A DNA stretch of 64,000 nucleotides. Origin: Lysobacteraceae bacterium (GTDB lineage Bacteria; Bdellovibrionota; UBA1018; JAGTJX01). A model generated the notes under the pieces. The model saw nothing but the letters and a program-made list of their open reading frames with translations, had not been told where the DNA came from and ran no database searches. A program made the translations under genes and the position numbers. Shown here in pieces: positions 1 to 64,000 of the stretch. How positions within the stretch are numbered: the stretch's first letter is position 1; every line of letters begins with the position of its first letter. The stretch spans positions 235,090 through 299,089 of the forward strand of contig JAGTJX010000001.1 of assembly GCA_023657465.1 (NCBI GenBank). Reading direction: 5' to 3'.

Positions 1-2
1 GA

Positions 3-26
3 GTAGAATCGTAGAATCGTAGAATC
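3..26. repeat. short tandem repeat, 8-bp unit x3
   Basis: The unit GTAGAATC is repeated three times head to tail, just beyond the 3' end of the tRNA-Ser gene on the minus strand. The window begins here, so the array may extend further left. No function can be read from it. Confidence 0.7.
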
Positions 27-50
27 GTTATTGAATTCAAAATCAAAAAC

Positions 51-140
51 TGGCGGAGAAGGAGGGATTCGAACCCTCGTATGGTGTTACCCATAACACG
101 CTTTCCAAGCGTGCCGTTTCAACCACTCACGCACCTCTCC
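51..140 (-). tRNA. tRNA-Ser (anticodon GGA)
   Basis: Read on the minus strand, the 5' arm GGAGAGG pairs with CTTCTCC (one G-T pair), followed by discriminator G and an encoded CCA. The T loop is GGTTCGAATCC. The anticodon loop CTTGGAAAG carries GGA, which reads serine UCC/UCU codons. The 90-nt length and long variable arm fit a class II serine tRNA. Confidence 0.95.
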
Positions 141-178
141 AGACCAAAAGAACAGTTGAAAACCATGCATACCACAAC

Positions 179-1210
179 TTAAATCTTTTGAGCTAGGGCG
201 TAGATTTCATGCCCAATTTTAAGGCTAGGAGGTACTTTTACAGTGAATAGTTCGGGAAGTGTTTCCCTATAAAAACCATAAAATGCGCCTACTTTTTTAT
301 GATTTTTAAGCTCCTCGAGCTTGGCATCCGTCCATATATTGAGGTCTGCGTTCATGGGCTGCCTGAGTGTCTCAAACGCAGATGGGGATGCATCCTTGGG
401 AGCTATGACTTTACCAAATCCAAGCCAGCCAAAATCTTTCAGTACATGCTGAATATAATAACTATATTGCTTCACTACTTTGAACCCATTGATCTCTAAC
501 GCCGTCTTCAGTGAATCTGGCGTGAAATAAAAAATATGGTTGAGAAGCATGTGAGGCGTATGACCTTGATCAAATAACCTGCGCGAAGGCGCTAGGTCTT
601 GATAAGCATTCGGAGTAATGATTTGAATCCTACCGCCTGGTTTTAAGATTCTGAAAATCTCCTTGATAAAGACATCGGGTCGATTGATGTGCTCAATCAG
701 GTCATGGCAAATAATGAAATCATACGAGTTATCGGGAAGCCTGAGTCCTTCAAGTGTCCCGATATGACATTTGATTTTGAGTTTTTCGTTCACAAAAGTG
801 CCAAGTTTCTTAGAGATTTCGACGCCTTCTACTTCCCAGCGAGAACTATCCTTGATCCCAAGAGAATAAAATCCATGGTAACAACCGAGTTCAAGCGCAC
901 GGCCAGAGTACTTCCACTTCATGAGCTTGCGAGCAAGAAGTTTTCCTCTGAGATAGGCCTGACGTGCTTCACGAAATTCAGTCTCTGGAGTTTTTGCTAA
1001 TTCATAAAGCCTGACGAGAGCCTCGTTGCCTGTGGCAATCGTCTGATCGGTGGGCATGGGGTTTGCAAACGTTGCTCCACAATCTGCACAGCGATCAAAC
1101 GCTAGCGGAAACTCATTCCAGTAATTCACATTGAGATCAAATTTGAGTGAAGAGGATTTGCATGCAGGGCAGAACTCGTACTTAGCACCGACATGGTTTT
1201 GGTTTTGCAT
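179..1210 (-). CDS. SAM-dependent methyltransferase with N-terminal zinc ribbon
   Basis: A 343-residue class I methyltransferase. The N-terminus has a zinc-ribbon pattern, Cys14/Cys17 and Cys41/Cys44 (CPAC and CADC). The SAM-binding motif I is ALELGCYHGFYS near residue 105, with an acidic position in VEGVEIS and the later motif DFIICHDLIEHI. This layout is typical of methyltransferases acting on sugars or small molecules in surface-polysaccharide pathways, but the substrate cannot be told from sequence. The gene sits alone between two tRNA genes on the same strand, so there is no operon context to name its role. Confidence 0.8.
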   Translation of the reverse strand: MQNQNHVGAKYEFCPACKSSSLKFDLNVNYWNEFPLAFDRCADCGATFANPMPTDQTIATGNEALVRLYELAKTPETEFREARQAYLRGKLLARKLMKWKYSGRALELGCYHGFYSLGIKDSSRWEVEGVEISKKLGTFVNEKLKIKCHIGTLEGLRLPDNSYDFIICHDLIEHINRPDVFIKEIFRILKPGGRIQIITPNAYQDLAPSRRLFDQGHTPHMLLNHIFYFTPDSLKTALEINGFKVVKQYSYYIQHVLKDFGWLGFGKVIAPKDASPSAFETLRQPMNADLNIWTDAKLEELKNHKKVGAFYGFYRETLPELFTVKVPPSLKIGHEIYALAQKI

Positions 1211-1242
1211 AGGGCTTAAGAGACCTGCCTAAAAATACCAAA

Positions 1243-1317
1243 TGGCTGGGGTGCTAGGATTCGAACCTAGGAATGACGGAATCAAAATCCGTTAGCTTAC
1301 CGCTTGCCGACACCCCA
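1243..1317 (-). tRNA. tRNA-Gln (anticodon TTG)
   Basis: On the minus strand the acceptor arm TGGGGTG pairs with CACCCCA, followed by discriminator G and encoded CCA. The T arm is CTAGGTTCGAATCCTAG. The anticodon loop reads ATTTTGATT with TTG at the anticodon, so it reads glutamine CAA. Length is 75 nt. The first base is T, pairing with A at the end of the acceptor stem, a feature often seen in bacterial tRNA-Gln. Confidence 0.95.
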
Positions 1318-1361
1318 ACAAACATTTGGAATAAAATATCAGGTAACACAGCTCGGGAAAC

Positions 1362-1673
1362 TTATGAAGTCTCTTCCGTCAGTTCGTCTTCTTGATTCGA
1401 CCCACCTGAGTCAGAATTTTTCTTGATCTCAGCAAGATAGGCTTCGAGGACTTTAGTTTCGAGAAGAGTTCGGGTTTGCTTATTCAGTGGATGCGCTATG
1501 TCGCGGTAAGTGCCATCTTTGCGCTTCTTGCTAGGCATTGCTACGAATAGTCCAGTATTACCTGCAATGACTTTCAAGTCACGGACAACAAACACACCAT
1601 CCAGAACGATGGTGATATAGGCTTTGAGTTTGTCCTCATGTACTGGGAAAACTTTAACCTCTGTAATCTCCAT
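1362..1673 (-). CDS. spoVG: SpoVG family regulator
   Basis: This 103-residue protein matches the SpoVG family over its first 85 residues: it opens MEITEVKVFPV and contains the conserved stretch VVRDLKVIAGNTGLFVAMPS. SpoVG is a small DNA- and RNA-binding regulator first described in Bacillus sporulation but widespread in non-sporulating bacteria including deltaproteobacteria and Bdellovibrio relatives. The C-terminal 20 residues are acidic and Ser/Thr-rich, as is common. It lies downstream of no gene in the same operon; a short stem-loop precedes it. Its target here is unknown. Confidence 0.93.
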   Translation of the reverse strand: MEITEVKVFPVHEDKLKAYITIVLDGVFVVRDLKVIAGNTGLFVAMPSKKRKDGTYRDIAHPLNKQTRTLLETKVLEAYLAEIKKNSDSGGSNQEDELTEETS

Positions 1674-1711
1674 GTCAAAAGTGTAATAAATAAACCCCTA
1701 TAATACAAATC

Positions 1712-1738
1712 ATTTAGTCAACTTATTTAAGACTAAAT
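1712..1738. other. 8-bp stem-loop between spoVG and clpB
   Basis: ATTTAGTC (1712-1719) is perfectly complementary to GACTAAAT (1731-1738) with an 11-base AT-rich loop. Neither strand has a following T-run, so it is not a standard terminator. It lies in the leader of spoVG and beyond the 3' end of clpB on the same strand. It could be an operator or a weak transcript end. Confidence 0.35.
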
Positions 1739-1745
1739 GCGTTAT

Positions 1746-4313
1746 TTATTGACTTAAACTGATCTCTCCATCCCGAACGCCAATAGATACACGTGACCCG
1801 CTTGAAAACTTTCCAGATAACATTTCCGTCGCCAGTCTGTTTTGAATCTCTCTTTGGAAGAGTCGTTTCATTGGACGAGCCCCAAAGTCTCTATCGAATC
1901 CGTGTTCACTGATCCAATCGAGGGCCGCTTTATCCAACTCTACAGTGAGACCTTTTTCTTTAATGAGCAGATTGAGTTTGTCGACCTGAGTTTGAATGAT
2001 CTTTTCCAAGTTCTTCTTTTCGAGGTGTTCAAAAATCACAACATCATCAATTCGATTCAGAAACTCTGGCTTAAAAGACTTACGAAGTACATTGTGAATC
2101 ATCTCATCTCTCATCTTCTGATTCTTCTCTTCAAGAATAATATTTCCTCCAAGATTTGAGGTCATAATGATAATCGTATTAGCGAAGCTCACTGTACGGC
2201 CTTGACCATCTGTCGCTCTTCCGTCATCAAGAATTTGTAAGAACACATTAAAAATATCGGGATTTGCCTTCTCGATCTCATCGAGAAGGATCACAGAGTA
2301 TGGTCGCCTACGAATGGATTCAGTGAGCGATCCACCTTCTTCGTAACCGACATAGCCGGGAGGAGAACCAATGAGACGAGACACAGAGTGCTTCTCCATG
2401 TATTCACTCATATCAATTCGCACAATTGCTGATTCATCGTCAAAGAGAAACTGAGCAAGCGCTTTTGCAGTTTCAGTTTTGCCAACACCTGTTGGACCTA
2501 GAAACAAGAATGACCCAATCGGCTTGCCGCTCTCTTGTAATCCGACACGTGATCTTCTGATCGCATTAGAAACTGCGTGAATAGCCTTCGTCTGTCCTAC
2601 GACTCGCTTTTCTAGTCGTTCTTCCATTTTTAGAAGTTTTTGCTGTTCTGCTTCGAGCATTTTTGAAACGGGAATCCCAGTCCACTTCGATACAACATCT
2701 GCTATGTCATTCTCTGTTACTTCTTGACGAAGCATTGAAGATTTATAGGTTGAGGAGGTGAGTTTTTTTTGTAGCTCAAGAAGCCTTCCGTATTTTAGTT
2801 CAGCAGCCCTGGCAAGATCTCCCGAACGCTCAGCCGTTTCGCTTTCGTATTTAGTTTTCTCGATTTGCTCTTTGAGTTCTTGAATAGAATGAACTTCCTT
2901 CTTCTCTAGTTCCCATGTGGATTTAAGAGTTGCACTCTGATCTTTAAGGCCTGCAAGATCATCTTCAATAACCTTCACGCGATCTTGAGAAAGCTTGTCT
3001 TGTTCTTTCTTAAGAGCCTGCTTCTCTACTTCTAGCTGGAGAATTTTTCTTTCAATCTGGTCTATCGACTCAGGACGTGAATCCAATTCCATCTTAAGCT
3101 TGGACGCAGCTTCGTCGACAAGATCGATCGCCTTGTCAGGCATGAATCTTCCTGTGAGATATCTATTTGATAGGCGTGCAGCTGCAATAAGAGCCGCATC
3201 TTTGATTGTTACACCGTGGTGAATTTCATAGCGCTCTTTGATTCCGCGCAGAATACTAATCGTGTCTTCTACACTAGGTTCTTTCACATAAACTGGCTGA
3301 AACCTGCGCTCAAGTGCTGCATCCTTCTCAATATGTTTACGAAACTCATCGAGAGTGGTTGCACCTACGCATCTGAGTTCTCCTCTAGCGAGCGCGGGTT
3401 TAAGCATATTAGACGCATCCATGGACCCTTCTGCAGCCCCTGCCCCTACCAGAGTGTGTAATTCATCAATAAACAGAATCACTTCGGATCCAGCCGCTGT
3501 GACTTCTTTAATGACTGATTTTAATCTTTCTTCAAACTCACCTCTAAATTTTGCTCCTGCGATGAGCGCACCTAAGTCTAGAACCAAAACTCGCTTATTC
3601 TTTAAACTTTCAGGCACATCACCACGGACCACTCTTTGTGCTAATCCTTCAACAATTGCTGTTTTTCCAACGCCGGGCTCACCGATGAGAACTGGGTTGT
3701 TCTTAGTTCTACGCGAGAGAACCTGAACTACTCTGCGTATCTCTTCATCTCTTCCAATGACTGGGTCAATCTTCTGATCGCGAGCAAGTTGCGTGAGATC
3801 TTTGCAGTACTTTTCGAGTGCTTGATATTTTTCTTCCGGATTATCGTCTTCTATTTTTTTACCTTTTCTCACTTTCTCTATAGCTAGATCTAAGCCTTCT
3901 TTAGATAAACCTGAAGACAGTAGTATTTTAGCTGTAGATGAGTTCTTAAGTTGAGAGTGAAATAAACTTGATATGAAGTGTTCTGGAGAAACGAATTCGT
4001 CTCCTCTTTTCTTTGCCTCATCTTGAGAGAGAACTAACCAGCGTGAAAACTGTGGCGATGGATACACTTGGCCCTGACCGCCAGAAACTTTTGATAATGC
4101 TAAGAGAGCCTGAGCAGAGCCATTGCGAATCCGTGAGACATCTCCTCCAGACAGTGTGAGTAAATTAGTCACGTAGTGAAATTCAGGAGCATCCGTATCG
4201 GTTGCGACAAAAAGCCAATGCTCAGGCGTAAGCTCTTGATTTTCCCTGCGAATAGCCTCTGCTTGCGCTGCTGCTATTATCTTTTCTGCTAATTGTGTGA
4301 AACCTTTCGACAT
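1746..4313 (-). CDS. clpB: ATP-dependent chaperone ClpB
   Basis: ClpB is the cytoplasmic AAA+ disaggregase that works with DnaK to rescue aggregated proteins. The 855-residue protein has the N-terminal Clp repeat domain, a first AAA module with Walker A GEPGVGKT, the middle coiled-coil region (about residues 400-530, rich in Lys/Glu/Leu) that separates ClpB from ClpA and ClpC, and a second AAA module with GPTGVGKT and a Clp C-terminal domain. Two in-frame ATGs lie 6 nt apart. The AGGAG directly abuts the first and is about 6 nt from the second, so translation should start at MSKGF (4313), not at 4319. Confidence 0.97.
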
Positions 4314-4334
4314 ACACATCTCCTCTCATAAGAG

Positions 4335-4362
4335 AAAATGGTGCTGGTACTGAGTTTGTCAA
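4335..4362 (-). promoter_or_regulatory. possible heat-shock-type promoter of clpB
   Basis: On the minus strand TTGACA (4357-4362) is followed after 13 nt by CACCATTTT (4335-4343), resembling the RpoH pattern CTTGAA-N13/14-CCCCATNT. It lies 21-49 nt upstream of the clpB start, where heat-shock promoters are expected. The match is partial and the site was found by eye. Confidence 0.35.
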
Positions 4363-4628
4363 CCGAGTCTTCGCTCAACCTCAACGTAGCGCATTCTAGT
4401 CTCAAACAAGAGTTGTTCAAGAAGCTTGCTCTCTTCAGCTGTTCTATTACCTTTGGTTTTTTCGTCCATGAGCTCTAGAAGATCGATGTTGTGTCTTGCA
4501 AGATCGAGATCGATTTTGGGTTTCTCATTCATTTCTGGCGGAGCGATTCCTAATCCAAAAAATGCAGCACTAGAAATTGAAAGAAAAAATGTAGAGAGAT
4601 CAATTTTGTGTAGCGATGATTTTTTCAT
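4359..4628 (-). CDS. DUF1844 family protein
   Basis: A small 89-residue protein with an N-terminal hydrophobic segment (FFLSISSAAFFGLGIAP) and a conserved helical C-terminal half containing LARHNIDLLELMDEKTKG and LLEQLLFETRMRYVE, the signature of DUF1844. Members occur widely in deltaproteobacteria-like genomes and Acidobacteria, and their function is unknown. It is likely membrane-associated. It lies between the pilT cluster and clpB on the same strand, with short gaps. Confidence 0.75.
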   Translation of the reverse strand: MKKSSLHKIDLSTFFLSISSAAFFGLGIAPPEMNEKPKIDLDLARHNIDLLELMDEKTKGNRTAEESKLLEQLLFETRMRYVEVERRLG

Positions 4629-4648
4629 AAACTTTTTATATCACTCAT

Positions 4649-5206
4649 TTATATCACAGAGTCGACGTTTGGAAACTCTTGCCTATGGCGAATCGTTATA
4701 CTTCTGACAAGTCTATAGGGCGCATACCAAAACAATCCCTGGACAAGACCTCTTGCTGTAATTACTCCCGTGAGCATGTCCTGGGTCTTAAATAAATATT
4801 TATAAAAAGGAAATACCCAAGTCCACACCCATACTTGCGACTTCATGAGGCTCTTTTCTGCATGAGTGATCATTTTCTGGAGCTTAAACTCCGTTGTGAC
4901 CGACAGTTCTGCTGATGTAATCGCGATTATCCCCGTGTCGCCAGGATATCCTTTGAATAAATAAACCGCTCGCTTAGGGCTCTGGACTTCAATGAGTTTA
5001 ATCTTGTTTCCGACCCTTTGCATAATAGGAGAATTCACTGGCTTAGTAGTTTTAAGGCTGAGTAAGCAAAGCTGCTTAGAGGCGAGAGCATAAGCTGCGA
5101 ATGTGAGTCCTGAGAAAATTAACAAATCGATACCGTTTGAGAAAACCCCAAACGAAGCCCCGATAATTGCCCAAGGAAATGTCCAAATGAGTAAAAAGAG
5201 AATCAC
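4649..5206 (-). CDS. predicted membrane protein, unknown
   Basis: A 185-residue protein with two N-terminal membrane segments (residues 1-22 and 27-48) and another hydrophobic stretch near residues 126-140. The middle (IIAITSAELSVTTEFKLQ followed by KMITHAEKSLM) faintly recalls the order seen in M48/HtpX peptidases, where a beta strand and helix lead to HEXXH. No HEXXH is present here, so this is only a resemblance. Its start overlaps the pilT stop by 4 nt, so it is translated with pilT. Function is unknown; a role in pilus or envelope biology is suggested only by position. Confidence 0.6.
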   Translation of the reverse strand: MILFLLIWTFPWAIIGASFGVFSNGIDLLIFSGLTFAAYALASKQLCLLSLKTTKPVNSPIMQRVGNKIKLIEVQSPKRAVYLFKGYPGDTGIIAITSAELSVTTEFKLQKMITHAEKSLMKSQVWVWTWVFPFYKYLFKTQDMLTGVITARGLVQGLFWYAPYRLVRSITIRHRQEFPNVDSVI

Positions 5207-6312
5207 CCTGCTTTTATATCATACCCGCCGTCATGTGTAACACCTGCAATTTTAAGACGCAGGTCATCGGGCTTGGGGGATACGAGAATCGCTTCATCAA
5301 GGGTGATGTCGCCATTCTTCACTTTGCGTTCTAAGTCTTGATTGAAAGTTTGCATTTTGTAGAGCGAACTCGACTTAGCGATGATCTCAGGAATACTTAC
5401 GATTTCATTCTTAAGAATGGCTTCTGTGATTGCCGGTGAATTAATCATGATCTCACAAGTTGCAATGGTCTCTTCACCATTAGAGGTGGAAATCAAGTGC
5501 TGAGAAACGATTCCATTTAAAACGTTGGCAAGTTGAATTCTAATCTGTGCTTGTTCCTCAGATGGGAACACATCGATGAATCTTTCCATAGTTGTACGCG
5601 CGTCGTGAGTATGTAGGGTTGCAAACACAAGGTGCCCTGTCTCTGCAGCTATAAGTGCTAGCTTCATCGTTGCAGGATCTCTGAGCTCTCCAATCACTAT
5701 GACATCTGGATCTTGTCTCAAACCTGCAAAGAGTCCTTCTTCGAAACTTGTAGCATCGCTTCCAATCTCACGTTGAGTGATCGAAGCTTTATCATCCGTA
5801 AAGATATACTCAATCGGATCCTCTAAACACAGAACATGCACGCTTGCATTGTGGTTAATATATTGAATCATTGCTGCAAGCGTTGTGGATTTACCACTTC
5901 CTGTAGGTCCAGAAACCACAACGAGTCCCTTAGTCTTCATCGCAAGTTCTTTCACTACACCTGGAATTCCTAATTTGTCGATGTTAGGAGTAATCAGTGG
6001 AATGATTCTGACTACTGCGCTTAAATGTCCTCTTTGATAAAACAGATTACATCTGAACCGGCCTGTTTCATTCACCTTGAAAGAAAAGTCGGTTTGATGT
6101 TTTTCATCCAGCTGCTTTTTTTTATTTTCTGAGAGCACGTCCATCATCATTTTTTTGATGATGAGATGATCCAATGACTTCATCTTAGCTGGCACGAGCT
6201 TACCGTTAATTCTATAAAGCGGCGGACGACCTGGCTTCAAATGCATGTCTGATGCACCGTTTTTGATAAAAGTCTTAATGAGGTATCTAAGATCAATTGG
6301 AGTATCGCTCAT
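5203..6312 (-). CDS. pilT: type IV pilus retraction ATPase PilT
   Basis: PilT is the cytoplasmic hexameric ATPase that depolymerises type IV pili and powers retraction and twitching. The 369-residue length is normal. Visible are the PAS-like N-terminal region (SDMHLKPGRPPLYRINGKL), Walker A GPTGSGKST, the Asp box, Walker B VIVIGELRDPAT and the His box HLVFATLHTHDA. It forms an operon with an upstream GAF-domain gene and a downstream membrane protein, each overlapping by 4 nt. In predatory relatives type IV pili are needed for prey entry, and that role would be an inference here. Confidence 0.95.
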   Translation of the reverse strand: MSDTPIDLRYLIKTFIKNGASDMHLKPGRPPLYRINGKLVPAKMKSLDHLIIKKMMMDVLSENKKKQLDEKHQTDFSFKVNETGRFRCNLFYQRGHLSAVVRIIPLITPNIDKLGIPGVVKELAMKTKGLVVVSGPTGSGKSTTLAAMIQYINHNASVHVLCLEDPIEYIFTDDKASITQREIGSDATSFEEGLFAGLRQDPDVIVIGELRDPATMKLALIAAETGHLVFATLHTHDARTTMERFIDVFPSEEQAQIRIQLANVLNGIVSQHLISTSNGEETIATCEIMINSPAITEAILKNEIVSIPEIIAKSSSLYKMQTFNQDLERKVKNGDITLDEAILVSPKPDDLRLKIAGVTHDGGYDIKAG

Positions 6313-6950
6313 GCAGCTTTAGTACCCGCAGAGACTCCGTTTTGAGTCGCAAGCCAATTAAACATGATTCTGACTTCAATTGCCTTAGCAGCAGTCTCTG
6401 CTGCAAATGTAAGAAGCTCTACGTCTTTTACGCTGAACTCATCATCACCTACTCGGTTAAGCAGCTCTAGTACTCCATAAACATGTCCACGAATGAAAAT
6501 GGGAATAGCGATGAGGTTATTCGTTTGGAAACCCACCGTGTTATCGACCGTCTTCAACTGTTTATCGTCATTGTCATTCCTCTTCATAATGTAGGGTTGT
6601 CTAGTGGTGACTACATGCCCTGCAATTCCTTTTGAAACTGGAATCTCGATCGGATCGAGTTGATCAGAACTCTGTCCTGTTGCTGCCCTGAAGAACATCG
6701 ATTTGCCATCACGAGAGATTTCAATAATTGAAGCTGCTTCACATTTTACGGTTTTTACGATTTCAAGTAAGAGTTCTGAAACGAAAGTTTTGAAAGAAGT
6801 GGGCTTCACGATCGATTTAAGAAATTTTTCAGAAAGAGCGGCTCTTGAGATCCAATGTGCGACATCATCGCCACCGGTAGCATAGTCAGAAGACTGGGGT
6901 GAAATATCCTCTGATTCTTCTAATATTGGTAATATTGGATCATCCGACAC
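6309..6950 (-). CDS. GAF domain protein upstream of pilT
   Basis: A 213-residue soluble protein with one GAF domain (about residues 45-195): EAASIIEISRDGKSMFFRAA, then IPVSKGIAGHVVTTRQP and the closing VYGVLELLNR and FAAETAAKAIE helices. GAF domains bind cyclic nucleotides or other small ligands, or mediate protein contacts. No output domain is attached. Its stop overlaps the pilT start by 4 nt, so it is probably a sensor or regulator tied to pilus retraction. The ligand cannot be predicted. Confidence 0.85.
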   Translation of the reverse strand: MSDDPILPILEESEDISPQSSDYATGGDDVAHWISRAALSEKFLKSIVKPTSFKTFVSELLLEIVKTVKCEAASIIEISRDGKSMFFRAATGQSSDQLDPIEIPVSKGIAGHVVTTRQPYIMKRNDNDDKQLKTVDNTVGFQTNNLIAIPIFIRGHVYGVLELLNRVGDDEFSVKDVELLTFAAETAAKAIEVRIMFNWLATQNGVSAGTKAA

Positions 6951-7036
6951 GGCTCACACTTCCCTTAATTATCGATCGGAATTACTAGAGAATGACTTGA
7001 GGTTAATCTCTTAAGAGTCAATATTATGACTGGGAA

Positions 7037-7495
7037 TTAAGGGAGAGCGAGTTCGTTACGAAACTCTACGGTCTCTTTAAGATTGCGGACACTCTCAATG
7101 AGCCAATGACCGTCTCTATTGATCAACGTAGCCATCTTCTTCTGAGTGACTTTAGCGTCGTGACCACGGTTCTGATCGACGTAAGAAAGCTCATATACTA
7201 CGTTGAGTTCATTCGCGTTAATTTCTTGGGTTTCTCTGAAGAGGAGACTTCCAAATTCACGTTTTACTTCAACAAATGCTCTGTAAAATTGAGCTTCGCT
7301 CCAAGCAGACATTCTGGTCTTAGCTTCACCAACGAGGAATTTTTCTAATTCTTTTCGCTCATTGATGTTTTTGATCGAGAAGCTTTTCTGAATATATTCC
7401 TTCAAGACCATTTTTGGGTCGCCTATATGCGTGCTTTTAGAGGTACAGCCCGCAACTATAATGATCAGAAGAGAAATAACGAGTTTAGTTCTCAT
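7037..7495 (-). CDS. predicted lipoprotein, unknown
   Basis: With the start at MRTKL, the protein has a short signal peptide ending in the lipobox IVAGC, so it is a lipoprotein of about 152 residues. The start is chosen because GAGGA lies 7 nt ahead of this ATG; the nearer upstream ATG and the longer open frame lack a placed ribosome site. The mature part is a single small domain with a strand-rich C-terminus (VVYELSYVDQ, KKMATLINRDGHWLIESV) that resembles NTF2-like or DUF4878-type folds in layout. It overlaps the upstream membrane-protein gene by 11 nt. Function is not known. Confidence 0.7.
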   Translation of the reverse strand: MRTKLVISLLIIIVAGCTSKSTHIGDPKMVLKEYIQKSFSIKNINERKELEKFLVGEAKTRMSAWSEAQFYRAFVEVKREFGSLLFRETQEINANELNVVYELSYVDQNRGHDAKVTQKKMATLINRDGHWLIESVRNLKETVEFRNELALP

Positions 7496-8228
7496 ACCCA
7501 TATCCTCGCATCTTTTCGATAAAATCCCCAAGATCTTTTCGCAAATCAGCATCATTAACCTTAAAACGGAAACCAAAACCAGTGAAGGCTACTGACTGAT
7601 GGACGAGTACAGCAGGGATGTCTATTTTCTCATGCCGATATTCAAAACTCAGTTCATAAGGCTTTTGAACCTCTTTACCACTTGCTCGGAACTCTATTGG
7701 CTTAGCGCGATCCAAAAAAACATATGCACCTTCTCGGTCTAATCTTGAAACGCGCCAAACAGTTTCACCCGCCACACAATTCACTCCCGGGATTGGATGA
7801 GGGGCTCCTTGGTACCAACGCCTACCTGAGTCATAGAAGCTTTTTGAAAAATACTTAATCCAGAATCCGCCTGTCGCCACAATGAACGCAAGTGACATGA
7901 GGTTTGAGATTGCTACCGCAAAAGAACTGTTTTTGATCACAAGAAGGACCGAGAGTAACGACCAGGGAGCTAAACCCAATAAAAAATAGACGCCATATGC
8001 CCACATTTTTCTTTTGCTAAGCAAATAATGAATTCCAAATGCAATCAATAGAATAGAAAATAAATAAAATGAAACGAGTCTCAATAATATAGGACTCCGA
8101 AGTAACAACCAGAGATCAACATCAACGTAGGAGAGGTATTGGCTCAGCGCTAAGAGTGGAACAATAAGAGATTGCAAGAATAAGAAAATGATACTCACTA
8201 TAAAAAAGGTTGCACGAGCACTGTTCAC
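7485..8228 (-). CDS. membrane protein with possible C-terminal PilZ-like domain
   Basis: A 247-residue protein starting at GTG, with about four membrane segments in the first 130 residues and a cytoplasmic C-terminal domain of about 110 residues. The segment WRVSRLDREGAYVFL recalls the D/N-x-S-x-x-G strand of PilZ c-di-GMP receptors, but the usual RxxxR motif is not clear, so c-di-GMP binding is unproven. It overlaps the downstream lipoprotein start by 11 nt and is divergent from anmK with a 40-nt gap. Confidence 0.6.
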   Translation of the reverse strand: MNSARATFFIVSIIFLFLQSLIVPLLALSQYLSYVDVDLWLLLRSPILLRLVSFYLFSILLIAFGIHYLLSKRKMWAYGVYFLLGLAPWSLLSVLLVIKNSSFAVAISNLMSLAFIVATGGFWIKYFSKSFYDSGRRWYQGAPHPIPGVNCVAGETVWRVSRLDREGAYVFLDRAKPIEFRASGKEVQKPYELSFEYRHEKIDIPAVLVHQSVAFTGFGFRFKVNDADLRKDLGDFIEKMRGYGYEN

Positions 8229-8268
8229 TTGTCAATGAAGGCTGGGCAGATGACAATTAAAAATACCC

Positions 8269-9429
8269 ATGAGTAAACCCACTCCTATCAAAATTGCAGG
8301 TGCTATGACCGGGACTTCTTGTGACGGAATGGACTTAGTCGTGATCAGCTTCTCAGGAAATCAGATGAGTACTTCACACTTCTCATCTGTAGAGTACCCC
8401 TCTCATCTTCGTAAAAGAGTTTTAGACTTTCAAACACCAGGGTCCACTCAAACAGCAAAAAAATGGTGTGAACTCGATCGCGATCTAGGCATCTGGTATG
8501 GTGAAGTATTTAAAGAACTTCTTAAAACAAAAAAAATAGACGCTATCTCAAACCACGGACAGACTCTTGCTCACTTTCCAAAATCCTCGCCGTTTGGCAC
8601 CACCCTTCAATTGGGCGACCCATTTATCATTGCTCAAATGACTGGACTAACGACGATCACGGGTCACCGCCATGGCGATATGGCGGGTGGAGGACAAGGT
8701 GCTCCTCTCGCTCCGATTTTCCACAAGAAGCTTGTTGATTCACTCTTCAAAAAGACTTCATCTGTTGCCATTCATAATTTAGGTGGAATCAGTAACTTCA
8801 GTTACTTCAGAAGAGGTGAATGCCAAATGGCCTTTGACACAGGTCCTGGAAACTGCTTGATGGACCTAGCGACTGAGATTCATACACATGGCAAAATGAA
8901 TTTTGATCGCGGTGGAGCTTTCGCATCTCAAGGAAAAGTCGACGCAGATGCTATTACTAAAATCCTGCGCGATCCTTATATTCGACTCAAACCTCCTAAG
9001 TCTACTGGTCGAGATGACTTCCATATAACCTTCTTAAAAAAAATAACTCATACAACAGGGATTAATCTCATCTCAACTGCTACAGCTCTCACCATTGAAA
9101 CCATAGTCGATGCCTATGAGCGCTTCATACTGAAGAACCAACTTCCTTTGGATTGTATTTTGTTTATTGGTGGTGGCGCTCAGAATCACTTTCTCATTAC
9201 CTCTATCAAGAAGCGCCTGAAGAATATCAAGATCGTCACTGCTGAGGAAATCGGAATCAATGCTCAAGCCATAGAAGCACAGGCGTTCTCGTATATGGGA
9301 TTTCTGACTTTGAAGGGTCTGGCTTTGGGAGGTACTTGGACTGGAGCGAAGGCTGATTCTCCCCCAGGATTAATTGTCCCTGGAAAGAACTGGAACTCAC
9401 TCCTTCGGAAGTTGCACACTCACACCTGA
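8269..9429 (+). CDS. anmK: anhydro-N-acetylmuramic acid kinase AnmK
   Basis: AnmK hydrolyses the 1,6-anhydro ring of anhMurNAc and phosphorylates it, giving MurNAc 6-phosphate during peptidoglycan recycling in the cytoplasm. The 386-residue length is typical. Motifs include AMTGTSCDGMDLVVISF at the N-terminus, HRHGDMAGGGQGAPLAP, the AFDTGPGNCLMD segment and FIGGGAQNHFL. The gene runs towards murU, and the two 3' ends overlap by 33 bp on opposite strands. Together with amgK and murU close by, it places a cell-wall sugar salvage function here. Confidence 0.95.
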   Translation: MSKPTPIKIAGAMTGTSCDGMDLVVISFSGNQMSTSHFSSVEYPSHLRKRVLDFQTPGSTQTAKKWCELDRDLGIWYGEVFKELLKTKKIDAISNHGQTLAHFPKSSPFGTTLQLGDPFIIAQMTGLTTITGHRHGDMAGGGQGAPLAPIFHKKLVDSLFKKTSSVAIHNLGGISNFSYFRRGECQMAFDTGPGNCLMDLATEIHTHGKMNFDRGGAFASQGKVDADAITKILRDPYIRLKPPKSTGRDDFHITFLKKITHTTGINLISTATALTIETIVDAYERFILKNQLPLDCILFIGGGAQNHFLITSIKKRLKNIKIVTAEEIGINAQAIEAQAFSYMGFLTLKGLALGGTWTGAKADSPPGLIVPGKNWNSLLRKLHTHT

Positions 9430-10371
9430 GAATGTAATTCTGTTTTCCAAATTTGCTTCATGCTCTTCAGAGCCATACAAAACAGCTCTTGGACCTACAC
9501 GTGTCTTCTCTGTCCAAACATAATCACCTACACCAAGATAGAGAGGAGACTGAAGACTCACTTCATCTGATAATTCCAAACCGAAAGTTTTCCATAAAAG
9601 TGGAGAAACTTGCTCATTCATTCCGAGCAGTCTTTCTTTCCAAGAAGTGCTAAGCTTTTCTTCTTCTAATAATTTCATTAATGAAAAATGCGCCTCTGCC
9701 CAGAGTGCGGGAGAACCAATATCAATCCAAAGATAATCTTTTTGCTTAGCATAACCAACGACACCTCTTTTGATTGCAGAACTCAAATAATCTTTCACAA
9801 AATCGAGTGATTTGTTTTTTGGAAACGAATCCAGCGCCGATTTCTCAACGACTGATTGACTTGCATAAAACCAACACTCTTCTTCTAACTCACCGAAACC
9901 AGTCACGAGTCCTGAAGTATCGTTTGTAATGATTTTACGATACCGAGCTTCTCCTGGTTTTGATTTTCTTAAGAGAAGTGTGATCTCTAGATTTTGATTA
10001 GATTCCTTAAGCTTAGAATGCACTTGAGAAAGCTCTTTGAGCGATGCAGACGATATTACGTCTCCGTTAAGCCAATAAAAACTTTTTCCTGTGAATGATT
10101 GTGAAGCCGTCACCACTCCTCCCCAGCTTCCAAGAATTTGCACAGTCTCATCACTCCAATGAAAGTTCATGTCCCTATCATAGGCTGAAATCCCATCCCG
10201 AGTTTCTTCAGGATGTGCATGCAGATTACACGCACATTCATTAACGCCAGCGTCTGCAAGTTGGTCTAAAGTAAAAAATAATGTGGGTACAGACATCACA
10301 GGAAGCAATGGCTTAGATACAAAACCCGTAAAAGGCATGAGCCTTGTTCCTAATCCCGCTGTCATCACCAT
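9397..10371 (-). CDS. murU: MurNAc-1-phosphate uridylyltransferase MurU-like
   Basis: A 324-residue sugar-phosphate nucleotidyltransferase with the N-terminal signature MVMTAGLGTRLMPFT followed by VSKPLLPV. Its position 4 nt after a kinase of the AmgK type identifies it as the likely MurU, which makes UDP-MurNAc from MurNAc-1-P and bypasses the fosfomycin-sensitive de novo route. A C-terminal extension after residue 230 is longer than in Pseudomonas MurU (about 223 residues, from memory). No clear ribosome site precedes the ATG, so translation is probably coupled to amgK. A related glucose or mannose nucleotidyltransferase cannot be fully excluded. Confidence 0.78.
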   Translation of the reverse strand: MVMTAGLGTRLMPFTGFVSKPLLPVMSVPTLFFTLDQLADAGVNECACNLHAHPEETRDGISAYDRDMNFHWSDETVQILGSWGGVVTASQSFTGKSFYWLNGDVISSASLKELSQVHSKLKESNQNLEITLLLRKSKPGEARYRKIITNDTSGLVTGFGELEEECWFYASQSVVEKSALDSFPKNKSLDFVKDYLSSAIKRGVVGYAKQKDYLWIDIGSPALWAEAHFSLMKLLEEEKLSTSWKERLLGMNEQVSPLLWKTFGLELSDEVSLQSPLYLGVGDYVWTEKTRVGPRAVLYGSEEHEANLENRITFSGVSVQLPKE

Positions 10372-10375
10372 TGCT

Positions 10376-11401
10376 TCAGAAATAGTAGTAATGAAACAGC
10401 ACCTCGCGAAGTTTGGAGTACTCAGGGTACTTCAACAGATTCCTTCTAATGTTTTCAAAAGTGTTTCCAATATATTTTAAGTAAGTAGAATTACCACGCT
10501 TGTTTTCAAACGAAGCAAAGCTACCAATAGCTTTGAAGTTTCTTTGGATCGACATAAAATCAAATATTTTTATAAAATGTTCTCTGTCTAATTTGGTCCC
10601 AGATACCTTTTCATATTGATCCATATAATAGCCAAGCAAGTTTTGAATCTGTTTCTCAGAAAGTTGATAGTAACTATCTCTGAGCAAAGAGGCCAAATCA
10701 TATTGAGGAGGACCCATTCTTGCGTCTTGGAAATCAATCATTACCAATCGTTCAAACAGTCCAGAGTCAGCTGCGACCATCAAATTACGACTATGAAAAT
10801 CTCTGTGCGTAAACACAACTGGTTCATCAGCAAGTACCTGGCAGATTTGTCCCAGTTGTGTATGCATCAATTTTTTTTCTGCTTCTTTGATTTCTCGCTT
10901 AAGATGAAGCTCATAGAATTGTTCGATAGTGAAGTTCACTTCCCAAAATAGTTTTTCAAAATCAAACTTGAGTTTAAACGCATCAATTTTTGTTCTTGCG
11001 CGATCTGGAGATGCAAAAACTTGCATCTTAATTAACTCATCAATTACTTTTTTGAAGAGCATAGTCTCAATCGAAACATCATCGACCTCTTGAAGCTTTC
11101 GTAAAAGTGTAATGTCACCTAGGTCTTCAAGCAGAAGGAATCCATTTGCAGAATCAATGTCCAATATTTCAGGAACTTGGACACCTACTTGGTAGAGATG
11201 TTTTTGAACAATAATAAATGGAAGCTCTTTTGCGGTTTCTTTGAACGGTTCCATCTTCATCACTATGTATGATTGGCCGTCTTTCGTGATCACTCTGAAA
11301 TACATTCGAGTGCTAGCATCGCCAGGTAGTTTGATAATGGAAGCCACAAGGGATTCTCGTCTAATCCAACTTTTTACTTCAGCAACATCTTGTTGGCTCA
11401 T
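10376..11401 (-). CDS. amgK: MurNAc/GlcNAc anomeric kinase AmgK-like
   Basis: An aminoglycoside phosphotransferase-fold kinase of 341 residues. The catalytic loop is FTHRDFHSRNLMV and the metal-binding loop is MIDFQDARMGPPQYDLASLLRD, both very close to the AmgK pattern. AmgK phosphorylates MurNAc at the anomeric carbon, and the product feeds MurU encoded next door. It overlaps the upstream lipoprotein gene by 4 nt. The MurNAc-6-P phosphatase MupP, which links AnmK to AmgK in Pseudomonas, is not seen in this window. Confidence 0.85.
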   Translation of the reverse strand: MSQQDVAEVKSWIRRESLVASIIKLPGDASTRMYFRVITKDGQSYIVMKMEPFKETAKELPFIIVQKHLYQVGVQVPEILDIDSANGFLLLEDLGDITLLRKLQEVDDVSIETMLFKKVIDELIKMQVFASPDRARTKIDAFKLKFDFEKLFWEVNFTIEQFYELHLKREIKEAEKKLMHTQLGQICQVLADEPVVFTHRDFHSRNLMVAADSGLFERLVMIDFQDARMGPPQYDLASLLRDSYYQLSEKQIQNLLGYYMDQYEKVSGTKLDREHFIKIFDFMSIQRNFKAIGSFASFENKRGNSTYLKYIGNTFENIRRNLLKYPEYSKLREVLFHYYYF

Positions 11402-12105
11402 TTAGCCCATCTTCTCCTGATGGTTAAAAACTGTTCGCTTTTTACTACTGGCTTCATGAGTGGCGGAAGTGAAGTACTTTCCTCAAAACTGACCTCGGCC
11501 AGAACCTTAAGAGAACGTAATTCAATGGGTGACACTCTTATATTATTTTGTAGAAGTTTCCAGTAACTGACAAGCCCACGAGGGTCATAACCTGAATAAT
11601 ATAGGATTCTCACTGCACTTTTTGCCGACTCACTGAGTTCATGAATTGACGGTGTGACAAGAATGGACTCATAGGTAAGTTTATCTGATTCAGATAGGTT
11701 TATTTTTTTTGAAAGAGACCTTTGTTCGAGTTTTGAAATCTCAAAAGCTAGAGCAGCAGCAACAACACTTTCGTATTCTATCTCTTTTAAAAGTCTCATC
11801 GAAATAAAAATTTTAGCTCCAGGAAGACCGAAAGTTGACCAATGATCTGAGTCTTTCACAGCAAACACCGAGAGAGGTGATTCTTTAAGCTTCTCAGACT
11901 TTCTAATCAGTACATTACCCAAATCATTCAAGTAACTGTCGGTTTCTGAATCGTTGTTAAATTTTATTTTTTCTTTAATCTTCTCAAACCACTGACGGCC
12001 AAGCGCTCGATCTTGTAGCTCTAGGTTTTCTTCGACTCTCCACTTTGCAAGCGGAATCTCAGCACAGCCTGACAATATGAGAGACAAAGTTACAAGTTTT
12101 TTCAT
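11398..12105 (-). CDS. lipoprotein resembling an M48 peptidase without its zinc site
   Basis: A 235-residue lipoprotein with a short signal peptide and lipobox LILSGC. From residue 55 the order of elements follows BepA/LoiP-type M48 peptidases: YLNDLGNVLIRKS, then FAVKDSDHWSTFGLPGAKIFISMRLL and the helix ESVVAAALAFEISKLEQ. In active enzymes that helix holds HEXXH; here the sequence is FEISK, so no zinc site is present. It would be a non-catalytic envelope protein, perhaps an assembly partner. It overlaps amgK by 4 nt and follows a LysM lipoprotein, suggesting a cell-wall setting. Confidence 0.65.
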   Translation of the reverse strand: MKKLVTLSLILSGCAEIPLAKWRVEENLELQDRALGRQWFEKIKEKIKFNNDSETDSYLNDLGNVLIRKSEKLKESPLSVFAVKDSDHWSTFGLPGAKIFISMRLLKEIEYESVVAAALAFEISKLEQRSLSKKINLSESDKLTYESILVTPSIHELSESAKSAVRILYYSGYDPRGLVSYWKLLQNNIRVSPIELRSLKVLAEVSFEESTSLPPLMKPVVKSEQFLTIRRRWAK

Positions 12106-12122
12106 TATTTTTTATACAGCTA

Positions 12123-12884
12123 CTATTGTGCCGTAGGCTGCTTAGAAACGGAAGAAACATCTCTTGGAGCCGTCTCAAGCATCGCAGGTCTCTGAAGTCC
12201 CTTGAATTGTTCCTTTTCCACACGGTCTTGTTCACCGAATAAATAATAAAGATAGAAACCAGCGTAAATTCTGTTTGGATCTTGAATTAATTTTTTGTTA
12301 TTATTCCAAAGCTTTTTCCATTTTTTAGATGTCCCATAAACATCATCTGAAATAAGTCCCAGCGTGTCTCCACCCTTAATCAAGTAAGGTGTACCTTCTG
12401 TGTTTGAAATATTATCTTTTGGATTCTGGTCAACAGAGAGCACAAGCCCTTTACTTAAGTCTGTAGGGTTTTTAATCTTATCTTCGTTCATTTCTAATAT
12501 ATGTTTCCACTTATAAATATCCCCATAAACATCATATGCAATCTGCATCAGCGTCTGACCCGATTTCACATGATATTCAAACTCACCTTTTTCTTTTTTA
12601 ACTTTTACTGTTTCTGTTGGAGCTACTGGCACTACTGCTGCCATTGGCTCTTCTGCCGGTGGTGTAGGAGCTACTGAGTCTGCGTCTGGTTTTAATTCTG
12701 AAGTCTTCTGATCAATCGGAGAAAGCGTGACATCTGTTCCACCGACTGGAGGAAGTGATACACCGTCCTCAGATTCACTAGCGACTGAATCTCCCGTACT
12801 ATTAGATGCACAAGACGAGAGCGTTAGTACTGCAAACACCACGCAAAACATTGATAGACGTTTCTCTGTATTCACTCCAACCAC
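12123..12884 (-). CDS. lipoprotein with two LysM domains
   Basis: An N-terminal signal ends in the lipobox LTLSSC, followed by a Pro/Val/Glu-rich linker (about residues 30-95). Two LysM peptidoglycan-binding domains follow: YHVKSGQTLMQIAYDVYG and YLIKGGDTLGLISDDVYG. The protein is likely anchored in the outer membrane and bound to peptidoglycan. The start is uncertain: GTG at 12884 gives the full frame, while a second GTG at 12875 is better spaced from AAGGGG. It lies 17 nt upstream of the M48-like lipoprotein gene in the same run. Confidence 0.85.
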   Translation of the reverse strand: MVGVNTEKRLSMFCVVFAVLTLSSCASNSTGDSVASESEDGVSLPPVGGTDVTLSPIDQKTSELKPDADSVAPTPPAEEPMAAVVPVAPTETVKVKKEKGEFEYHVKSGQTLMQIAYDVYGDIYKWKHILEMNEDKIKNPTDLSKGLVLSVDQNPKDNISNTEGTPYLIKGGDTLGLISDDVYGTSKKWKKLWNNNKKLIQDPNRIYAGFYLYYLFGEQDRVEKEQFKGLQRPAMLETAPRDVSSVSKQPTAQ

Positions 12885-12928
12885 CCCTTATGAGTGTTAT
12901 CGGATTGACACCTTCATTACTTTAGCAT

Positions 12929-13609
12929 TTAGAGAAATGTTCGAGGGGATTCGAACTTAACCCTTTGATTTTCAAGGAAAAAATCTCTTTGGTCGAGTTG
13001 CTCTACGACTTGCTTAGCGATACCGCCAAAGTCGTTAGGATTCTTTACGAAGTCAAGATGATCACTCTCAATGATGAGCTTCTTACCCAAGTCATATCGA
13101 CTGACCCACTCATCATAATAGCGATTCAAGCTTGAAAGATATTCGTCTGGAATGTTCTTTTCGAAGTCTCTTCCACGTTTTTGAATTTGAGATTTCAAGT
13201 TAGGTAGCGACTTCCTGAGATAGATCATGAGGTCTGGTGGAGTGAGAAACTTACACATCGTCTCATAGAGATCGAGATAGTTCAGATAATCTCGTTCACT
13301 CATCACGCTTGTCTCTCTTAAGTTACGTGCAAAAATATTTGCATCTTCATAGATGCTTCGGTCTTGAATCGCACTTGTTGAACCTAAAGCAATGCCTTGG
13401 TGAGTTTTGAAACGATTATTCAAAAAGAAAACCTGGAGAGGAAATGACCAACGAGCCATATCTCCATAAAAATCTTTTAGATAAGGGTTATCAGTGACTG
13501 CCTCAAAATGAGCGTCCCAACCGAACTCCTTAGACAACATCTGTGTCAAAGTCGTTTTACCAGTTCCAATATTCCCAGCAACAACGACAAATATTTTCTG
13601 CTGACTCAA
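12929..13609 (-). CDS. deoxynucleoside kinase
   Basis: This cytoplasmic kinase phosphorylates deoxynucleosides for dNTP salvage. The P-loop is GNIGTGKTTL close to the N-terminus, followed by QDRSIYEDANIFARNL (the DRS motif) and the lid-region Arg residues in KRGRDFE. At about 226 residues it fits the dAdo/dCyd kinase family. The frame is open to 13663, but that would overlap the upstream gene. A TTG at 13609 follows a G-rich GGGGGGGAG site with suitable spacing and yields the expected N-terminus MSQQKIFVVVAGN. Substrate preference cannot be read. It sits in a cluster of cell-wall salvage genes. Confidence 0.85.
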   Translation of the reverse strand: MSQQKIFVVVAGNIGTGKTTLTQMLSKEFGWDAHFEAVTDNPYLKDFYGDMARWSFPLQVFFLNNRFKTHQGIALGSTSAIQDRSIYEDANIFARNLRETSVMSERDYLNYLDLYETMCKFLTPPDLMIYLRKSLPNLKSQIQKRGRDFEKNIPDEYLSSLNRYYDEWVSRYDLGKKLIIESDHLDFVKNPNDFGGIAKQVVEQLDQRDFFLENQRVKFESPRTFL

Positions 13610-13643
13610 AATGAGCTCCCCCCCGAGACCAACTTTTGTAAAT

Positions 13644-14663
13644 TTAAGGACGAGCCTCGTCAAGTTTCTTTAATTTCTCATCTAACTTGACCATTGAATC
13701 TTGAATTTGTTTTTTAAGATTCTCTAGATTCAACTGATTGATCCCAAAGGGAGTTTTTACTCCTGCATCTAATTCTTTACTCGCGTAATCATCAAATCGA
13801 CTCAGCGCAAGTTGTAATTCTTTTTTAGCCTGCCATTGCGCCTCGTTATTTTTTGAGATTATTCCCGCTCGATACTCAGCACATTTAACTAGCACCCGAA
13901 CTCTCTTAGGGAATTGATCGAATTGTTTTTCTAAAAACTCAATTGCAGATTTCTTGCCGCGCGAACTAAACAAAACCTCACTCCACCAAATAGCAGATTG
14001 TTCATCGAGCTCTGGAGAGCCCCAACGGATTTTTCTAAAGGTTTTTTCTGATTTTTTTATTTCACCAGATAAAAAGTACGCTCGACCTAGCCAGCTCGCG
14101 GCTTCATAGTTTTTTGAATCAAGCGAAAGCGTACGCTCTAAATAAACAATCGATTTCTTTAAGTCATTCAAAAGAAAGTAAACTTCACCCAACCTTAAGA
14201 GTACTTCTTCATGATCGATCTCTTGTTTGAGGACGGACTCTAACATTCCTTGAGCCGCTCCCAAATTTCCGTCGTTAATTTGTTTAATCGCTTGTTGAAA
14301 ATCTGAATAGTTTTTGTGTGAGCTGAACTGCTTTCCCAAAGTTTGGAGCTTTCTTCTCAATCCTGACTTGAGTGATGGAGCGGCCCTCTCGACTGCGCTC
14401 TTCAATGTAACAATTGCTCCCGTTCGATCACCGTCAGCTAATTGATACTCAGCAAGGAGTGTGTATGCATTCAAATAGAGCGGAACCTCTTGAATGAGGT
14501 GCTTTAGATCAGTTATAGCGGCAGATTTTTCACCCTTGGCATAGAGGTTTTGAGTCGACTCCATCTTTCTCGATAATGTCTCTGAGAAATAGTCCACGAG
14601 CGGTTGAGTTTGAGCCAAACTCAGGGTTACACTTAAATAAGATGTTACGTGGCATAAAAGCAT
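13644..14663 (-). CDS. TPR-repeat protein, probably exported
   Basis: A 339-residue protein with a possible signal peptide (LLCHVTSYLSVTLSLAQ) and several tetratricopeptide repeats, for example EVLLRLGEVYFLLNDLKKSI and AASWLGRAYFLSGEIKKSE. TPR proteins act as assembly scaffolds, here probably in the periplasm. The C-terminus is charged and helical. The assigned ATG lacks a clear ribosome site, and its first 22 bases overlap the likely start region of the divergent beta-barrel gene. Function is unknown; it is the first gene of the run leading to amgK and murU. Confidence 0.7.
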   Translation of the reverse strand: MLLCHVTSYLSVTLSLAQTQPLVDYFSETLSRKMESTQNLYAKGEKSAAITDLKHLIQEVPLYLNAYTLLAEYQLADGDRTGAIVTLKSAVERAAPSLKSGLRRKLQTLGKQFSSHKNYSDFQQAIKQINDGNLGAAQGMLESVLKQEIDHEEVLLRLGEVYFLLNDLKKSIVYLERTLSLDSKNYEAASWLGRAYFLSGEIKKSEKTFRKIRWGSPELDEQSAIWWSEVLFSSRGKKSAIEFLEKQFDQFPKRVRVLVKCAEYRAGIISKNNEAQWQAKKELQLALSRFDDYASKELDAGVKTPFGINQLNLENLKKQIQDSMVKLDEKLKKLDEARP

Positions 14664-15850
14664 CGGATCAGATTAAACAAAGAATCAGTCTGTTTGTCAA
14701 AACAGCTCTCAGTTTATTTGGACATTTGATCATTTTAGTGCCCTCAACGGGTATTCCACAGTCCGACTTTGAAGCAGACGAGAAAACTAAAGAATCTATT
14801 CGCGGCATGGAACTTCCTGAGATCGAAGCGAGACAGTTTGAAGTCGTCGTCATTCGGGCGAGTAGTTCTGGTCGTGTGTTTCTCATGGATGATCGCAATC
14901 AATCCAAGCCCAGAGTGGGCAAGGTACTCCTTCTGAAGAAGAACATCCTCTCTCCTCCTTCGATGGCCGTACGTGTGATTCGTATTTATGAAAACAAAAA
15001 CCAATTCGCAGCCAAACGAGTGAAGCGGTATGGAAATACTGACACACTCGATCCTGCCAACACTCTTGTTGCGATTGAGAAAATCGCTGAGCTCAAACCC
15101 TATCAAACAGTAGAAGACGAAGAACTCAAAGACGAAGCCGAACTCGATGAACTTGAGCATCCTGAAGTAAAAGAGGCGATCGCAACAGCAGAACAAACCA
15201 AAAAAGAAATCCAACAAACAAATCAGAAGTATAGACATAACTTCTCAAAAGATCTTCCTAATACAAAAAAATTCGACTCTGTACTTGATGCTGAGGCCAC
15301 AAAAGATGAACTCGCTGATCTCGAAGATTCATCAGACGAAACTGATGGTCTCATCGCTAAAAACAAAGATATCTTAGATCCAGATAGACACCTCATAGGA
15401 ATGGATTTCGCATCTGTCATTAATGTGAATGAACTAGGCAAATCTATGTTTTATTCTGCAGCTTCTTTTAGATATGGACTCACACTCGTTCGACGAGCTT
15501 TTTTTCTTGGAAAGAACTTCCAGGACTCCTTGACGATTGAAGGCACCGTTTATTACTACAAAGCCTACAATCTCGATGGCAATCTAGATGCCTATACACT
15601 TCTTCCTTTCTCAGGAATCTTAAGAGAAAACTTTCACGTCAGTGATTCGCTAGCATTCTTTATTTATGGTGGAATTCTCTATAACAACGTCATCGCGAAT
15701 ATTGGTGGCAGTGATACAACGATCGCTGCTCTTGGTGGCTTGAAGATCGCTGCCGGCGGTGGAATTCTCATGAAAATCGGACCTCGTTGGAATATTAGGA
15801 TGAACGGTGGTATTGATTCTATATGCGTTGGTCTAGCTCTACGGTTCTGA
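14642..15850 (+). CDS. exported protein with C-terminal beta-barrel-like domain
   Basis: From ATG 14642 (about 402 residues) the protein has a hydrophobic signal-like segment (TALSLFGHLIILVPSTG). Then comes a small beta domain (FEVVVIRASSSGRVFLMDD) and a long acidic, helical linker (about residues 155-260, many Glu/Asp/Lys). The C-terminal region has alternating strands and ends GLALRF, with a terminal Phe as in BAM substrates. It is most likely an outer-membrane or surface protein of unknown function. The frame is open from an earlier ATG at 14576, but that would place coding ahead of the signal. It overlaps the next small gene by 28 bp. Confidence 0.65.
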   Translation: MLRGIKASDQIKQRISLFVKTALSLFGHLIILVPSTGIPQSDFEADEKTKESIRGMELPEIEARQFEVVVIRASSSGRVFLMDDRNQSKPRVGKVLLLKKNILSPPSMAVRVIRIYENKNQFAAKRVKRYGNTDTLDPANTLVAIEKIAELKPYQTVEDEELKDEAELDELEHPEVKEAIATAEQTKKEIQQTNQKYRHNFSKDLPNTKKFDSVLDAEATKDELADLEDSSDETDGLIAKNKDILDPDRHLIGMDFASVINVNELGKSMFYSAASFRYGLTLVRRAFFLGKNFQDSLTIEGTVYYYKAYNLDGNLDAYTLLPFSGILRENFHVSDSLAFFIYGGILYNNVIANIGGSDTTIAALGGLKIAAGGGILMKIGPRWNIRMNGGIDSICVGLALRF

Positions 15851-16008
15851 TTTTGTTTTTACTTGTCAGCACAACTCTCCTCGTTGAGAGTTGTGGCGTG
15901 AAGACAGCGCCTACGCCCATCATTAGATCTAAGAATGAACTCCTCGATTACGCAGTTCAAGTAGAACCCGCACCCACACCTACTCCGAGCGCGAGGGCAA
16001 GAAAATGA
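15823..16008 (+). CDS. small lipoprotein, LptM-like
   Basis: A 61-residue protein with a hydrophobic leader ending LVESC followed by GVKTAPTPI. The Cys-Gly-x-Lys-x-x-x-x-Pro start of the mature part resembles LptM (YifL) lipoproteins, which assist LptD maturation and often lie beside lysine-pathway genes (dapF or lysA). Here the next gene is dapA, which it overlaps by 4 nt. Glu at -2 of the cleavage site is unusual for a lipobox. The assignment rests on the motif and the context. Confidence 0.55.
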   Translation: MRWSSSTVLILFLLVSTTLLVESCGVKTAPTPIIRSKNELLDYAVQVEPAPTPTPSARARK

Positions 16009-16877
16009 AAGGTGTATTCACTGCTCTCATCACTCCTTTTAAGAAGTCGGGTGAAGTTGACTACGCAGCATTTGAAAAACTTTTGAAGCTTCAAGGAGAT
16101 GCCGGAATCCACGGGATAGTACCCTGTGGCACGACTGGTGAAAGCGCAACTCTGAACGAAAAAGAAAAGAAAAAGCTCATTGAAATGTCCGTACGTTACT
16201 TCAATGGCTCAAAAGTAAAAGTGATTGCAGGTACTGGATCAAACAATACTGAAACCACTGTCGATCTCTCGCGCTGGGCATCGATGCAAAGAGTGGATGG
16301 GATATTAGTGGTCACTCCGTATTATAATAGACCTTCTCAGAAAGGATTACTCGCTCATTATAAGGCTGTATCTGAAGCGATTGACTGTGAACTGGTTCCA
16401 TACAATGTTCCTGCCAGAACTGGCGTTTCATTCACTACAGAGACGATTGTGAAGCTCGGACAGATGAAGAATGTCACGGGACTCAAAGAAGCCACTGCCA
16501 ATATCGGCTGGAATGCTGAGCTGATTGCTGCACTCAAAGTTTCTCGCTCTAAGATGGACTTACTGACTGGAGACGACCCAACATTTCTTCCATTTCTCTC
16601 AATAGGTGGAGCTGGAATTATTTCTGTCGCATCTAATCTTATTCCACAGGTGTTGCTCGAAATTTATAATAAAAAAAATAGTGAACTATTTTTGAAATGG
16701 ACTCCTCTTTTTAAGTCTCTATTCATCGAGTGTAATCCAGGGCCAATCAAGTTTGCGATGAACAAAGTCTACGGGCTGCCCTCTCATACCCGGCTGCCTC
16801 TTGTGAAGATCGAGCCACAAACTGAAAAAATTTTACTTCCTCTCATCCGTCCTGTTCTGCGGGGAATCCGCGATTGA
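16005..16877 (+). CDS. dapA: 4-hydroxy-tetrahydrodipicolinate synthase DapA
   Basis: DapA condenses pyruvate with aspartate semialdehyde, the first committed step to meso-diaminopimelate and lysine. The 290-residue TIM barrel shows GTTGESATL (pyruvate-binding Thr-Thr), VTPYYNRPSQKGLLAHY (catalytic Tyr), PYNVPARTGV and the Schiff-base lysine in VTGLKEAT. Its stop overlaps the TTG start of dapB. Diaminopimelate made here supplies peptidoglycan. Confidence 0.97.
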   Translation: MKGVFTALITPFKKSGEVDYAAFEKLLKLQGDAGIHGIVPCGTTGESATLNEKEKKKLIEMSVRYFNGSKVKVIAGTGSNNTETTVDLSRWASMQRVDGILVVTPYYNRPSQKGLLAHYKAVSEAIDCELVPYNVPARTGVSFTTETIVKLGQMKNVTGLKEATANIGWNAELIAALKVSRSKMDLLTGDDPTFLPFLSIGGAGIISVASNLIPQVLLEIYNKKNSELFLKWTPLFKSLFIECNPGPIKFAMNKVYGLPSHTRLPLVKIEPQTEKILLPLIRPVLRGIRD

Positions 16878-17563
16878 TCAAGCTTGCTATTTTGGGATCC
16901 ACGGGCAAAACAGGTTCTTTCATTCCAAAGCTTATTGAAACTCAATATTCAAAAAAAATTAAGCTCGTTGCACTACTGGGTCGTGAGAGTAAGGGCTCTG
17001 ATCTCAAAGCCTGCGATGGAGTCATCGAGTTTTCATCTCCTGCGGTGTGCTTGAAGCTCATGAAAGATTCTCCAACCTCTGTTTTCTGGGTGATTGGATC
17101 GACAGGATGGACTGCAAGCGAAACTTCCGAACTCGAATCATTAGCAATGAGCAGACTTGTATTAAAGTCATCAAACTTCTCTCTAGGCGTCACCATTCTC
17201 AATGAGTGGATCAAAAACTCGTCCCATATACTCAAGAATTTAGGTTTCACGGTGTCAATTGAGGAGACTCATCACACAAAAAAGAAGGATTCGCCTAGCG
17301 GCACCGCCCTCTTGCTCAAAAAGTCTCTCAAGAACATTGGATTTACTGAAGTTCCCATCGACTCCCAGAGACAAGGTGACGTGGTAGGCGATCATTCTGT
17401 TTCATTCACATCTGCTAACGAAACGCTCAAACTTACACACTCCGCCAAAGATCGAAGTATTTTTGCGCAAGGTGCAATTGAAGCGGCGCAGTGGCTCGCC
17501 AAGTTAAAGAGTGAGAATCCCTCTGATGTTGGGATTAAAACATTGATCCTCCAGCAGAACTAA
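16874..17563 (+). CDS. dapB: 4-hydroxy-tetrahydrodipicolinate reductase DapB
   Basis: DapB reduces the DapA product using NAD(P)H. The 229-residue protein begins with the nucleotide-binding loop ILGSTGKTGSFIP and carries the catalytic His-Lys segment EETHHTKKKDSPSGTA. It starts at TTG overlapping the dapA stop (TTGA), which implies coupled translation. It is a little shorter than the E. coli enzyme (273), as in many lineages. It ends 16 nt before etfB. Confidence 0.95.
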   Translation: MIKLAILGSTGKTGSFIPKLIETQYSKKIKLVALLGRESKGSDLKACDGVIEFSSPAVCLKLMKDSPTSVFWVIGSTGWTASETSELESLAMSRLVLKSSNFSLGVTILNEWIKNSSHILKNLGFTVSIEETHHTKKKDSPSGTALLLKKSLKNIGFTEVPIDSQRQGDVVGDHSVSFTSANETLKLTHSAKDRSIFAQGAIEAAQWLAKLKSENPSDVGIKTLILQQN

Positions 17564-17579
17564 AATACTACTGAGGCAT

Positions 17580-18353
17580 ATGAATATTTATGTCTGCATC
17601 AAACAAGTCCCGGACACTGAAACCAAAATCAAACTCTCTCCCGATTCTACAGGGATCGACACCACTGGCATCAAGTGGATCGTCTCTCCTTACGATGAAT
17701 TCGCAATCGAAGAAGCGCTGAGACTCAAAGAGAAAAACGCAGGAAGTTTAGTCACCGTAATCGCTGCGGGCCCTGCACGAGTGGTTGAAGCATTAAGAAC
17801 CGCTCTCGCAATGGGTGCAGACAATGCCATTCACGTAGAGATTGCTGAAACTGCGGATAATTTTTTCACTGCGAAGTCACTCGCTGCAGCTCTTAAGAAA
17901 GAAGCAAAAGTCGACATCGTATACTTCGGAAAAGAAGCGATCGATGATGGCGCAGGACAAACCGCTCAGCTCACAGCTGCACTGATGGATCTTCCTTGTG
18001 TGACAGTCGCTCTCAATGTTGAATACTCTGCAGACAAAATCAAAGCCAAGCGCGAAGTCGAAGGAGGAGCTTTTGAGATGATCGAAGCCACTCTTCCTGT
18101 CGTCATCGCAGCCCAAAAAGGAATGAACGAACCTAGGTACGCTTCACTTCCCAACATCATGAAAGCCAAGAAAAAAGAAGTAAAGGCTTACAAAGAGTCT
18201 GATCTTGGAGTTTCATCTGCCGATCAAAAAATCAAATTGAAGAACTTCCAACTTCCACCTCCTAAACAACCAGGCAAAAAAGTAGAAGGCGATGCCGCTA
18301 CTGCTGCAAAAGCGCTAGTTCAACTCTTACACACAGAAGCAAAGGTAATCTAA
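17580..18353 (+). CDS. etfB: electron transfer flavoprotein beta subunit
   Basis: EtfB is the AMP-binding partner of the FAD-carrying alpha subunit; the heterodimer collects electrons from acyl-CoA and related dehydrogenases. The 257-residue protein begins NIYVCIKQVPDTETKIK and contains the adenine-nucleotide-type alpha/beta fold with GKEAIDDGAGQTAQL and EGGAFEMIEATLPVV. A GAGG site precedes the ATG. etfA follows 3 nt later and a matching membrane oxidoreductase follows that, forming a complete electron route to quinone. Confidence 0.96.
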   Translation: MNIYVCIKQVPDTETKIKLSPDSTGIDTTGIKWIVSPYDEFAIEEALRLKEKNAGSLVTVIAAGPARVVEALRTALAMGADNAIHVEIAETADNFFTAKSLAAALKKEAKVDIVYFGKEAIDDGAGQTAQLTAALMDLPCVTVALNVEYSADKIKAKREVEGGAFEMIEATLPVVIAAQKGMNEPRYASLPNIMKAKKKEVKAYKESDLGVSSADQKIKLKNFQLPPPKQPGKKVEGDAATAAKALVQLLHTEAKVI

Positions 18354-18356
18354 ATC

Positions 18357-19325
18357 ATGTCTAAAATTTTTGTTGTTGTAGAACACCGTGATGGCAAATT
18401 GAAAAAAGTAAGCTTTGAACTCTTGGGACTCGCTTCTCAAGGTGGAAACGAAGCTTACGCGATTCTCTTAGGAGAAGGCGTGACCGGACTTGCAGGTGAA
18501 CTCGCTCACTACGGAGCGAAGAAGGTTTTCGTTTCTGATTCACCTACTTTCAAATATTACAGCGCAGAAGCGTATTCAAAAGCTGTAGTACAAATCGCAA
18601 CTCAAAACGGAGCTGAAGTCATCTTGACAGGCCACACACCTACCGGAAAAGACTTCATGCCTCACGTAGCCGCGAAGCTTAACGTCGGACTTGCCTCTGA
18701 CTGCACTCAAATTTCAATCAGTGGCACTACGGTGACTGCTCGTCGTCCTGTGTATGCTGGCAAGGCAACTGCTGAAGTAGAATTCTTAGGCTCAGGCGTG
18801 AGACTTGCTACTGTTCGCGCCAACAGCATTGGAATTCCAAAACCAGACACCTCAAAGACAGCAGAAACCTCTGCTGTCACGATTGATATCGGACAATTAA
18901 AAACAAAAGTTCTCGAAGTAGTGCGCGGTGCTGTTGGTCGTCCAGACGTGACTGAAGCTGCGATTGTCATCTCAGGCGGAAGATCACTGAAGAGCGCTGA
19001 GAATTTCAAAATCTTAGAAGACTGCGCTGATGTCCTCGGTGCGGGCGTCGGAGCCTCTCGTGCTGCTGTGGATGCTGGATTCAGACCTCACCGAGATCAA
19101 GTCGGGCAAACAGGCAAAACCGTATCGCCTGCACTTTATATTGCTTGCGGAATCAGTGGCGCTATTCAGCATTTGGCCGGTATGCGCACCTCCAAAACCA
19201 TCGTTGCTATCAATACAGACCCTCAGGCTCCTATTTTTCAGGTTGCTGACTACGGAATTGTTGGCGATTTGTTCGCAGTTGTTCCAGAATTAATGAAAGA
19301 GTTTAAAAACCTCAAAGAACACTGA
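18357..19325 (+). CDS. etfA: electron transfer flavoprotein alpha subunit
   Basis: The 322-residue EtfA subunit binds FAD through its C-terminal half: VISGGRSLKSAENFK, GASRAAVDAGFRPHRDQVGQTGKTV, YIACGISGAIQHLAGM and AINTDPQAPIFQVADYGIVGD are all present and in order. It acts in the cytoplasm with EtfB. Downstream, after 15 nt, lies the gene for the Fe-S membrane protein expected to take its electrons. Confidence 0.97.
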   Translation: MSKIFVVVEHRDGKLKKVSFELLGLASQGGNEAYAILLGEGVTGLAGELAHYGAKKVFVSDSPTFKYYSAEAYSKAVVQIATQNGAEVILTGHTPTGKDFMPHVAAKLNVGLASDCTQISISGTTVTARRPVYAGKATAEVEFLGSGVRLATVRANSIGIPKPDTSKTAETSAVTIDIGQLKTKVLEVVRGAVGRPDVTEAAIVISGGRSLKSAENFKILEDCADVLGAGVGASRAAVDAGFRPHRDQVGQTGKTVSPALYIACGISGAIQHLAGMRTSKTIVAINTDPQAPIFQVADYGIVGDLFAVVPELMKEFKNLKEH

Positions 19326-19340
19326 GAAGGATCTTAGTTC

Positions 19341-21293
19341 ATGTGGCAGCCCATCCTGTTTTGTTTATTTGCAGCGGGATTTTTCGGATTTTCCGGATAT
19401 CGATTCCTGCGCCTGTATCGCTTAGCAAAAACCCAAACAGGTAAAGCCCCTGCGAGATTCAATAGAATTCCAGAGCGATTAATCCAGACCTTCATCAATG
19501 TCATTGGCCAGAAGGCCGTTCTACAGAAGCCTGGCATTGGAATACTCCATACCCTGATCTTCTGGGGATTCCTTATCATTACCATTGGGACGATGGAGCA
19601 ATTTGTCTCGACACTCATTCCAGGATTCAACTTTGAGTTCTTGGGTCAACCTACATATGTATCTCTTCTCTTCATTCAAGATCTATTCACATCGTTCGTT
19701 CTACTTGCAGTATTAGGCGCGCTCTATCGTAGAATTGTTCTCAAACCTAAGCACTTAGGACAATCGAGCGACGCGTTTTGGGTTTTAGCATTCACAGGCT
19801 CGCTCATGGTTTCGATTTTCCTCATGAACGCGTCACACTTGCTTGCAACTGCTCCTTGGTATGAGCTTGCGATGCCGATGTCGAGAAGAGTGGCTGGCGT
19901 GATGGGTCTTCTTAATCTCGGTACCGATGCTTACGAAACAATGGCCATTATATTCAAGTGGATCCACATGACTCTCGTCATGGGATTTGCTGCTTACATC
20001 CCTACTTCCAAGCACCTTCATATCGTGGCCGCAGGACCGAATACATTCCTCATGAATCTTGATCGAGCCAAGCCCATGAGCACAATTAATTTTGAAGATG
20101 AGTCGATCACTCAATACGGAGCTGCGAAGAATACAGACTTAAGCTGGAAGGACGCTCTCGATTATTTCTCCTGTACTGAATGCGGAAGATGCCAAGAGCT
20201 CTGCCCAGCATGGAACACAGAAAAACCACTCTCTCCTAAGAAGCTCATTTTGGATCTCAAACATCAACTTTTTGATAAAAAGTCAGGCGAGCCGATCATT
20301 GGCAAAGAAGTGACCGAAGATGTGATCTGGGCTTGTACCTCTTGCCGTGCATGCGAAGTCGCCTGCCCAGTGTTCATTGAGCACACTGATAAGATTTTCG
20401 ATATCCGTAGAAACTTAGTCATGATGGAATCCAAATTTCCTGCCGAAGTTCAATCCGTGTTTAAGAACATGGAAACCAACGGAACACCTTGGGCATTCGC
20501 TGCTGCTGAGAGAGCAAATTGGGCGCAAGGCTTAGAAATCAAGACTCTTGCAGAGAACCCTCAGTACGACGTTCTCCTCTGGGTTGGCTGCGCTGGTTCA
20601 TACGACGAACGAAACAAGAAAGTGATGAAAGCGTTTGTAAATATTCTCAACAAATCTTCTGTGAAGTTCGCAATCTTAGGAACTGAAGAAACTTGCACTG
20701 GAGATTCTGCGAGAAGAATTGGAAATGAATACCTCTTCCAAACACTAGCTAAGATCAACGTGGAAAACCTCAATCGCTACAATGTGAAGCGTATCGTGAC
20801 TGCATGCCCTCACTGCTTCAACACGATTAAGAATGAATACAAAGACTTCGGAGGTAATTACGAAGTATTCCATCATAGCGAATTTATTTCTAAGCTGCTC
20901 TCTGAGGGAAAACTCAATCCAACCAAGTCTCAACCTGCAACAGTCACTTACCATGACTCTTGTTATTTAGGTCGTTGGAATAATGTCTACGATCAACCTC
21001 GTGATTCTATCGCCAAGCTCCCAGGCATTAAGATGGCAGAAATGAAACACAACCGCGATCAGTCCATGTGCTGTGGAGCTGGTGGCGGAAGAATGTGGAT
21101 GGAAGAAACCATCGGAAGACGTGTGAACGTCGTGAGAACTGAAGAAGGACTTGAAACTGGCGCTCAAGTAATCGCGTCAGCATGTCCATTCTGCATGACG
21201 ATGATAACTGACGGAGTGAAAACCAAAGAGAAAACTGACTCAGTGAAAGTTCTCGATATTGCAGAACTCGTGAGTGATTCTCTTACCAATTGA
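19341..21293 (+). CDS. etfD: EtfD-type ETF:menaquinone oxidoreductase (Fe-S membrane protein)
   Basis: A 650-residue membrane protein with an N-terminal NarI-like region of about six membrane segments (residues 1-215). Then come two 4Fe-4S motifs, CTECGRCQELCP and CTSCRACEVACPV, and two CCG domains (VGCAGSYDERNKK, ACPHCFNTI, YHDSCYLGRW, MCCGAGGGRMW, ACPFCMTMI). This fusion is the EtfD/EMR type (Rv0338c-like) that passes ETF electrons to menaquinone. Its position right after etfBA supports that role over a heterodisulfide reductase. It would connect acyl-CoA oxidation to respiration. Confidence 0.9.
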   Translation: MWQPILFCLFAAGFFGFSGYRFLRLYRLAKTQTGKAPARFNRIPERLIQTFINVIGQKAVLQKPGIGILHTLIFWGFLIITIGTMEQFVSTLIPGFNFEFLGQPTYVSLLFIQDLFTSFVLLAVLGALYRRIVLKPKHLGQSSDAFWVLAFTGSLMVSIFLMNASHLLATAPWYELAMPMSRRVAGVMGLLNLGTDAYETMAIIFKWIHMTLVMGFAAYIPTSKHLHIVAAGPNTFLMNLDRAKPMSTINFEDESITQYGAAKNTDLSWKDALDYFSCTECGRCQELCPAWNTEKPLSPKKLILDLKHQLFDKKSGEPIIGKEVTEDVIWACTSCRACEVACPVFIEHTDKIFDIRRNLVMMESKFPAEVQSVFKNMETNGTPWAFAAAERANWAQGLEIKTLAENPQYDVLLWVGCAGSYDERNKKVMKAFVNILNKSSVKFAILGTEETCTGDSARRIGNEYLFQTLAKINVENLNRYNVKRIVTACPHCFNTIKNEYKDFGGNYEVFHHSEFISKLLSEGKLNPTKSQPATVTYHDSCYLGRWNNVYDQPRDSIAKLPGIKMAEMKHNRDQSMCCGAGGGRMWMEETIGRRVNVVRTEEGLETGAQVIASACPFCMTMITDGVKTKEKTDSVKVLDIAELVSDSLTN

Positions 21294-21325
21294 TAAACGC
21301 TTTTAACCAAATATGTAATTTCATA

Positions 21326-21934
21326 TTATTTTACACCTTTCTGACTAACAAACTCTAGCTTGACCATAAACTCGCTTAAAACACCTGGAACTTTTAATTT
21401 GAAATCGGTTTCATCCTTCAAAGAGAACCTGTGAACCTGAGAAATGTCACCTAGTGCTCTCGAGAACCAACTCTGAAGTTTTGCGATAAGGACATAATCA
21501 TCTTTTTCAATAATTTTTGAAACTTTCCCCGTAGATCTAAAATCATTCAACAGAGACTCTATTTCATTCTCTCTGCTGAATCTGATCGAATAGAAAATCG
21601 ATCTCTCTAGAATCTTAGACAAAACATCTTTTGAAATAAAAATTCGGTCGCCATCTGAAACACAATGGAACGATTCTTCTTCACTAAAGAGTCCTAAGAA
21701 GTCTCTCTTACCTACCACTGCTGAGCAATTCTCACCCGCGCTGATATTAAGTGCACCTGCTTGAGAATCGTGCTTTACTAATACACGTACAGGAGGAAGT
21801 GAGTGGGTATGTCCTTGTGTATCCTTATATAGAGTAGATACATGATAGTGCGAAGAGAGCTCCGCACCTTGTGCGAGAGCAGAGGCTCCTGCGACCATCC
21901 AAAGAAATGTGAGTGCGATTATACGTTCTGCCAC
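21326..21934 (-). CDS. exported protein, unknown
   Basis: A 202-residue protein with a signal peptide (IIALTFLWMVAGASALAQG, likely cleavage after ALA or AQG). The mature part has two cysteines that could pair (ENCSAVV and ESFHCVS) and alternating strands and helices. I do not recognise the family. It faces away from a sigma-54-preceded lipoprotein gene across a 190-bp divergent region that holds a long hairpin, and it converges with etfD. Confidence 0.65.
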   Translation of the reverse strand: MAERIIALTFLWMVAGASALAQGAELSSHYHVSTLYKDTQGHTHSLPPVRVLVKHDSQAGALNISAGENCSAVVGKRDFLGLFSEEESFHCVSDGDRIFISKDVLSKILERSIFYSIRFSRENEIESLLNDFRSTGKVSKIIEKDDYVLIAKLQSWFSRALGDISQVHRFSLKDETDFKLKVPGVLSEFMVKLEFVSQKGVK

Positions 21935-21960
21935 AAACCCCTAAAGAGCAGGGATCATGC

Positions 21961-21995
21961 CAGCTCAAACTTAATGAGGATTAAGTTTGAGGCTG
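21961..21995. other. 15-bp hairpin in divergent intergenic region
   Basis: CAGCTCAAACTTAAT (21961-21975) pairs with ATTAAGTTTGAG-G-CTG (21980-21995), giving 15 base pairs with one bulged G and a GAGG loop. No T-run follows directly on either strand, so it is not a clear terminator. It lies between divergent genes and could be an operator, an RNA structure in a leader, or the end of a small RNA. Confidence 0.5.
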
Positions 21996-22087
21996 TCTTA
22001 ATGGTAACTTTTTGCAATTTTCGACCTGGTTGTAAATTCCTTGGACACTTTCTCCGTTGTCTAATCCTCTATTTGCCCAAGGGGCTC

Positions 22088-22103
22088 TGGCACGCGTCTT
22101 GTA
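22088..22103 (+). promoter_or_regulatory. possible sigma-54 promoter
   Basis: TGGCACG is followed by TTGTA so that the -24 GG (22089-22090) and the -12 G (22101) keep the strict 10-nt spacing. The -24 half matches the TGGCACG consensus perfectly; the -12 half has GT where GC is usual. It lies about 25 nt before the start of a lipoprotein gene. Found by eye. Confidence 0.45.
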
Positions 22104-22127
22104 ATAGAGAACTGCGGAGATATCGAA

Positions 22128-22775
22128 ATGAAATCGTCTGTAATGGTAGTTAACTCAGTCTTATTGATGATGATGGCAGCCTTAACGCTGTTTCAGACTG
22201 GCTGTACTCCAATTACACCAAGTCTAGATAGACGTTTATTTGTACCTAAGAAAGAACCTGTACCTGGCACTGGATCCGAAAACAGCTTGAACTTAGTTAA
22301 GGAAGATTCCAAAGATCCAATCTATAGAGATGCATCGCTCAACTTTGATCATGATGCTTATATGATTGAATTTGATGACCTGGAGACACTTGAAGAGTCT
22401 GATAGCTGTAAGAATACAGAATTAGACATCGATACTGTTGAGCTTTTCAGAAAAGACGGCAAACTCGAGCTTGAACTCGAAAGGCCTCTTGATACAGAGT
22501 TCTCATTCGAGGTTTCACTTCCAAAGAGTGATACAAAAGTTTTTGCACACAATAAAAAAGTAAGTGTGAAGCTCTCACCTACTGGCGTTCCAAATATTTG
22601 GGTATTTGAGCTCTCGGATAAACAAGAACAAAAACTCGTTGAAAAAGTAGAAGTGAATGCAAAAAGAATTCAATGGAGTGTTTGCCCTACTGCTTTTAGA
22701 GCGAGCAAGAAGCTTCAAGACGACAAAGAAGATATCGCTCACAAAATTGGCACTAAGGGCTTAAGTGTTCTCTAA
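22128..22775 (+). CDS. predicted lipoprotein, unknown
   Basis: A 215-residue protein with a signal peptide ending in the lipobox FQTGC followed by TPITPS, so an envelope lipoprotein. After a polar linker (to about residue 75) there is one domain with several beta strands (GKLELELERPL, FSFEVSLP, KKVSVKLSP, IWVFELS) suggesting a small beta sandwich. Two cysteines (in SDSCKNTE and WSVCPTA) might form a disulfide. The family is not recognised. A partial sigma-54 promoter lies just upstream, and the 3' end overlaps the convergent small gene by 4 bp. Confidence 0.7.
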   Translation: MKSSVMVVNSVLLMMMAALTLFQTGCTPITPSLDRRLFVPKKEPVPGTGSENSLNLVKEDSKDPIYRDASLNFDHDAYMIEFDDLETLEESDSCKNTELDIDTVELFRKDGKLELELERPLDTEFSFEVSLPKSDTKVFAHNKKVSVKLSPTGVPNIWVFELSDKQEQKLVEKVEVNAKRIQWSVCPTAFRASKKLQDDKEDIAHKIGTKGLSVL

Positions 22776-22963
22776 TTATTTAGTCGGTTTGGTGGCAAGA
22801 AATCTTTGTGAGTTGAAATAAATCTTTTCAAAGCAATATTCGCAATATCAGACTCAGTTAATTTTTTATATTCACTCATCTCTTTGAGTTTCTCAGCTAC
22901 TTTTTTTTCAAGCTCTAGGGTGAGTTTCTGAGTGGGTCCATTAACTTTGTAGTCGTCTCTCAT
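22772..22963 (-). CDS. small ribbon-helix-helix-like protein
   Basis: A 63-residue basic protein whose order is strand (QKLTLELEKK), helix (VAEKLKEMSEYKK), turn, and second helix (ESDIANIALKRFIST), matching a MetJ/Arc ribbon-helix-helix DNA-binding fold. It might regulate nearby genes. It lies 40 nt downstream of the vwa gene on the same strand, so it may be co-transcribed with the kdd-kam operon, but no toxin or partner gene is next to it. Confidence 0.55.
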   Translation of the reverse strand: MRDDYKVNGPTQKLTLELEKKVAEKLKEMSEYKKLTESDIANIALKRFISTHKDFLPPNRLNN

Positions 22964-23003
22964 AGGTTTATTATCATCGACGATTGGGTAGAAAAAATCA
23001 ATG

Positions 23004-23921
23004 CTATCTCAGTGCTCTGCCGCGCAATAAATCCTTAACAACACCATACATAATATTAGGTAATGACTCAAGATTACCTACCTCTTTCATTACGCTGTGT
23101 CCTAATTTTGCCATTTCTTGGCAGAGAGCAACTGAGGATCGGTCACGTCCAATTTTAAGCACAACAAGGTGATTCATGTCTTTAGTTAAGTAAGCAGGAT
23201 CTCTTCCTGCAGTGTATTTACCATCTGTGAGAAGGACTACAGATGCGGGGCGTGCTCCGATTCCTGCTTCGGTTTTTATTTTTAGTAATAATTTTAAAGA
23301 TTTCTTAATCCCATCTTCAAGGTGTGTATAACCCTGAGCAGGAACGTCTAAGAATCTTTCGACAAGCTCAAACACTGTGAGCCTCTCTGAAGGCATCTTG
23401 ATGATCTTAGCCTCAGACTCAAACGCGATGATTCCAATTGGATCATCAGGGAACTCTAGTAAAACTACTGCTAATGCTACTGCAGTGAGCGCTAACTTCT
23501 CACCTGTCATCGATAGACTCGTGTCTACAGTGATGATGAGGGGTTGTGTACGTTGAAATGATTTTTCAATCCAGAGATCTGAAAGCTCAATCGCCTTGTC
23601 TGGATTACCAAACCACGGTGCGTGTTCAATCGTCTCGTCTAGGTCTAGTTCAAACTCACTGAGATCTGCCGCAATGACAACAGGAACGCTGAGTACATAT
23701 TTTGGTTTTACAACAGAGCCAATGATCGCTTGAGCCTGTCTTAAGACAGCAAGAGCTGATACTTTTCTTAAGTTTCTGATGATCTCTTTAAAATGAGGGT
23801 TAGACTTAAACTCATGGTACCGAAGTGCAATATCCCAGTCTGAAGCGTTCTTCAGATCTGAAACAAGTGTGTCGTCAGTAATGGTGAAAGTCTTATTGAA
23901 GTTTTCTGGAGCCACAAACAT
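23004..23921 (-). CDS. VWA (MIDAS) domain protein in aminomutase operon
   Basis: A 305-residue protein with a von Willebrand A domain in its second half. The full metal site is visible: DTSLS at the N-terminus of the domain, the Thr in GYTHLEDGI and the Asp in LLTDGKYT. Proteins of this type pair with MoxR ATPases as adaptors that insert cofactors or remodel a target enzyme. Here the MoxR gene is immediately upstream and kamDE before it. The only standard start (ATG 23921) has no close ribosome site, yet the same frame is open for about 30 codons upstream and reads as plausible protein that joins moxR in the -1 frame at an A9 run (23997-24005). Confidence 0.85.
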   Translation of the reverse strand: MFVAPENFNKTFTITDDTLVSDLKNASDWDIALRYHEFKSNPHFKEIIRNLRKVSALAVLRQAQAIIGSVVKPKYVLSVPVVIAADLSEFELDLDETIEHAPWFGNPDKAIELSDLWIEKSFQRTQPLIITVDTSLSMTGEKLALTAVALAVVLLEFPDDPIGIIAFESEAKIIKMPSERLTVFELVERFLDVPAQGYTHLEDGIKKSLKLLLKIKTEAGIGARPASVVLLTDGKYTAGRDPAYLTKDMNHLVVLKIGRDRSSVALCQEMAKLGHSVMKEVGNLESLPNIMYGVVKDLLRGRALR

Positions 23922-23989
23922 TGTAGATTTGCCGGAGTTCTCTTTTTTATCGAACTCTCCTAAGTGAATTTTTTTTTGCTTACTCGGCG

Positions 23990-24856
23990 TTAGGTCTTTT
24001 TTTTTAGATCGTCGATACGGTTAGTACGAATGCTTTCCATTACACGAGCTGTGATTTGCTCGATGATAGACTTTGATTCTGCGTCTCTTTCAGTTCCAGA
24101 GTCACCGCTTTGTTCAAGCTCAATACGAGTTGGTAGCGCTAAAAGTGCTGCTGCTAGAATCGCTTGAGAAAAGTCCTGTTTACGCTTCATGAGTGCTTCG
24201 GCGATCTCCCCGATACTCTGAGCGGCTCTGATTGAAGCTCCTCTTCTGATCTTCTCATGATTTCGGGTGAGTCTAGCAATCCACACTGCTGCAGTTACGA
24301 TTTCGTCGCTCTTCACTGTTTGCTTCACGATCTCTGATTCTTCTTCGGCCGACTGATAATCTAGAGCGATGAGCTCAAAACGATCCAAGATCGCTTCGCT
24401 AAGATGTGAAGTAGCTACGAACTCTTTTGGATTCTGAGTTGCGATAACGGAGAAACCTTTTTTTGCAGAGATTTCTCCAAGTTTAGGCAGTTGAATTTTC
24501 TTTTCATCGATTGCAGGGAGGAGGACGTTCTGCACACCTTCTGGTAAACGATTCATCTCATTGATGAACAGAATTCCGCCTTCACGCATTGCTGATACTA
24601 GCGGTCCTGGAACAAAACTTTTTTCTGAGTAGCCCACTTTAATCACTGTTGGAGGATCAAACCATCCGCTGATTTTCTGCTCGGAGTATCTTCCATCACC
24701 ATCGATGCGATAAACGTCACGCTTCAACTTCTCTGCTGCATCAATCGCAAGTCTCGTCTTACCCACGCCCACAGGTCCTTCTAACAGAATATTGCGTCCT
24801 GCTTCTAAGCAGGCCATTATCTGATCTAACTCGTGTGTGCGTCCTACAATCTTCAT
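23990..24856 (-). CDS. MoxR family AAA+ ATPase in aminomutase operon
   Basis: A 288-residue MoxR-type AAA+ ATPase with Walker A GPVGVGKTRLA, Walker B GGILFINEMNRL, sensor SVIATQNPKE and the downstream LSEAILDRFEL segment. MoxR ATPases act with VWA partners to mature or reactivate enzymes; CbbQ/CbbO for Rubisco is the best known case. It overlaps kamE by 4 nt and is followed by a VWA gene, so its target is probably the lysine 5,6-aminomutase. Its last codons include A9 and then TAA; a -1 shift at A-AAA-AAG would fuse it to the VWA protein. Confidence 0.9.
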   Translation of the reverse strand: MKIVGRTHELDQIMACLEAGRNILLEGPVGVGKTRLAIDAAEKLKRDVYRIDGDGRYSEQKISGWFDPPTVIKVGYSEKSFVPGPLVSAMREGGILFINEMNRLPEGVQNVLLPAIDEKKIQLPKLGEISAKKGFSVIATQNPKEFVATSHLSEAILDRFELIALDYQSAEEESEIVKQTVKSDEIVTAAVWIARLTRNHEKIRRGASIRAAQSIGEIAEALMKRKQDFSQAILAAALLALPTRIELEQSGDSGTERDAESKSIIEQITARVMESIRTNRIDDLKKKT

Positions 24857-25620
24857 TTCTTCTGATTCTGCTTCCTACGGATGAATTCTTCAACAATATA
24901 GCTAGCAACATCGGATGGTTTTGTTCCCACACCGAACCCTGCGTCGAATCCACACTCAACTGATAAGGGATGCGTCACCCTAGGGCCGCCTGCTACGAAA
25001 ATAAGCTTATCTCTTAAGCCACGCTTCTTAGCGCGCTCAATGAGGTCTTTGAAGTCTTTGATATGAATTTCATGCTGAGTGACTACTTTAGAAACCAAGA
25101 TCGCGTCTGCGTTTTCTTTTACCGCCATGTCGAGGAGGTCTTCGTTTAGAACTTGTGCACCTAAGTTCCTCGCATCCAACCACTGATAACGCTCAAGACC
25201 ATAATCTCCAGCGAAGCCTTTCATGTTCATAATGGCATCAATCCCAACTGTGTGAGCGTCGTAACCAGTGCAAGCCCCAAGAATGATGAGCTTACGACCG
25301 ATTTTAGTTTTTATGATTTCGTCAATTTCGTCACGAGATCTTTTTTTTGCATCAACTTTAAGAACTTCAATTTGGGTAAAATCTATCGTGAAGTTGGTGT
25401 TTCCATAGATAACGAAGAATGCGAATCCATTACCGGCCTTATCCATCGTTGCAATCTTCACATTCTGAAAACCCATCTGCTGAGCAAACTGAACTGCAGC
25501 CTCACGCGCTTCTGGAGAGGGTTCAACCGGAAGTGTAAACGCGATCTGGACAGTGCCGTCGTCCATGATGTCGCCGTAAGGTTTAAGTTTTTTGAGATTT
25601 ACTTGTTTAGCTTGACTCAT
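24853..25620 (-). CDS. kamE: lysine 5,6-aminomutase beta subunit (B12-binding)
   Basis: KamE is the cobalamin- and PLP-binding subunit of D-lysine/beta-lysine 5,6-aminomutase, which moves the terminal amino group by a radical mechanism. The 255-residue protein has an N-terminal dimerisation region and a B12 domain with D121-A-H123-T-V-G (DxHxxG), LVSKV and VAGGPR. Lys134 lies 11 residues after His123, the same spacing as the PLP lysine and cobalt-binding His in the Clostridium sticklandii enzyme (from memory). Overlaps of 4 nt with kamD and with moxR put it in one translationally coupled operon. Confidence 0.95.
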   Translation of the reverse strand: MSQAKQVNLKKLKPYGDIMDDGTVQIAFTLPVEPSPEAREAAVQFAQQMGFQNVKIATMDKAGNGFAFFVIYGNTNFTIDFTQIEVLKVDAKKRSRDEIDEIIKTKIGRKLIILGACTGYDAHTVGIDAIMNMKGFAGDYGLERYQWLDARNLGAQVLNEDLLDMAVKENADAILVSKVVTQHEIHIKDFKDLIERAKKRGLRDKLIFVAGGPRVTHPLSVECGFDAGFGVGTKPSDVASYIVEEFIRRKQNQKK

Positions 25621-27185
25621 AGGTACTCAAAAAATGGATTGAGATAGTCTTTTGATTTTTCAATCACACCATCTAATCCTTTTCCTCCGTCTTCTTTACG
25701 AGTGACGTTTGCAAACGCACGGTCTTCAATGGCTTTGAAGAGTCCCTTTTTCTCAATCATTCTGAGATGAGCTAGTGTTTCATCTAAAACTTTCTGCGCC
25801 CAAGACTCAATCCTACCTTTGGGCTTAAACAAAATTTCATCGCCCAGTGACTTAGCTCCGTTAAAAATATAATTAGCGTTCTTAATACTCATCCAGCGGT
25901 CTTGAAGAAGCGGTGTATGCATCGCCTCTGTCGCCATGCCTAAGAGTTGAATGGATTGACCTGTGAGTACACCTACGAAGTTGAACATCGCATCCATGAG
26001 GTGACTGTAGAAAATATCTCCACACTTAAACCGTGTCGGAGGCATGAACTTAATCGGATGCTCTGGGAAAATCTGACGGGTCATCTGAGCCCTGGCAATC
26101 TCAAGAAGGAATACATCAGGATGCTCCGGATCCATCTCTTGTGCGTGACCTAGACCCATGAGTGACGGAGTCATCTTAGCTCCGAGCGCGAATCTCTCAT
26201 TGATGAACTGAGACGCGAGAACTTGATGACCATTCTCTACAGCATCAGCAGTAGTGAGATAATTGTCTTCACCCGTGTGAATAACAATCTTGGACTTAGC
26301 AATAATTCTACGAGAGAAGTGCTGATCAATCAGCGTTCGCTTCATGTTGATGTCACGGAAGAGTATTCCGTACATTGCATCGTTGAGCAGGAAGTCTAGT
26401 CTTTCCATGGCTCCAAGAGCTGCAATCTCAGACATACAGAGACCTGAGCAATAGTTCGTAAGCCTGATGTAGCGACCAATCTTGCCACCCTCATCATCGA
26501 GCGCTTCGCGCATGATGCGAAAATTTTCCTGTGTAGCATAGGTTCCGCCGTAGCCTTCAGTGGTTGCACCATGTGGAACGAAGTCGAGAAGTGATTGTGC
26601 AGTAGATCTGATCACAGCAATCGCTTCTGCTCCTGCTTGAGCGGCTGCACGCGCTTGAATCACATCATCATAAATATTGCCGGTTGCAACGATCACGTAG
26701 AGAAGTGGGCGTTCCATGCCGTGAGATTTGAACCTGTCGCTTTGCTTCTTCCGAAGCGAGTCTCTGTAGTCACGACGCTCATCAATATGCTCTACAGCTT
26801 CTTTTACTAATTCTTTAGCTTTAGCCTCAATATCTTCATCTTTACTCTTAGGTAATTCAGTAAGTTTAATTTTACGATGAGCGACTGAAGTTCCTAGTTC
26901 TTGAGGAGAGATTTTTGTATAGAGTAAAGCGTTGCAGAACCAATAAAGTACACCGCGGTCTAATACTTTTTGTTTATGTAGATCTTCGACGATGAGATTC
27001 ACTTCAGGAAACCACTGTCCACCCTGTTGCTGAATTGCGCCGTTTACACCGAGTAGTCTCAAAGCTGCGCGCTCAATGGATACAGAAGTATGCTTCTCGA
27101 TGAGTTCTTCAACAGGCTTTGAAACCGTGTGTGCGATCTTCCTACATTCATCGATTTTCTTTTGATCTAGGTTTAAATTAGCCAT
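25617..27185 (-). CDS. kamD: lysine 5,6-aminomutase alpha subunit
   Basis: KamD forms the catalytic barrel of the aminomutase. With the start at MANLNLDQKK (27185) it has 522 residues, close to the known subunit. The open frame extends to 27218, but the family starts near this Met, which overlaps the kdd stop by 8 nt. Typical stretches include VIVATGNIYDDVIQARAAAQ, VPHGATTEGYGGTYATQENF and GEDNYLTTADAVENGHQVLA. The operon order is kdd-kamD-kamE-moxR-vwa. The preceding enzyme KamA (lysine 2,3-aminomutase) is not in the window. Confidence 0.95.
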   Translation of the reverse strand: MANLNLDQKKIDECRKIAHTVSKPVEELIEKHTSVSIERAALRLLGVNGAIQQQGGQWFPEVNLIVEDLHKQKVLDRGVLYWFCNALLYTKISPQELGTSVAHRKIKLTELPKSKDEDIEAKAKELVKEAVEHIDERRDYRDSLRKKQSDRFKSHGMERPLLYVIVATGNIYDDVIQARAAAQAGAEAIAVIRSTAQSLLDFVPHGATTEGYGGTYATQENFRIMREALDDEGGKIGRYIRLTNYCSGLCMSEIAALGAMERLDFLLNDAMYGILFRDINMKRTLIDQHFSRRIIAKSKIVIHTGEDNYLTTADAVENGHQVLASQFINERFALGAKMTPSLMGLGHAQEMDPEHPDVFLLEIARAQMTRQIFPEHPIKFMPPTRFKCGDIFYSHLMDAMFNFVGVLTGQSIQLLGMATEAMHTPLLQDRWMSIKNANYIFNGAKSLGDEILFKPKGRIESWAQKVLDETLAHLRMIEKKGLFKAIEDRAFANVTRKEDGGKGLDGVIEKSKDYLNPFFEYL

Positions 27186-28221
27186 ACACCGTCTCAAATA
27201 GTTTTTTAATTTCTGCACTCTCTCTTAAAACATTAAGAGCCGTATCTGCATGTCCTACGCAGTATCCGTTTCCAATTCTGAGATCCACATCCATACCAAC
27301 GCCCTCAGCGCCTAATGCTGCCTTAGTGAAACTCGTTGCCATCGAGAAGAAGTAGACAATTCCATGCTGTCTGCAAGAGAGGATCGAAGCCATCTCAGTG
27401 TCAGGAATATTTGCGACATTGATCACAACATCTGCCATTTTCCCGTCCGTCACTGTCTTCACCTTCTCCATGATGAGAGTGGATGCACGAGCGTCGCATT
27501 GGATGATTTCGTCAACGAATGAGAACTTCTTCAGTCTCCCTACTGCGGCATCAGAGTATTCGATTGCAATGGTGCGAGTATTTTTCTTCTTCTTCGCTTC
27601 ATAGAGGCAGAGTAGACCCGACTTACCACCACCGCCGATCACTACAACAGTGTCTCCGTCTTTTACTAGCTTCTCTGTCTGCGCAGGAGCTCCTGCAACA
27701 TCAAGCACTGCGAGTGCTACGTTCTCTGGCATGTTGGTCGGAAGACGAGCGAAAATTCCAGAACTAAACAGAATCGCGTGACCTTCGATATCGACTCGGT
27801 CGATTTTGGCGTGAATTTTTTTTATCTTCTTAATCACTAGTGGAGTAAGCGTGAGTGAAACAAGAGTGGCGATACGATCGCCGACTTTGACTGGTTTTTC
27901 TTTCACAGGAAATTCAGAGCCGATTTCTTTCACGCGACCGATCAACATCCCACCCGATCCTGTTACGGGATTGTGATGCTTTCCTCGCCTCTCAACCAAG
28001 TCGAAAATATGTTTTTCGATTCTTGTGATATCACCGCGGCAGTTTTCTGAGATTTGGTGGAAACTTGCTGAATCGATATTGAGTGATTCGACTTCGATGA
28101 GAAGCTCTCCTGCACGAAGTGGGAGAGACGCATCTAACACGTCTGCCTGTTGTGGGAGAGCGCCCTTAGGCACCACTACGCGGCTCAGTCCGAAATAATC
28201 TGAAGATCCACCCATAGTCAT
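27178..28221 (-). CDS. kdd: L-erythro-3,5-diaminohexanoate dehydrogenase
   Basis: Kdd oxidatively deaminates the aminomutase product 3,5-diaminohexanoate with NAD+. The protein (about 347 residues) has the family N-terminus FGLSRVVVPKGALPQQA, the segment SLNIDSASFHQI, a Rossmann loop VVVIGGGGKSGLLCL and a C-terminus rich in conserved Gly. Several in-frame starts exist (28260 TTG, 28236, 28221, 28215). ATG 28221 is preferred because GGTGGCG is suitably spaced, but this is not certain. It heads the operon with kamD overlapping its stop. Direct-repeat copy A lies immediately upstream. Confidence 0.9.
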   Translation of the reverse strand: MTMGGSSDYFGLSRVVVPKGALPQQADVLDASLPLRAGELLIEVESLNIDSASFHQISENCRGDITRIEKHIFDLVERRGKHHNPVTGSGGMLIGRVKEIGSEFPVKEKPVKVGDRIATLVSLTLTPLVIKKIKKIHAKIDRVDIEGHAILFSSGIFARLPTNMPENVALAVLDVAGAPAQTEKLVKDGDTVVVIGGGGKSGLLCLYEAKKKKNTRTIAIEYSDAAVGRLKKFSFVDEIIQCDARASTLIMEKVKTVTDGKMADVVINVANIPDTEMASILSCRQHGIVYFFSMATSFTKAALGAEGVGMDVDLRIGNGYCVGHADTALNVLRESAEIKKLFETVYG

Positions 28222-28256
28222 GAATGTCGCCACCATAGCACAAGGTTGCAGACGCT

Positions 28257-28394
28257 CCAAAACTGAACATCTATTTTATACCTGTTCATGTTGCGTGCAG
28301 TCGCACGCGAATTTTTTCTGCTCTATATAAATTTATCATACGATCGCACACGCACTGACTCGGCACGGCAATTGCTTTAGAAATTTATACGAAC
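28257..28394. repeat. 138-bp direct repeat, copy A
   Basis: This segment matches 30533-30670 without gaps and in the same orientation, with about 18 differences by hand alignment (roughly 87 percent identity). It includes a dyad GCGTGC-AGTC-GCACGC (about 28293-28308), a second related half-site TCGCACACGC and a sigma-54-like promoter. It lies directly ahead of the kdd operon (opposite strand) and upstream of the hydroxylase-like gene. The remaining bases to 28546 hold no gene and no further structure that I can see. Confidence 0.9.
28361..28376 (+). promoter_or_regulatory. sigma-54 promoter match in repeat copy A
   Basis: CGGCAC-GGCAA-TTGCT fits the TGGCAC-N5-TTGCW consensus at 10 of 11 defined positions, with GG (28362-28363) and GC (28374-28375) separated by exactly 10 nt. 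Transcription would begin near 28387 and run to the hydroxylase-like gene at 28547. The upstream dyad could bind an enhancer-binding activator. Confidence 0.6.
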
Positions 28395-28546
28395 TTAAGT
28401 TTTGATCGTCAAAGCAAAGAGTTTCGAACCCAGGTGTGCTTGGAAAACATTAGGTTGTTGGTTGTGGTTAATACCTACCATATTTGTAGATAAAAATCCC
28501 AAAATTAATATAACACCCTCGTTAAACTTCAGGTAAAATAGAAGGG

Positions 28547-29335
28547 ATGCAGAAAGCTGTATTGATACAACTCACGTTGGGTCTGATCCGGTACCTAGTA
28601 CTAGGGATAGGAGTTTTTTTCTTGTTTTGGATTTGGGGCAAAAAACGTTTTTTGCATCGAAAAATTCAAAAGCCAGATTTTAATGTCAAGCAAGCTAAGA
28701 CTGAAGTCCTTCAATCGCTAAGGACAGTGCTTATCTTCGGGGTGATCGCTGGGATTTCATATTGGGGATATGAAAAAGGATACTTGCAGATATACCAAGA
28801 TATTTCTTTGCACAGTACCGGCTATTGGTGGTTTACGGTTTTAGCAATGGTCTTAATACAGGACACATACTTTTACTGGACACATCGTTTTTTGCACCTA
28901 CCAGGAGTGTACGAGCGATTTCACTTAGCTCACCACACGTCCTATAATCCATCACCGCTTGCAATTTACTCGTTTCATCCAGTGGAAGCCTTCATCAATG
29001 GAGCCATCGTTCCCTGTGTGGCTTTTTTGATGCCACTTCATTTTGGCGCTATAGCTACCTTTATTTTAATCTCGACCATTTTCAATTCTATTGGGCACTT
29101 GGGGTATGAAGTTTATGGTAGGCGATTTATCAAATCAGGCCTTTATCGATGGGTGATTGGCGCCACTCATCATAATATTCATCACAAGTATTCAAAAGAG
29201 AACTACGGATTTTATTTTAGATTTTGGGACAAACTCATGTCGAGTGAATCTGTTGACTACGAAAAAAATCTTCTAGAAAAAGAGAATCTCGCCTTCATAG
29301 GGAAATCCAAAGTTATTGTAGATACAGGTGCTTGA
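28547..29335 (+). CDS. fatty acid hydroxylase / sterol desaturase superfamily membrane protein
   Basis: A 262-residue membrane protein with at least four hydrophobic segments and the di-iron histidine clusters of this superfamily in order: THRFLH, FHLAHH and the C-terminal THHNIHH. Members hydroxylate or desaturate lipids; bacterial homologues act on membrane lipids, ornithine lipids or carotenoids, and the substrate here cannot be told. It stands alone between the two 138-bp repeats, upstream of a decayed transposase, and looks like accessory cargo. The AAGGG ribosome site is very close to the ATG. Confidence 0.88.
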   Translation: MQKAVLIQLTLGLIRYLVLGIGVFFLFWIWGKKRFLHRKIQKPDFNVKQAKTEVLQSLRTVLIFGVIAGISYWGYEKGYLQIYQDISLHSTGYWWFTVLAMVLIQDTYFYWTHRFLHLPGVYERFHLAHHTSYNPSPLAIYSFHPVEAFINGAIVPCVAFLMPLHFGAIATFILISTIFNSIGHLGYEVYGRRFIKSGLYRWVIGATHHNIHHKYSKENYGFYFRFWDKLMSSESVDYEKNLLEKENLAFIGKSKVIVDTGA

Positions 29336-29545
29336 GAAAATTCTGGCTTTGATAAGTTTAAGGGTGGCTTCGCCCTTGAGGATCCATTCTTTACAACCTT
29401 TCAGCGAATTGAACTCTTTGCTGATTCTTGGCATTTCTGCTTTGGTTGACCTTACCATGGCTGCGGTAACCTTGGTTTTCTCTTGATCGACTTGAGAGCT
29501 TTCAAGAATTGGAAAAAGAAAAAAAATGGGTAGGACGTAGTTCAT
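29273..29545 (-). CDS. short ORF with signal-like N-terminus, doubtful
   Basis: A 90-codon frame beginning with a hydrophobic leader (LPIFFLFPILESSQ) followed by about 55 polar residues (EKTKVTAAMVRSTKAEM and so on). Its last third overlaps the hydroxylase-like gene antisense and does not look like protein. It may be the N-terminal remnant of an exported protein cut off when the hydroxylase gene arrived. No ribosome site is clear. Confidence 0.3.
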   Translation of the reverse strand: MNYVLPIFFLFPILESSQVDQEKTKVTAAMVRSTKAEMPRISKEFNSLKGCKEWILKGEATLKLIKARIFSSTCIYNNFGFPYEGEILFF

Positions 29546-29678
29546 AGCTTACGCAGAGCTATAAAAGAGACGCTCTTAGTGTAAGTACCAAAGAGTGGAA
29601 TCTAGCTCAAAAAATGTGAAGTAATAATAGATATAGAAGAGATGAGGTCCTAACTCAGAGTCTGGTACGATGAAGTTC

Positions 29679-30520
29679 TAACAAAACGCCGTACAAACCA
29701 AGAGAAGGACCTCGAGGATGAGTATACCTAGATTTTTGCGTTCTGCATTCGCAGGATATGAAATTTTTGAAATAAAAGAGTGTTTGAGTGAACAGAGAAT
29801 CTGTTTATGGGTCAAAGCGGAAGAGAATGAGGAAGCACTTTGCCATAGATGCAGATCTCCCATCCATTGCGATGGCAAATACTTGCAAAAAATTCAATGC
29901 ATGCCAGTGATGGGACTCAGAGTGGAAGTCACACTCACCAGAAGGAGAGGACACTGTACAGGCTGCAAGAAATCCCGAGCTGAACAAGTGGAATGGCTCA
30001 GTGAGGAGACACCACGAGATTCGCATGCAGTTACACACCGAGTTCGCTAGCGGATCTCCTCTGCATAGGCTGACCAGAGGCAAGTACATCTATTTGAAGA
30101 AAGACTCGAGACGAACACAACACGAGAAGCGACTGATTGAAGATGTCACAGCAGAGAATGAATACTTTTTGCGACTAGAACTCATCAAAGAACGAATGTT
30201 TCATTTCTTTAATGCTGCTACTGAAGAAGAAGCCAAACATATCTTCGATGAAGTTGGTGAATGGATCTATAGATCTGGGTTCACGAGACAGATGGACTGG
30301 CACAACAGGCTAGAGAGGTCTTGGAGCACACTCAAGAACTACTTTAGACACAGAATTACTTCTGCGACTTCTGAAGGAATCAATAACGTCATCAAGGCTC
30401 TCATCAGAAGAGCGTATGGATACAGAAATATGCAGTATTTTAAGCTCAAAATCATGCAAGTCTGTGGCTATCTCAACTCCCAATTCTGTCCTCTAATGAA
30501 ATCAACTACTTAACAAAACG
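29679..30520 (+). mobile_element. decayed ISL3-like insertion element
   Basis: The interval carries the two ends of an ISL3-type transposase. TAACAAAACG occurs at both borders (29679-29688 and 30511-30520), which may be a duplicated target or chance, since I find no matching inverted repeats. GAGGTCCT (29644-29651) and AGGACCTC (29706-29713) form an inverted repeat near the left side. The element cannot move on its own because the central part of its transposase is gone. Confidence 0.55.
29718..30513 (+). pseudogene. ISL3 family transposase, internally deleted
   Basis: The first 110 codons encode the N-terminal zinc finger of ISL3 transposases (CHRCRSP followed by GHCTGCKKS). From about 30050, in another frame, the C-terminal part resumes (RGKYIYLKK, TSATSEGINNVIKALIRRAYG and RNMQYFKLKIMQVCG). 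The intervening region of roughly 150 residues that holds the first two catalytic Asp residues is missing, and the halves are out of frame. The gene is therefore a non-functional remnant. Full-length relatives have about 400 residues. Confidence 0.85.
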
Positions 30521-30532
30521 TGAGGAAGAGAC

Positions 30533-30670
30533 CCAAAACTGATCATCTATTTTACACCTGTTCATGTTGTGTGCAGTCGCACGCGAAGTTTTTCTGCTCT
30601 ATTCGAATTTATCCTACGATCGCACAAGTGCCTACTCGGCATGGCAATTGCTTTAGTAGTTCGTACGAAC
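30533..30670. repeat. 138-bp direct repeat, copy B
   Basis: This is the second copy of the repeat at 28257-28394, in the same orientation and without gaps. Both copies keep the dyad around GTGCAGTCGCAC, the ACGATCGCACA half-site and the sigma-54-like promoter core, while differences cluster between these elements. Copy B lies right after the transposase remnant and 26 nt before an exported-protein gene. Confidence 0.9.
30637..30652 (+). promoter_or_regulatory. sigma-54 promoter match in repeat copy B
   Basis: CGGCAT-GGCAA-TTGCT keeps GG (30638-30639) and GC (30650-30651) at the required 10-nt spacing. The -12 half is perfect and the -24 half matches 4 of 6. Transcription would start near 30663, about 33 nt before the ATG of the exported-protein gene. 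Confidence 0.55.
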
Positions 30671-30695
30671 ACAACGCTTTGGAGGCGAAGATTTT

Positions 30696-31481
30696 ATGAA
30701 GAAGTACGCAATAGTAGCTAGTTTATTAGCCCTTTCATCCCCACTTGCTCACGCGATGAGTGATTATGAGTTGGCAGGATTCTGTGAAGACAAACAAACC
30801 GCACTTCAAAATGCATATAGAACAAGTGTTTCATCACTAGAACTTGCTTCAAAAAATGCAAAAGATCTTGGTGCAGAAGTCGTGGAACTCATGAAACCAA
30901 ATATGGAAGCAGCCCTAAAATTAAAGGGCAGATTTAATGAAGACAAACTTACCACTATGGAAAAAATTAAAAACTACAGAGATGAAGTAAACTCCGTCAA
31001 ACCTGAGTCTCTTCAAAACAATTCTAGATATTTATATGAGATGCTTGTGAAGCATGGAATAGAACGTACGTTCGCACAAGACGCTTGGTCATCGTGCGAT
31101 CTTTTTCTAAACGCACTGACTTCGTTAGAGAAGAAGTTTCGATTTTGGGACTCACCCGTTCCACAAGTCAAAAAAGCTTTAAAATCAAAGCTCTCTGAAA
31201 ATGGTGCTGATGAAGATAATTCAAAAGTCATTGATAAATTCGCTAGGAAAGGTTCTGTTTTAGAAATCCCTGTATCTATTCAAGACGGGACTGATTATTC
31301 AGGTCGGACACTGAATAGAGAATCCACAATTCTTCTAAAGCTAGGGACAGATGGAATTGAAGTGAATGTGAAAAACTCTAAAGCTGTTTTTTCTGAGCCA
31401 ACTGCTACCGAAAAAGAGTTCTCCGACTCAGAGATCAGAAAAACATTTCCAGAGTGCGTAGAGTATTTAGGAATAAAGTAA
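30696..31481 (+). CDS. exported protein, unknown
   Basis: A 261-residue protein with a clear signal peptide (KKYAIVASLLALSSPLAHA, cleavage after AHA). The mature first half is helical with a possible disulfide (Cys in LAGFCED and SSCDLF). The second half is strand-rich (SVLEIPVSIQDG, STILLKLGTDGIEVNVK). A third late Cys lies in FPECVEY. A GGAGG ribosome site is present. I do not recognise the family. It follows a sigma-54-like promoter in repeat copy B and ends at a strong terminator. Confidence 0.75.
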   Translation: MKKYAIVASLLALSSPLAHAMSDYELAGFCEDKQTALQNAYRTSVSSLELASKNAKDLGAEVVELMKPNMEAALKLKGRFNEDKLTTMEKIKNYRDEVNSVKPESLQNNSRYLYEMLVKHGIERTFAQDAWSSCDLFLNALTSLEKKFRFWDSPVPQVKKALKSKLSENGADEDNSKVIDKFARKGSVLEIPVSIQDGTDYSGRTLNRESTILLKLGTDGIEVNVKNSKAVFSEPTATEKEFSDSEIRKTFPECVEYLGIK

Positions 31482-31510
31482 ACCCCCCTTCTCCCCCAAC
31501 CCCACCTCTG

Positions 31511-31546
31511 ACGCCGCCTTGAGAATTCTCTCCTGGCGGCGTTTTT
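31511..31546 (+). terminator. rho-independent terminator
   Basis: ACGCCGCC (31511-31518) pairs with GGCGGCGT (31535-31542) around a 16-base loop and is followed by TTTT. It ends the transcript of the exported-protein gene 30 nt upstream. Confidence 0.85.
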
Positions 31547-31673
31547 AGTTTTAAAACTGTCTAAACTTTAAACACCCGTCAGGTTCTTAAACTCTTCTCT
31601 CACCCTGTGTCCGCACTGACACCTTTTATCCTTATGAAATTACAGCGTTTTTTCAGCTGATCAAACCCCCACC

Positions 31674-31691
31674 TTGGCACAACCCATGCAA
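31674..31691 (+). promoter_or_regulatory. sigma-54 promoter upstream of Gln/Met-rich exported protein
   Basis: TTGGCAC-AACCC-ATGCAA has GG (31676-31677) and GC (31688-31689) with exactly 10 nt between. The -24 half is perfect and the -12 half has one change (ATGC for TTGC). Transcription would start near 31701, ahead of an AGGAG site and ATG at 31733. The 5' flank contains CCGCACTGAC, similar to CGCACTGAC in repeat copy A. Confidence 0.6.
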
Positions 31692-31732
31692 TACCTAGGG
31701 GTAGAGAGTTATTAAACAAGGAGTATGACGTT

Positions 31733-33583
31733 ATGAAAACGACAAAACTATTAGCTTTGGCATCCATTTTTGGTGGTCTTCAAGCATATGCACAAGGCCC
31801 AGTTGCAATGAGTACGATTATAGCCAACTCAGACGTTGGAAGTGATCTCCCCGTCGATCCAGCCGCAACCCTCGTTCAGGGTAAAGCCAAGGCAGAAGCC
31901 CTCTTCACCAACTTCGGCGTAAGAAAACTTTCAAACGGATCCTATATGCTTTTAGGAACCATCCCTTCTGAGTGCGCTACTCACATCACCCTCAGTCCAA
32001 TCAGCGCACCAGTTGTTATGAATGATAAGTTTGCTGGTGGATGGGTTGTCGAAGACAAAAGTGGTGCTGGACAAGCATGCGTAGACTTATTCCAAGCCAA
32101 CAAAAAAACATGTAATGCAAGAGATTGCGTATCTATTAGCAAAATCAAAGGCTCACAGTACTCACTTTCAGACATCGACACTGACGGTCTTTCAGACGAG
32201 CAAGTCAAAGCTCTTCCTGATTTGAAAATTGGTTTGTTCTGGAGAGATGACCAACAAGACACTGGATCACCTACATACATCCAAGCTGAGTCTATTGATG
32301 AGAAAGTGACTTTCACTTCTCCATCAATCGAAACTGTCAAAATCAAAGAAGCTGCGGTTAAAGCTGAACAAGAAAAAATTGAAGGACTAAAAAGCGACGT
32401 TGCTGAGTGTATCGACAAAGGCACAGGCGTCGATGAAGCGAAGAAAGCGATTCGCGCACTTGAAAAACTCGGCGAACAACTTGGCGGTTATACAAAAGCT
32501 CAAGCAAAAGAAAAATTAGCAGAAATCGAAGATGCTCAATTCAAAGCAGATATTGCAGCAGCTTACGAAGGAGCACTTGCTGACAGAAACACCATCATCA
32601 AGAATGTGAATAAATGGTTGAAGAAAAGACCAAAAGCAATTGATGAGATTGCAGATGCAAGGCTTGAGATAGTAAAGCGTCTCTTAAGCGGGACAGAACT
32701 CACTGAAGCAGAAGATGTTAATGGTGTGACTCGTGAAGATAACGAGGAAGCCTACAAACTTCTCGTGAACACTGGACGTCTCCGTGGAATATCAAAAACT
32801 AAGTCGCAAGACATCGCAGTTCAGATTGCTGCACTCAATAGCAAAGTGATTAATGAGTACGCAGCTACTGGAAATCTCTCATCAAGAGATCTTCTCAAAG
32901 CAACAGCTCCTCTCGATGCGAAGATGAATCGCGTGTGCTCACCACAAAGCTTGCTTCAGATCAGACAGATGTCTCAGCAGTCCATGACTTATCAGAACAA
33001 CTCACAGATGGGTTTAGGTTTCGGAATTCAAGCTCATACTTACGGAGGCATGAACAATGGATACGGCATGCAACAGCAGCAGTATCTCCCACAACAACAA
33101 AGCAGTCAGTATAACGATACTGAATGTTGGGGTGCTTATCAGCAGAAGCAACAGCTTGTTCAGCTAAAAGCTCAGTCTGATCAAGTAAGACAAAACAAAA
33201 TTTTTGCTGCACAGAACCCAGGCTATCAGCCAACAGCTCCGATTGTTCCAAACGGATTTCAACAAGTGACTTCTAATTTGTTCTCCACACAGCAAGGAAT
33301 GCAACCCCAACAACAGGGTGGAATGTGGAACAACAATCCAGAAATGCAAAGTCCAATGATGGGTCCATCGAATACATTCAATCCAAATTCTATGATGATG
33401 TATCAGAACCCAATGATGCAGCAACAGATGATGTATCAACAAATGCCTTATGCTTATGGAATGCCTGGATTCAACACGGGAGTAAGATTCAACACAGGAG
33501 TTGGATTAAACCTCGGATTTGGCGCTGGATTTAATCCAATGAGTCAATACGGCAACTATGGAATGCAATACTACGGCGGATAG
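31733..33583 (+). CDS. large exported protein with Gln/Met/Asn/Gly-rich C-terminus
   Basis: A 616-residue protein with a signal peptide (LLALASIFGGLQAYAQG). The mature N-terminal domain (about residues 25-200) is strand-rich with several cysteines. A helical, Lys/Glu/Ala-rich middle (200-390) looks like coiled coil. From about residue 405 the sequence becomes low in complexity: runs of Gln, Met, Asn, Gly, Tyr and Pro such as MQQQQYLPQQQSSQY and NPMMQQQMMYQQMPY. It ends in Gly/Phe/Asn-rich repeats (GFNTGVRFNTGVGLNLGFG). It is probably a secreted or surface protein. The family is not recognised. AGGAG lies 9 nt before the ATG, with a sigma-54 promoter upstream. Confidence 0.75.
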   Translation: MKTTKLLALASIFGGLQAYAQGPVAMSTIIANSDVGSDLPVDPAATLVQGKAKAEALFTNFGVRKLSNGSYMLLGTIPSECATHITLSPISAPVVMNDKFAGGWVVEDKSGAGQACVDLFQANKKTCNARDCVSISKIKGSQYSLSDIDTDGLSDEQVKALPDLKIGLFWRDDQQDTGSPTYIQAESIDEKVTFTSPSIETVKIKEAAVKAEQEKIEGLKSDVAECIDKGTGVDEAKKAIRALEKLGEQLGGYTKAQAKEKLAEIEDAQFKADIAAAYEGALADRNTIIKNVNKWLKKRPKAIDEIADARLEIVKRLLSGTELTEAEDVNGVTREDNEEAYKLLVNTGRLRGISKTKSQDIAVQIAALNSKVINEYAATGNLSSRDLLKATAPLDAKMNRVCSPQSLLQIRQMSQQSMTYQNNSQMGLGFGIQAHTYGGMNNGYGMQQQQYLPQQQSSQYNDTECWGAYQQKQQLVQLKAQSDQVRQNKIFAAQNPGYQPTAPIVPNGFQQVTSNLFSTQQGMQPQQQGGMWNNNPEMQSPMMGPSNTFNPNSMMMYQNPMMQQQMMYQQMPYAYGMPGFNTGVRFNTGVGLNLGFGAGFNPMSQYGNYGMQYYGG

Positions 33584-33719
33584 ATTTTCCCAGGTAAAAT
33601 CTCTGATTGTTGATAGTGTTGTGGATAACTTTCTTTCTCAAAAAAACTCCATTTAGTTTTTGTTTGACGTTTTTTTCGAACACTTTTACTCCTATCTTTA
33701 CTCAGGGGGTACTTTTGAA

Positions 33720-33947
33720 ATGGCACAACAAGGACAAGTAAAGTGGTTCAATGACAGTAAAGGTTTTGGTTTCATCCAAGCGGATGGCGTTGACCAAGAC
33801 ATTTTCGTTCATTACAGCGCAATTCAAGGTGATGGTTTTAAAACTCTAGCCGAAGGAACAGCTGTTCAATTTGAACTCACACAAGGACCGAAAGGCCCAC
33901 AAGCTGCAAACGTTGTAAAACTACAGCCTTCAACAGCTAACAACTAA
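33720..33947 (+). CDS. cold shock family protein
   Basis: A 75-residue single cold-shock domain protein that binds single-stranded RNA and DNA. RNP1 KGFGFIQ and RNP2 DIFVHYSAI are intact, and the family opening [13 protein letters not shown] is present. The frame is open further upstream, but GGGGG and the family's usual N-terminus place the start at MAQQGQV. The 136-nt region before it includes TTGACG and an AT-rich leader. A strong terminator follows. Confidence 0.95.
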
Positions 33948-33973
33948 TTTAATAAAAAGATTGTTGTTCAGAA

Positions 33974-34007
33974 AAGCGAAGCTCTTAAGTGGGCTTCGCT
34001 TTTTTTA
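33974..34007. terminator. bidirectional terminator between cspA-like and ALDH genes
   Basis: AAGCGAAGC (33974-33982) pairs with GCTTCGCTT (33993-34001) around a 10-base loop, with a T-run on the plus strand and a shorter TTTT on the minus strand. It lies between two converging genes and can serve both. Confidence 0.85.
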
Positions 34008-35441
34008 TTTTATAAGTGCCCGGATATTGCCAGTCTCTAAAAAACCTAGCGCTCCACCCAGACTTTGATTGCCACTCTTTTTAATAGCAGTCTGTGGATA
34101 CTGGAAAGCGGGGGTACGGGTCGACTGATTGAAGATCACGCGTGAATATTTAAGGAGCTCGGCTGTCTTAAGGAATTGCATCTCGCTTGCAGTAAACACT
34201 GAACATGCGATTGGGAATTGGTTATTGTTCGCAAGAACTACTGCCTCATCCAAGTCATCGTAGGACTGAATCGCAACATTGGGTCCTAGAATCTCTGTTT
34301 GTAGATAAACGCTTCTACGGTTTTTCTCGAAGTCGTTGTCCTTAACAATCGCGATGGAGGGGCTTACAAAATACCCCTTAGCTTCCATATCAAGTGCCTT
34401 ACCTCTCATGATGATCTCTGCTCCCTCTCGACTCGCAATCCCTTGGAACTTAATGTAGCGATCCATAGCGCCTTCATCGATGAGTGCACCCATTTGTGCG
34501 TTCTTAGTTTCCATGCCACCCACACGGATCTGCTTGGATTCTTGGTGTAGTTTCTCAATAAAACTATCTTTAATTTTGTTGTGGAGAAACACTCTGCTCG
34601 TAGAATCACAGCACTGGCCTGCGTTTGAGAATGCTCCTGAGAGTACTGCCTCTACTGCGAGATCAACGGGAGAGGACTCATCAACAATTGCAACGCTTTT
34701 GCCACACATCCAGAGACTCATGCGTTTCCAGTTCTGTTGTAGGATGTCCTGCTTGATTCTAATCGCCGATTCATAGCCACCAAAAAACGACACACTATCG
34801 ATGGATTCATGTACTGCGAGTCGTCTACCGACTTCTCTGTCTCCATAAATCATATTCCAAGCGCCCAAAGGTAATTCTGCAGAATGAAACGCTTGAGAAA
34901 GTAGAGAGCCGCTAATGAATAGTTTTTCAGAAGGCTTAAACACAACAGTGTTGCCCGAAATCAAATACCTAAAGCTCTCTTGAAGACCATAGACGAAAGA
35001 TTCACTGTAAGATCCAATGAGAGCTGCCGTACCGAGTGGATTGTAACTCCACTGCCCATTGAATCTCTCATCAAGGGCTTTCATTCCTGTTTGATTGAGT
35101 TGTTGCTTTGCTGCAAGGAGTGCGCGGTTCATTTCATCCGCTGCATCTGCTTCACACATCCCTGAATGATCGCAGAGTAATGAAGTCCACTCTTTTTCTT
35201 TGGTCTGAATGAACTCTAAAACTCTGTTGAGCGTCTCTGATCTTTTGTCAGTACTGAGTGATCCCCAGGTCTTCTGTGCGTGTAAGGCAGCTGTAAGTGC
35301 TTTGTCAATGTCCTTAAAACCAAACTTCCAAGTCTCTAAAAGAACGTTCGAGTTCGCAGGAGAGAAGTGTTTCTTCACCGCAACTGGATCTTCAGGACTT
35401 GAGTATTCGCCAGCAATATAGTTCTTCGTTATGTTTTTCAT
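34005..35441 (-). CDS. AstD-like aldehyde dehydrogenase with altered active site
   Basis: A 478-residue member of the aldehyde dehydrogenase superfamily, closest in layout to succinylglutamate semialdehyde dehydrogenase AstD. The catalytic Cys lies in FSNAGQCCDSTSR, and EILGPNVAI is intact. The segment that in AstD reads LEMGGNNP is here LWMCGKSV, so the general-base Glu is replaced by Trp and one Gly by Cys; FTGS is FFGG. It is probably not a normal hydrating dehydrogenase. Its start overlaps the astA stop by 4 nt. An arginine-succinyltransferase-linked role is likely from context. Confidence 0.8.
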   Translation of the reverse strand: MKNITKNYIAGEYSSPEDPVAVKKHFSPANSNVLLETWKFGFKDIDKALTAALHAQKTWGSLSTDKRSETLNRVLEFIQTKEKEWTSLLCDHSGMCEADAADEMNRALLAAKQQLNQTGMKALDERFNGQWSYNPLGTAALIGSYSESFVYGLQESFRYLISGNTVVFKPSEKLFISGSLLSQAFHSAELPLGAWNMIYGDREVGRRLAVHESIDSVSFFGGYESAIRIKQDILQQNWKRMSLWMCGKSVAIVDESSPVDLAVEAVLSGAFSNAGQCCDSTSRVFLHNKIKDSFIEKLHQESKQIRVGGMETKNAQMGALIDEGAMDRYIKFQGIASREGAEIIMRGKALDMEAKGYFVSPSIAIVKDNDFEKNRRSVYLQTEILGPNVAIQSYDDLDEAVVLANNNQFPIACSVFTASEMQFLKTAELLKYSRVIFNQSTRTPAFQYPQTAIKKSGNQSLGGALGFLETGNIRALIK

Positions 35442-36478
35442 TCGTATGGAATCACACCCAGGGTTGAATTTGTATTGATCCCTAATTCTTTTTCTATCTT
35501 CTTTGCTTCACTCTCAGTGCCATGATACACAAATTGATCTCCATCCACTTCACCTATGAGGCTCAACGCCTTAAACGGATGAGACGCTGGGTAAGAAGTA
35601 ATCAGGAAAGAACTTGCTTGATCCGAAGTAGGCTGTGCAGCGCCACTCCATTGCAGCTTTTTGAAGGCTTTAATCGGCATGAGCTCAGAAACATCAGCCC
35701 AGAGGTGAGGACCACCATCAAACGGATCAACTTGATCTGTATATTTGAATCCAATGCGGGTGAGCATTTTCTGAACGGGTTCAGTATTCTTACTGACTTT
35801 ACCAATCGCGTTTCTCGCTTCAGCAGGAAGAAACGACGTATAGACTTTAGTTTTTGGAAAAAGCGCTAGAATGAATTCTTTGTTCTTCTGACAGAGTTGA
35901 TCTGCTTCCCAATAATCCATATTAGTGAATCTTCGGCCAACCGCTTCCCAGAGGGGTGATTGTCCCTTCTTGTTGAGAGGAGGAAGAAGCTCTGCAATCA
36001 CGCGCTCTTTGAATCGCTCTCGGTTCATTGCCATATAGAGGAATCTCACAAATGAGAGCTGTCTACCGATCTTAGACTCATGTTTTCTAAACTCTTCATC
36101 TAAGATTAAACCCCCTAATTCACTTGGGCCGTTCGTCATTTGCTCAAGCTTGAGAGTTCCGTGAATGAATCCAGTGTTTATGGTTTTGGAGTATTTTTTT
36201 TCAACACCGACTTCGAAGTAAAAGTGTGGAGACTCTTCAGTCCCATGCTGACCCGCAACCATCGAAGTACCAATCACTTGCTTTTGATCTAGATCCTCAG
36301 CTACGAAAACATATTTTCCATGAAACCCAGGTGCCTTCGCTTTGAAGCTATCGATTGAGGTTTGGATTTTTTCTATAAGAAGGTCGTCGTCGTTGGGGAT
36401 ATTGATGAATCCCGGAATCTGAGAGACTTTTGATAAGTAACTGATATCTTTCTTTTCAATCTCTCTGATTAAAATCAT
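35438..36478 (-). CDS. astA: arginine N-succinyltransferase AstA-like
   Basis: AstA transfers succinate from succinyl-CoA to arginine in the ammonia-producing AST pathway. The protein (about 346 residues) has the family pattern: IREIEKKDISYLSKVS, GELGGLILDEEFRKHESKIG (written in the gene as SELGGLILDE), ERVIAELLPP and the segment SPLWEAVGRRFTNMDYWEAD. ATG 36478 overlaps the stop of the upstream M20 gene (ATGA); a second ATG is 6 nt earlier. The pathway genes astB, astC and astE are not in the window, so the local route may differ from the classical one. Confidence 0.85.
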   Translation of the reverse strand: MILIREIEKKDISYLSKVSQIPGFINIPNDDDLLIEKIQTSIDSFKAKAPGFHGKYVFVAEDLDQKQVIGTSMVAGQHGTEESPHFYFEVGVEKKYSKTINTGFIHGTLKLEQMTNGPSELGGLILDEEFRKHESKIGRQLSFVRFLYMAMNRERFKERVIAELLPPLNKKGQSPLWEAVGRRFTNMDYWEADQLCQKNKEFILALFPKTKVYTSFLPAEARNAIGKVSKNTEPVQKMLTRIGFKYTDQVDPFDGGPHLWADVSELMPIKAFKKLQWSGAAQPTSDQASSFLITSYPASHPFKALSLIGEVDGDQFVYHGTESEAKKIEKELGINTNSTLGVIPYE

Positions 36479-37942
36479 AAACATTCTCGTTCAATATATT
36501 TTTCATAATATTGAATCGCTCGGTCAAGGTCCATAAGCTCTAGGAACTCATCTGATGACCCAACATTACCCTCTCCGTTGCCCGGTCCAATGACAGAGGT
36601 CTCAATTCCCTTTTCGACTAAAAACCCAGCACCAGTAGACATCGACGTATTGAGCTCACCACCCTGTGAAGACTCAAACGCAGGTGTGTGATAATCCTCA
36701 CTCACTCTCACGTTGATCGTAGGATAGTTCATCGCGACTTGCTTCAACCTCTGTATGGTTTCCTTTGCGATAGTAGATCGATCTTGTTTAGGAAGTAGCC
36801 TCAAATCGAAACGTACAGTGAGCTGACTGAGATCTGTAGTGATTGTATTCACAGCGAGCGTTGGGGAGGGAACTGCGAACGTTTCATCCCAGTTCGACTC
36901 TAGCTCTACTCCCATGACTCTCATGAGATCGATGATTTCATTGAAACTCTTATAAATATCATCAGGCAAGAATGAGATGCCTAGATCACCTAGACCACCA
37001 AAGTCGATATTAAACCAATCTTCACCCAGACGATAACGACTGCTGTATTCTTTGAAGAATCTTTTAAAATCTTCAAACTGATGTGAGGTGAGATAAATTT
37101 CAGCTTTTGCAAAATCAGGACACTGATGTGAGTAACTTCCTGCATTCAGTGATCTGAATTTGAGTTCGAATCCTGCTTCAGTAGCTTTTGATATCAGTCC
37201 CAATAAATTATGTAGTGCATTTTGTTCTGGCTTAGGTGTAGCACTACTGACTGATTTTCCGCGTGATTGTAATTCTACTTTGCGATTGAATCCTCGTGCA
37301 TCTTTCTCACTCCCTTGGAAAAGAAACTGAACTTTGAAGCTAGTCAGACTCTTGTTTGACTTGAGTTCTTTCATTTCTGTAGGAGCTCCCAGAAGCGCTT
37401 TAGTTGGATTCACGGTGACGCTATTGATAGCGTAACGAAGTCCCAATTGGCCCAACTCGTTTCCACAGGTTCCCAAGAGGGTAGAGAGGTTTTTTAAATT
37501 TTTTATCTCTAAATTTTAGAGCAGCATATATTTTTGCTAAGAAGTCTACTTTTCCAGACGCTGTGCCGAGACCATAAAGTCTGTCTCCGTTTACTTTTGC
37601 TGAAAACGGTTTGCCTTCAGTCTCTCTCCATGAAGCTTCAAGTCCAGGTTCAGTGGTATCAATCGCATTGGTAAGAAGAATGCCTTTTTTTGTTTTTCGA
37701 TCGACAAGAAAATCTCCAAATATGGCGAGCACGTTGAACTGTCTCTTTGAATAGGAGTCGTTAGAGTGGGCTACTTGCTGAAGTGCAACTCTGACTCCTC
37801 TGGATTGGAGCAAATTAAGATAATAATTGGCCAACTCTTCATTCCCGTCTTTGGAAACCGATTTGAGTTTTATGGCCTGGGCGGCATCTTCGATGATTCT
37901 CTTCACTTTAAAAATCTTACGCTTATCCGTGTCAAACATCAC
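36475..37942 (-). pseudogene. M20-family peptidase-like protein, frame broken and metal ligands lost
   Basis: Two frames encode successive parts of one M20/ArgE-like protein: 37942 to about 37472, then on to 36475. They join at a GGG run (37472-37474), where removing one G gives the expected PLYPLGTCGNELGQLG. Catalytic positions are also changed: the His of HxD is Ala (TNAIDTT), the bridging Asp is Ser (GTASGK), the first Glu of EE is Asn (GNELG) and the late metal His is absent (VGSSDEF). The protein would not be a normal zinc hydrolase even if the frame is intact in the cell. The stop overlaps astA. Confidence 0.75.
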
Positions 37943-38007
37943 TGCGCACCGAGTCGGTAATTGTATTTGTTGCTGTTCTTTGAAACATCGAATAAATCCT
38001 ATTTAGA

Positions 38008-38640
38008 ATGAAGAGAATCACGCTGTTTATACTCCTGACGATCATCGGCATTGGCTGCTCCGGTAAGCCAGTCGATGAGAGCAATCCCCAGTCTGTTTAT
38101 GAGGATGCACTCGAGGATATTAACAACGAGCGCTACCAGCTTGCTCAAGAGAAGCTCAGGACTGTTAGAAACAAGTTCCCCTACTCAGCAGCAGCCACAG
38201 AGGCTCACCTCAAAATAGCTGACATCTACTTCTTACAGGAGGCTTATGTCGAGGCTGCAGCCGCCTATGAAGCCTTTAGAGATCTACACCCTAAGCATGA
38301 AAAATCGGGCTATGCGTCATTTAGAATTGGTGAATCCTATTACAAAGACATTCCGGACACGATCTCAAGGGATTTAACCTCAGCGTACAAAGCCCAAGAT
38401 TCCATTCAGGCGTTTATCGAACAAAGCAATGACCAAGCTCAAACCACACTCGCCAAAAAATATCTTTTAGAAACTAGAACCGCACTCGCATCTAAAGAGT
38501 TCTACATCGCTAAGTTCTATTCAAAACAAGAAGACCATCCAGCTGTGATCGTCCGCTGCAAAAAAATTCTAGAACTCTATCCTGAAACAGATATTGCGAA
38601 CCAGGCAAAAGAGCTTTTAGAAAAAAGTGAGAAGAAATAA
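38008..38640 (+). CDS. bamD: outer membrane assembly lipoprotein BamD
   Basis: BamD is the essential lipoprotein of the BAM complex that inserts outer-membrane beta barrels. The 210-residue protein has the lipobox IIGIGC and TPR-like repeats with the family signature YEDALEDINNERYQLAQEKL, FPYSAAATEAHLKIADIYF and HPAVIVRCKKILELYPET. Its stop TAA overlaps the ATG of the next TPR gene by one base, so the two are co-translated. Confidence 0.92.
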   Translation: MKRITLFILLTIIGIGCSGKPVDESNPQSVYEDALEDINNERYQLAQEKLRTVRNKFPYSAAATEAHLKIADIYFLQEAYVEAAAAYEAFRDLHPKHEKSGYASFRIGESYYKDIPDTISRDLTSAYKAQDSIQAFIEQSNDQAQTTLAKKYLLETRTALASKEFYIAKFYSKQEDHPAVIVRCKKILELYPETDIANQAKELLEKSEKK

Positions 38641-39344
38641 TGAACCCCACTGCGCAGTCGATTCAAACTCTCATTTATCAACACAAGTTTCGTGAAGCAG
38701 ATCATTTGATTGAACAAAGTTTGGAGAAGAACCCCACATCTACTGACTCTCTCTACTTAAAAGGCGTATCTCAATACTTCCAAGGGAAAATCTCGCTTGC
38801 AATCGAGTCACTGAAACTCACATTAAGAAATGATCCTAGACATACTGATGCTGCAATCTGCTTGTCTGTTCTTCTTAATGACATCGGTAGATACCAAGAA
38901 GCAAAACAAGTTTTCGAACAAGCGAATCACTCAGTGAGTCCTTTTCTCACCAACCAAGAATCCGAAATTGATCTTAAGTTTGCAGTGAAGCATCTTGAAA
39001 TTGCAGATCTCTATTTTAGATACCGCAGATACGATGAAGCGATCGAGGAATATTCTAAGGCTGCCATTCTCAATCCCACCCACTTGGAAACTAGAATTAG
39101 AAGAGCAAAAGCACTCGCCAAGAAGGGTTATGTTTCTCGTGCGATTCAGGAGTTGCAGCAAATCAAGCTCGAGAATCCAAGAGATTCGACGGCGATGCTT
39201 CAACTCGGTCTTCTCCAGTTTAGTAACGGAAATATTCTCGACGCTGAACTCGAATGGGAAAGCGCATTGGCCGTAGATCCCGAGAACAAAGAAGCACGCT
39301 CCTATCTTAAGATGGCTTCTAGCGCACGAATCAAAGAAAAATGA
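38640..39344 (+). CDS. TPR-repeat protein downstream of bamD
   Basis: A 234-residue soluble protein with four to five tetratricopeptide repeats, for example DSLYLKGVSQYFQGKISLAI, DAAICLSVLLNDIGRYQEAK and FRYRRYDEAIEEYSKA. There is no signal peptide, so it is likely cytoplasmic or on the inner face of the membrane. It overlaps bamD by 1 nt and the following lipoprotein gene by 4 nt, so the three are probably one operon. Partner proteins are unknown. Confidence 0.85.
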   Translation: MNPTAQSIQTLIYQHKFREADHLIEQSLEKNPTSTDSLYLKGVSQYFQGKISLAIESLKLTLRNDPRHTDAAICLSVLLNDIGRYQEAKQVFEQANHSVSPFLTNQESEIDLKFAVKHLEIADLYFRYRRYDEAIEEYSKAAILNPTHLETRIRRAKALAKKGYVSRAIQELQQIKLENPRDSTAMLQLGLLQFSNGNILDAELEWESALAVDPENKEARSYLKMASSARIKEK

Positions 39345-41122
39345 TTCGTTTATTTGCCTTGCTCCTCGTTTTCATTTCTGGCTGTTCATCGGCAGAAAAA
39401 GCTCCTGTCCCGATCAATCCTAAGTTCCAAGAATTGTTGATTTTCTTTGAAGACGGAAACGAAGTTGTCGTTAGAGAGTGTCCTAATTACTTCAACATTA
39501 CTAAACGACGATCGTGCAATGGAATTGAGAACAGAGTAGACAAAGAACTCTTCTATAAAGAAATCTCAACTCAGATTACTATCGGAGTACAGGACTACTT
39601 CAAGAGCTACTCTCAAGATGAATTCTTAGCCACTCAGCAAGACTGGAAGCTTAAGGAGAAACTTGATGCAGAACGAGAGCGCCAGTTTAAAGAGCGATTC
39701 AACCAAATCAAAGTCTTCATCTCTCTTTTTCAGTCTGAGTTTGACACTGCCACAGATCCAAGGCAAATCGAACAAGCACTCGCACATGCTGAAAAAGATT
39801 TGAGATCAGGAAACAGAGCAAGCGAAGCAATTAATGGAATCAATCTCTATAACAGATCACTTCTTAAGAAGGTTACCGTTTCAGACACGTTTTATCCTCA
39901 TGGGTTCTCTCGATCGATGTACCAATTCTTTCTGCCTGTACTCCAGAAGTTTGATCCCGCACTCAACTCGACTTGCGGCTTGAAAGGCGACATCGAGGAC
40001 AGGAAGCGAGACTGCTGGAGACTGAAAACCGCTCCAGACGGAACTCTCTGGAACTTAACAAGTAGATTCAAAGACGGTAGCACCCTTTGGCTAAGGCAAG
40101 ATGAAACACAAATTCCGCAGCCGATCATGCACAAACACCCAACAGACAAAGACATGTGGGTCATCAGAAACTGCAAAAATATTTTTGAGCTATCTGGACT
40201 TGAAGAGTGCGAAGGCGATGTCGTCGCAATGGTGTCTTCTTCTGACATCAAAAACCTTTGGTACAATGAAATTGGACTTACTAGTTGGGACTTTGTCATT
40301 CCTAGCAGAGTCAATGAGAGAAAAGCATATGATATCTCTGCACAACTAAAAGAGAGCAGGAAAATCTCTCGCAGAAAGTTTAATGAAATCAAAGTAGAAC
40401 GCCTCCGCGGTTACATTAATAAGTTTCAACAGTTCAGAGGATTGAAGTCCAATGCGAATGAGATGGAAGTTGCACTCAGGTTCTCTCTCACTGACCTAAA
40501 CCATGGCCGTGAACGATCAGGAAACGTAGCTCTAGTGAATGACTTCCTCTCAAAAACTATTCAACTATCACTGAGCTCCTATCAGATCTATCCTTACGCG
40601 TTTGATAATAACCAAAACAAGTTCATCTCAGATCTCCTATTCGAACTCACTCCAAGTGCGAAGCCTGCATGCGGCTTGAATGGTGACATTGATTTTAGAA
40701 TCAAAAGCTGCAGTAAGAAAAAAGTTGTCGATGCTCATGAATGGAATCTCGTTACAAGAACTCTTGGCGGCAATGAAGTTTGGCAAGATCCCGCGACACA
40801 CATTCTTTGGGGCTCTCAATCCCACAAGAAGATGGGGCACCTTCAGGCGATTGACTACTGTATGGACAAGTCGTCGCTGAATGAACGGGGGAATCTCTCT
40901 GAACTCACCTGGGAGCTCCCTGCAATCACTGACTACAGAGCAGCCGATGTCCATGGAGTTGGAACTTTATTCACTGACTTAAATCGTGTTTGGAATTGGA
41001 CCTCTACATTCAAAACAACAGATAAAGCAATTGCTGTGAGGTTCTACCAAAAGGACTCTCGTCCATCGATGACCTACTCAGGCCTGACGAGTCTTCATGT
41101 ACGTTGTGTCTCTAAGCCTTAA
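39341..41122 (+). CDS. large lipoprotein with duplicated domain, unknown
   Basis: A 593-residue lipoprotein (lipobox VFISGC). Two copies of one domain are seen: the first contains CGLKGDIEDRKRDC and WNLTSRFKDGSTLW, the second CGLNGDIDFRIKSC and WNLVTRTLGGNEVW. In both, helical stretches rich in charged residues precede the domain. The C-terminal part (YCMDKSSLN, TWELPAITDYRAADVHG, VWNWTSTF, SLHVRCVS) resembles DUF1566/Lcl lectin-like domains. It is likely exposed in the periplasm or on the cell surface. Function is not known. It converges with fliW, with 4 bp of overlap at the 3' ends. Confidence 0.75.
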   Translation: MIRLFALLLVFISGCSSAEKAPVPINPKFQELLIFFEDGNEVVVRECPNYFNITKRRSCNGIENRVDKELFYKEISTQITIGVQDYFKSYSQDEFLATQQDWKLKEKLDAERERQFKERFNQIKVFISLFQSEFDTATDPRQIEQALAHAEKDLRSGNRASEAINGINLYNRSLLKKVTVSDTFYPHGFSRSMYQFFLPVLQKFDPALNSTCGLKGDIEDRKRDCWRLKTAPDGTLWNLTSRFKDGSTLWLRQDETQIPQPIMHKHPTDKDMWVIRNCKNIFELSGLEECEGDVVAMVSSSDIKNLWYNEIGLTSWDFVIPSRVNERKAYDISAQLKESRKISRRKFNEIKVERLRGYINKFQQFRGLKSNANEMEVALRFSLTDLNHGRERSGNVALVNDFLSKTIQLSLSSYQIYPYAFDNNQNKFISDLLFELTPSAKPACGLNGDIDFRIKSCSKKKVVDAHEWNLVTRTLGGNEVWQDPATHILWGSQSHKKMGHLQAIDYCMDKSSLNERGNLSELTWELPAITDYRAADVHGVGTLFTDLNRVWNWTSTFKTTDKAIAVRFYQKDSRPSMTYSGLTSLHVRCVSKP

Positions 41123-41679
41123 GCTTGTTGAAGTGATCGGACAGAGCTCGAAGAGGGAATCTCTGCAATCTTTATCGGATGTGCTGGCATTGGCACTGCA
41201 GGAACATCAATCCCTCTATTCTTAGAGTTCTCAATGGTCATGAGGTGCGTGCGCAATTCTTTAAACATCACGTGTTTAATACTGTATTCGTTCTCCTGGA
41301 GGACCACTTGGCGCGCGATTCTGTTGCGAAGATTAATCACAAGAGGTGCTTTAAGATTTGCAGTCATCTGACTCACATCTGCTGGAATAGTGAGAACCGA
41401 GAATACCGCTGCACCACTGAGTGACTCAAGAGCAAGCTCACGCATTTCGTTTGCGCTTAATCTCGCTACGTAATCAGCACGAATGATTTTAGGTTCAAGA
41501 AGTGGGAAAGCCAATGTTGGCTCATCAATGGATTGCAACCAAAGGATGAGTGTTTCGTCACCTGGATCTACTAAACAAAATTTCTTTTGATCTGGAAAAC
41601 CAATCATTCCATGCGGAATCTCAATGATTTCCGCAGAATCTATATTGAGCTGTCCAAAACGTCCTGTTTTAATGATCAC
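41119..41679 (-). CDS. fliW: flagellar assembly factor FliW
   Basis: FliW binds flagellin and antagonises CsrA, coupling flagellin translation to export. The 186-residue protein has the FliW core IPHGMIGFPDQKKFCLVD and FPLLEPKIIRADY, and extends about 35 residues beyond the usual length with a Pro-rich tail. It directly follows csrA, the standard partner arrangement. Confidence 0.95.
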   Translation of the reverse strand: MIIKTGRFGQLNIDSAEIIEIPHGMIGFPDQKKFCLVDPGDETLILWLQSIDEPTLAFPLLEPKIIRADYVARLSANEMRELALESLSGAAVFSVLTIPADVSQMTANLKAPLVINLRNRIARQVVLQENEYSIKHVMFKELRTHLMTIENSKNRGIDVPAVPMPAHPIKIAEIPSSSSVRSLQQA

Positions 41680-41704
41680 GCTCTACTACCCCCCAGTTAA
41701 AAAA

Positions 41705-41929
41705 CTATTCTTTAAGCATTTTCGAAACTGCACTGAGTTCCGCTCCGCCGCCGATAGAGGCTTTGTTCTGCTCTTGAATAGCCACATACACTTCTTCACG
41801 GTGAATTTTTGTTTCCTTGGGCGCCTGTATGCCAAGTCGAACTTGCTTACCCTTGATTTGAACAACCGTAATCTTGATGTGATCGTCGATTGCGATGCAT
41901 TCACCTAATTTTCTAGTTAAAACTAACAT
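41705..41929 (-). CDS. csrA: carbon storage regulator CsrA
   Basis: CsrA is a small RNA-binding dimer that represses translation by binding GGA sites, including on flagellin mRNA. The 74-residue protein begins MLVLTRKLGECIAI and contains VRLGIQAPKETKIHREEVY, including the Arg used for RNA contact. It sits between flgL and fliW at the end of the flagellar operon, so it probably forms the FliW-CsrA-flagellin feedback loop. Confidence 0.97.
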   Translation of the reverse strand: MLVLTRKLGECIAIDDHIKITVVQIKGKQVRLGIQAPKETKIHREEVYVAIQEQNKASIGGGAELSAVSKMLKE

Positions 41930-42009
41930 AATAACTCCATCTTGAAAGGACTACTTGTAATCCATTACGAAACAAAACCTTTATTATAACGCCCCATAGC
42001 TTGCAACCA

Positions 42010-43011
42010 TTACCTTAAAAAATCCATTAACGTCGGTTGAATCAGTCTTTTTGAACTGCCTAACACTCCGCGAAAAATTGTCTCTTCTTTAGCCAAATCA
42101 CTCATCGTCTGTGCGACGTCAGCGTCCTCAATCGATGCAGAAAGCTTCGCATTTGTACTCTCATGGCGATCGAGTGCCATTTCTGTGTTCTCTAATCCGC
42201 GCATTCTAGACCCAACCTTGGCACGCTGAGCAACAATACTGGCATGGAGCGTATCTAATTTGTCCAAACTCTCATGAATTGCACCCATATCCCCTGTCAG
42301 AAGTGCGGTTCTTAAGCCCTGAAGCTCTACAAACAGATTCACGTTCTGCTTCGGTGGTTCATCGATTCCTGATTTTCCCTCAACTGCGGGTCTTCTGTAA
42401 TCGTGATTCTCTTCTTCTTTTTTCTCTAATTCTTTAACTCGTTTGAAATCCGAAGAGGTTTCTGGATTCGTATTAAACACCTGATGTCCTGGCAGATTAA
42501 TCGATAAGAAAACATCCTTTGCCATCTCCACCATCATCTCACCGTTATCACCGAGATATTCTCCATCGGCACTCACAGGTGGTTTTGTGGTCTTATATCC
42601 ACCGAATAGGTAGCGATCGGAAATTCTTGTATTACCTGTTGCAACCGCTTGTTGGAAAAGCTGCTTCACTTCTTCAGAAACACCTAGACGAGACGCTTCT
42701 CCTGAACTTACTCCACTAGATTGTTGAAGAGCAATCTCTTTTGCACGAAGAAGAATCTCTGAGAGATCTGCAAGCGCGTGATCTGTGTTCTCCAAGTACA
42801 TGCTCGCGAGTTTAGAAGTGGTTAGAAACTGTCCGTGATTCGCTTTCTCAGTTCTCATCTCTAGAACTTTTGCAGAGCCTACCGGATCATCTGATGGGGC
42901 ATTTAATTTCTTCAATGTTGCTGATTGCTGCTGGAGTTTCTCCATACGACCGCGAGTCCTGGCGATGGCACCCATCACTGATTCAAAATTTGAGCCTTCA
43001 GTAATTCTCAT
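42010..43011 (-). CDS. flgL: hook-filament junction protein FlgL
   Basis: FlgL (HAP3) joins the hook to the filament. The 333-residue protein starts MRITEGSNFESVMGAIARTR and shows the flagellin-like N-terminal helices (KLNAPSDDPVGSAKVLEMRT) and C-terminal helices (LSASIEDADVAQTMSDLAKEE, continuing to the end). It follows flgK by 10 nt. Length is within the family range. Confidence 0.95.
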   Translation of the reverse strand: MRITEGSNFESVMGAIARTRGRMEKLQQQSATLKKLNAPSDDPVGSAKVLEMRTEKANHGQFLTTSKLASMYLENTDHALADLSEILLRAKEIALQQSSGVSSGEASRLGVSEEVKQLFQQAVATGNTRISDRYLFGGYKTTKPPVSADGEYLGDNGEMMVEMAKDVFLSINLPGHQVFNTNPETSSDFKRVKELEKKEEENHDYRRPAVEGKSGIDEPPKQNVNLFVELQGLRTALLTGDMGAIHESLDKLDTLHASIVAQRAKVGSRMRGLENTEMALDRHESTNAKLSASIEDADVAQTMSDLAKEETIFRGVLGSSKRLIQPTLMDFLR

Positions 43012-43021
43012 CTACTCGTCC

Positions 43022-44446
43022 TTATCTCTTTAAATCCAAAATCGTCTTCAGCATGTTATCAGCAACTTGAATGACCTTTGCAGAAGCATCGAATGCATGC
43101 TGATACAGCAACAAGTTTGCGGTTTCTTCATCGATTGAGACTCCAGAAATGCTGTCTCGCATACGATTGAACTGAGCCATAATGCTCTTTTGCTGATTGA
43201 GATCTGAACGGTTTCTGGCTGCTACGACACCAGTGTCACTCACCATAGCGTTGTACCAATCGTCTGCCGTAGCATTTCCACCATTTAAAAAACGAATATT
43301 TTGAATCCTTGCTATCGCAGTAGCAATTCTATTATCGCCAGGTGACTCTGGAGAAGCTGCCGCTGCTATGTGATTCACGTTGTCTTCAATATGCTCAGAA
43401 AGAGAAATGTATTCTGCAGCTCTGTGCTTGGTATCGAGTTGCTTGAAATAATTAATGCCAGTATTACCATTGCGATCGAAACCTTGCCTGTGAACTGTAT
43501 TGACTGCTTCTGTAATTCCATAAGCCAAATCATCCAGACGCTCCATGATCATAGAAAGCGTCTTGTCTCTTACGTTTAAGAGCCCACCCATTTTTCCGCC
43601 TGTGAGACGGTGAGTAATGACAGAGCTCACACTCGCAGTGGTTTTCAGATCGACAGAACCTTCGTACTTACCCTCGTTGTCGGCTGGCGAGGTTTCAGCG
43701 ATCATTTGTTCTGTTTCACCACTTGTAATGAAAGGTCCTATGCCTTTGATATCCACAATCACAGCACCATTACGGTCTTTGTGAACTTGAGTATCGAAGT
43801 AACTTCCTAGCTTCTTTAGAAGTACATCTCTTCTATCTAGGAGATCTCCTGGTGATCCACCAGATAGCTCTAGTGTTTTAATTTTAAGATTGAGATCTCT
43901 GATTTCTACTGCGGTAGAATTAATCTCTCTCGCGTATCCATCTACCTTCGTATCGATGTGTTTTCTGATGTCATCGACTTCCTTATAAATTCTTTTGAAG
44001 TCATTCACCATCGCATTGGTAGATTCTCTTACTGCTTCACGGACAGCTTCACTGTCTGGCTCATTAGAGAGTTTTCTAAACTCATTAAAGAAGTTAGCTA
44101 CAACACGGTTGATTCCATCTCCGTTGAGCTCGTTAAAAACGTCTTCAAGCTGAGTAAGAGCTAGATCCTTCTCTTCGAATTCAGAAAGACTCTTAAAACA
44201 GTTTCGAATTTGTTTATCAAGATATTCATCATTGACTCTTTCGACACGAGAAACAAGTACACCACGACCTACATCAGAGACATTACCAGGTTTTGGGTAT
44301 CCGTGGTTTGCAGATTGGTGCACACGCTGTCTTGTAAAACCTTCGGTGTTCGCATTGGTAATGTTGTGACCCGATGTTCCGATATTAGCTTTAGCAGCCA
44401 TCATTCCTGATCGGCCGGTTTGCATGACGACGCCTATTCCTGCCAT
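43022..44446 (-). CDS. flgK: hook-associated protein FlgK
   Basis: FlgK (HAP1) is the first junction protein between hook and filament. The 474-residue protein has the rod/hook N-terminal motif ANIGTSGHNITNANTEGFTR and the C-terminal FlgK helix EETANLLLYQHAFDASAKVI. It starts 5 nt after flgN. Export would need FlgN, encoded just upstream, as chaperone. Confidence 0.96.
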   Translation of the reverse strand: MAGIGVVMQTGRSGMMAAKANIGTSGHNITNANTEGFTRQRVHQSANHGYPKPGNVSDVGRGVLVSRVERVNDEYLDKQIRNCFKSLSEFEEKDLALTQLEDVFNELNGDGINRVVANFFNEFRKLSNEPDSEAVREAVRESTNAMVNDFKRIYKEVDDIRKHIDTKVDGYAREINSTAVEIRDLNLKIKTLELSGGSPGDLLDRRDVLLKKLGSYFDTQVHKDRNGAVIVDIKGIGPFITSGETEQMIAETSPADNEGKYEGSVDLKTTASVSSVITHRLTGGKMGGLLNVRDKTLSMIMERLDDLAYGITEAVNTVHRQGFDRNGNTGINYFKQLDTKHRAAEYISLSEHIEDNVNHIAAAASPESPGDNRIATAIARIQNIRFLNGGNATADDWYNAMVSDTGVVAARNRSDLNQQKSIMAQFNRMRDSISGVSIDEETANLLLYQHAFDASAKVIQVADNMLKTILDLKR

Positions 44447-44451
44447 TTAGG

Positions 44452-44943
44452 TCATGCCTCCTGCTCAATGAGGCGTGGACGTGAAGCTTCAAAATGACTC
44501 TGTCCATGCGCGGTATAGGTAGTATTTTGGGCATCCGAAACTCCCAAAATATTCTTCTTCATACTTTGGATCTGTGTGAGTGAATGCTCAACAAGACCTT
44601 TGTTTTGATCGTTTTGATCTGAGATGTGCTCTATGAGGAGCCTCAGTGTGTTGTATGCTGTACGGAATTGCTCCGAGAGAACGGAGTTTCCTAGGTCTTG
44701 CAGTTTCAAAATGAGGTTGTCTAACGCCGGAACTTCAAGAAGGCCACAGACTACTTTTCTTTGTTCTTCACAGTTTTGAATTGCATTGATGACCGCTTCT
44801 TTTGAAAATGTAATCTCTTGAATGTCTTTGAGATTCATTTGGACGATTGCTTCATTTTCCAAACGAACGAGGTCGAGCAACTGCCTGTGCAGTCCAATGT
44901 GACGGCTAAGCAAACTCTGTAATGTACTCAGCAACTCTTCCAT
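44452..44943 (-). CDS. flgN: flagellar chaperone FlgN
   Basis: A 163-residue helical protein in the FlgN position between flgM and flgK. The N-terminal helical pattern (LLSRHIGLHRQLLDLVRLEN and ITFSKEAVINAIQNCEEQRK) is as in FlgN, the export chaperone for FlgK and FlgL. Sequence conservation in this family is weak, so the call depends partly on gene order. Confidence 0.85.
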   Translation of the reverse strand: MEELLSTLQSLLSRHIGLHRQLLDLVRLENEAIVQMNLKDIQEITFSKEAVINAIQNCEEQRKVVCGLLEVPALDNLILKLQDLGNSVLSEQFRTAYNTLRLLIEHISDQNDQNKGLVEHSLTQIQSMKKNILGVSDAQNTTYTAHGQSHFEASRPRLIEQEA

Positions 44944-44955
44944 GAGTTACCTCCA

Positions 44956-45282
44956 TTATAGGCCAGGATTTTCTAAATGATCTGAAACTAACTTATCTGC
45001 TATAGCATCTGACTTAACGTTATATTCCTTGTTTGCAATTCTGCGTTTGAGTTCAGTGATTTTTGCTTCACGAATATCTCCCGCACCCTCTGCAGTTTTA
45101 CGTGCGAGAGCCATATCTTTTGCTTTATCAGAAATATCCGCATTGTAAGATCCGGAGATTTCTGTTTTTATAGGAGCACGCGCGCTCTCAGCACCAATTG
45201 ATTTTAATGGAGCTTCAGATTTTTTTGTTTGAGAAGTTTCTGTACTACGAACACCACTATTTACGTTTTGTGAGACTTTCAT
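44956..45282 (-). CDS. flgM: anti-sigma-28 factor FlgM
   Basis: FlgM binds FliA (sigma-28) until it is exported through the completed hook. The 108-residue protein has a polar, disordered N-terminus and a C-terminal half with the family pattern VSDKAK-like motif ISDKAKDMALAR and RIANKEYNVKSDAIADKLV. The start at MKVSQNVN is set by a perfect AGGAGG five bases upstream. It begins inside the 3' end of flgJ (26-nt overlap). Confidence 0.9.
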   Translation of the reverse strand: MKVSQNVNSGVRSTETSQTKKSEAPLKSIGAESARAPIKTEISGSYNADISDKAKDMALARKTAEGAGDIREAKITELKRRIANKEYNVKSDAIADKLVSDHLENPGL

Positions 45283-45637
45283 CCGTACCTCCTGTACCTG
45301 AAATATCATGAGGAGACTCTGTTCTCCTCATTTGATTGTAACGCGCCGATTCGAGATAGGCAATGATTTGATCTGCGAGTCCGATACCACCTGTTTTGAC
45401 AGCCTGCTTAGTTGTTTCGGAATCCATCATCGAGCGATAGATTTTTGTCGCTGGACCTTCCAGATCCATTTCGTTCTCTGGAACTGTATTACGCATGACT
45501 TTCATCATGTAATCTAAGAACATTTTTTCCATACCCTCAGCCGCTTCCCTGGTCTGAGGATCAACATTCTGTCGGTTAACTCTAGTTTCAACCTTGGAGG
45601 GTGTAGGAGCTGCGTCAAAGAGTGCTCCTTTTATCAC
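45257..45637 (-). CDS. flgJ: rod-binding protein FlgJ (N-terminal domain only)
   Basis: A 126-residue protein equal to the rod-binding half of FlgJ: EGMEKMFLDYMMKVMRNTVP and YRSMMDSETTKQAVKTGGIG. The C-terminal glucosaminidase domain of the enteric protein is absent, as in many deltaproteobacteria and relatives, so a separate hydrolase must open peptidoglycan for the rod. Its start overlaps the flgI stop by 4 nt. Confidence 0.9.
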   Translation of the reverse strand: MIKGALFDAAPTPSKVETRVNRQNVDPQTREAAEGMEKMFLDYMMKVMRNTVPENEMDLEGPATKIYRSMMDSETTKQAVKTGGIGLADQIIAYLESARYNQMRRTESPHDISGTGGTDESLTKRK

Positions 45638-46626
45638 ATGACCTCCAAGTCAGCCTGCAGTGCGCCCATTTGCTTAAGACTTTGAAAAATTGCGGTTAAA
45701 TCTCTCGGCTGTACACCCAGAGCATTTAACGCCTTTACAAGATCTCCTACGCTCGTAGCGTTTTTAATCTCAAGAACTCGATTTCCTTTTGTCTTCTTTG
45801 ATCCAGTAGCGGCGCCTCCTGCTGTGGGAGTTTCTTCTTTTACCTCAATTGAAAGCTCTCCGTGAGCAATTGCTACAGGTGAAATTTGAATATTTCCACC
45901 CATCACAATTGTTCCCGTACGCTCATTGATAACAACTTTAGATTTTGTATCAACATTCACTTTGATGTTTTCCAATACGGCTAGAAGTTCGACAGCGTTT
46001 CCATCGTAATTAAAAGGAATGACAACATCGATTGCGGCACTATCACGAGCTGTAGCGTACTTACCACCTAACTCTGAGTTAATGGTAACGACCATTCTTG
46101 CAGCTGTAGTGAAATCAGGATTATGAAGTGAGAGTCTAAAACTTTTTTTGCCTTGAAAGTTTGAATCTATATCCTTCTCGATCGAAGCACCAGACACTAC
46201 GCGTCCCACTGTAGGAAATACTTTGGCTCCATCTGCATTCGAACCAAGGCTCACTGGACCTTGTGCTACAGCATAAATATTCTGATCCCCTGCCCTAAGA
46301 GGAGTTACTAGAAGCATTCCACCCTCTAAGCTTGTTGCGTCTCCTATAGAACTTACGGTGATATCAATCACATTACCTGCTCTTGCGAATGCAGGAAGTT
46401 TAGCTGTCACAATCACTGCTGCAGCATTTTTAGATTTAAATGTGTTACCCGCTTCAAGTCCAAGTTTATTAAACAATCGAGAAAGAGATTGACCAGTAAT
46501 ATCGGCGCTTGAATCCCCCGTGCCCTTCAGTCCTACAACAATACCGTAACCGATAAGAATGTTTTCTCTCACACCTTTAACTGCGGCAATATCTTTCAGA
46601 CGAGCAGCCTGAACATTACTACTCAT
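45634..46626 (-). CDS. flgI: flagellar P-ring protein FlgI (signal peptide out of frame)
   Basis: FlgI forms the periplasmic P ring. The 330 residues from ATG 46626 match mature FlgI (ARLKDIAAVKGVRENILIGYG, IVVGLKGTGDSS, ADLEVM at the end). This start leaves almost no signal peptide. Just upstream, after an eight-T run (46630-46637), another frame runs from ATG 46669 (preceded by GGGG) through NIVYVLLASSFF. If one T is dropped it continues as LMSSNVQA then ARLKDIA, a near-perfect signal peptide. The run is therefore a likely slippage, decay or assembly site. Confidence 0.9.
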   Translation of the reverse strand: MSSNVQAARLKDIAAVKGVRENILIGYGIVVGLKGTGDSSADITGQSLSRLFNKLGLEAGNTFKSKNAAAVIVTAKLPAFARAGNVIDITVSSIGDATSLEGGMLLVTPLRAGDQNIYAVAQGPVSLGSNADGAKVFPTVGRVVSGASIEKDIDSNFQGKKSFRLSLHNPDFTTAARMVVTINSELGGKYATARDSAAIDVVIPFNYDGNAVELLAVLENIKVNVDTKSKVVINERTGTIVMGGNIQISPVAIAHGELSIEVKEETPTAGGAATGSKKTKGNRVLEIKNATSVGDLVKALNALGVQPRDLTAIFQSLKQMGALQADLEVM

Positions 46627-46637
46627 GAGAAAAAAAA

Positions 46638-47540
46638 CTACTGGCGAGCAACACGTAGACGATATTCATAAAATTTCCCCGTTTCTGTTATATCTTTTTC
46701 GTCGATTTCTGTGGACTTCACAATTCCCACAAAAGATAAAGTTCTTGGATTCCCTCTAAAATAAACTCTCTTTGTTCCTCGTACACGATAGTTTCCATTT
46801 GGATAACGATCCATAATCTCTCCCATCATGATATCGCCTGCTTTGATCGGCGTTTCTTTCAGGAAGTCAATGTCGGCATCTGTTGCGACTTTTTCTTTGA
46901 ATTCTTTAGGGATAATCTTTGCTGCTTCTGCAATTCTTCTTTCCGCTTCAGCTTCGTTTGATAATTCTTTTTCCTTATCACCCTCTTTTTTAAGTCCGTC
47001 TCTGATCTCTTTAACTAGTTTTTCGTAATCATACTGAGCTTGAATCTTATCGAGCTCGGCTTGACGCTCTTCTCCAGTAAGAGTGCGTTTCAGTTCGGTT
47101 GCAACTTCTTTAACTAATGGGTCATCGACTTTAATCGTTACAATTTCTCCTGGTGATCTCACTTTGTTTTTAACGAAGAAGTAATTAGTTTGACCTTCGC
47201 TTGCCCAAAGTGAACCTTCGTTTCCTACATCTACGAAATCTGCTTTTGATGCACGATTACCGTTTTTATATTTTGAACTTGGCGACCAGCCCTTGTCTGG
47301 ATCTTCTCCGAGATCTGGTTCTGCTGCTTGAGCTAAAGCTATTCCACGTCCATTTTTATTTTTGTTTGGAATTTTGGTGTCATATGTATTTGGTCCATCA
47401 AAAAGTCCGCGTTCAGGCCAGAAACCCCCGCCTGTAAATTCATCTGTATGTGCAGGAGAATTTACATCTTCTTTTTTCATCATGTCTGCACAAGAAGTTG
47501 TGAAAATAACTAAAAACAATGTTGTTAGTAATATTCTCAT
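46638..47540 (-). CDS. flgH: flagellar L-ring lipoprotein FlgH
   Basis: FlgH builds the outer-membrane L ring. The 300-residue protein has the lipobox IFTTSC and the FlgH core (GSLWASEGQTNYFFVKNK, PGEIVTIKVDDP, and near the C-terminus NYRVRGTKRVYFRGNPR). A helical, Glu/Lys-rich insertion of about 75 residues (about 150-225) makes it longer than the enteric protein (about 230). Its start overlaps the flgA stop by 4 nt. Confidence 0.92.
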   Translation of the reverse strand: MRILLTTLFLVIFTTSCADMMKKEDVNSPAHTDEFTGGGFWPERGLFDGPNTYDTKIPNKNKNGRGIALAQAAEPDLGEDPDKGWSPSSKYKNGNRASKADFVDVGNEGSLWASEGQTNYFFVKNKVRSPGEIVTIKVDDPLVKEVATELKRTLTGEERQAELDKIQAQYDYEKLVKEIRDGLKKEGDKEKELSNEAEAERRIAEAAKIIPKEFKEKVATDADIDFLKETPIKAGDIMMGEIMDRYPNGNYRVRGTKRVYFRGNPRTLSFVGIVKSTEIDEKDITETGKFYEYRLRVARQ

Positions 47541-48235
47541 AATTGAACCTCGACGTTATTCCCGTTTCGCAATACCCCTGTCACTTCTCTTTTTGTTTTT
47601 AATGAGATCACCCTGATCGGTTGGTCTAAGTAAGATGGCTCTTGAGCAATCCCCATTGTATTAATAGAAAGACCCCCTGAAATAATCTTGAGCTTAACAG
47701 ACTCTCCCCGCTGAATATCGGGACTGGCGATGAGTCCACTGGTAAGAATAGGTTGATTCTCCATGAGTGTTTGATGGGCTTGCATCTTTGAGAGCTTGCT
47801 TTCATCAGTAATGAGTAAGCCGCGAATCTCTCTATAGAGTCCTGAAGTCACATCAATTTCTTGCATAGAATAATCCTCTGATGTGACATTCTGTCCAAAT
47901 TTTAACCTCTTCATCGCAACAGCAGCATAAACAGTTGCTCTGTATGGAATTTTAGCTGTTAATTCAGTGATTCCCTCTCCGTCTCTGCAAACAAAGCCCA
48001 TACTTGCCATACCCACCGGACTTTCTGATAAGTACTTCACTGAGATTACTTTAGTTGAATCAGGAATTGAATCTGTATTGAATGGAAGAAGTTCAACTTT
48101 TGAATGTGCGACTTGTTTTTGAAGTTCTTTAATGATTTTGGATTGTAGTAACAGCGGAATGCCTGATCCACTCTGACTCGCCAATACAATATAAAAAGCA
48201 AAAATGCTCAATCCTTGAGCTATCATCCCGCGCAC
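47537..48235 (-). CDS. flgA: P-ring assembly chaperone FlgA
   Basis: FlgA helps FlgI assemble into the P ring. The 232-residue protein has a signal peptide and a C-terminal SAF-type domain: RLKFGQNVTSEDYSMQEID, TLMENQPILTSGLIASPDIQ and GESVKLKIISGGLSINTMG, ending in VTGVLRNGNNVEVQL. These are the usual FlgA landmarks. It lies between flgG and flgH in the periplasmic-ring part of the operon. Confidence 0.92.
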   Translation of the reverse strand: MRGMIAQGLSIFAFYIVLASQSGSGIPLLLQSKIIKELQKQVAHSKVELLPFNTDSIPDSTKVISVKYLSESPVGMASMGFVCRDGEGITELTAKIPYRATVYAAVAMKRLKFGQNVTSEDYSMQEIDVTSGLYREIRGLLITDESKLSKMQAHQTLMENQPILTSGLIASPDIQRGESVKLKIISGGLSINTMGIAQEPSYLDQPIRVISLKTKREVTGVLRNGNNVEVQL

Positions 48236-48258
48236 CCCATCCTTGGTTTACTAAAAAT

Positions 48259-49044
48259 CTACTTAATGTTCGCTGTAGCACCCATCATCTGGTCAGCAAC
48301 GCCCATTACTTTTGTACCCATTTCGTAAGCTCTTTGTGTAGCGATCATATCGATCATCGAGTTTGCAATATTCACATTGGATCCTTCAAGCGCGCCTTGA
48401 AGGAGTGATCCCAAACCATTTTCTGCAGGAATACCTTGAATAGGCTGACCTGTTGCAAGATTCGGTTTGTAAAGTCCTGACCCAATCGCTGTAAGACCTT
48501 GTTCGTTAGCAAACGAGATCAACTGAATTTGTCCAATGACGTTTTCATCAGTGCTACCAGGCAATACTACTGTGACTGCTCCTGTGGGGGTGATTTTTAC
48601 GTTTGAAGCATTAAAGGGTACTGTGATTTGTGGAATGATTTGGGAACCGTTCGTTAAGGTCATTCTTCCTTGAGAGTCTAAGTGAAACGCGCCTGTGCGA
48701 GTGTAAGCCACATCACCGTTTGGCATTTGAACAGGAATGAATCCACGTCCTTCAACCATCATGTCCAGTGGATGGTTAGTGATGTGAGCTGGTCCTGGTT
48801 CAAAAATTTTATATGTACTTCCGACTTTAACACCTAATCCGTTTTGAATTCCGACTGGCGTTTGGCTTGAAGTTCCAAGTGATGCGCCAGCTTCTTTCAC
48901 TTGTTCATACATCAGATCTTCAAACTCTGTTCGAGAACGCTTATATCCATCCGTATTGATGTTAGCCATATCGTTGGAAATACGTTCCATATTCGCCTGT
49001 TGTGCTTCTAGTCCTGTTGCTGCGGTTGTCAGAGCTCTAATCAT
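48259..49044 (-). CDS. flgG: distal rod protein FlgG
   Basis: FlgG forms the distal rod of the flagellum. The 261-residue protein starts MIRALTTAATGLEAQQANME and has ISNDMANINTDGYKRSRTEFEDL, and ends with the rod/hook helix VNIANSMIDMIATQRAYEM. Length matches the family exactly. It overlaps the upstream flgF-type gene by 4 nt. Confidence 0.97.
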   Translation of the reverse strand: MIRALTTAATGLEAQQANMERISNDMANINTDGYKRSRTEFEDLMYEQVKEAGASLGTSSQTPVGIQNGLGVKVGSTYKIFEPGPAHITNHPLDMMVEGRGFIPVQMPNGDVAYTRTGAFHLDSQGRMTLTNGSQIIPQITVPFNASNVKITPTGAVTVVLPGSTDENVIGQIQLISFANEQGLTAIGSGLYKPNLATGQPIQGIPAENGLGSLLQGALEGSNVNIANSMIDMIATQRAYEMGTKVMGVADQMMGATANIK

Positions 49045-49940
49045 AATTTACCTATGTCATTGGCCTCTCTACCCATGAGGTCGTTGTACGATTTCATTGC
49101 TTTTAGATCGTGTTCGAACAAGCGATTCGCTTGAATCATGTGAGTCATCTCTTCTACTGGATTGACGTTCGATCCTTCGAGAACTCCTTGCAGAATTTTG
49201 CTTTTACCAGCTTGACCCTCAGAAAAGTTTTGGGGGTCATTGCTTTTAAACAACTGACCCCCAATCTTCATTAATTTTCTAGGATCTTTAAATTCTGCAA
49301 CCGACAACTGAGCTACTAGTTGATCACCTGAATAGATTTGGCCTTGAGTATTGATGCTCAAGTTCTTTCCCAAATCCCGCAGATTGATTGATCTAGCAGT
49401 GATGTCTGCAGTAATTTGTTCAACCGCGACTCCTCCTTGAGTCGGTAGCCCTCCTTGGCTCGGCTGAACGGCGGTGATTGGCTGCGCGGGCGCCAAACCA
49501 CCTGATTTTGAAGACAACACGGGGTACCCTTGAGGAGTCACCAATCGGCCATCCATAGCCAATTTGAAGCTTCCTTGCCTCGTATAGCGAACACCCGAAG
49601 GCGTGCCGACTTCAAAAAAACCCGGTCCATCAATCGCCACATCCAGTGGCGTTTGAGTGACTTTTAAACTTCCCGGTCTAAAATTTGTGTATGTTCCATC
49701 TACAACTACAAAGGACTGATCGCGGCCATCGAGAGGATAGAGATCACGGTTCGTGATTGGACCGTGTGGCGCGGGTTCTCCTCCTGGCTCTCGCTCCATG
49801 ACAGCCAGGTATTCTTTGAAAGTGGGCGCATCTTTTTTGTAACCAATCGAATCGACGTTAGCTAAGTTGTTAGCCACGATGTCGACCGCTTGGGCTTGAG
49901 CTACTGCACCAGATACTGAAGGCCAAATTCCGCTAGACAA
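49041..49940 (-). CDS. flgF: proximal rod protein FlgF-type
   Basis: A hook-basal-body protein of about 299 residues with the N-terminal motif VDIVANNLANVDSIGYKKDA and C-terminal VNPVEEMTHMIQANRLFEH. Being next to flgG and longer, it is most likely FlgF. The frame is open to 49985, but TTG 49940 follows GGGGGAG with 7-nt spacing and gives the family-like N-terminus MSSGIWPSVSG. It is the first gene of the flagellar operon. Confidence 0.9.
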   Translation of the reverse strand: MSSGIWPSVSGAVAQAQAVDIVANNLANVDSIGYKKDAPTFKEYLAVMEREPGGEPAPHGPITNRDLYPLDGRDQSFVVVDGTYTNFRPGSLKVTQTPLDVAIDGPGFFEVGTPSGVRYTRQGSFKLAMDGRLVTPQGYPVLSSKSGGLAPAQPITAVQPSQGGLPTQGGVAVEQITADITARSINLRDLGKNLSINTQGQIYSGDQLVAQLSVAEFKDPRKLMKIGGQLFKSNDPQNFSEGQAGKSKILQGVLEGSNVNPVEEMTHMIQANRLFEHDLKAMKSYNDLMGREANDIGKL

Positions 49941-49998
49941 TCCTTTGCTCCCCCTACATAAACCAGGACATCCTTGTCCCGACACTTATAAGAGGTTG

Positions 49999-50026
49999 CA
50001 ATCGGCATGCCGAAGTTTTTTCTTTA
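49999..50026 (-). promoter_or_regulatory. sigma-28-type flagellar promoter
   Basis: On the minus strand TAAAGAAA is followed after 12 nt by GCCGATTG, close to the FliA consensus TAAAGTTT-N11-GCCGATAA. It lies about 60 nt before the TTG start of flgF, where the operon promoter is expected. The sequence also contains the palindrome CGGCATGCCG. The rest of 49986-50212 is AT-rich; an imperfect inverted repeat (TTTTGCC/GGCAAAA, about 50144-50190) precedes folD. Confidence 0.6.
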
Positions 50027-50212
50027 GTTATTTTTTTAAATTTGTTTAAATAATACTAAAATAAACACTCTAACTATCTAAATTAATAGAGATATTTATT
50101 TTAACTTCATTTCCTTTAACACGCGTCAATATATCCCCAACTCTTTTGCCTGGGTAATTTCGAACCAGGAGATTTTTCCCAGTCGGCAAAAAAGTTTTGG
50201 TAGAACTAACCT

Positions 50213-51064
50213 ATGGCTGCAAAAATCCTCTATTCCAAACCCCTCATCGACAACTCCATTTCAGAGTTCAAAAAAAGGGTGGCGGCCATTGTCCAAAAAC
50301 GGGGCTCACCCCCAAAGCTTGCCGTCGTGCTTGTGGGAGAAGACCCAGCATCTGTTATTTATACGAGCAACAAAGGTAAAGCTGCAGTCGCTATCGGAAT
50401 GAAACACCAAACCGTTAAACTACTTGCCAGTATTTCTCCAGAAGCTGCTTTTCTTGAAATCAAAAAACTAAATGAAGATCCTTCCGTAGACGGAATTTTA
50501 ATTCAAAGGCCACTTCCAAAATCATTCAAGGAAGAAGAGCTCATCTACTGGATTGCTCCAAAAAAAGACGTCGATTGTTTTCACCCAGAAAACTTAGGGA
50601 GATTAGTTTTAGGATTTTCTGGCCCAAAATCCTGTACTCCTGACGGAGTCATGCGACTTTTGGCTCATTACGGAATTTCTCCAGCAGGAAAAACCGCATG
50701 CATCATCGGAAGGAGTGCAATCGTTGGAAAACCCATGACTTCTCTTCTCTTGAATGCAAACGCCACAGTCATTCAATGCCACAGCCAGACAAAGAATCTT
50801 GAGTCCTACACAAAAACTGCAGATATTCTTATCGTTGCCGCAGGCAAACCTCATCTTGTCCGTGCCGAACATATTAAACCAGGAGCTGTAGTAATCGATG
50901 TTGGAATTCATAGAGATGCTGCTGGGAAAATAGTTGGCGACGTGCATGCAGAATCCGCAACAAACGTTGCATCAGCTCTCTCGCCCGTTCCCGGGGGAGT
51001 GGGTCCTATGACTATAAACAGTCTGATATTAAACACGATAGTAGCCGCAGAAAACGGGCTGTGA
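50213..51064 (+). CDS. folD: methylenetetrahydrofolate dehydrogenase/cyclohydrolase FolD
   Basis: FolD interconverts 5,10-methylene-THF and 10-formyl-THF in the cytoplasm using NADP+. The 283-residue protein has VGEDPASVIYTSNKGKAA (catalytic Lys), ILIQRPLPKS, KDVDCFHPENLGRL and the Rossmann motif CIIGRSAIVGKPM, and ends VPGGVGPMTINSLI. gcvT follows 13 nt later. Since the glycine cleavage system produces 5,10-methylene-THF, the two genes are linked metabolically. Confidence 0.97.
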   Translation: MAAKILYSKPLIDNSISEFKKRVAAIVQKRGSPPKLAVVLVGEDPASVIYTSNKGKAAVAIGMKHQTVKLLASISPEAAFLEIKKLNEDPSVDGILIQRPLPKSFKEEELIYWIAPKKDVDCFHPENLGRLVLGFSGPKSCTPDGVMRLLAHYGISPAGKTACIIGRSAIVGKPMTSLLLNANATVIQCHSQTKNLESYTKTADILIVAAGKPHLVRAEHIKPGAVVIDVGIHRDAAGKIVGDVHAESATNVASALSPVPGGVGPMTINSLILNTIVAAENGL

Positions 51065-51077
51065 TAACTCTTTAGTC

Positions 51078-52190
51078 ATGTCAAAACGTACTGCTCTCTA
51101 TGATGAACACGTCGCACTTGGTGGCAGAGTTGTAGAGTTTGGAGGATGGGATCTTCCCGTTCAATACACTGGTCTTGCAGACGAACACAAAGCCTGTAGA
51201 ACAGCGATTGGACTCTTCGACGTTAGTCACATGGGAGAGTTCATTGTAGAAGGCGATCGCGCTTTAGATTTTCTCAACACTCTCGTCACGAATGATCTCT
51301 CAAAAATCTCAGATGGTCAGGCAATGTACACAGCCATGTGCCACGAATCGGGCGGCATTGTAGATGATCTGATTATTTACAAACGTTCAAAAGATAAATT
51401 CTTCGTAGTCGTGAACGCATCCAATACCGACAAAGATTTTGCTCATGCTGTTAAAATTAAAAAAATGTTTCCTGAGTTTGCTTCGGTTCGTTTAGACAAC
51501 GATAGCTCTAATTACACACAGATCGCAGTTCAAGGACCACGAGCAACAGAACTCGTTCAAAGTTTTTCAGATCAGGACTTATCCAAGGTGAAAACCTATT
51601 GGTTCACAGAAGGTAAGTTCTCTGGAGAGATACCCTGCTTCTTCGCACGTACAGGATACACTGGTGAAGATGGATTCGAACTCTATGTCCCTTGGGATAT
51701 GGGACCTAAAGTTTGGCGTGCTCTTGTTGAGAAGGGTACCCCCATGGGACTTAAGCCTTGTGGACTCGGTGCACGCGATACGCTTCGTACGGAGATGAAA
51801 TATCCTCTCTATGGACACGAGCTTGATGATGACACCACTCCTCTTGAGTCTGGACTTGCGTGGGTCACCAAACTTGATAAGAAAACATTCATAGGCAAAG
51901 ACGCTATTACCAAGAAAAAAGAATCTGGAATCAAATACTCACTCATTGGACTTAAAGCGCTGGGTAAACTCATCCCAAGACAAGGTTATACAGTTCATGA
52001 CGGAAGTGATCGTCGGATTGGTCTAGTTACCACTGGTACGTTTGCACCTTCACTTGGATATTCGGTGGCGATTGCAAGAGTTGAATCAGGCTTTGCAAAA
52101 GTTGGAACAAAACTCAAAATCAAAGTCAGAGATAATTTTTTAGATGTCGAAGTCACACCCACACCATTTTATAACAAGGAGAAAAAATGA
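51078..52190 (+). CDS. gcvT: glycine cleavage system T protein
   Basis: GcvT is the aminomethyltransferase that releases ammonia from the aminomethyl-lipoyl arm of GcvH and passes C1 to THF. The 370-residue protein has VEFGGWDLPVQYTGLADEHK, LFDVSHMGEFIVEG, RTGYTGEDGFELYVP and LGARDTLRTEMKYPLYGHEL, all in the expected order. It overlaps gcvH by 4 nt. No glycine riboswitch can fit ahead of it, as only 13 nt separate it from folD. Confidence 0.97.
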   Translation: MSKRTALYDEHVALGGRVVEFGGWDLPVQYTGLADEHKACRTAIGLFDVSHMGEFIVEGDRALDFLNTLVTNDLSKISDGQAMYTAMCHESGGIVDDLIIYKRSKDKFFVVVNASNTDKDFAHAVKIKKMFPEFASVRLDNDSSNYTQIAVQGPRATELVQSFSDQDLSKVKTYWFTEGKFSGEIPCFFARTGYTGEDGFELYVPWDMGPKVWRALVEKGTPMGLKPCGLGARDTLRTEMKYPLYGHELDDDTTPLESGLAWVTKLDKKTFIGKDAITKKKESGIKYSLIGLKALGKLIPRQGYTVHDGSDRRIGLVTTGTFAPSLGYSVAIARVESGFAKVGTKLKIKVRDNFLDVEVTPTPFYNKEKK

Positions 52191-52573
52191 GCTTACCTAC
52201 TAACCTCAAATACACCAAAGATCACGAGTGGACGAAGACTGATGGAAAGATCGTCTCTATCGGAATCACTGATCATGCCCAAAGTGCATTAGGTGATATT
52301 GTTTTCCTAGAACTTCCTAAAGTAGGTAGAGAGCTTAAGGCAGGAGAAACCTTCGGTGTTGTTGAGAGCATCAAAGCTGTGAGTGATCTCTACTCTCCAG
52401 TAACTGGGAAAGTAGTAGAAATTCACCAGGCACTCGCAGATGAACCTGGTAAAATTAACTCCAATCCCTACGAATCCTCTTGGATGATCAAAGTTGAGAT
52501 CAAAAACCCGTCTGAAGTAGAAGCTCTCATGGATTCTAAACAATACTCTGAGTACGTTTCGAAACTGAGCTAG
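52187..52573 (+). CDS. gcvH: glycine cleavage system H protein
   Basis: GcvH is the lipoyl-bearing shuttle protein of the glycine cleavage system. At 128 residues it has the usual size, with KYTKDHEWTK at the N-terminus, GITDHAQSALGDIVFLELP and the lipoylation segment FGVVESIKAVSDLYSP, where the Lys is modified. gcvP, the decarboxylase, lies 8 kb away on the opposite strand. Confidence 0.97.
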   Translation: MSLPTNLKYTKDHEWTKTDGKIVSIGITDHAQSALGDIVFLELPKVGRELKAGETFGVVESIKAVSDLYSPVTGKVVEIHQALADEPGKINSNPYESSWMIKVEIKNPSEVEALMDSKQYSEYVSKLS

Positions 52574-52589
52574 GAAGTCACATAAACAG

Positions 52590-53549
52590 ATGCATGTTTT
52601 AGTCACAGGTGGATCAGGTTTTATTGGATCACACCTCATTTCTCGACTCAAAAAACAGAATCCAGAAACAAGAATTTCTGTAGTTGACCGTAATGAACCA
52701 GAGTCTCGTATAGCTGGTGTAGACTACGATATTTCTGATGTACTAGAATCCAGCAAGCTCAATGAGTGGATCAAAACCGCTGATTTTGTTTATCACTTGG
52801 CTGCATTAGTAAGTGTTGCCAAGAGCCAAGAATCACCTCTCGAGAGCCACAAAGACACTGTTGAAACTACAAAGCATATTCTCGATCTCTTAACTGAACT
52901 GAAATCCAAAACCAAAAAAGCACCCTCACTTATTTATTCAAGTACAGCCGCTATTTATGGGGACAGTGTTAAGACTGAATCAGATTATTCTTTGGAATCT
53001 TTTCAGCCTCATGACTTTTTATCAAATTACGCAAAACATAAATTCGAAGCTGAGGAGCTTTTAAGAGCTGTCCACAAATTTCACGCACTAAACTGCTGCG
53101 TTTTTAGGTTTTTTAATGTTTATGGGCCTGGTCAAGATCCTAAGTCTCCTTACTCAGGAGTGGTCTCCATCTACATTGACCGATTGAAGAACAATCTCCC
53201 TCTCAGCATTAATGGTGACGGAAAACAAACGAGGGACTTTATTTATGTGGATGACATTATCTCTGGACTGATGAGAATCATTGAAGTCGAGAGGACCTCC
53301 TCTGCTTGGAATGGAATGCCCATCAATCTGGGTTCAGGATCATCAATCAATATATTATTTCTAACCAAAACGTTGATTGATTTAACGAGTTCTAAAGTCA
53401 GTCCACATTTCGCTCCGGCTAGAGATGGAGACGTGAGGCACTCTCGCGCTGAGACCAAGCGCGCTCGAGAGCTTCTGTCTTTTAGATCCACTATTGATTT
53501 GAAAACTGGACTTAGATTACTGCTAAAACACCAAGCACAACAGAAATGA
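52590..53549 (+). CDS. NAD-dependent epimerase/dehydratase (UDP-sugar epimerase-like)
   Basis: A 319-residue extended short-chain dehydrogenase. The NAD loop is GGSGFIGSHLISRL, the Ser/Thr of catalysis lies in SSTAAIYGDS and the YxxxK motif is YAKHK. NVYGPGQDPKSPYSGV and DGKQTRDFIYVDDI are typical of UDP-glucose/GlcNAc 4-epimerase relatives. It likely makes a nucleotide sugar for surface polysaccharide. It starts 16 nt after gcvH but has no metabolic link to it. Its end overlaps a convergent small gene by 38 bp. Confidence 0.88.
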   Translation: MHVLVTGGSGFIGSHLISRLKKQNPETRISVVDRNEPESRIAGVDYDISDVLESSKLNEWIKTADFVYHLAALVSVAKSQESPLESHKDTVETTKHILDLLTELKSKTKKAPSLIYSSTAAIYGDSVKTESDYSLESFQPHDFLSNYAKHKFEAEELLRAVHKFHALNCCVFRFFNVYGPGQDPKSPYSGVVSIYIDRLKNNLPLSINGDGKQTRDFIYVDDIISGLMRIIEVERTSSAWNGMPINLGSGSSINILFLTKTLIDLTSSKVSPHFAPARDGDVRHSRAETKRARELLSFRSTIDLKTGLRLLLKHQAQQK

Positions 53550-53703
53550 CTGCGAAGATAATGTGATACGGTGGCAAACCGTTCTTGCTAAACATCAAGA
53601 CATGCTGAATATTCATTGCAGATGAAAGCAGAAAACCAACAGAAAGAATCGCGAGCACCGTCTTCTTATTGTTTTTTGAAAGTTGTGTACGAATTCCTTT
53701 CAT
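53512..53703 (-). CDS. small membrane protein
   Basis: A 63-residue protein with two hydrophobic segments (KTVLAILSVGFLLSSAMNI and IIFAVISVVLGVLAVI) separated by a short polar loop. The N-terminus is basic. Its ATG overlaps the stop codon of the decayed ubiB frame (ATGA), so it was originally co-translated with it. Its last 38 bp overlap the epimerase gene in the opposite direction. Function is unknown. Confidence 0.55.
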   Translation of the reverse strand: MKGIRTQLSKNNKKTVLAILSVGFLLSSAMNIQHVLMFSKNGLPPYHIIFAVISVVLGVLAVI

Positions 53704-55187
53704 TTCTGGAACCTTGATTTCAAAAGCCGAAGTCGTCGCTGTTGGAACTTCTTAAACATCCACTTCAGCTGTCTAGGTAGTGTTTGAGCTAGTGAAACGA
53801 GATCTCTTCCTACCCAGACCCACTCCTTCTTGATTCGATCGAGAGAGTATTGACTCTTGATGATGTCACCCATTGCTTCTTGACCACATCGCTATGAAGT
53901 CGAACTCTGGATCAAGTGATCCTTCCCATCCCTTCCATGGTAACAATTGCTTTGAACACCAACATCCAGTCTCCTGGTATTGAAATATTATATTTAGTCG
54001 CAATACGAGTAGCTTCGATGAGGACGCGGCCTGTATTGACTTCATCAATCGACATTCCTAGATAAGGAGAAAGTGTATTTCTCACATCTCTTTGGGAATG
54101 CATCGAAATCCACAGAAGCTTGTAACACTTCCCATTTCAGCATAGAGTTAACAGAGTGCTTCATAATCTTCCGTGATGAGAGCCATGACCATGTTAGCCA
54201 GTTGATCTCGAGCCTTCATTGAGAGTCGACCAACTATTCCAAAGTCGATTACTCCCAATTTATTTCCGGGAAGTATGAAGAGATTTCCACCATGAAGATC
54301 TCCATGGAAAAGCCCATCAATCATTACTGATTTAAGAAACGCACGAGCACCGAGCTTTACAATTTCTTTTTTATCGATATCACTATTAGCTAGAGCAATA
54401 AAATCATTGACTCGAATTCCTTCTAGTTTCTCAAGCGTGAGAACCTTCGTGGTCGTGAGTTCCTTATATACTCTTGGAATAACAACATCTTCAAACTTTG
54501 CTAAATTTTCAGAAATCTTCTTCATGTTATTGGCTTCTATTTTGTAATCAAGCTCAAATACAAGAGTTCTGAAAAACTCATCTACTATGACTGAGGGATT
54601 AAAAATTCTGATTTCTGGAACGTATCGCTCTAGTGCCTTTGCAATGAACGCAAGAAGTGAAATATCGTTTTGAATAATTTTTTCGATCTCAGGTCGTTGA
54701 ATTTTAACTACCACTCGTTCACCAGTAATCAATGTCGCCTCATGTACTTGTCCAATACTTGCAGAAGCGAGTGGTGTCACTGACATGGTAGAGAAGCGAT
54801 TTTCAATTGGACCACCGAGTTCTTGTTCTAAAACTCGCTTAATCTGATCAAAAGAAACAGGTTGTACTTCGTCTTGAAGTTTCTTGAACTCATCGACGAA
54901 TGCTTCGGGAATAATATCTGAACGAGTGGAGAGAAGTTGACCGAGTTTAACAAACGTTGGTCCACAGCTCTTCAAACGCGTGGTCTCAGTCTCCCTGCTG
55001 GAGATTGTCCCGAAATTTCCTTAGTTGAAGTCATGAAACGGTTTGGAAGGAATACGCCCATCTTAGATCTATTGATGAGGTCTGCAAATCCATACTTACT
55101 GAAGACTGTGAGTACTTGTCTCAGTCTTTGTGCATTCTTAACTGCTTGACCTAGCTGCCTTGTGGCCTTAATCCACTGAAGAGCCAT
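53700..55187 (-). pseudogene. UbiB/ABC1-family kinase-like gene, heavily decayed
   Basis: Pieces of an ABC1/UbiB-like protein run through all three frames: MALQWIKATRQLGQAVKNA at 55187, SCGPTFVKLGQLLSTRSD, ASASIGQVHEA, VVVKIQRPEI, DGLFHGDLHGGNLF and GVIDFGIVGRLS, then LDPEFDF and GDIIKSQYSLDRIK near the end. At least five lesions are visible: a one-base loss in the GGG at 54993-54995, a TAA at 54148-54150 probably replacing a Gln codon, and frame changes near 54100, 53920 and 53885. The ATP-binding core is still readable. UbiB-like proteins act in quinone biosynthesis or lipid homeostasis. Neighbouring genes are intact, so the decay looks real. Confidence 0.9.
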
Positions 55188-55188
55188 T

Positions 55189-57258
55189 TTACTTATGTCC
55201 CTTCTTCTTCGTTTCCGACGCAAGAGAAAGCATGACTTGTCTTCTGTCGAGGTCCGCTCTCACGACTTGAACTTGTACTGTATCTCCTACTTTGAAGGTT
55301 CTTTTCTTTTTCTTACCGTAGAAAACCATTCTCTCTTCATTATATTCATACCAGTCATCATCCATCGTTTCTTTGTCGATGAATCCCTCAACAAAAGGAT
55401 CGATGATTTGAATGAATAATCCCTTAGGTGACATGCCGTTCACTTTTCCAGCGAACACCTGCCCGAGATATTTCTTCATGATTCTGACTTGCTTCACACG
55501 CTTAAGTTCGCGCTCTGCCTCAGCTGCAAGACGCTCTCTCAGTGAGCTGTGCTCGCAGATAGCTTTGAGTTTCTTTTCAGTCTTCTCTTTTTCATCGTGT
55601 TTAAAAGTCTTTCTTAGTACTCCGCGAATCAACCTGTGCACAACAAGATCTGGATATCTGCGAATGGGACTAGTGAAATGGGTGTAGCCGTCAGACGCAA
55701 GACCGAAATGCCCTAGATGATTCTCGCTATAAACCGCCTGCTTCATTGATCTAAGAAGTGAAGAATTCAGCAACTCCTGCGCAGGGTGTCCTTCAAGAGT
55801 CTTTAAGATCTCTGAAAGCATTTCGGGACGTACTTCACCTTTTTTAAAATTTATCTTCACTCCGAAGGTCTTGGCAAGTTCCTTAAATCTAAATAGAGAC
55901 TGCTCTGATGGCTCTTCGTGGATTCTATAGATGAACGCCTGATCACGTTCGAGCATCCACTCGGTAACTGATTCGTTTGCTGAAATCATGAACTCTTCAA
56001 TGAGTCTATGAGGATCGAGACGCTCGCGTCTTTGAATTTCTGTTGGTTCGCTCTGCGCGTCTACTAAGATTTCAAATTCTGGCAGTTCGAAGTCAAGAGA
56101 CCCACGATCACTACGTGCTTTTCTTAATTTTTTATAGAGTTCGAAGTGATCGAAGAATTCCCAAGATTCATCTTTTTCATTCGCTTTACGCTCAACTTCG
56201 ATCTCGTTATAGGTCGCACGTCTATGCGATTGAATAATCGCTTCGAGTACTTCAACTTTTTCTTTTTTACCTTCTTTTGAGAAAAAAATTTTAGAAACCA
56301 TTGCAAGCCTTGGTTCGCCTGGCCTAAGACTACAAAGATTTTCAGAGAGCGCTTTTGGAAGCATGTGAAATGCACGCTCTGGGAAGTAAACGCTCGTTCC
56401 TTTTTCCTTAGCTTCTTTATCTAGAGAGGAATCTTCTGTTACATAGTGGCTGACATCTGCAACAGCGACCCAAAGAGTGTAGCCTTGTTTTGTTTTCTCT
56501 ACGAATACAGCGTCATCGAAGTCTCTTGCCAATTCACCATCGATAGTAATGAAAGGAATTTTTCTTAAATCTTCTCTTCCACGCTCATCTTTACCTGGAA
56601 CATAAAGCCTGTGCTCTTCCGCTTCTCGAACGGACGCAGGTGAATATCCTTCTTTTAATCCAAACTCACCCGCAACCATTCTGATATCTTCTGAAGCAGG
56701 AATATTCTCTCCGAATATCTCTTCAATCTCCGCTGTAGCAGGAAAGCGACCTGTCTCATGATATTGAATCTTCGCGCGGATATAATGCCCTTCTTCAACG
56801 GATCCTTTGTATGAAGGCACATAAAACTCTTCTTTAGATTTTTTGCTTTCGTAAACAAAGCGACCCGATTTTCTGTCGCTGCTTCTATTTGGGTAGAATC
56901 TTCCTACAAGCTCAGACAGTCTGTGCTCTAAAACCTCTAATTCAAGAATCTCTCCACGCTTGTTAGCAGCAACTTCTACTCGGTCACCATGAAATAGTTT
57001 TTCGCCATAACGCCTTGGAACAAGAATATCCTCAAATCCAGCGTCATCAAAAACCAAGAATGCAGATCCTCTTTTGTTTTTGTCGATTGTACCCACAAGT
57101 CTTAAATCCGCTTCTGGATGATTCTTGGTAGTAACAACTACCTCTGGAGCTCTCTCTGTAGATTTTTTGGGCGGAGGAGGGAGATCGTCTCTTCTCGGAC
57201 GCGCTTGATGCACTTTGCCACTTCGATCTTTGAAGGAAAACCCATCACCTTTGGACAT
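55189..57258 (-). CDS. rnr: ribonuclease R
   Basis: RNase R is a 3'-5' exoribonuclease that can unwind structured RNA. The 689-residue protein has a cold-shock-type OB region (DILVPRRYGEKLFHGDRVEV), the catalytic RNB domain with TIDGELARDFDDAVFVE (metal Asp residues), HYVTEDSSLDKEAKEKGTS, and SPIRRYPDLVVHR, and a C-terminal S1 domain (GKVNGMSPKGLFIQI). It lacks the N-terminal helix-turn-helix of the E. coli enzyme (813 residues). The decayed ubiB frame starts 1 nt after its stop. Confidence 0.95.
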   Translation of the reverse strand: MSKGDGFSFKDRSGKVHQARPRRDDLPPPPKKSTERAPEVVVTTKNHPEADLRLVGTIDKNKRGSAFLVFDDAGFEDILVPRRYGEKLFHGDRVEVAANKRGEILELEVLEHRLSELVGRFYPNRSSDRKSGRFVYESKKSKEEFYVPSYKGSVEEGHYIRAKIQYHETGRFPATAEIEEIFGENIPASEDIRMVAGEFGLKEGYSPASVREAEEHRLYVPGKDERGREDLRKIPFITIDGELARDFDDAVFVEKTKQGYTLWVAVADVSHYVTEDSSLDKEAKEKGTSVYFPERAFHMLPKALSENLCSLRPGEPRLAMVSKIFFSKEGKKEKVEVLEAIIQSHRRATYNEIEVERKANEKDESWEFFDHFELYKKLRKARSDRGSLDFELPEFEILVDAQSEPTEIQRRERLDPHRLIEEFMISANESVTEWMLERDQAFIYRIHEEPSEQSLFRFKELAKTFGVKINFKKGEVRPEMLSEILKTLEGHPAQELLNSSLLRSMKQAVYSENHLGHFGLASDGYTHFTSPIRRYPDLVVHRLIRGVLRKTFKHDEKEKTEKKLKAICEHSSLRERLAAEAERELKRVKQVRIMKKYLGQVFAGKVNGMSPKGLFIQIIDPFVEGFIDKETMDDDWYEYNEERMVFYGKKKKRTFKVGDTVQVQVVRADLDRRQVMLSLASETKKKGHK

Positions 57259-57261
57259 GAC

Positions 57262-57289
57262 TTGACATACAGTATCGCAGTGCTACAAA
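57262..57289 (+). promoter_or_regulatory. sigma-70 promoter of tRNA-Leu
   Basis: TTGACA (57262-57267) is followed after 16 nt by TACAAA (57284-57289). This puts transcription near 57296, about 10 nt ahead of the mature tRNA end. The -35 hexamer is a perfect consensus. Confidence 0.75.
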
Positions 57290-57306
57290 AATGGAAAGCT
57301 TCATCA

Positions 57307-57389
57307 GGGCTCGTGGTGGAATTGGTAGACACGCACGGTTCAGGGTCGTGTGCGAAAGCATGAGAGTTCGAGTCTCTCCGAGCCCACCA
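57307..57389 (+). tRNA. tRNA-Leu (anticodon CAG)
   Basis: The acceptor GGGCTCG pairs with CGAGCCC, followed by discriminator A and encoded CCA. The D-arm region is GTGGAATTGGTAGAC as in leucine tRNAs, and the anticodon stem CACGG/TCGTG encloses TTCAGGG with anticodon CAG. A variable arm of class II type and the T arm GAGAGTTCGAGTCTCTC are present. Length is 83 nt. Confidence 0.95.
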
Positions 57390-57405
57390 TTTTGATCCAA
57401 ATGGA

Positions 57406-58875
57406 CTAATCTATTTTTACCCTTTTTATTTTTTCAACTTCTGCCAAATATTTCTTGGTCGCTTCTGGAAGCTCTTTCCACATTTTTACAGCAAAGTATA
57501 ACCCCAAAACAGTAAATGGCATTAAAAAGCTTGGCCAATAATACCAAGTGTCTTTTGTGATGATTGCTCCTAATACAAATTCTTGAAGAGCTGACCCAAG
57601 CTTTGAAAAGCCGTCTGCTACTCCAGTTGCGGTTGCAGCTCCTTTTCTACCGCCAAAGTCAGCGGTTGCCGTACCTGACATAATAGAATGAACACCGATA
57701 ACAGCCATCATCATTACAAGTACTGCGCCGCCCACAACATAAGAGTACCCGTAGACCATCGTCATCATAAAACCCGTAGCAAAAAACATTAAAACTAATG
57801 CGATTGCCGCAACTGGAGCCCTTCTTGAGTGAAAAATTTTATCAGATGCCCAACCTGCAAAAAAAGAACCAACAATACCTAAAACCGCCGCCCATAAACC
57901 CCAGTGTTCCATCATTGAGGGAACACCAAGACCAGTTTCTTTGGCAAAAAGCCTATACCATTTCATAACACCGTCTCGGAGTACTCCTGAAGTAAACTCA
58001 ACAATTCCGATCATAAGAAGCACACGGTTTGTCATGACCATTCGAATTACTTTCCACCAGCTACCAAGATCAACTTGATTTGAGTGAGAAGCGTCGTGTG
58101 TTTCAAACTTATTAAAGCCTGCCTCATCGGGGGAGTCTTTAATAAATATTATATTCAAAATTGACATGAAAATCAGAATCCATGAAGGTATAAAAAACTG
58201 CAGCCAGAAAGCTGAAACATCGTTTTTTTCTATAAGAAAAAGACTGTGCATCAAAACCCCAAAAGAGTCTGCTTGATCAAAATATTTTACGTTAACCGCT
58301 CGCGATATTGCCTCCGACCAGTCAAAAGCAAAATAGACTCCGAGCGATATTACGGTACCGAATATAGCCCCAAAAATGCCCCGCTCTCTTACGTGAAACC
58401 AATATGATTTTATTTTGATAGTTGATATCGCTCCGAAACTTTGAAAAAACATATTGCCAGAATAAAGAATTGATAAAGTCCAAATAAGATTCACTGAAAG
58501 TCTGCCATGCAAATGTAGGTACAAAACCCAACCCATGAGAGTGTTAAATATTGCAGCACCCATGCCACCAAGAATAATTCCTTTTTTACCTCCCAAACGG
58601 TCAACGAGCGGGCCGGAAGCAAAAAGGGATATCGCATAAACGAAAAAACCCCAGCCTGATATTTGGCTTTTTTCAGCCTTAGTAATCACTTCTGCTGTGG
58701 CCAGTGTATCTAGATTGTATCTGGCTAAGTAAATAAAGGCATAAGTTATGGCGAGTGGAAACCAACTTTTAAACCTAGTCCACATAAACTTTTTAGTATG
58801 CTTAAGGGGGTTTCGAAAAAAATAAACTCCAATTATATAAGAAAGAATACTTAAAACCACAATTACTTGGGTCAA
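57406..58875 (-). CDS. organophosphate:phosphate antiporter-type MFS transporter
   Basis: A 489-residue transporter with about twelve membrane segments. The OPA pattern (GlpT/UhpT) is seen in ITYAFIYLARYNLDTLA, GWGFFVYAISLFASGPLVDR, LGGKKGIILGG and the second-half FAGWASDKIFHSRRAPVA. Such carriers exchange sugar phosphates or glycerol phosphate for phosphate. The N-terminus has one extra hydrophobic segment before the family start. It begins one base after the stop of the upstream exported-protein gene, so the pair is probably one operon. The substrate is not predictable. Confidence 0.85.
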   Translation of the reverse strand: MTQVIVVLSILSYIIGVYFFRNPLKHTKKFMWTRFKSWFPLAITYAFIYLARYNLDTLATAEVITKAEKSQISGWGFFVYAISLFASGPLVDRLGGKKGIILGGMGAAIFNTLMGWVLYLHLHGRLSVNLIWTLSILYSGNMFFQSFGAISTIKIKSYWFHVRERGIFGAIFGTVISLGVYFAFDWSEAISRAVNVKYFDQADSFGVLMHSLFLIEKNDVSAFWLQFFIPSWILIFMSILNIIFIKDSPDEAGFNKFETHDASHSNQVDLGSWWKVIRMVMTNRVLLMIGIVEFTSGVLRDGVMKWYRLFAKETGLGVPSMMEHWGLWAAVLGIVGSFFAGWASDKIFHSRRAPVAAIALVLMFFATGFMMTMVYGYSYVVGGAVLVMMMAVIGVHSIMSGTATADFGGRKGAATATGVADGFSKLGSALQEFVLGAIITKDTWYYWPSFLMPFTVLGLYFAVKMWKELPEATKKYLAEVEKIKRVKID

Positions 58876-58876
58876 A

Positions 58877-60541
58877 CTATTCCTTTCTAGGCAGGTCTAA
58901 CCATGCATCGCCAACAACAGGCAAAAATGGTATAATTTCCTTGTTAACTTCATTTTGGCCATCTTGTATTTGTTTTGCGCATTTGTTTTTACTAAAAATT
59001 CCAGAGGCAAACGTATTTCTAAAGTATAAAATAAGTTCGTTTTTTTGACCAGCTGACCACTTGGCTATCTTTTTAATGTTTTCAAAAATCACTTTATGAG
59101 GTTGTTTAAGAAAGCGAATATTTTCATCTTTAAACTTTTCCCATCTTTCTCTTAGTACGTCTTTGTGCTTAAAGTTTACTTTTTCTGCATATTTAACAAT
59201 CAATCCCTGCGTCCAAAAATATGAGGAGTAAAACAGCATGCTACCAATAGGAATTTCCATTACATCGAGGTTCATCAGATCAATCATCTTTAAAGTTCTC
59301 GGAGCTTGATCAATAACATTTCTTTCAAGCTGAGTTCTTTTAACATCTACTCCTGCAATATTGACTTGACCGCGACTCACTCCCATCTCATCTCTAATAT
59401 CGTTAACCATTTTCCATCTGTCTTTTACTGAATTGTTAACAACCGTATTACTAATCATTCTTAGGTTGTTTAGCCACCCACCTGAAGTCGCTAGCGATAG
59501 ACTGTGAACTCCGTGGTTTAGAATCTGAAGTGTGTATGCGAACGAGGCCGAACTGATAAGAATTCTTCTGACTAATGCGTTTCTTCTGCTCTTGGGGTTG
59601 AGCGGATCCTTGGGGGCTGTAATATTATTATAAAATGAACCCCATAATCCAAACACCGTTCCGAATCCTGCTGTTAAGAATGTAGTAGTGTGATCCCAAA
59701 CCTGACTATTTCCCAAAAAATAATTTGCTGCAGATATGCCTTCTGTTGTGCTCACTTGAAAAAACACTGACATGACAGTTGTAATTAGCGCTCCTTTATC
59801 AGGGGCAACATAATTCGCTCTCCACCATGTTTTAATTTTTTGAGCTGAAGACTTGGGAACCGGATAATATTTATATTTAAGTTCTGATGGCTCTGATCCT
59901 TCTTCAATGCTTGCATAGTGCTCGGACAGGAGAACAACGGGATTATCTCTTAGTCCTAATCTTGAGATATATTGCTTAAGGTGATCTGAATCAAACTCTA
60001 CTTCATTTTCTAAAATTAAAAAAACAATTTTTGATTTGCTGTGTGTGATCTTAAAGACTATTTTTCCATCTATCGTCGTTGGCTTGGCCTTACCTAACTC
60101 TGGGATTATCACTTCAAACTCTTCTAAACGCTCACCTTTTAGCGTTCTATTGTAGAATAATTTTTCACCAATTTTGCACTTGTCTTCAATGGAATTAAAA
60201 TCTAGATTTTTAAATTCTGAATATTTAAGTTTAGTAAGACGTGCGTCTTTCTTATTTCGTTCAAAGAAGTTTCCTTCTGGCATATTCAATGCCTCTTGGA
60301 TTTCTTTTATTCTTGCATCCCCTAAAGCAAGAACAGTTAGTTTGTTTTTTTCATGAAGCGCTTCCTCTAGGTCTAAAACATCCTTAAGAAGTTCTGCTTG
60401 CTTCTTAGAAAAATATTCAGCCGCAAATTGAGTTTGCTTGGGGCTCAGCGGTTGATCTTCAAAATGCTGAACTCCTGTATCCTGGGCTTGTGCCAGACTT
60501 ATAAATACAAGGGTTGCTAATAGGTTCATTGCCAAACGCAT
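58877..60541 (-). CDS. large exported/membrane protein, unknown
   Basis: A 554-residue protein with a signal peptide (LLATLVFISLAQAQ). The first 230 residues are helical and charged with a central beta part (IVFLILENEVEFDS). Several hydrophobic stretches follow (ALITTVMSVFFQVSTTEG, FLTAGFGTVFGLWGSFY, ILISSASFAYTLQILNHG and IPIGSMLFYSSYFWTQGL), so the middle may cross a membrane. Two Cys (in DKCKIGE and KNKCAKQ) could pair. The family is not recognised. It sits directly ahead of the OPA transporter gene and may work with it. Confidence 0.7.
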   Translation of the reverse strand: MRLAMNLLATLVFISLAQAQDTGVQHFEDQPLSPKQTQFAAEYFSKKQAELLKDVLDLEEALHEKNKLTVLALGDARIKEIQEALNMPEGNFFERNKKDARLTKLKYSEFKNLDFNSIEDKCKIGEKLFYNRTLKGERLEEFEVIIPELGKAKPTTIDGKIVFKITHSKSKIVFLILENEVEFDSDHLKQYISRLGLRDNPVVLLSEHYASIEEGSEPSELKYKYYPVPKSSAQKIKTWWRANYVAPDKGALITTVMSVFFQVSTTEGISAANYFLGNSQVWDHTTTFLTAGFGTVFGLWGSFYNNITAPKDPLNPKSRRNALVRRILISSASFAYTLQILNHGVHSLSLATSGGWLNNLRMISNTVVNNSVKDRWKMVNDIRDEMGVSRGQVNIAGVDVKRTQLERNVIDQAPRTLKMIDLMNLDVMEIPIGSMLFYSSYFWTQGLIVKYAEKVNFKHKDVLRERWEKFKDENIRFLKQPHKVIFENIKKIAKWSAGQKNELILYFRNTFASGIFSKNKCAKQIQDGQNEVNKEIIPFLPVVGDAWLDLPRKE

Positions 60542-60580
60542 CTACAAACTCATCGGCAAAAAAACGATTAGATTTAAGCT

Positions 60581-63439
60581 CTAAGTATATGAATCCATTG
60601 ATGGACAGGAACATACAAGATTCCTATCCCCGAAGACGTTATCGATCCTAGAAACTGAAGGCCAGAACTTATGATCCTTAAGCCAACTAACTGGAAAGAT
60701 TGCTCTTTCTCTAGAGTATGGATAATTCCAGTTTTCAGACATCGCTACTTGTGCCACATGCGGAGAGTTCTTTAAGAGGTTGTTTTTCTTATCTGCAGAC
60801 CCTTTTTCAATTTCGCCAATTTCTTGACGGATCTTAATCATCGCTTCACAGAAGCGATCCAGCTCATCCAAGGACTCGCTCTCGGTAGGTTCGATCATCA
60901 TCGTTCCAGGAACTGGGAAAGAGACCGTTGGTGCATGAAACCCATAATCCATTAATCTCTTCGCCACATCTTCTACTTCAATCCCAGAAGAAATTTTCAA
61001 AGCTCTCAAATCAATAATACATTCATGAGCTACTCTTCCTGCGTCCCCTTTATAGAGAACAGGGAAGTGAGCATCCAGTTTTGAGGCGATATAGTTGGCA
61101 TTCAAAATAGCAACTTCAGTAGCCCGTTTCAATCCATCTGGACCCATCATTCGAATATACATCCATGAGATAGGGAGAATACTTGCGCTTCCATAAGGCG
61201 CTGCAGATACAGCAGAAGCCGCTGTAGATAGATTATTTTCGAGCTTTGTATGACCGGGTAGAAACTCTACCAAATGTTTTGCGACACAGATTGGACCCAT
61301 TCCTGGACCCCCACCACCGTGAGGAATGCAAAATGTTTTATGAAGGTTCAAGTGACAAACATCCGGCCCAAAGTCTCCCGGCCTACAGAGTCCAACCTGA
61401 GCGTTCATGTTCGCTCCATCCATATAGACCTGTCCACCGTGAGTGTGCACAACTTGACAAATTTTCTTAATGCCTTTTTCAAACACTCCGTGGGTTGAGG
61501 GGTAAGTGATCATCAGAGCAGATAGATTCTTTTCGTGCTCTTTTGCTTTCTTTTCGAGATCAGAAATATCTACGTTTCCGTTCTCATCACACTCGACAGC
61601 TACAACTTCAAGTCCTGCCATGATCGCACTTGCTGGGTTGGTACCGTGAGCCGATTTAGGAATGAGACAAATGTTTCGCGATTTTTGCCCTTTGGTCTCG
61701 TGGTATTTTTTAATCACAAGTAACCCTGCATACTCACCCTGTGAGCCTGCGTTGGGTTGAAGAGAAGCACCTGCGAATCCAGTAATTTCTGATAACCAGG
61801 CTTCTAGCTGCTTGATCATCTCAATATAGCCAACCGTATCTTTTGAAGGAGCAAAAGGATGCATCTTTGAAAACTCTGGCCATGAAATAGGATAGAGTTC
61901 AGATGCTGCATTTAACTTCATTGTGCATGATCCAAGCGGGATCATAGACTGAGTGAGTGACAAATCTTTCGCTTCTAATTTCTTAATGTATCTTAAGAGC
62001 TTGGTTTCTGAGTGGTGCGAGTTAAACACTGGGTGAACAAGAATTTTAGACTGTCTTGAGAGTGATGCTGGAATACTCCAAGCAGTGGAATCAACTGTAG
62101 TCATCCACTCACTGCTCTTGTATTCAACAGCAAAACAAGACGCGAGATCCAACCAGTTTTGCTTAGTCGTGGTTTCATCAAAGGAAACTCTGACTGAATC
62201 CTTTAGCCAGTAAGCCCGGATGCTTCTTCTCTCCATTTCGGATTTAATTTTTGTAGCAAGCGTACTGCCAACTTCAAGTTCAATTGTATCAAAGAAGGAG
62301 TCAGACTTTAGCTTGAATCCAAACTTCTTCACCACTAATGCGAAGAGTGCTGTGAACTCATGGACGCGTGACGCTATTTGCTTAATTCCTTCTGGGCCAT
62401 GATAAACCGCATACATGCTTGAAATAATTGCAAGCAGCACTTGAGCGGTACAAATATTACTGCTCGCCTTCTCCCTGCGAATATGTTGTTCGCGTGTTTG
62501 AAGTGCGAGTCTGTATGCAGTTTTACCTTGAGCATCTTTCGATACTCCGACGATTCTTCCAGGAATGAGTCTTTTGAAATCATCTTTTGTGGACATGTAA
62601 GCAGCGTGCGGTCCGCCGAAGCCCATTGGCACACCAAACCTCTGCGAAGTTCCAACTGCAATATCAGCACCTAATTCTCCTGGTGGTTTTAACAGCGCAA
62701 GAGAAAGAAGGTCACAAATCATGATGACCATACAGTTTGACTGTTTGGCTTTCTTAATGAGTTCTTCGTAATTTTCAATTTTTCCACTCGCCTTTGGATA
62801 TTGAAGTACGATCGCAAGTGGATTGGATGAGAACGTTTCTTTTAAGGTGTCAACTTGTGTGATTTTAATTCCAAGAGGCTGAGTTCTTGTTTTGATTACT
62901 TCTACTGTTTGTTCAAAAATATCTTGATCGATAATCACAGGACGATCGGAAGTCTTGTTTTGTGAATAGAAGCAAAGATTCACTGCTTCTGCAGCAGCAG
63001 TCGCTTCATCTAAGAGCGATGCGTTTGAGATCGGAAGCGCTGTCAAATCTGAAATCATTGTTTGAAAGTTGAGAAGCGCCTCAAGTCTGCCTTGTGCAAT
63101 TTCAGCTTGATAAGGCGTATACTGAGTGTACCATCCTGGATTTTCCAAAATTGTTCTCTGAATGACTGAAGGAGTAATTGTATCGTAATAACCCTGACCC
63201 AAATGAGATTGCGTCACTTGATTTTTTTTTGAAATTCTTCTGAGCTCATTCAAAGCATCTGATTCACTCAAGGCTTTTGGAATATCGAGAACTTTTTTTG
63301 CAAGAGCAATATCTCTTGGAACGGCTTGCTCAATTAATTCATTAATCTCGGAAAGGCCGAGTGCCTGAGTCATTTTTTTCTCTTCAGTAGTTCCAATTCC
63401 AAGGTGGCGGCTAGCAAAGTTTTGTTGCTCAAACTTCAT
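60581..63439 (-). CDS. gcvP: glycine dehydrogenase (decarboxylating) GcvP
   Basis: GcvP decarboxylates glycine with PLP and loads the aminomethyl group onto GcvH. The single-chain 952-residue form has both tandem halves: [36 protein letters not shown], and, in the second half, [33 protein letters not shown]-like [20 protein letters not shown] (PLP Lys) and [12 protein letters not shown]-like [20 protein letters not shown]. The frame is open to 63499, but GGAGAG precedes the ATG at 63439, which gives [14 protein letters not shown]. It is transcribed apart from gcvT-gcvH. Confidence 0.96.
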
Positions 63440-63552
63440 ATATATTCTCTCCGATTTCCTTTGTCTGACTCTATCAATTTTAGATTTTCCTTGACACACT
63501 TTTTTTATAAATTGCTTTTCAAACTAGTTTCTTCGGGTATTTTCTAACCGAC

Positions 63553-63858
63553 ATGCAATCCCAAGAACAAACCCAACCTATCCGCTTAACCGACGAACAG
63601 TTGATCAAGCAAATCAACGCAGCTTTTGTTAATTCTCACGCTCATGGCCAAAAAGAATCCTCTGCTCAAGAACTCCAAAGAATTCTTACCAGTCCTGCGC
63701 TAGGTGCCATCTTAAGATCTATTAGAATTTTAGCTTCTGAAGAAGGAATCACGGAAATGGTTGCCGCTGAAAATGTAGTAGATGCCATGCAAAGTTTAGA
63801 CTCAATTTGGACTCAGTACTTGATTCAAGAAGGTCTTGCCCGCATTAAACAGGTTTAA
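63553..63858 (+). CDS. small conserved-looking protein, unknown
   Basis: A 101-residue soluble protein, almost all helical by eye (EQLIKQINAAFVNSHAHG, SAQELQRILTSPALGAILRS, IRILASEEGITEMVAAENVV). It has no signal peptide or Cys. It is divergent from gcvP with a 113-bp gap and converges with the TonB-like gene. The family is not recognised. Amino acid use looks like real coding sequence. Confidence 0.6.
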   Translation: MQSQEQTQPIRLTDEQLIKQINAAFVNSHAHGQKESSAQELQRILTSPALGAILRSIRILASEEGITEMVAAENVVDAMQSLDSIWTQYLIQEGLARIKQV

Positions 63859-63864
63859 TGGCAA

Positions 63865-64000
63865 CTAAGTCCTCAGTAAGAAATCCCAGCGAATCTGAAT
63901 ATTACCTGAGGCGTCTGACAAACCTCCGGGAGGATTAGGAAAAGGACCTGCACTATTAAAGGCTTTGATTGCTGCATCATCAAGCGCTCTTGTTCCAGAT
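63865..64000 (-). CDS. TonB-family protein, C-terminus only (cut by window edge)
   Basis: The last 44 codons of a minus-strand gene end with TAG at 63865-63867. The translation contains SGTRALDDAAIKAFNSAGPF and PNPPGGL, then IQIRWDFLL, which is the closing part of a TonB C-terminal domain (typically SG..LD.AAL.A...A.PFP.PP and a final strand). The rest lies beyond the right edge. TonB-like proteins transmit proton-motive energy to outer-membrane receptors. Confidence 0.8.
   Translation of the reverse strand, partial: SGTRALDDAAIKAFNSAGPFPNPPGGLSDASGNIQIRWDFLLRT

Follow-up and report, generated by a model that had tools for sequence, protein, structure and literature searches.

What is the 138-bp module that occurs twice in the window, the 64,000-nt stretch of DNA analyzed here, and why do its two copies lie where they do? 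Copies A (28257 to 28394) and B (30533 to 30670), both read on the plus strand, are ungapped direct repeats that are identical at 120 of 138 positions (87%, with 18 differences), as the sequence-only reading of this DNA had described them. A DNA search of the whole 2.83-Mb genome retrieved the module only as A and B (E values of 2e-67 and 1e-42), the next match falling in the noise (E 2.2), and no copy was recovered by DNA search from 57 relatives of the same order or class. The many genomic copies lacking a promoter core that a plain repeat would lead one to expect were thus sought in vain: A and B are the only copies, and each has a core. We consider it probable that the two are a duplicated sigma-54 promoter unit, composed of tandem 19-bp enhancer dyads and a -24/-12 core.

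The core of copy A, CGGCACGGCAATTGCT, occupies 28361 to 28376 on the plus strand, with a predicted start near 28387, and that of copy B, CGGCATGGCAATTGCT, occupies 30637 to 30652 on the same strand, with a predicted start near 30663; the exact GG-N10-GC spacing that had been claimed for both is indeed present. A third sigma-54 promoter, C, with the core TGGCACAACCCATGCA, is predicted at 31675 to 31690 (plus strand). All three have the -24 GG and the -12 GC with 10 bases between them in a context near TGGCAC-N5-TTGC, from which A and B depart in having a C for the first T and C in having ATGC. The genome encodes RpoN (PF04552, E 2.2e-65) and about 18 strong matches to sigma-54 activators (PF00158), and GGCRNGNNNNTTGCW occurs 36 times in it versus 9 times for the reversed control. 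The near-consensus cores, the sigma factor, its activators and the enrichment of -24/-12 sites all speak for the promoter reading, and A and B look like sigma-54 promoters, their sigma-54 dependence and expression being predictions from sequence. Other sigma-54-like cores precede lpxC-like and single-strand-binding-protein-like genes by 40 to 50 nt (L029 and L030, near 1501); such genes are unusual sigma-54 targets.

Like the sigma-54 promoters of the NtrC/NifA type that have upstream activating sequences (UAS), the promoters studied here combine an exact GG-N10-GC -24/-12 core, in a genome with rpoN and activators, with an inverted-repeat enhancer about 70 to 160 nt upstream. They differ from that type in having CTGTCTAAANTTTAGACAG as the candidate enhancer, frequently in the form of contiguous 19-bp pairs, and in that most of the genes code for exported proteins. 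The 19-bp dyad is common to the promoters of relatives, where it lies mostly 100 to 150 nt upstream of the core. We described it by a matrix for which the 14 training sites all came from relatives, namely, their sigma-54 promoters divergent from the lysine fermentation gene kdd. The training sites were the best matches to a consensus that had been derived by eye using these same promoters, so the fit of the matrix to kdd-divergent promoters is no test of it; the tests are a sample of the genome itself and the flanks of insertion sequences (IS) considered below.

The genome sample comprised 864 kb, made up of 800 kb in regular stretches plus the window, and amounted to 31% of the genome. Within these 864 kb, a sigma-54 core lay within 160 nt of 6 of 11 intergenic motif sites (4/9 after repeated copies were merged), whereas it did so for none of the 27 coding sites; against a background of 0.7% per strand, the association has p=5e-6. 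The dyad is often followed directly, at +19, by a weaker second one. When unique contiguous 19-bp pairs were ranked by summed score, 9 of the best 12, that of copy B included, had a core 74 to 118 nt downstream; this count, like the other regulon figures, comes from the 31% sample, and both the tandem 19-bp architecture and the link with the IS are post hoc observations. Judged by eye, the genes behind these UAS promoters mostly start with a signal peptide or a lipoprotein signal. The genome also has three copies of an identical UAS-promoter unit, CTGTCTAAAGTTTTTACAG and TGGCGCAAGACCTGCA at 69 nt (L214:12713, L214:19805, and L215:14632).

In both copies of the module, the tandem pair starts 98 nt upstream of the core. 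The pair of copy B, CTGATCATCTATTTTACAC-CTGTTCATGTTGTGTGCAG (30539 to 30576, plus strand), scores 4.0 and 8.6, and only three pairs as good, B included, exist in 1.72 million sampled positions. The corresponding UAS-like pair of copy A, two contiguous 19-mers at 28263 to 28300 on the plus strand, is eroded (-3.1 and 3.2), a weak match that 22 pairs equal in 1.72 million positions; over these 38 bases A and B differ three times, and all three differences favor B. Promoter C has CTGTCTAAACTTTAAACAC together with a weaker contiguous 19-mer (31557 to 31594, plus strand; scores of 22.1 and -2.2). An enhancer of the kind expected upstream of sigma-54 promoters is accordingly present for B and C and weak for A. 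On comparative evidence, the candidate enhancer lies just to the left of, and overlaps, the dyad that had been taken for an activator site, and the contiguous 19-bp pair at the left edge of each copy is the better-supported candidate.

That other dyad, GCGTGC-AGTC-GCACGC, is found at 28293 to 28308 in A and at 30569 to 30584 in B. In copy A, TTGCGTGC-AGTC-GCACGCGA followed by A(T)6 (28291 to 28316, plus strand) constitutes a terminator-like hairpin that overlaps the second UAS in its right half, and a hairpin scan detected its terminator-like counterpart, with G-U pairs, at 30567 to 30592 (plus strand) in copy B. A GC-rich hairpin followed by a run of T is the form of an intrinsic terminator, and it is not far-fetched, if still short of our expectation, that the dyad acts as one, the module being a terminator-promoter spacer that would insulate the sigma-54 promoter from upstream transcription. 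Both copies have an 8-pair stem, a 4-nt loop and a T tract, with folding energies of -12.4 and -10.5 kcal/mol (z scores of -2.75 and -2.11), and a C-to-T change in B retains a G-U pair. On the other hand, although a transposase remnant precedes the dyad of B, copy A has no gene upstream of it on that strand, and since a terminator-like score was also obtained for a dyad ahead of promoter C (31607), false positives of the scan must be expected in this region. A terminator can hold together with the duplicated enhancer-promoter unit that we favor.

The sequence-only reading had instead combined this dyad with a half-site, ACGATCGCACA (28340 to 28350 on the plus strand of copy A), as the binding site of an activator, which would have to be private to promoters A and B; we regard this as unlikely. 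Both elements do occur in the two copies, the ACGATCGCACA element being identical in the repeat alignment, and the dyad is centered about 87 nt ahead of the predicted start. In both copies, moreover, the TCGCAC half is repeated 43 nt downstream, or about four helical turns, for which reason we keep a binding site under consideration. Its role as an activator site did not hold up, however, since the dyad recurs at no other sigma-54 promoter examined: with one mismatch allowed it was present at no other sigma-54-like site, no further copies of dyad plus promoter core were found in the genome, and nearly all of the other sigma-54-like sites examined lack the TCGCAC half upstream. The dyad also overlaps the tandem UAS common to other promoters and forms the hairpin described above, and as to its function, the terminator may be placed ahead of the binding site. 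A perfect GCGTGCGTTCGCACGC dyad at C1:422752 (L045 and L081) is inside a coding frame and is a chance match.

Copy A adjoins, as had been stated, the start of the kdd operon on the opposite strand: kdd (27181 to 28242, minus strand; NCBIfam NF052381, E 7.6e-76), for the L-erythro-3,5-diaminohexanoate dehydrogenase of a lysine fermentation operon, is divergent from it and is followed by lysine 5,6-aminomutase. Its supposed target, a fatty-acid-hydroxylase family gene (28547 to 29335, plus strand; PF04116, E 1.4e-26), begins about 160 nt past promoter A, and because of this long leader and the eroded enhancer, it is doubtful that copy A drives it. In copy B, by comparison, the predicted leader is about 33 nt and is followed, after a ribosome-binding site, by the gene for a 261-aa protein with predicted export (30696 to 31481, plus strand), consistent with the proposal that B serves an exported protein; no relatives of this protein were found in the 57 related genomes or in the wider genome contigs searched. 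Copy A has TATAAA on the minus strand at window positions 28275 to 28280, at the -10 position of kdd, where copy B has TGTAAA; it is possible that copy A is retained as the promoter of kdd.

Comparison of kdd, which is approximately 62 to 73% identical in most of the order relatives having it, and whose closest named locus is in a Bacteriovoracaceae metagenome-assembled genome (68%), relates this genome to the Bacteriovoracaceae. In many relatives, a divergent sigma-54 promoter, typically TTGGCCCACCCCTTGCT, lies upstream of kdd or of its same-strand neighbor and is followed by an exported protein. Promoter C reproduces this arrangement, with CTGTCTAAACTTTAAACAC at 31557 and the core at 31675 in the UAS-promoter order of the kdd-divergent relatives, and the gene for a 616-aa exported protein behind it (31733 to 33583, plus strand) is related to some of the kdd-divergent exported proteins of relatives (phmmer E 1.4e-9, to an L093 protein, and 1.9e-5). 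By these signs, C is the conserved kdd-region promoter. Because it shows the kdd-divergent order of UAS, core and exported protein seen in relatives, we infer from synteny that the segment comprising A, the hydroxylase gene, the IS, B and the 261-aa protein gene is a lineage-specific insertion between kdd and C, which are neighbors in relatives. That copy A might be a relic of the ancestral kdd-divergent promoter was considered and rejected: it is C that carries the conserved UAS, and it is C's gene that is the related one. Promoter C, the origin of the region by insertion and the IS remnant had all been missed in the earlier note.

This remnant is an ISL3-type IS (29597 to 30532, plus strand) whose right end abuts copy B. 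Its transposase belongs to the DDE_Tnp_ISL3 family (PF01610, E 1.8e-22) but is not intact, about 470 nt being deleted inside, and full-length members exist elsewhere in the genome, the intact copies having 1,413 nt and a 456-codon frame. At the position expected for the target duplication to its right is CCAAAACT (30533 to 30540, plus strand), which its left counterpart, CAAAGAGT, does not match exactly, so there is no exact duplication at the window IS. Duplications of 8 bp are seen at C1:404471, at C2:880983 and in five homologues. The two intact copies in this genome have the duplications CTACCACT and AGCTTTTC, directly next to which are the enhancer pairs GTCTAATCCCTAGACAC-CTGTTCGAAGCCTATCCAG and GACTAAAAGTTGGACAC-CTGTTAGAGTTATGGGCAG, respectively. 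The window copy has the same register, with the IS ending at 30532, then CCAAAACT and then GATCATCTATTTTACAC-CTGTTCATGTTGTGTGCAG. A sigma-54-like core is present 69 to 105 nt past the IS end in all four copies of this genome (the distance in the window being taken from coordinates), the fourth, C2:546808, having no recognizable UAS. The latter (C2:546808 to 547747; L040 and L078) is 99% identical to the window copy, lacks a target duplication or clear UAS and has TGGCACACGATCTGCA 69 nt beyond it; it shares the internal deletion of the window copy, which suggests mobilization of the deleted form in trans. The IS flanks on C1 and C2 (L041 and L042) have TTTATCCAC(A/T) about 28 nt ahead of the sigma-54 core, and TTTATCCTAC is found at this spacing in copy B; these elements resemble a DnaA box or a site for a bending protein.

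The association extends beyond this genome. Homologues of the transposase were found in other genomes of the phylum Bdellovibrionota, and in their right flanks, a motif score of at least 8 was reached in 11 of 20 testable cases, versus 4 of 547 control windows taken from the same loci (p=5e-15). From exact duplications at L160, L161, L163, L171 and L187, the insertion point is the dyad's first G, with an ambiguity of 1 to 2 nt in the target alignment and a degenerate dyad at L161. A sigma-54-like core follows 5 of 22 right flanks versus 2 of 104 control windows (p=0.002), by a narrow core pattern that leaves out the GTGC cores of the present genome. Several relatives (L160, L162, L163 and L187) showed no sigma-54 core past the UAS, and there the dyad may serve another promoter type. 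The genes neighboring the IS homologues code mostly for exported proteins, and across the right flanks L159 to L188, ISL3-type insertions were observed to end one target duplication from a dyad that resembles CTGTCTAAANTTTAGACAG and precedes genes for exported proteins. In the most divergent homologues (L184 and L185, at about 30% identity) the junction has no dyad, and for this reason dyad specificity seems to belong to a subclade of the IS.

This ISL3-type family appears to home to sigma-54 enhancers. On insertion of the IS, the 3' end of the transposase gene would point toward the enhancer dyad, from which it would be separated by a single 8-bp target duplication; insertion in this one orientation would leave the enhancer-promoter unit intact and spare the host gene, and the window IS would sit against B owing to the same habit. 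The dyad itself would direct transposition, in that the transposase may either read it or be guided by the activator bound to it. That a Bdellovibrionota clade of ISL3-type transposons uses sigma-54 enhancers as its attachment site under the guidance of the bound enhancer-binding protein is a more tentative proposal, which we judge possible rather than likely. There is some likeness between the right end of the IS, which reads GTCTC inward, and the dyad, which reads GTCTAA, such that the transposase might simply recognize end-like sequence; the IS would then have no enhancer targeting as such, surviving intergenically upstream of promoters, with the motif likeness reflecting a dyad that resembles its end (GTCT). 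We think this quite unlikely, because the far half of the dyad is conserved too (C at position 15 in 8/8 and G at position 13 in 6/8), the position is fixed to within 1 to 2 nt with constant orientation, and the dyad is absent from left flanks and distant windows.

The IS also bears on how the repeat is to be delimited. On its left side, copy B begins with the first base past the IS end at 30532, and this boundary is therefore the junction of an insertion and not the limit of a functional unit, which explains where the repeat starts in copy B. Selection on a complete 138-bp regulatory unit, as had been proposed, is not borne out, nor is the clustering of differences between elements more than a weak trend: A and B differ at 2 of 43 element bases and 16 of 95 other bases (Fisher p=0.058, for elements defined post hoc), and the differences are not clustered by position (p=0.60). 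Protection of the elements by selection was dropped as not significant. These figures would also fit a plain duplication in which neither copy is functional any more and the promoter matches are inherited relics, but this is improbable given that both cores are still near consensus and that B has a tandem UAS, a ribosome-binding site and an exported-protein gene, like the rest of the regulon.

Under the duplicated enhancer-promoter unit that we favor, an enhancer-binding protein would bind the tandem dyad and activate the sigma-54 polymerase at B and C, with perhaps a weak effect at A. The unit would belong to a larger regulon of this genome in which mostly exported proteins are switched on. 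Copy B, its better-preserved member, would drive the 261-aa exported protein; copy A, with its core kept and its enhancer weakened, would now form the kdd upstream region and, at a distance, the leader of the hydroxylase gene.

As is typical of the ISL3 family, the elements described here have a DDE_Tnp_ISL3 transposase, a single transposase ORF and, in intact copies, an 8-bp target duplication; they differ from it in that the insertion point is tied to an enhancer dyad and the orientation is fixed. Transposons with fixed target sites include Tn7 at attTn7, Tn5053/Tn402 at res sites and IS1397 at REP palindromes. Like them, the IS studied here would home to a recurrent target, be it one that leaves host genes unharmed or a palindrome; unlike them, it has as its target a putative transcriptional enhancer of sigma-54 promoters. 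We found nothing on point in the open-access literature on insertion specificity of ISL3 elements for an enhancer dyad or on the targeting of enhancers by IS, nor on sigma-54 in Bdellovibrio or on lysine aminomutase with sigma-54; almost nothing was found there on sigma-54 promoters in predatory-type bacteria. The tandem 19-bp dyads provide a sequence-defined candidate sigma-54 enhancer for an exported-protein regulon in such bacteria. If the attachment-site proposal is true, a transcription activator would double as a transposon targeting factor. The landing sites of the IS mark these candidate enhancers, so that insertions may serve as independent pointers to the regulon.
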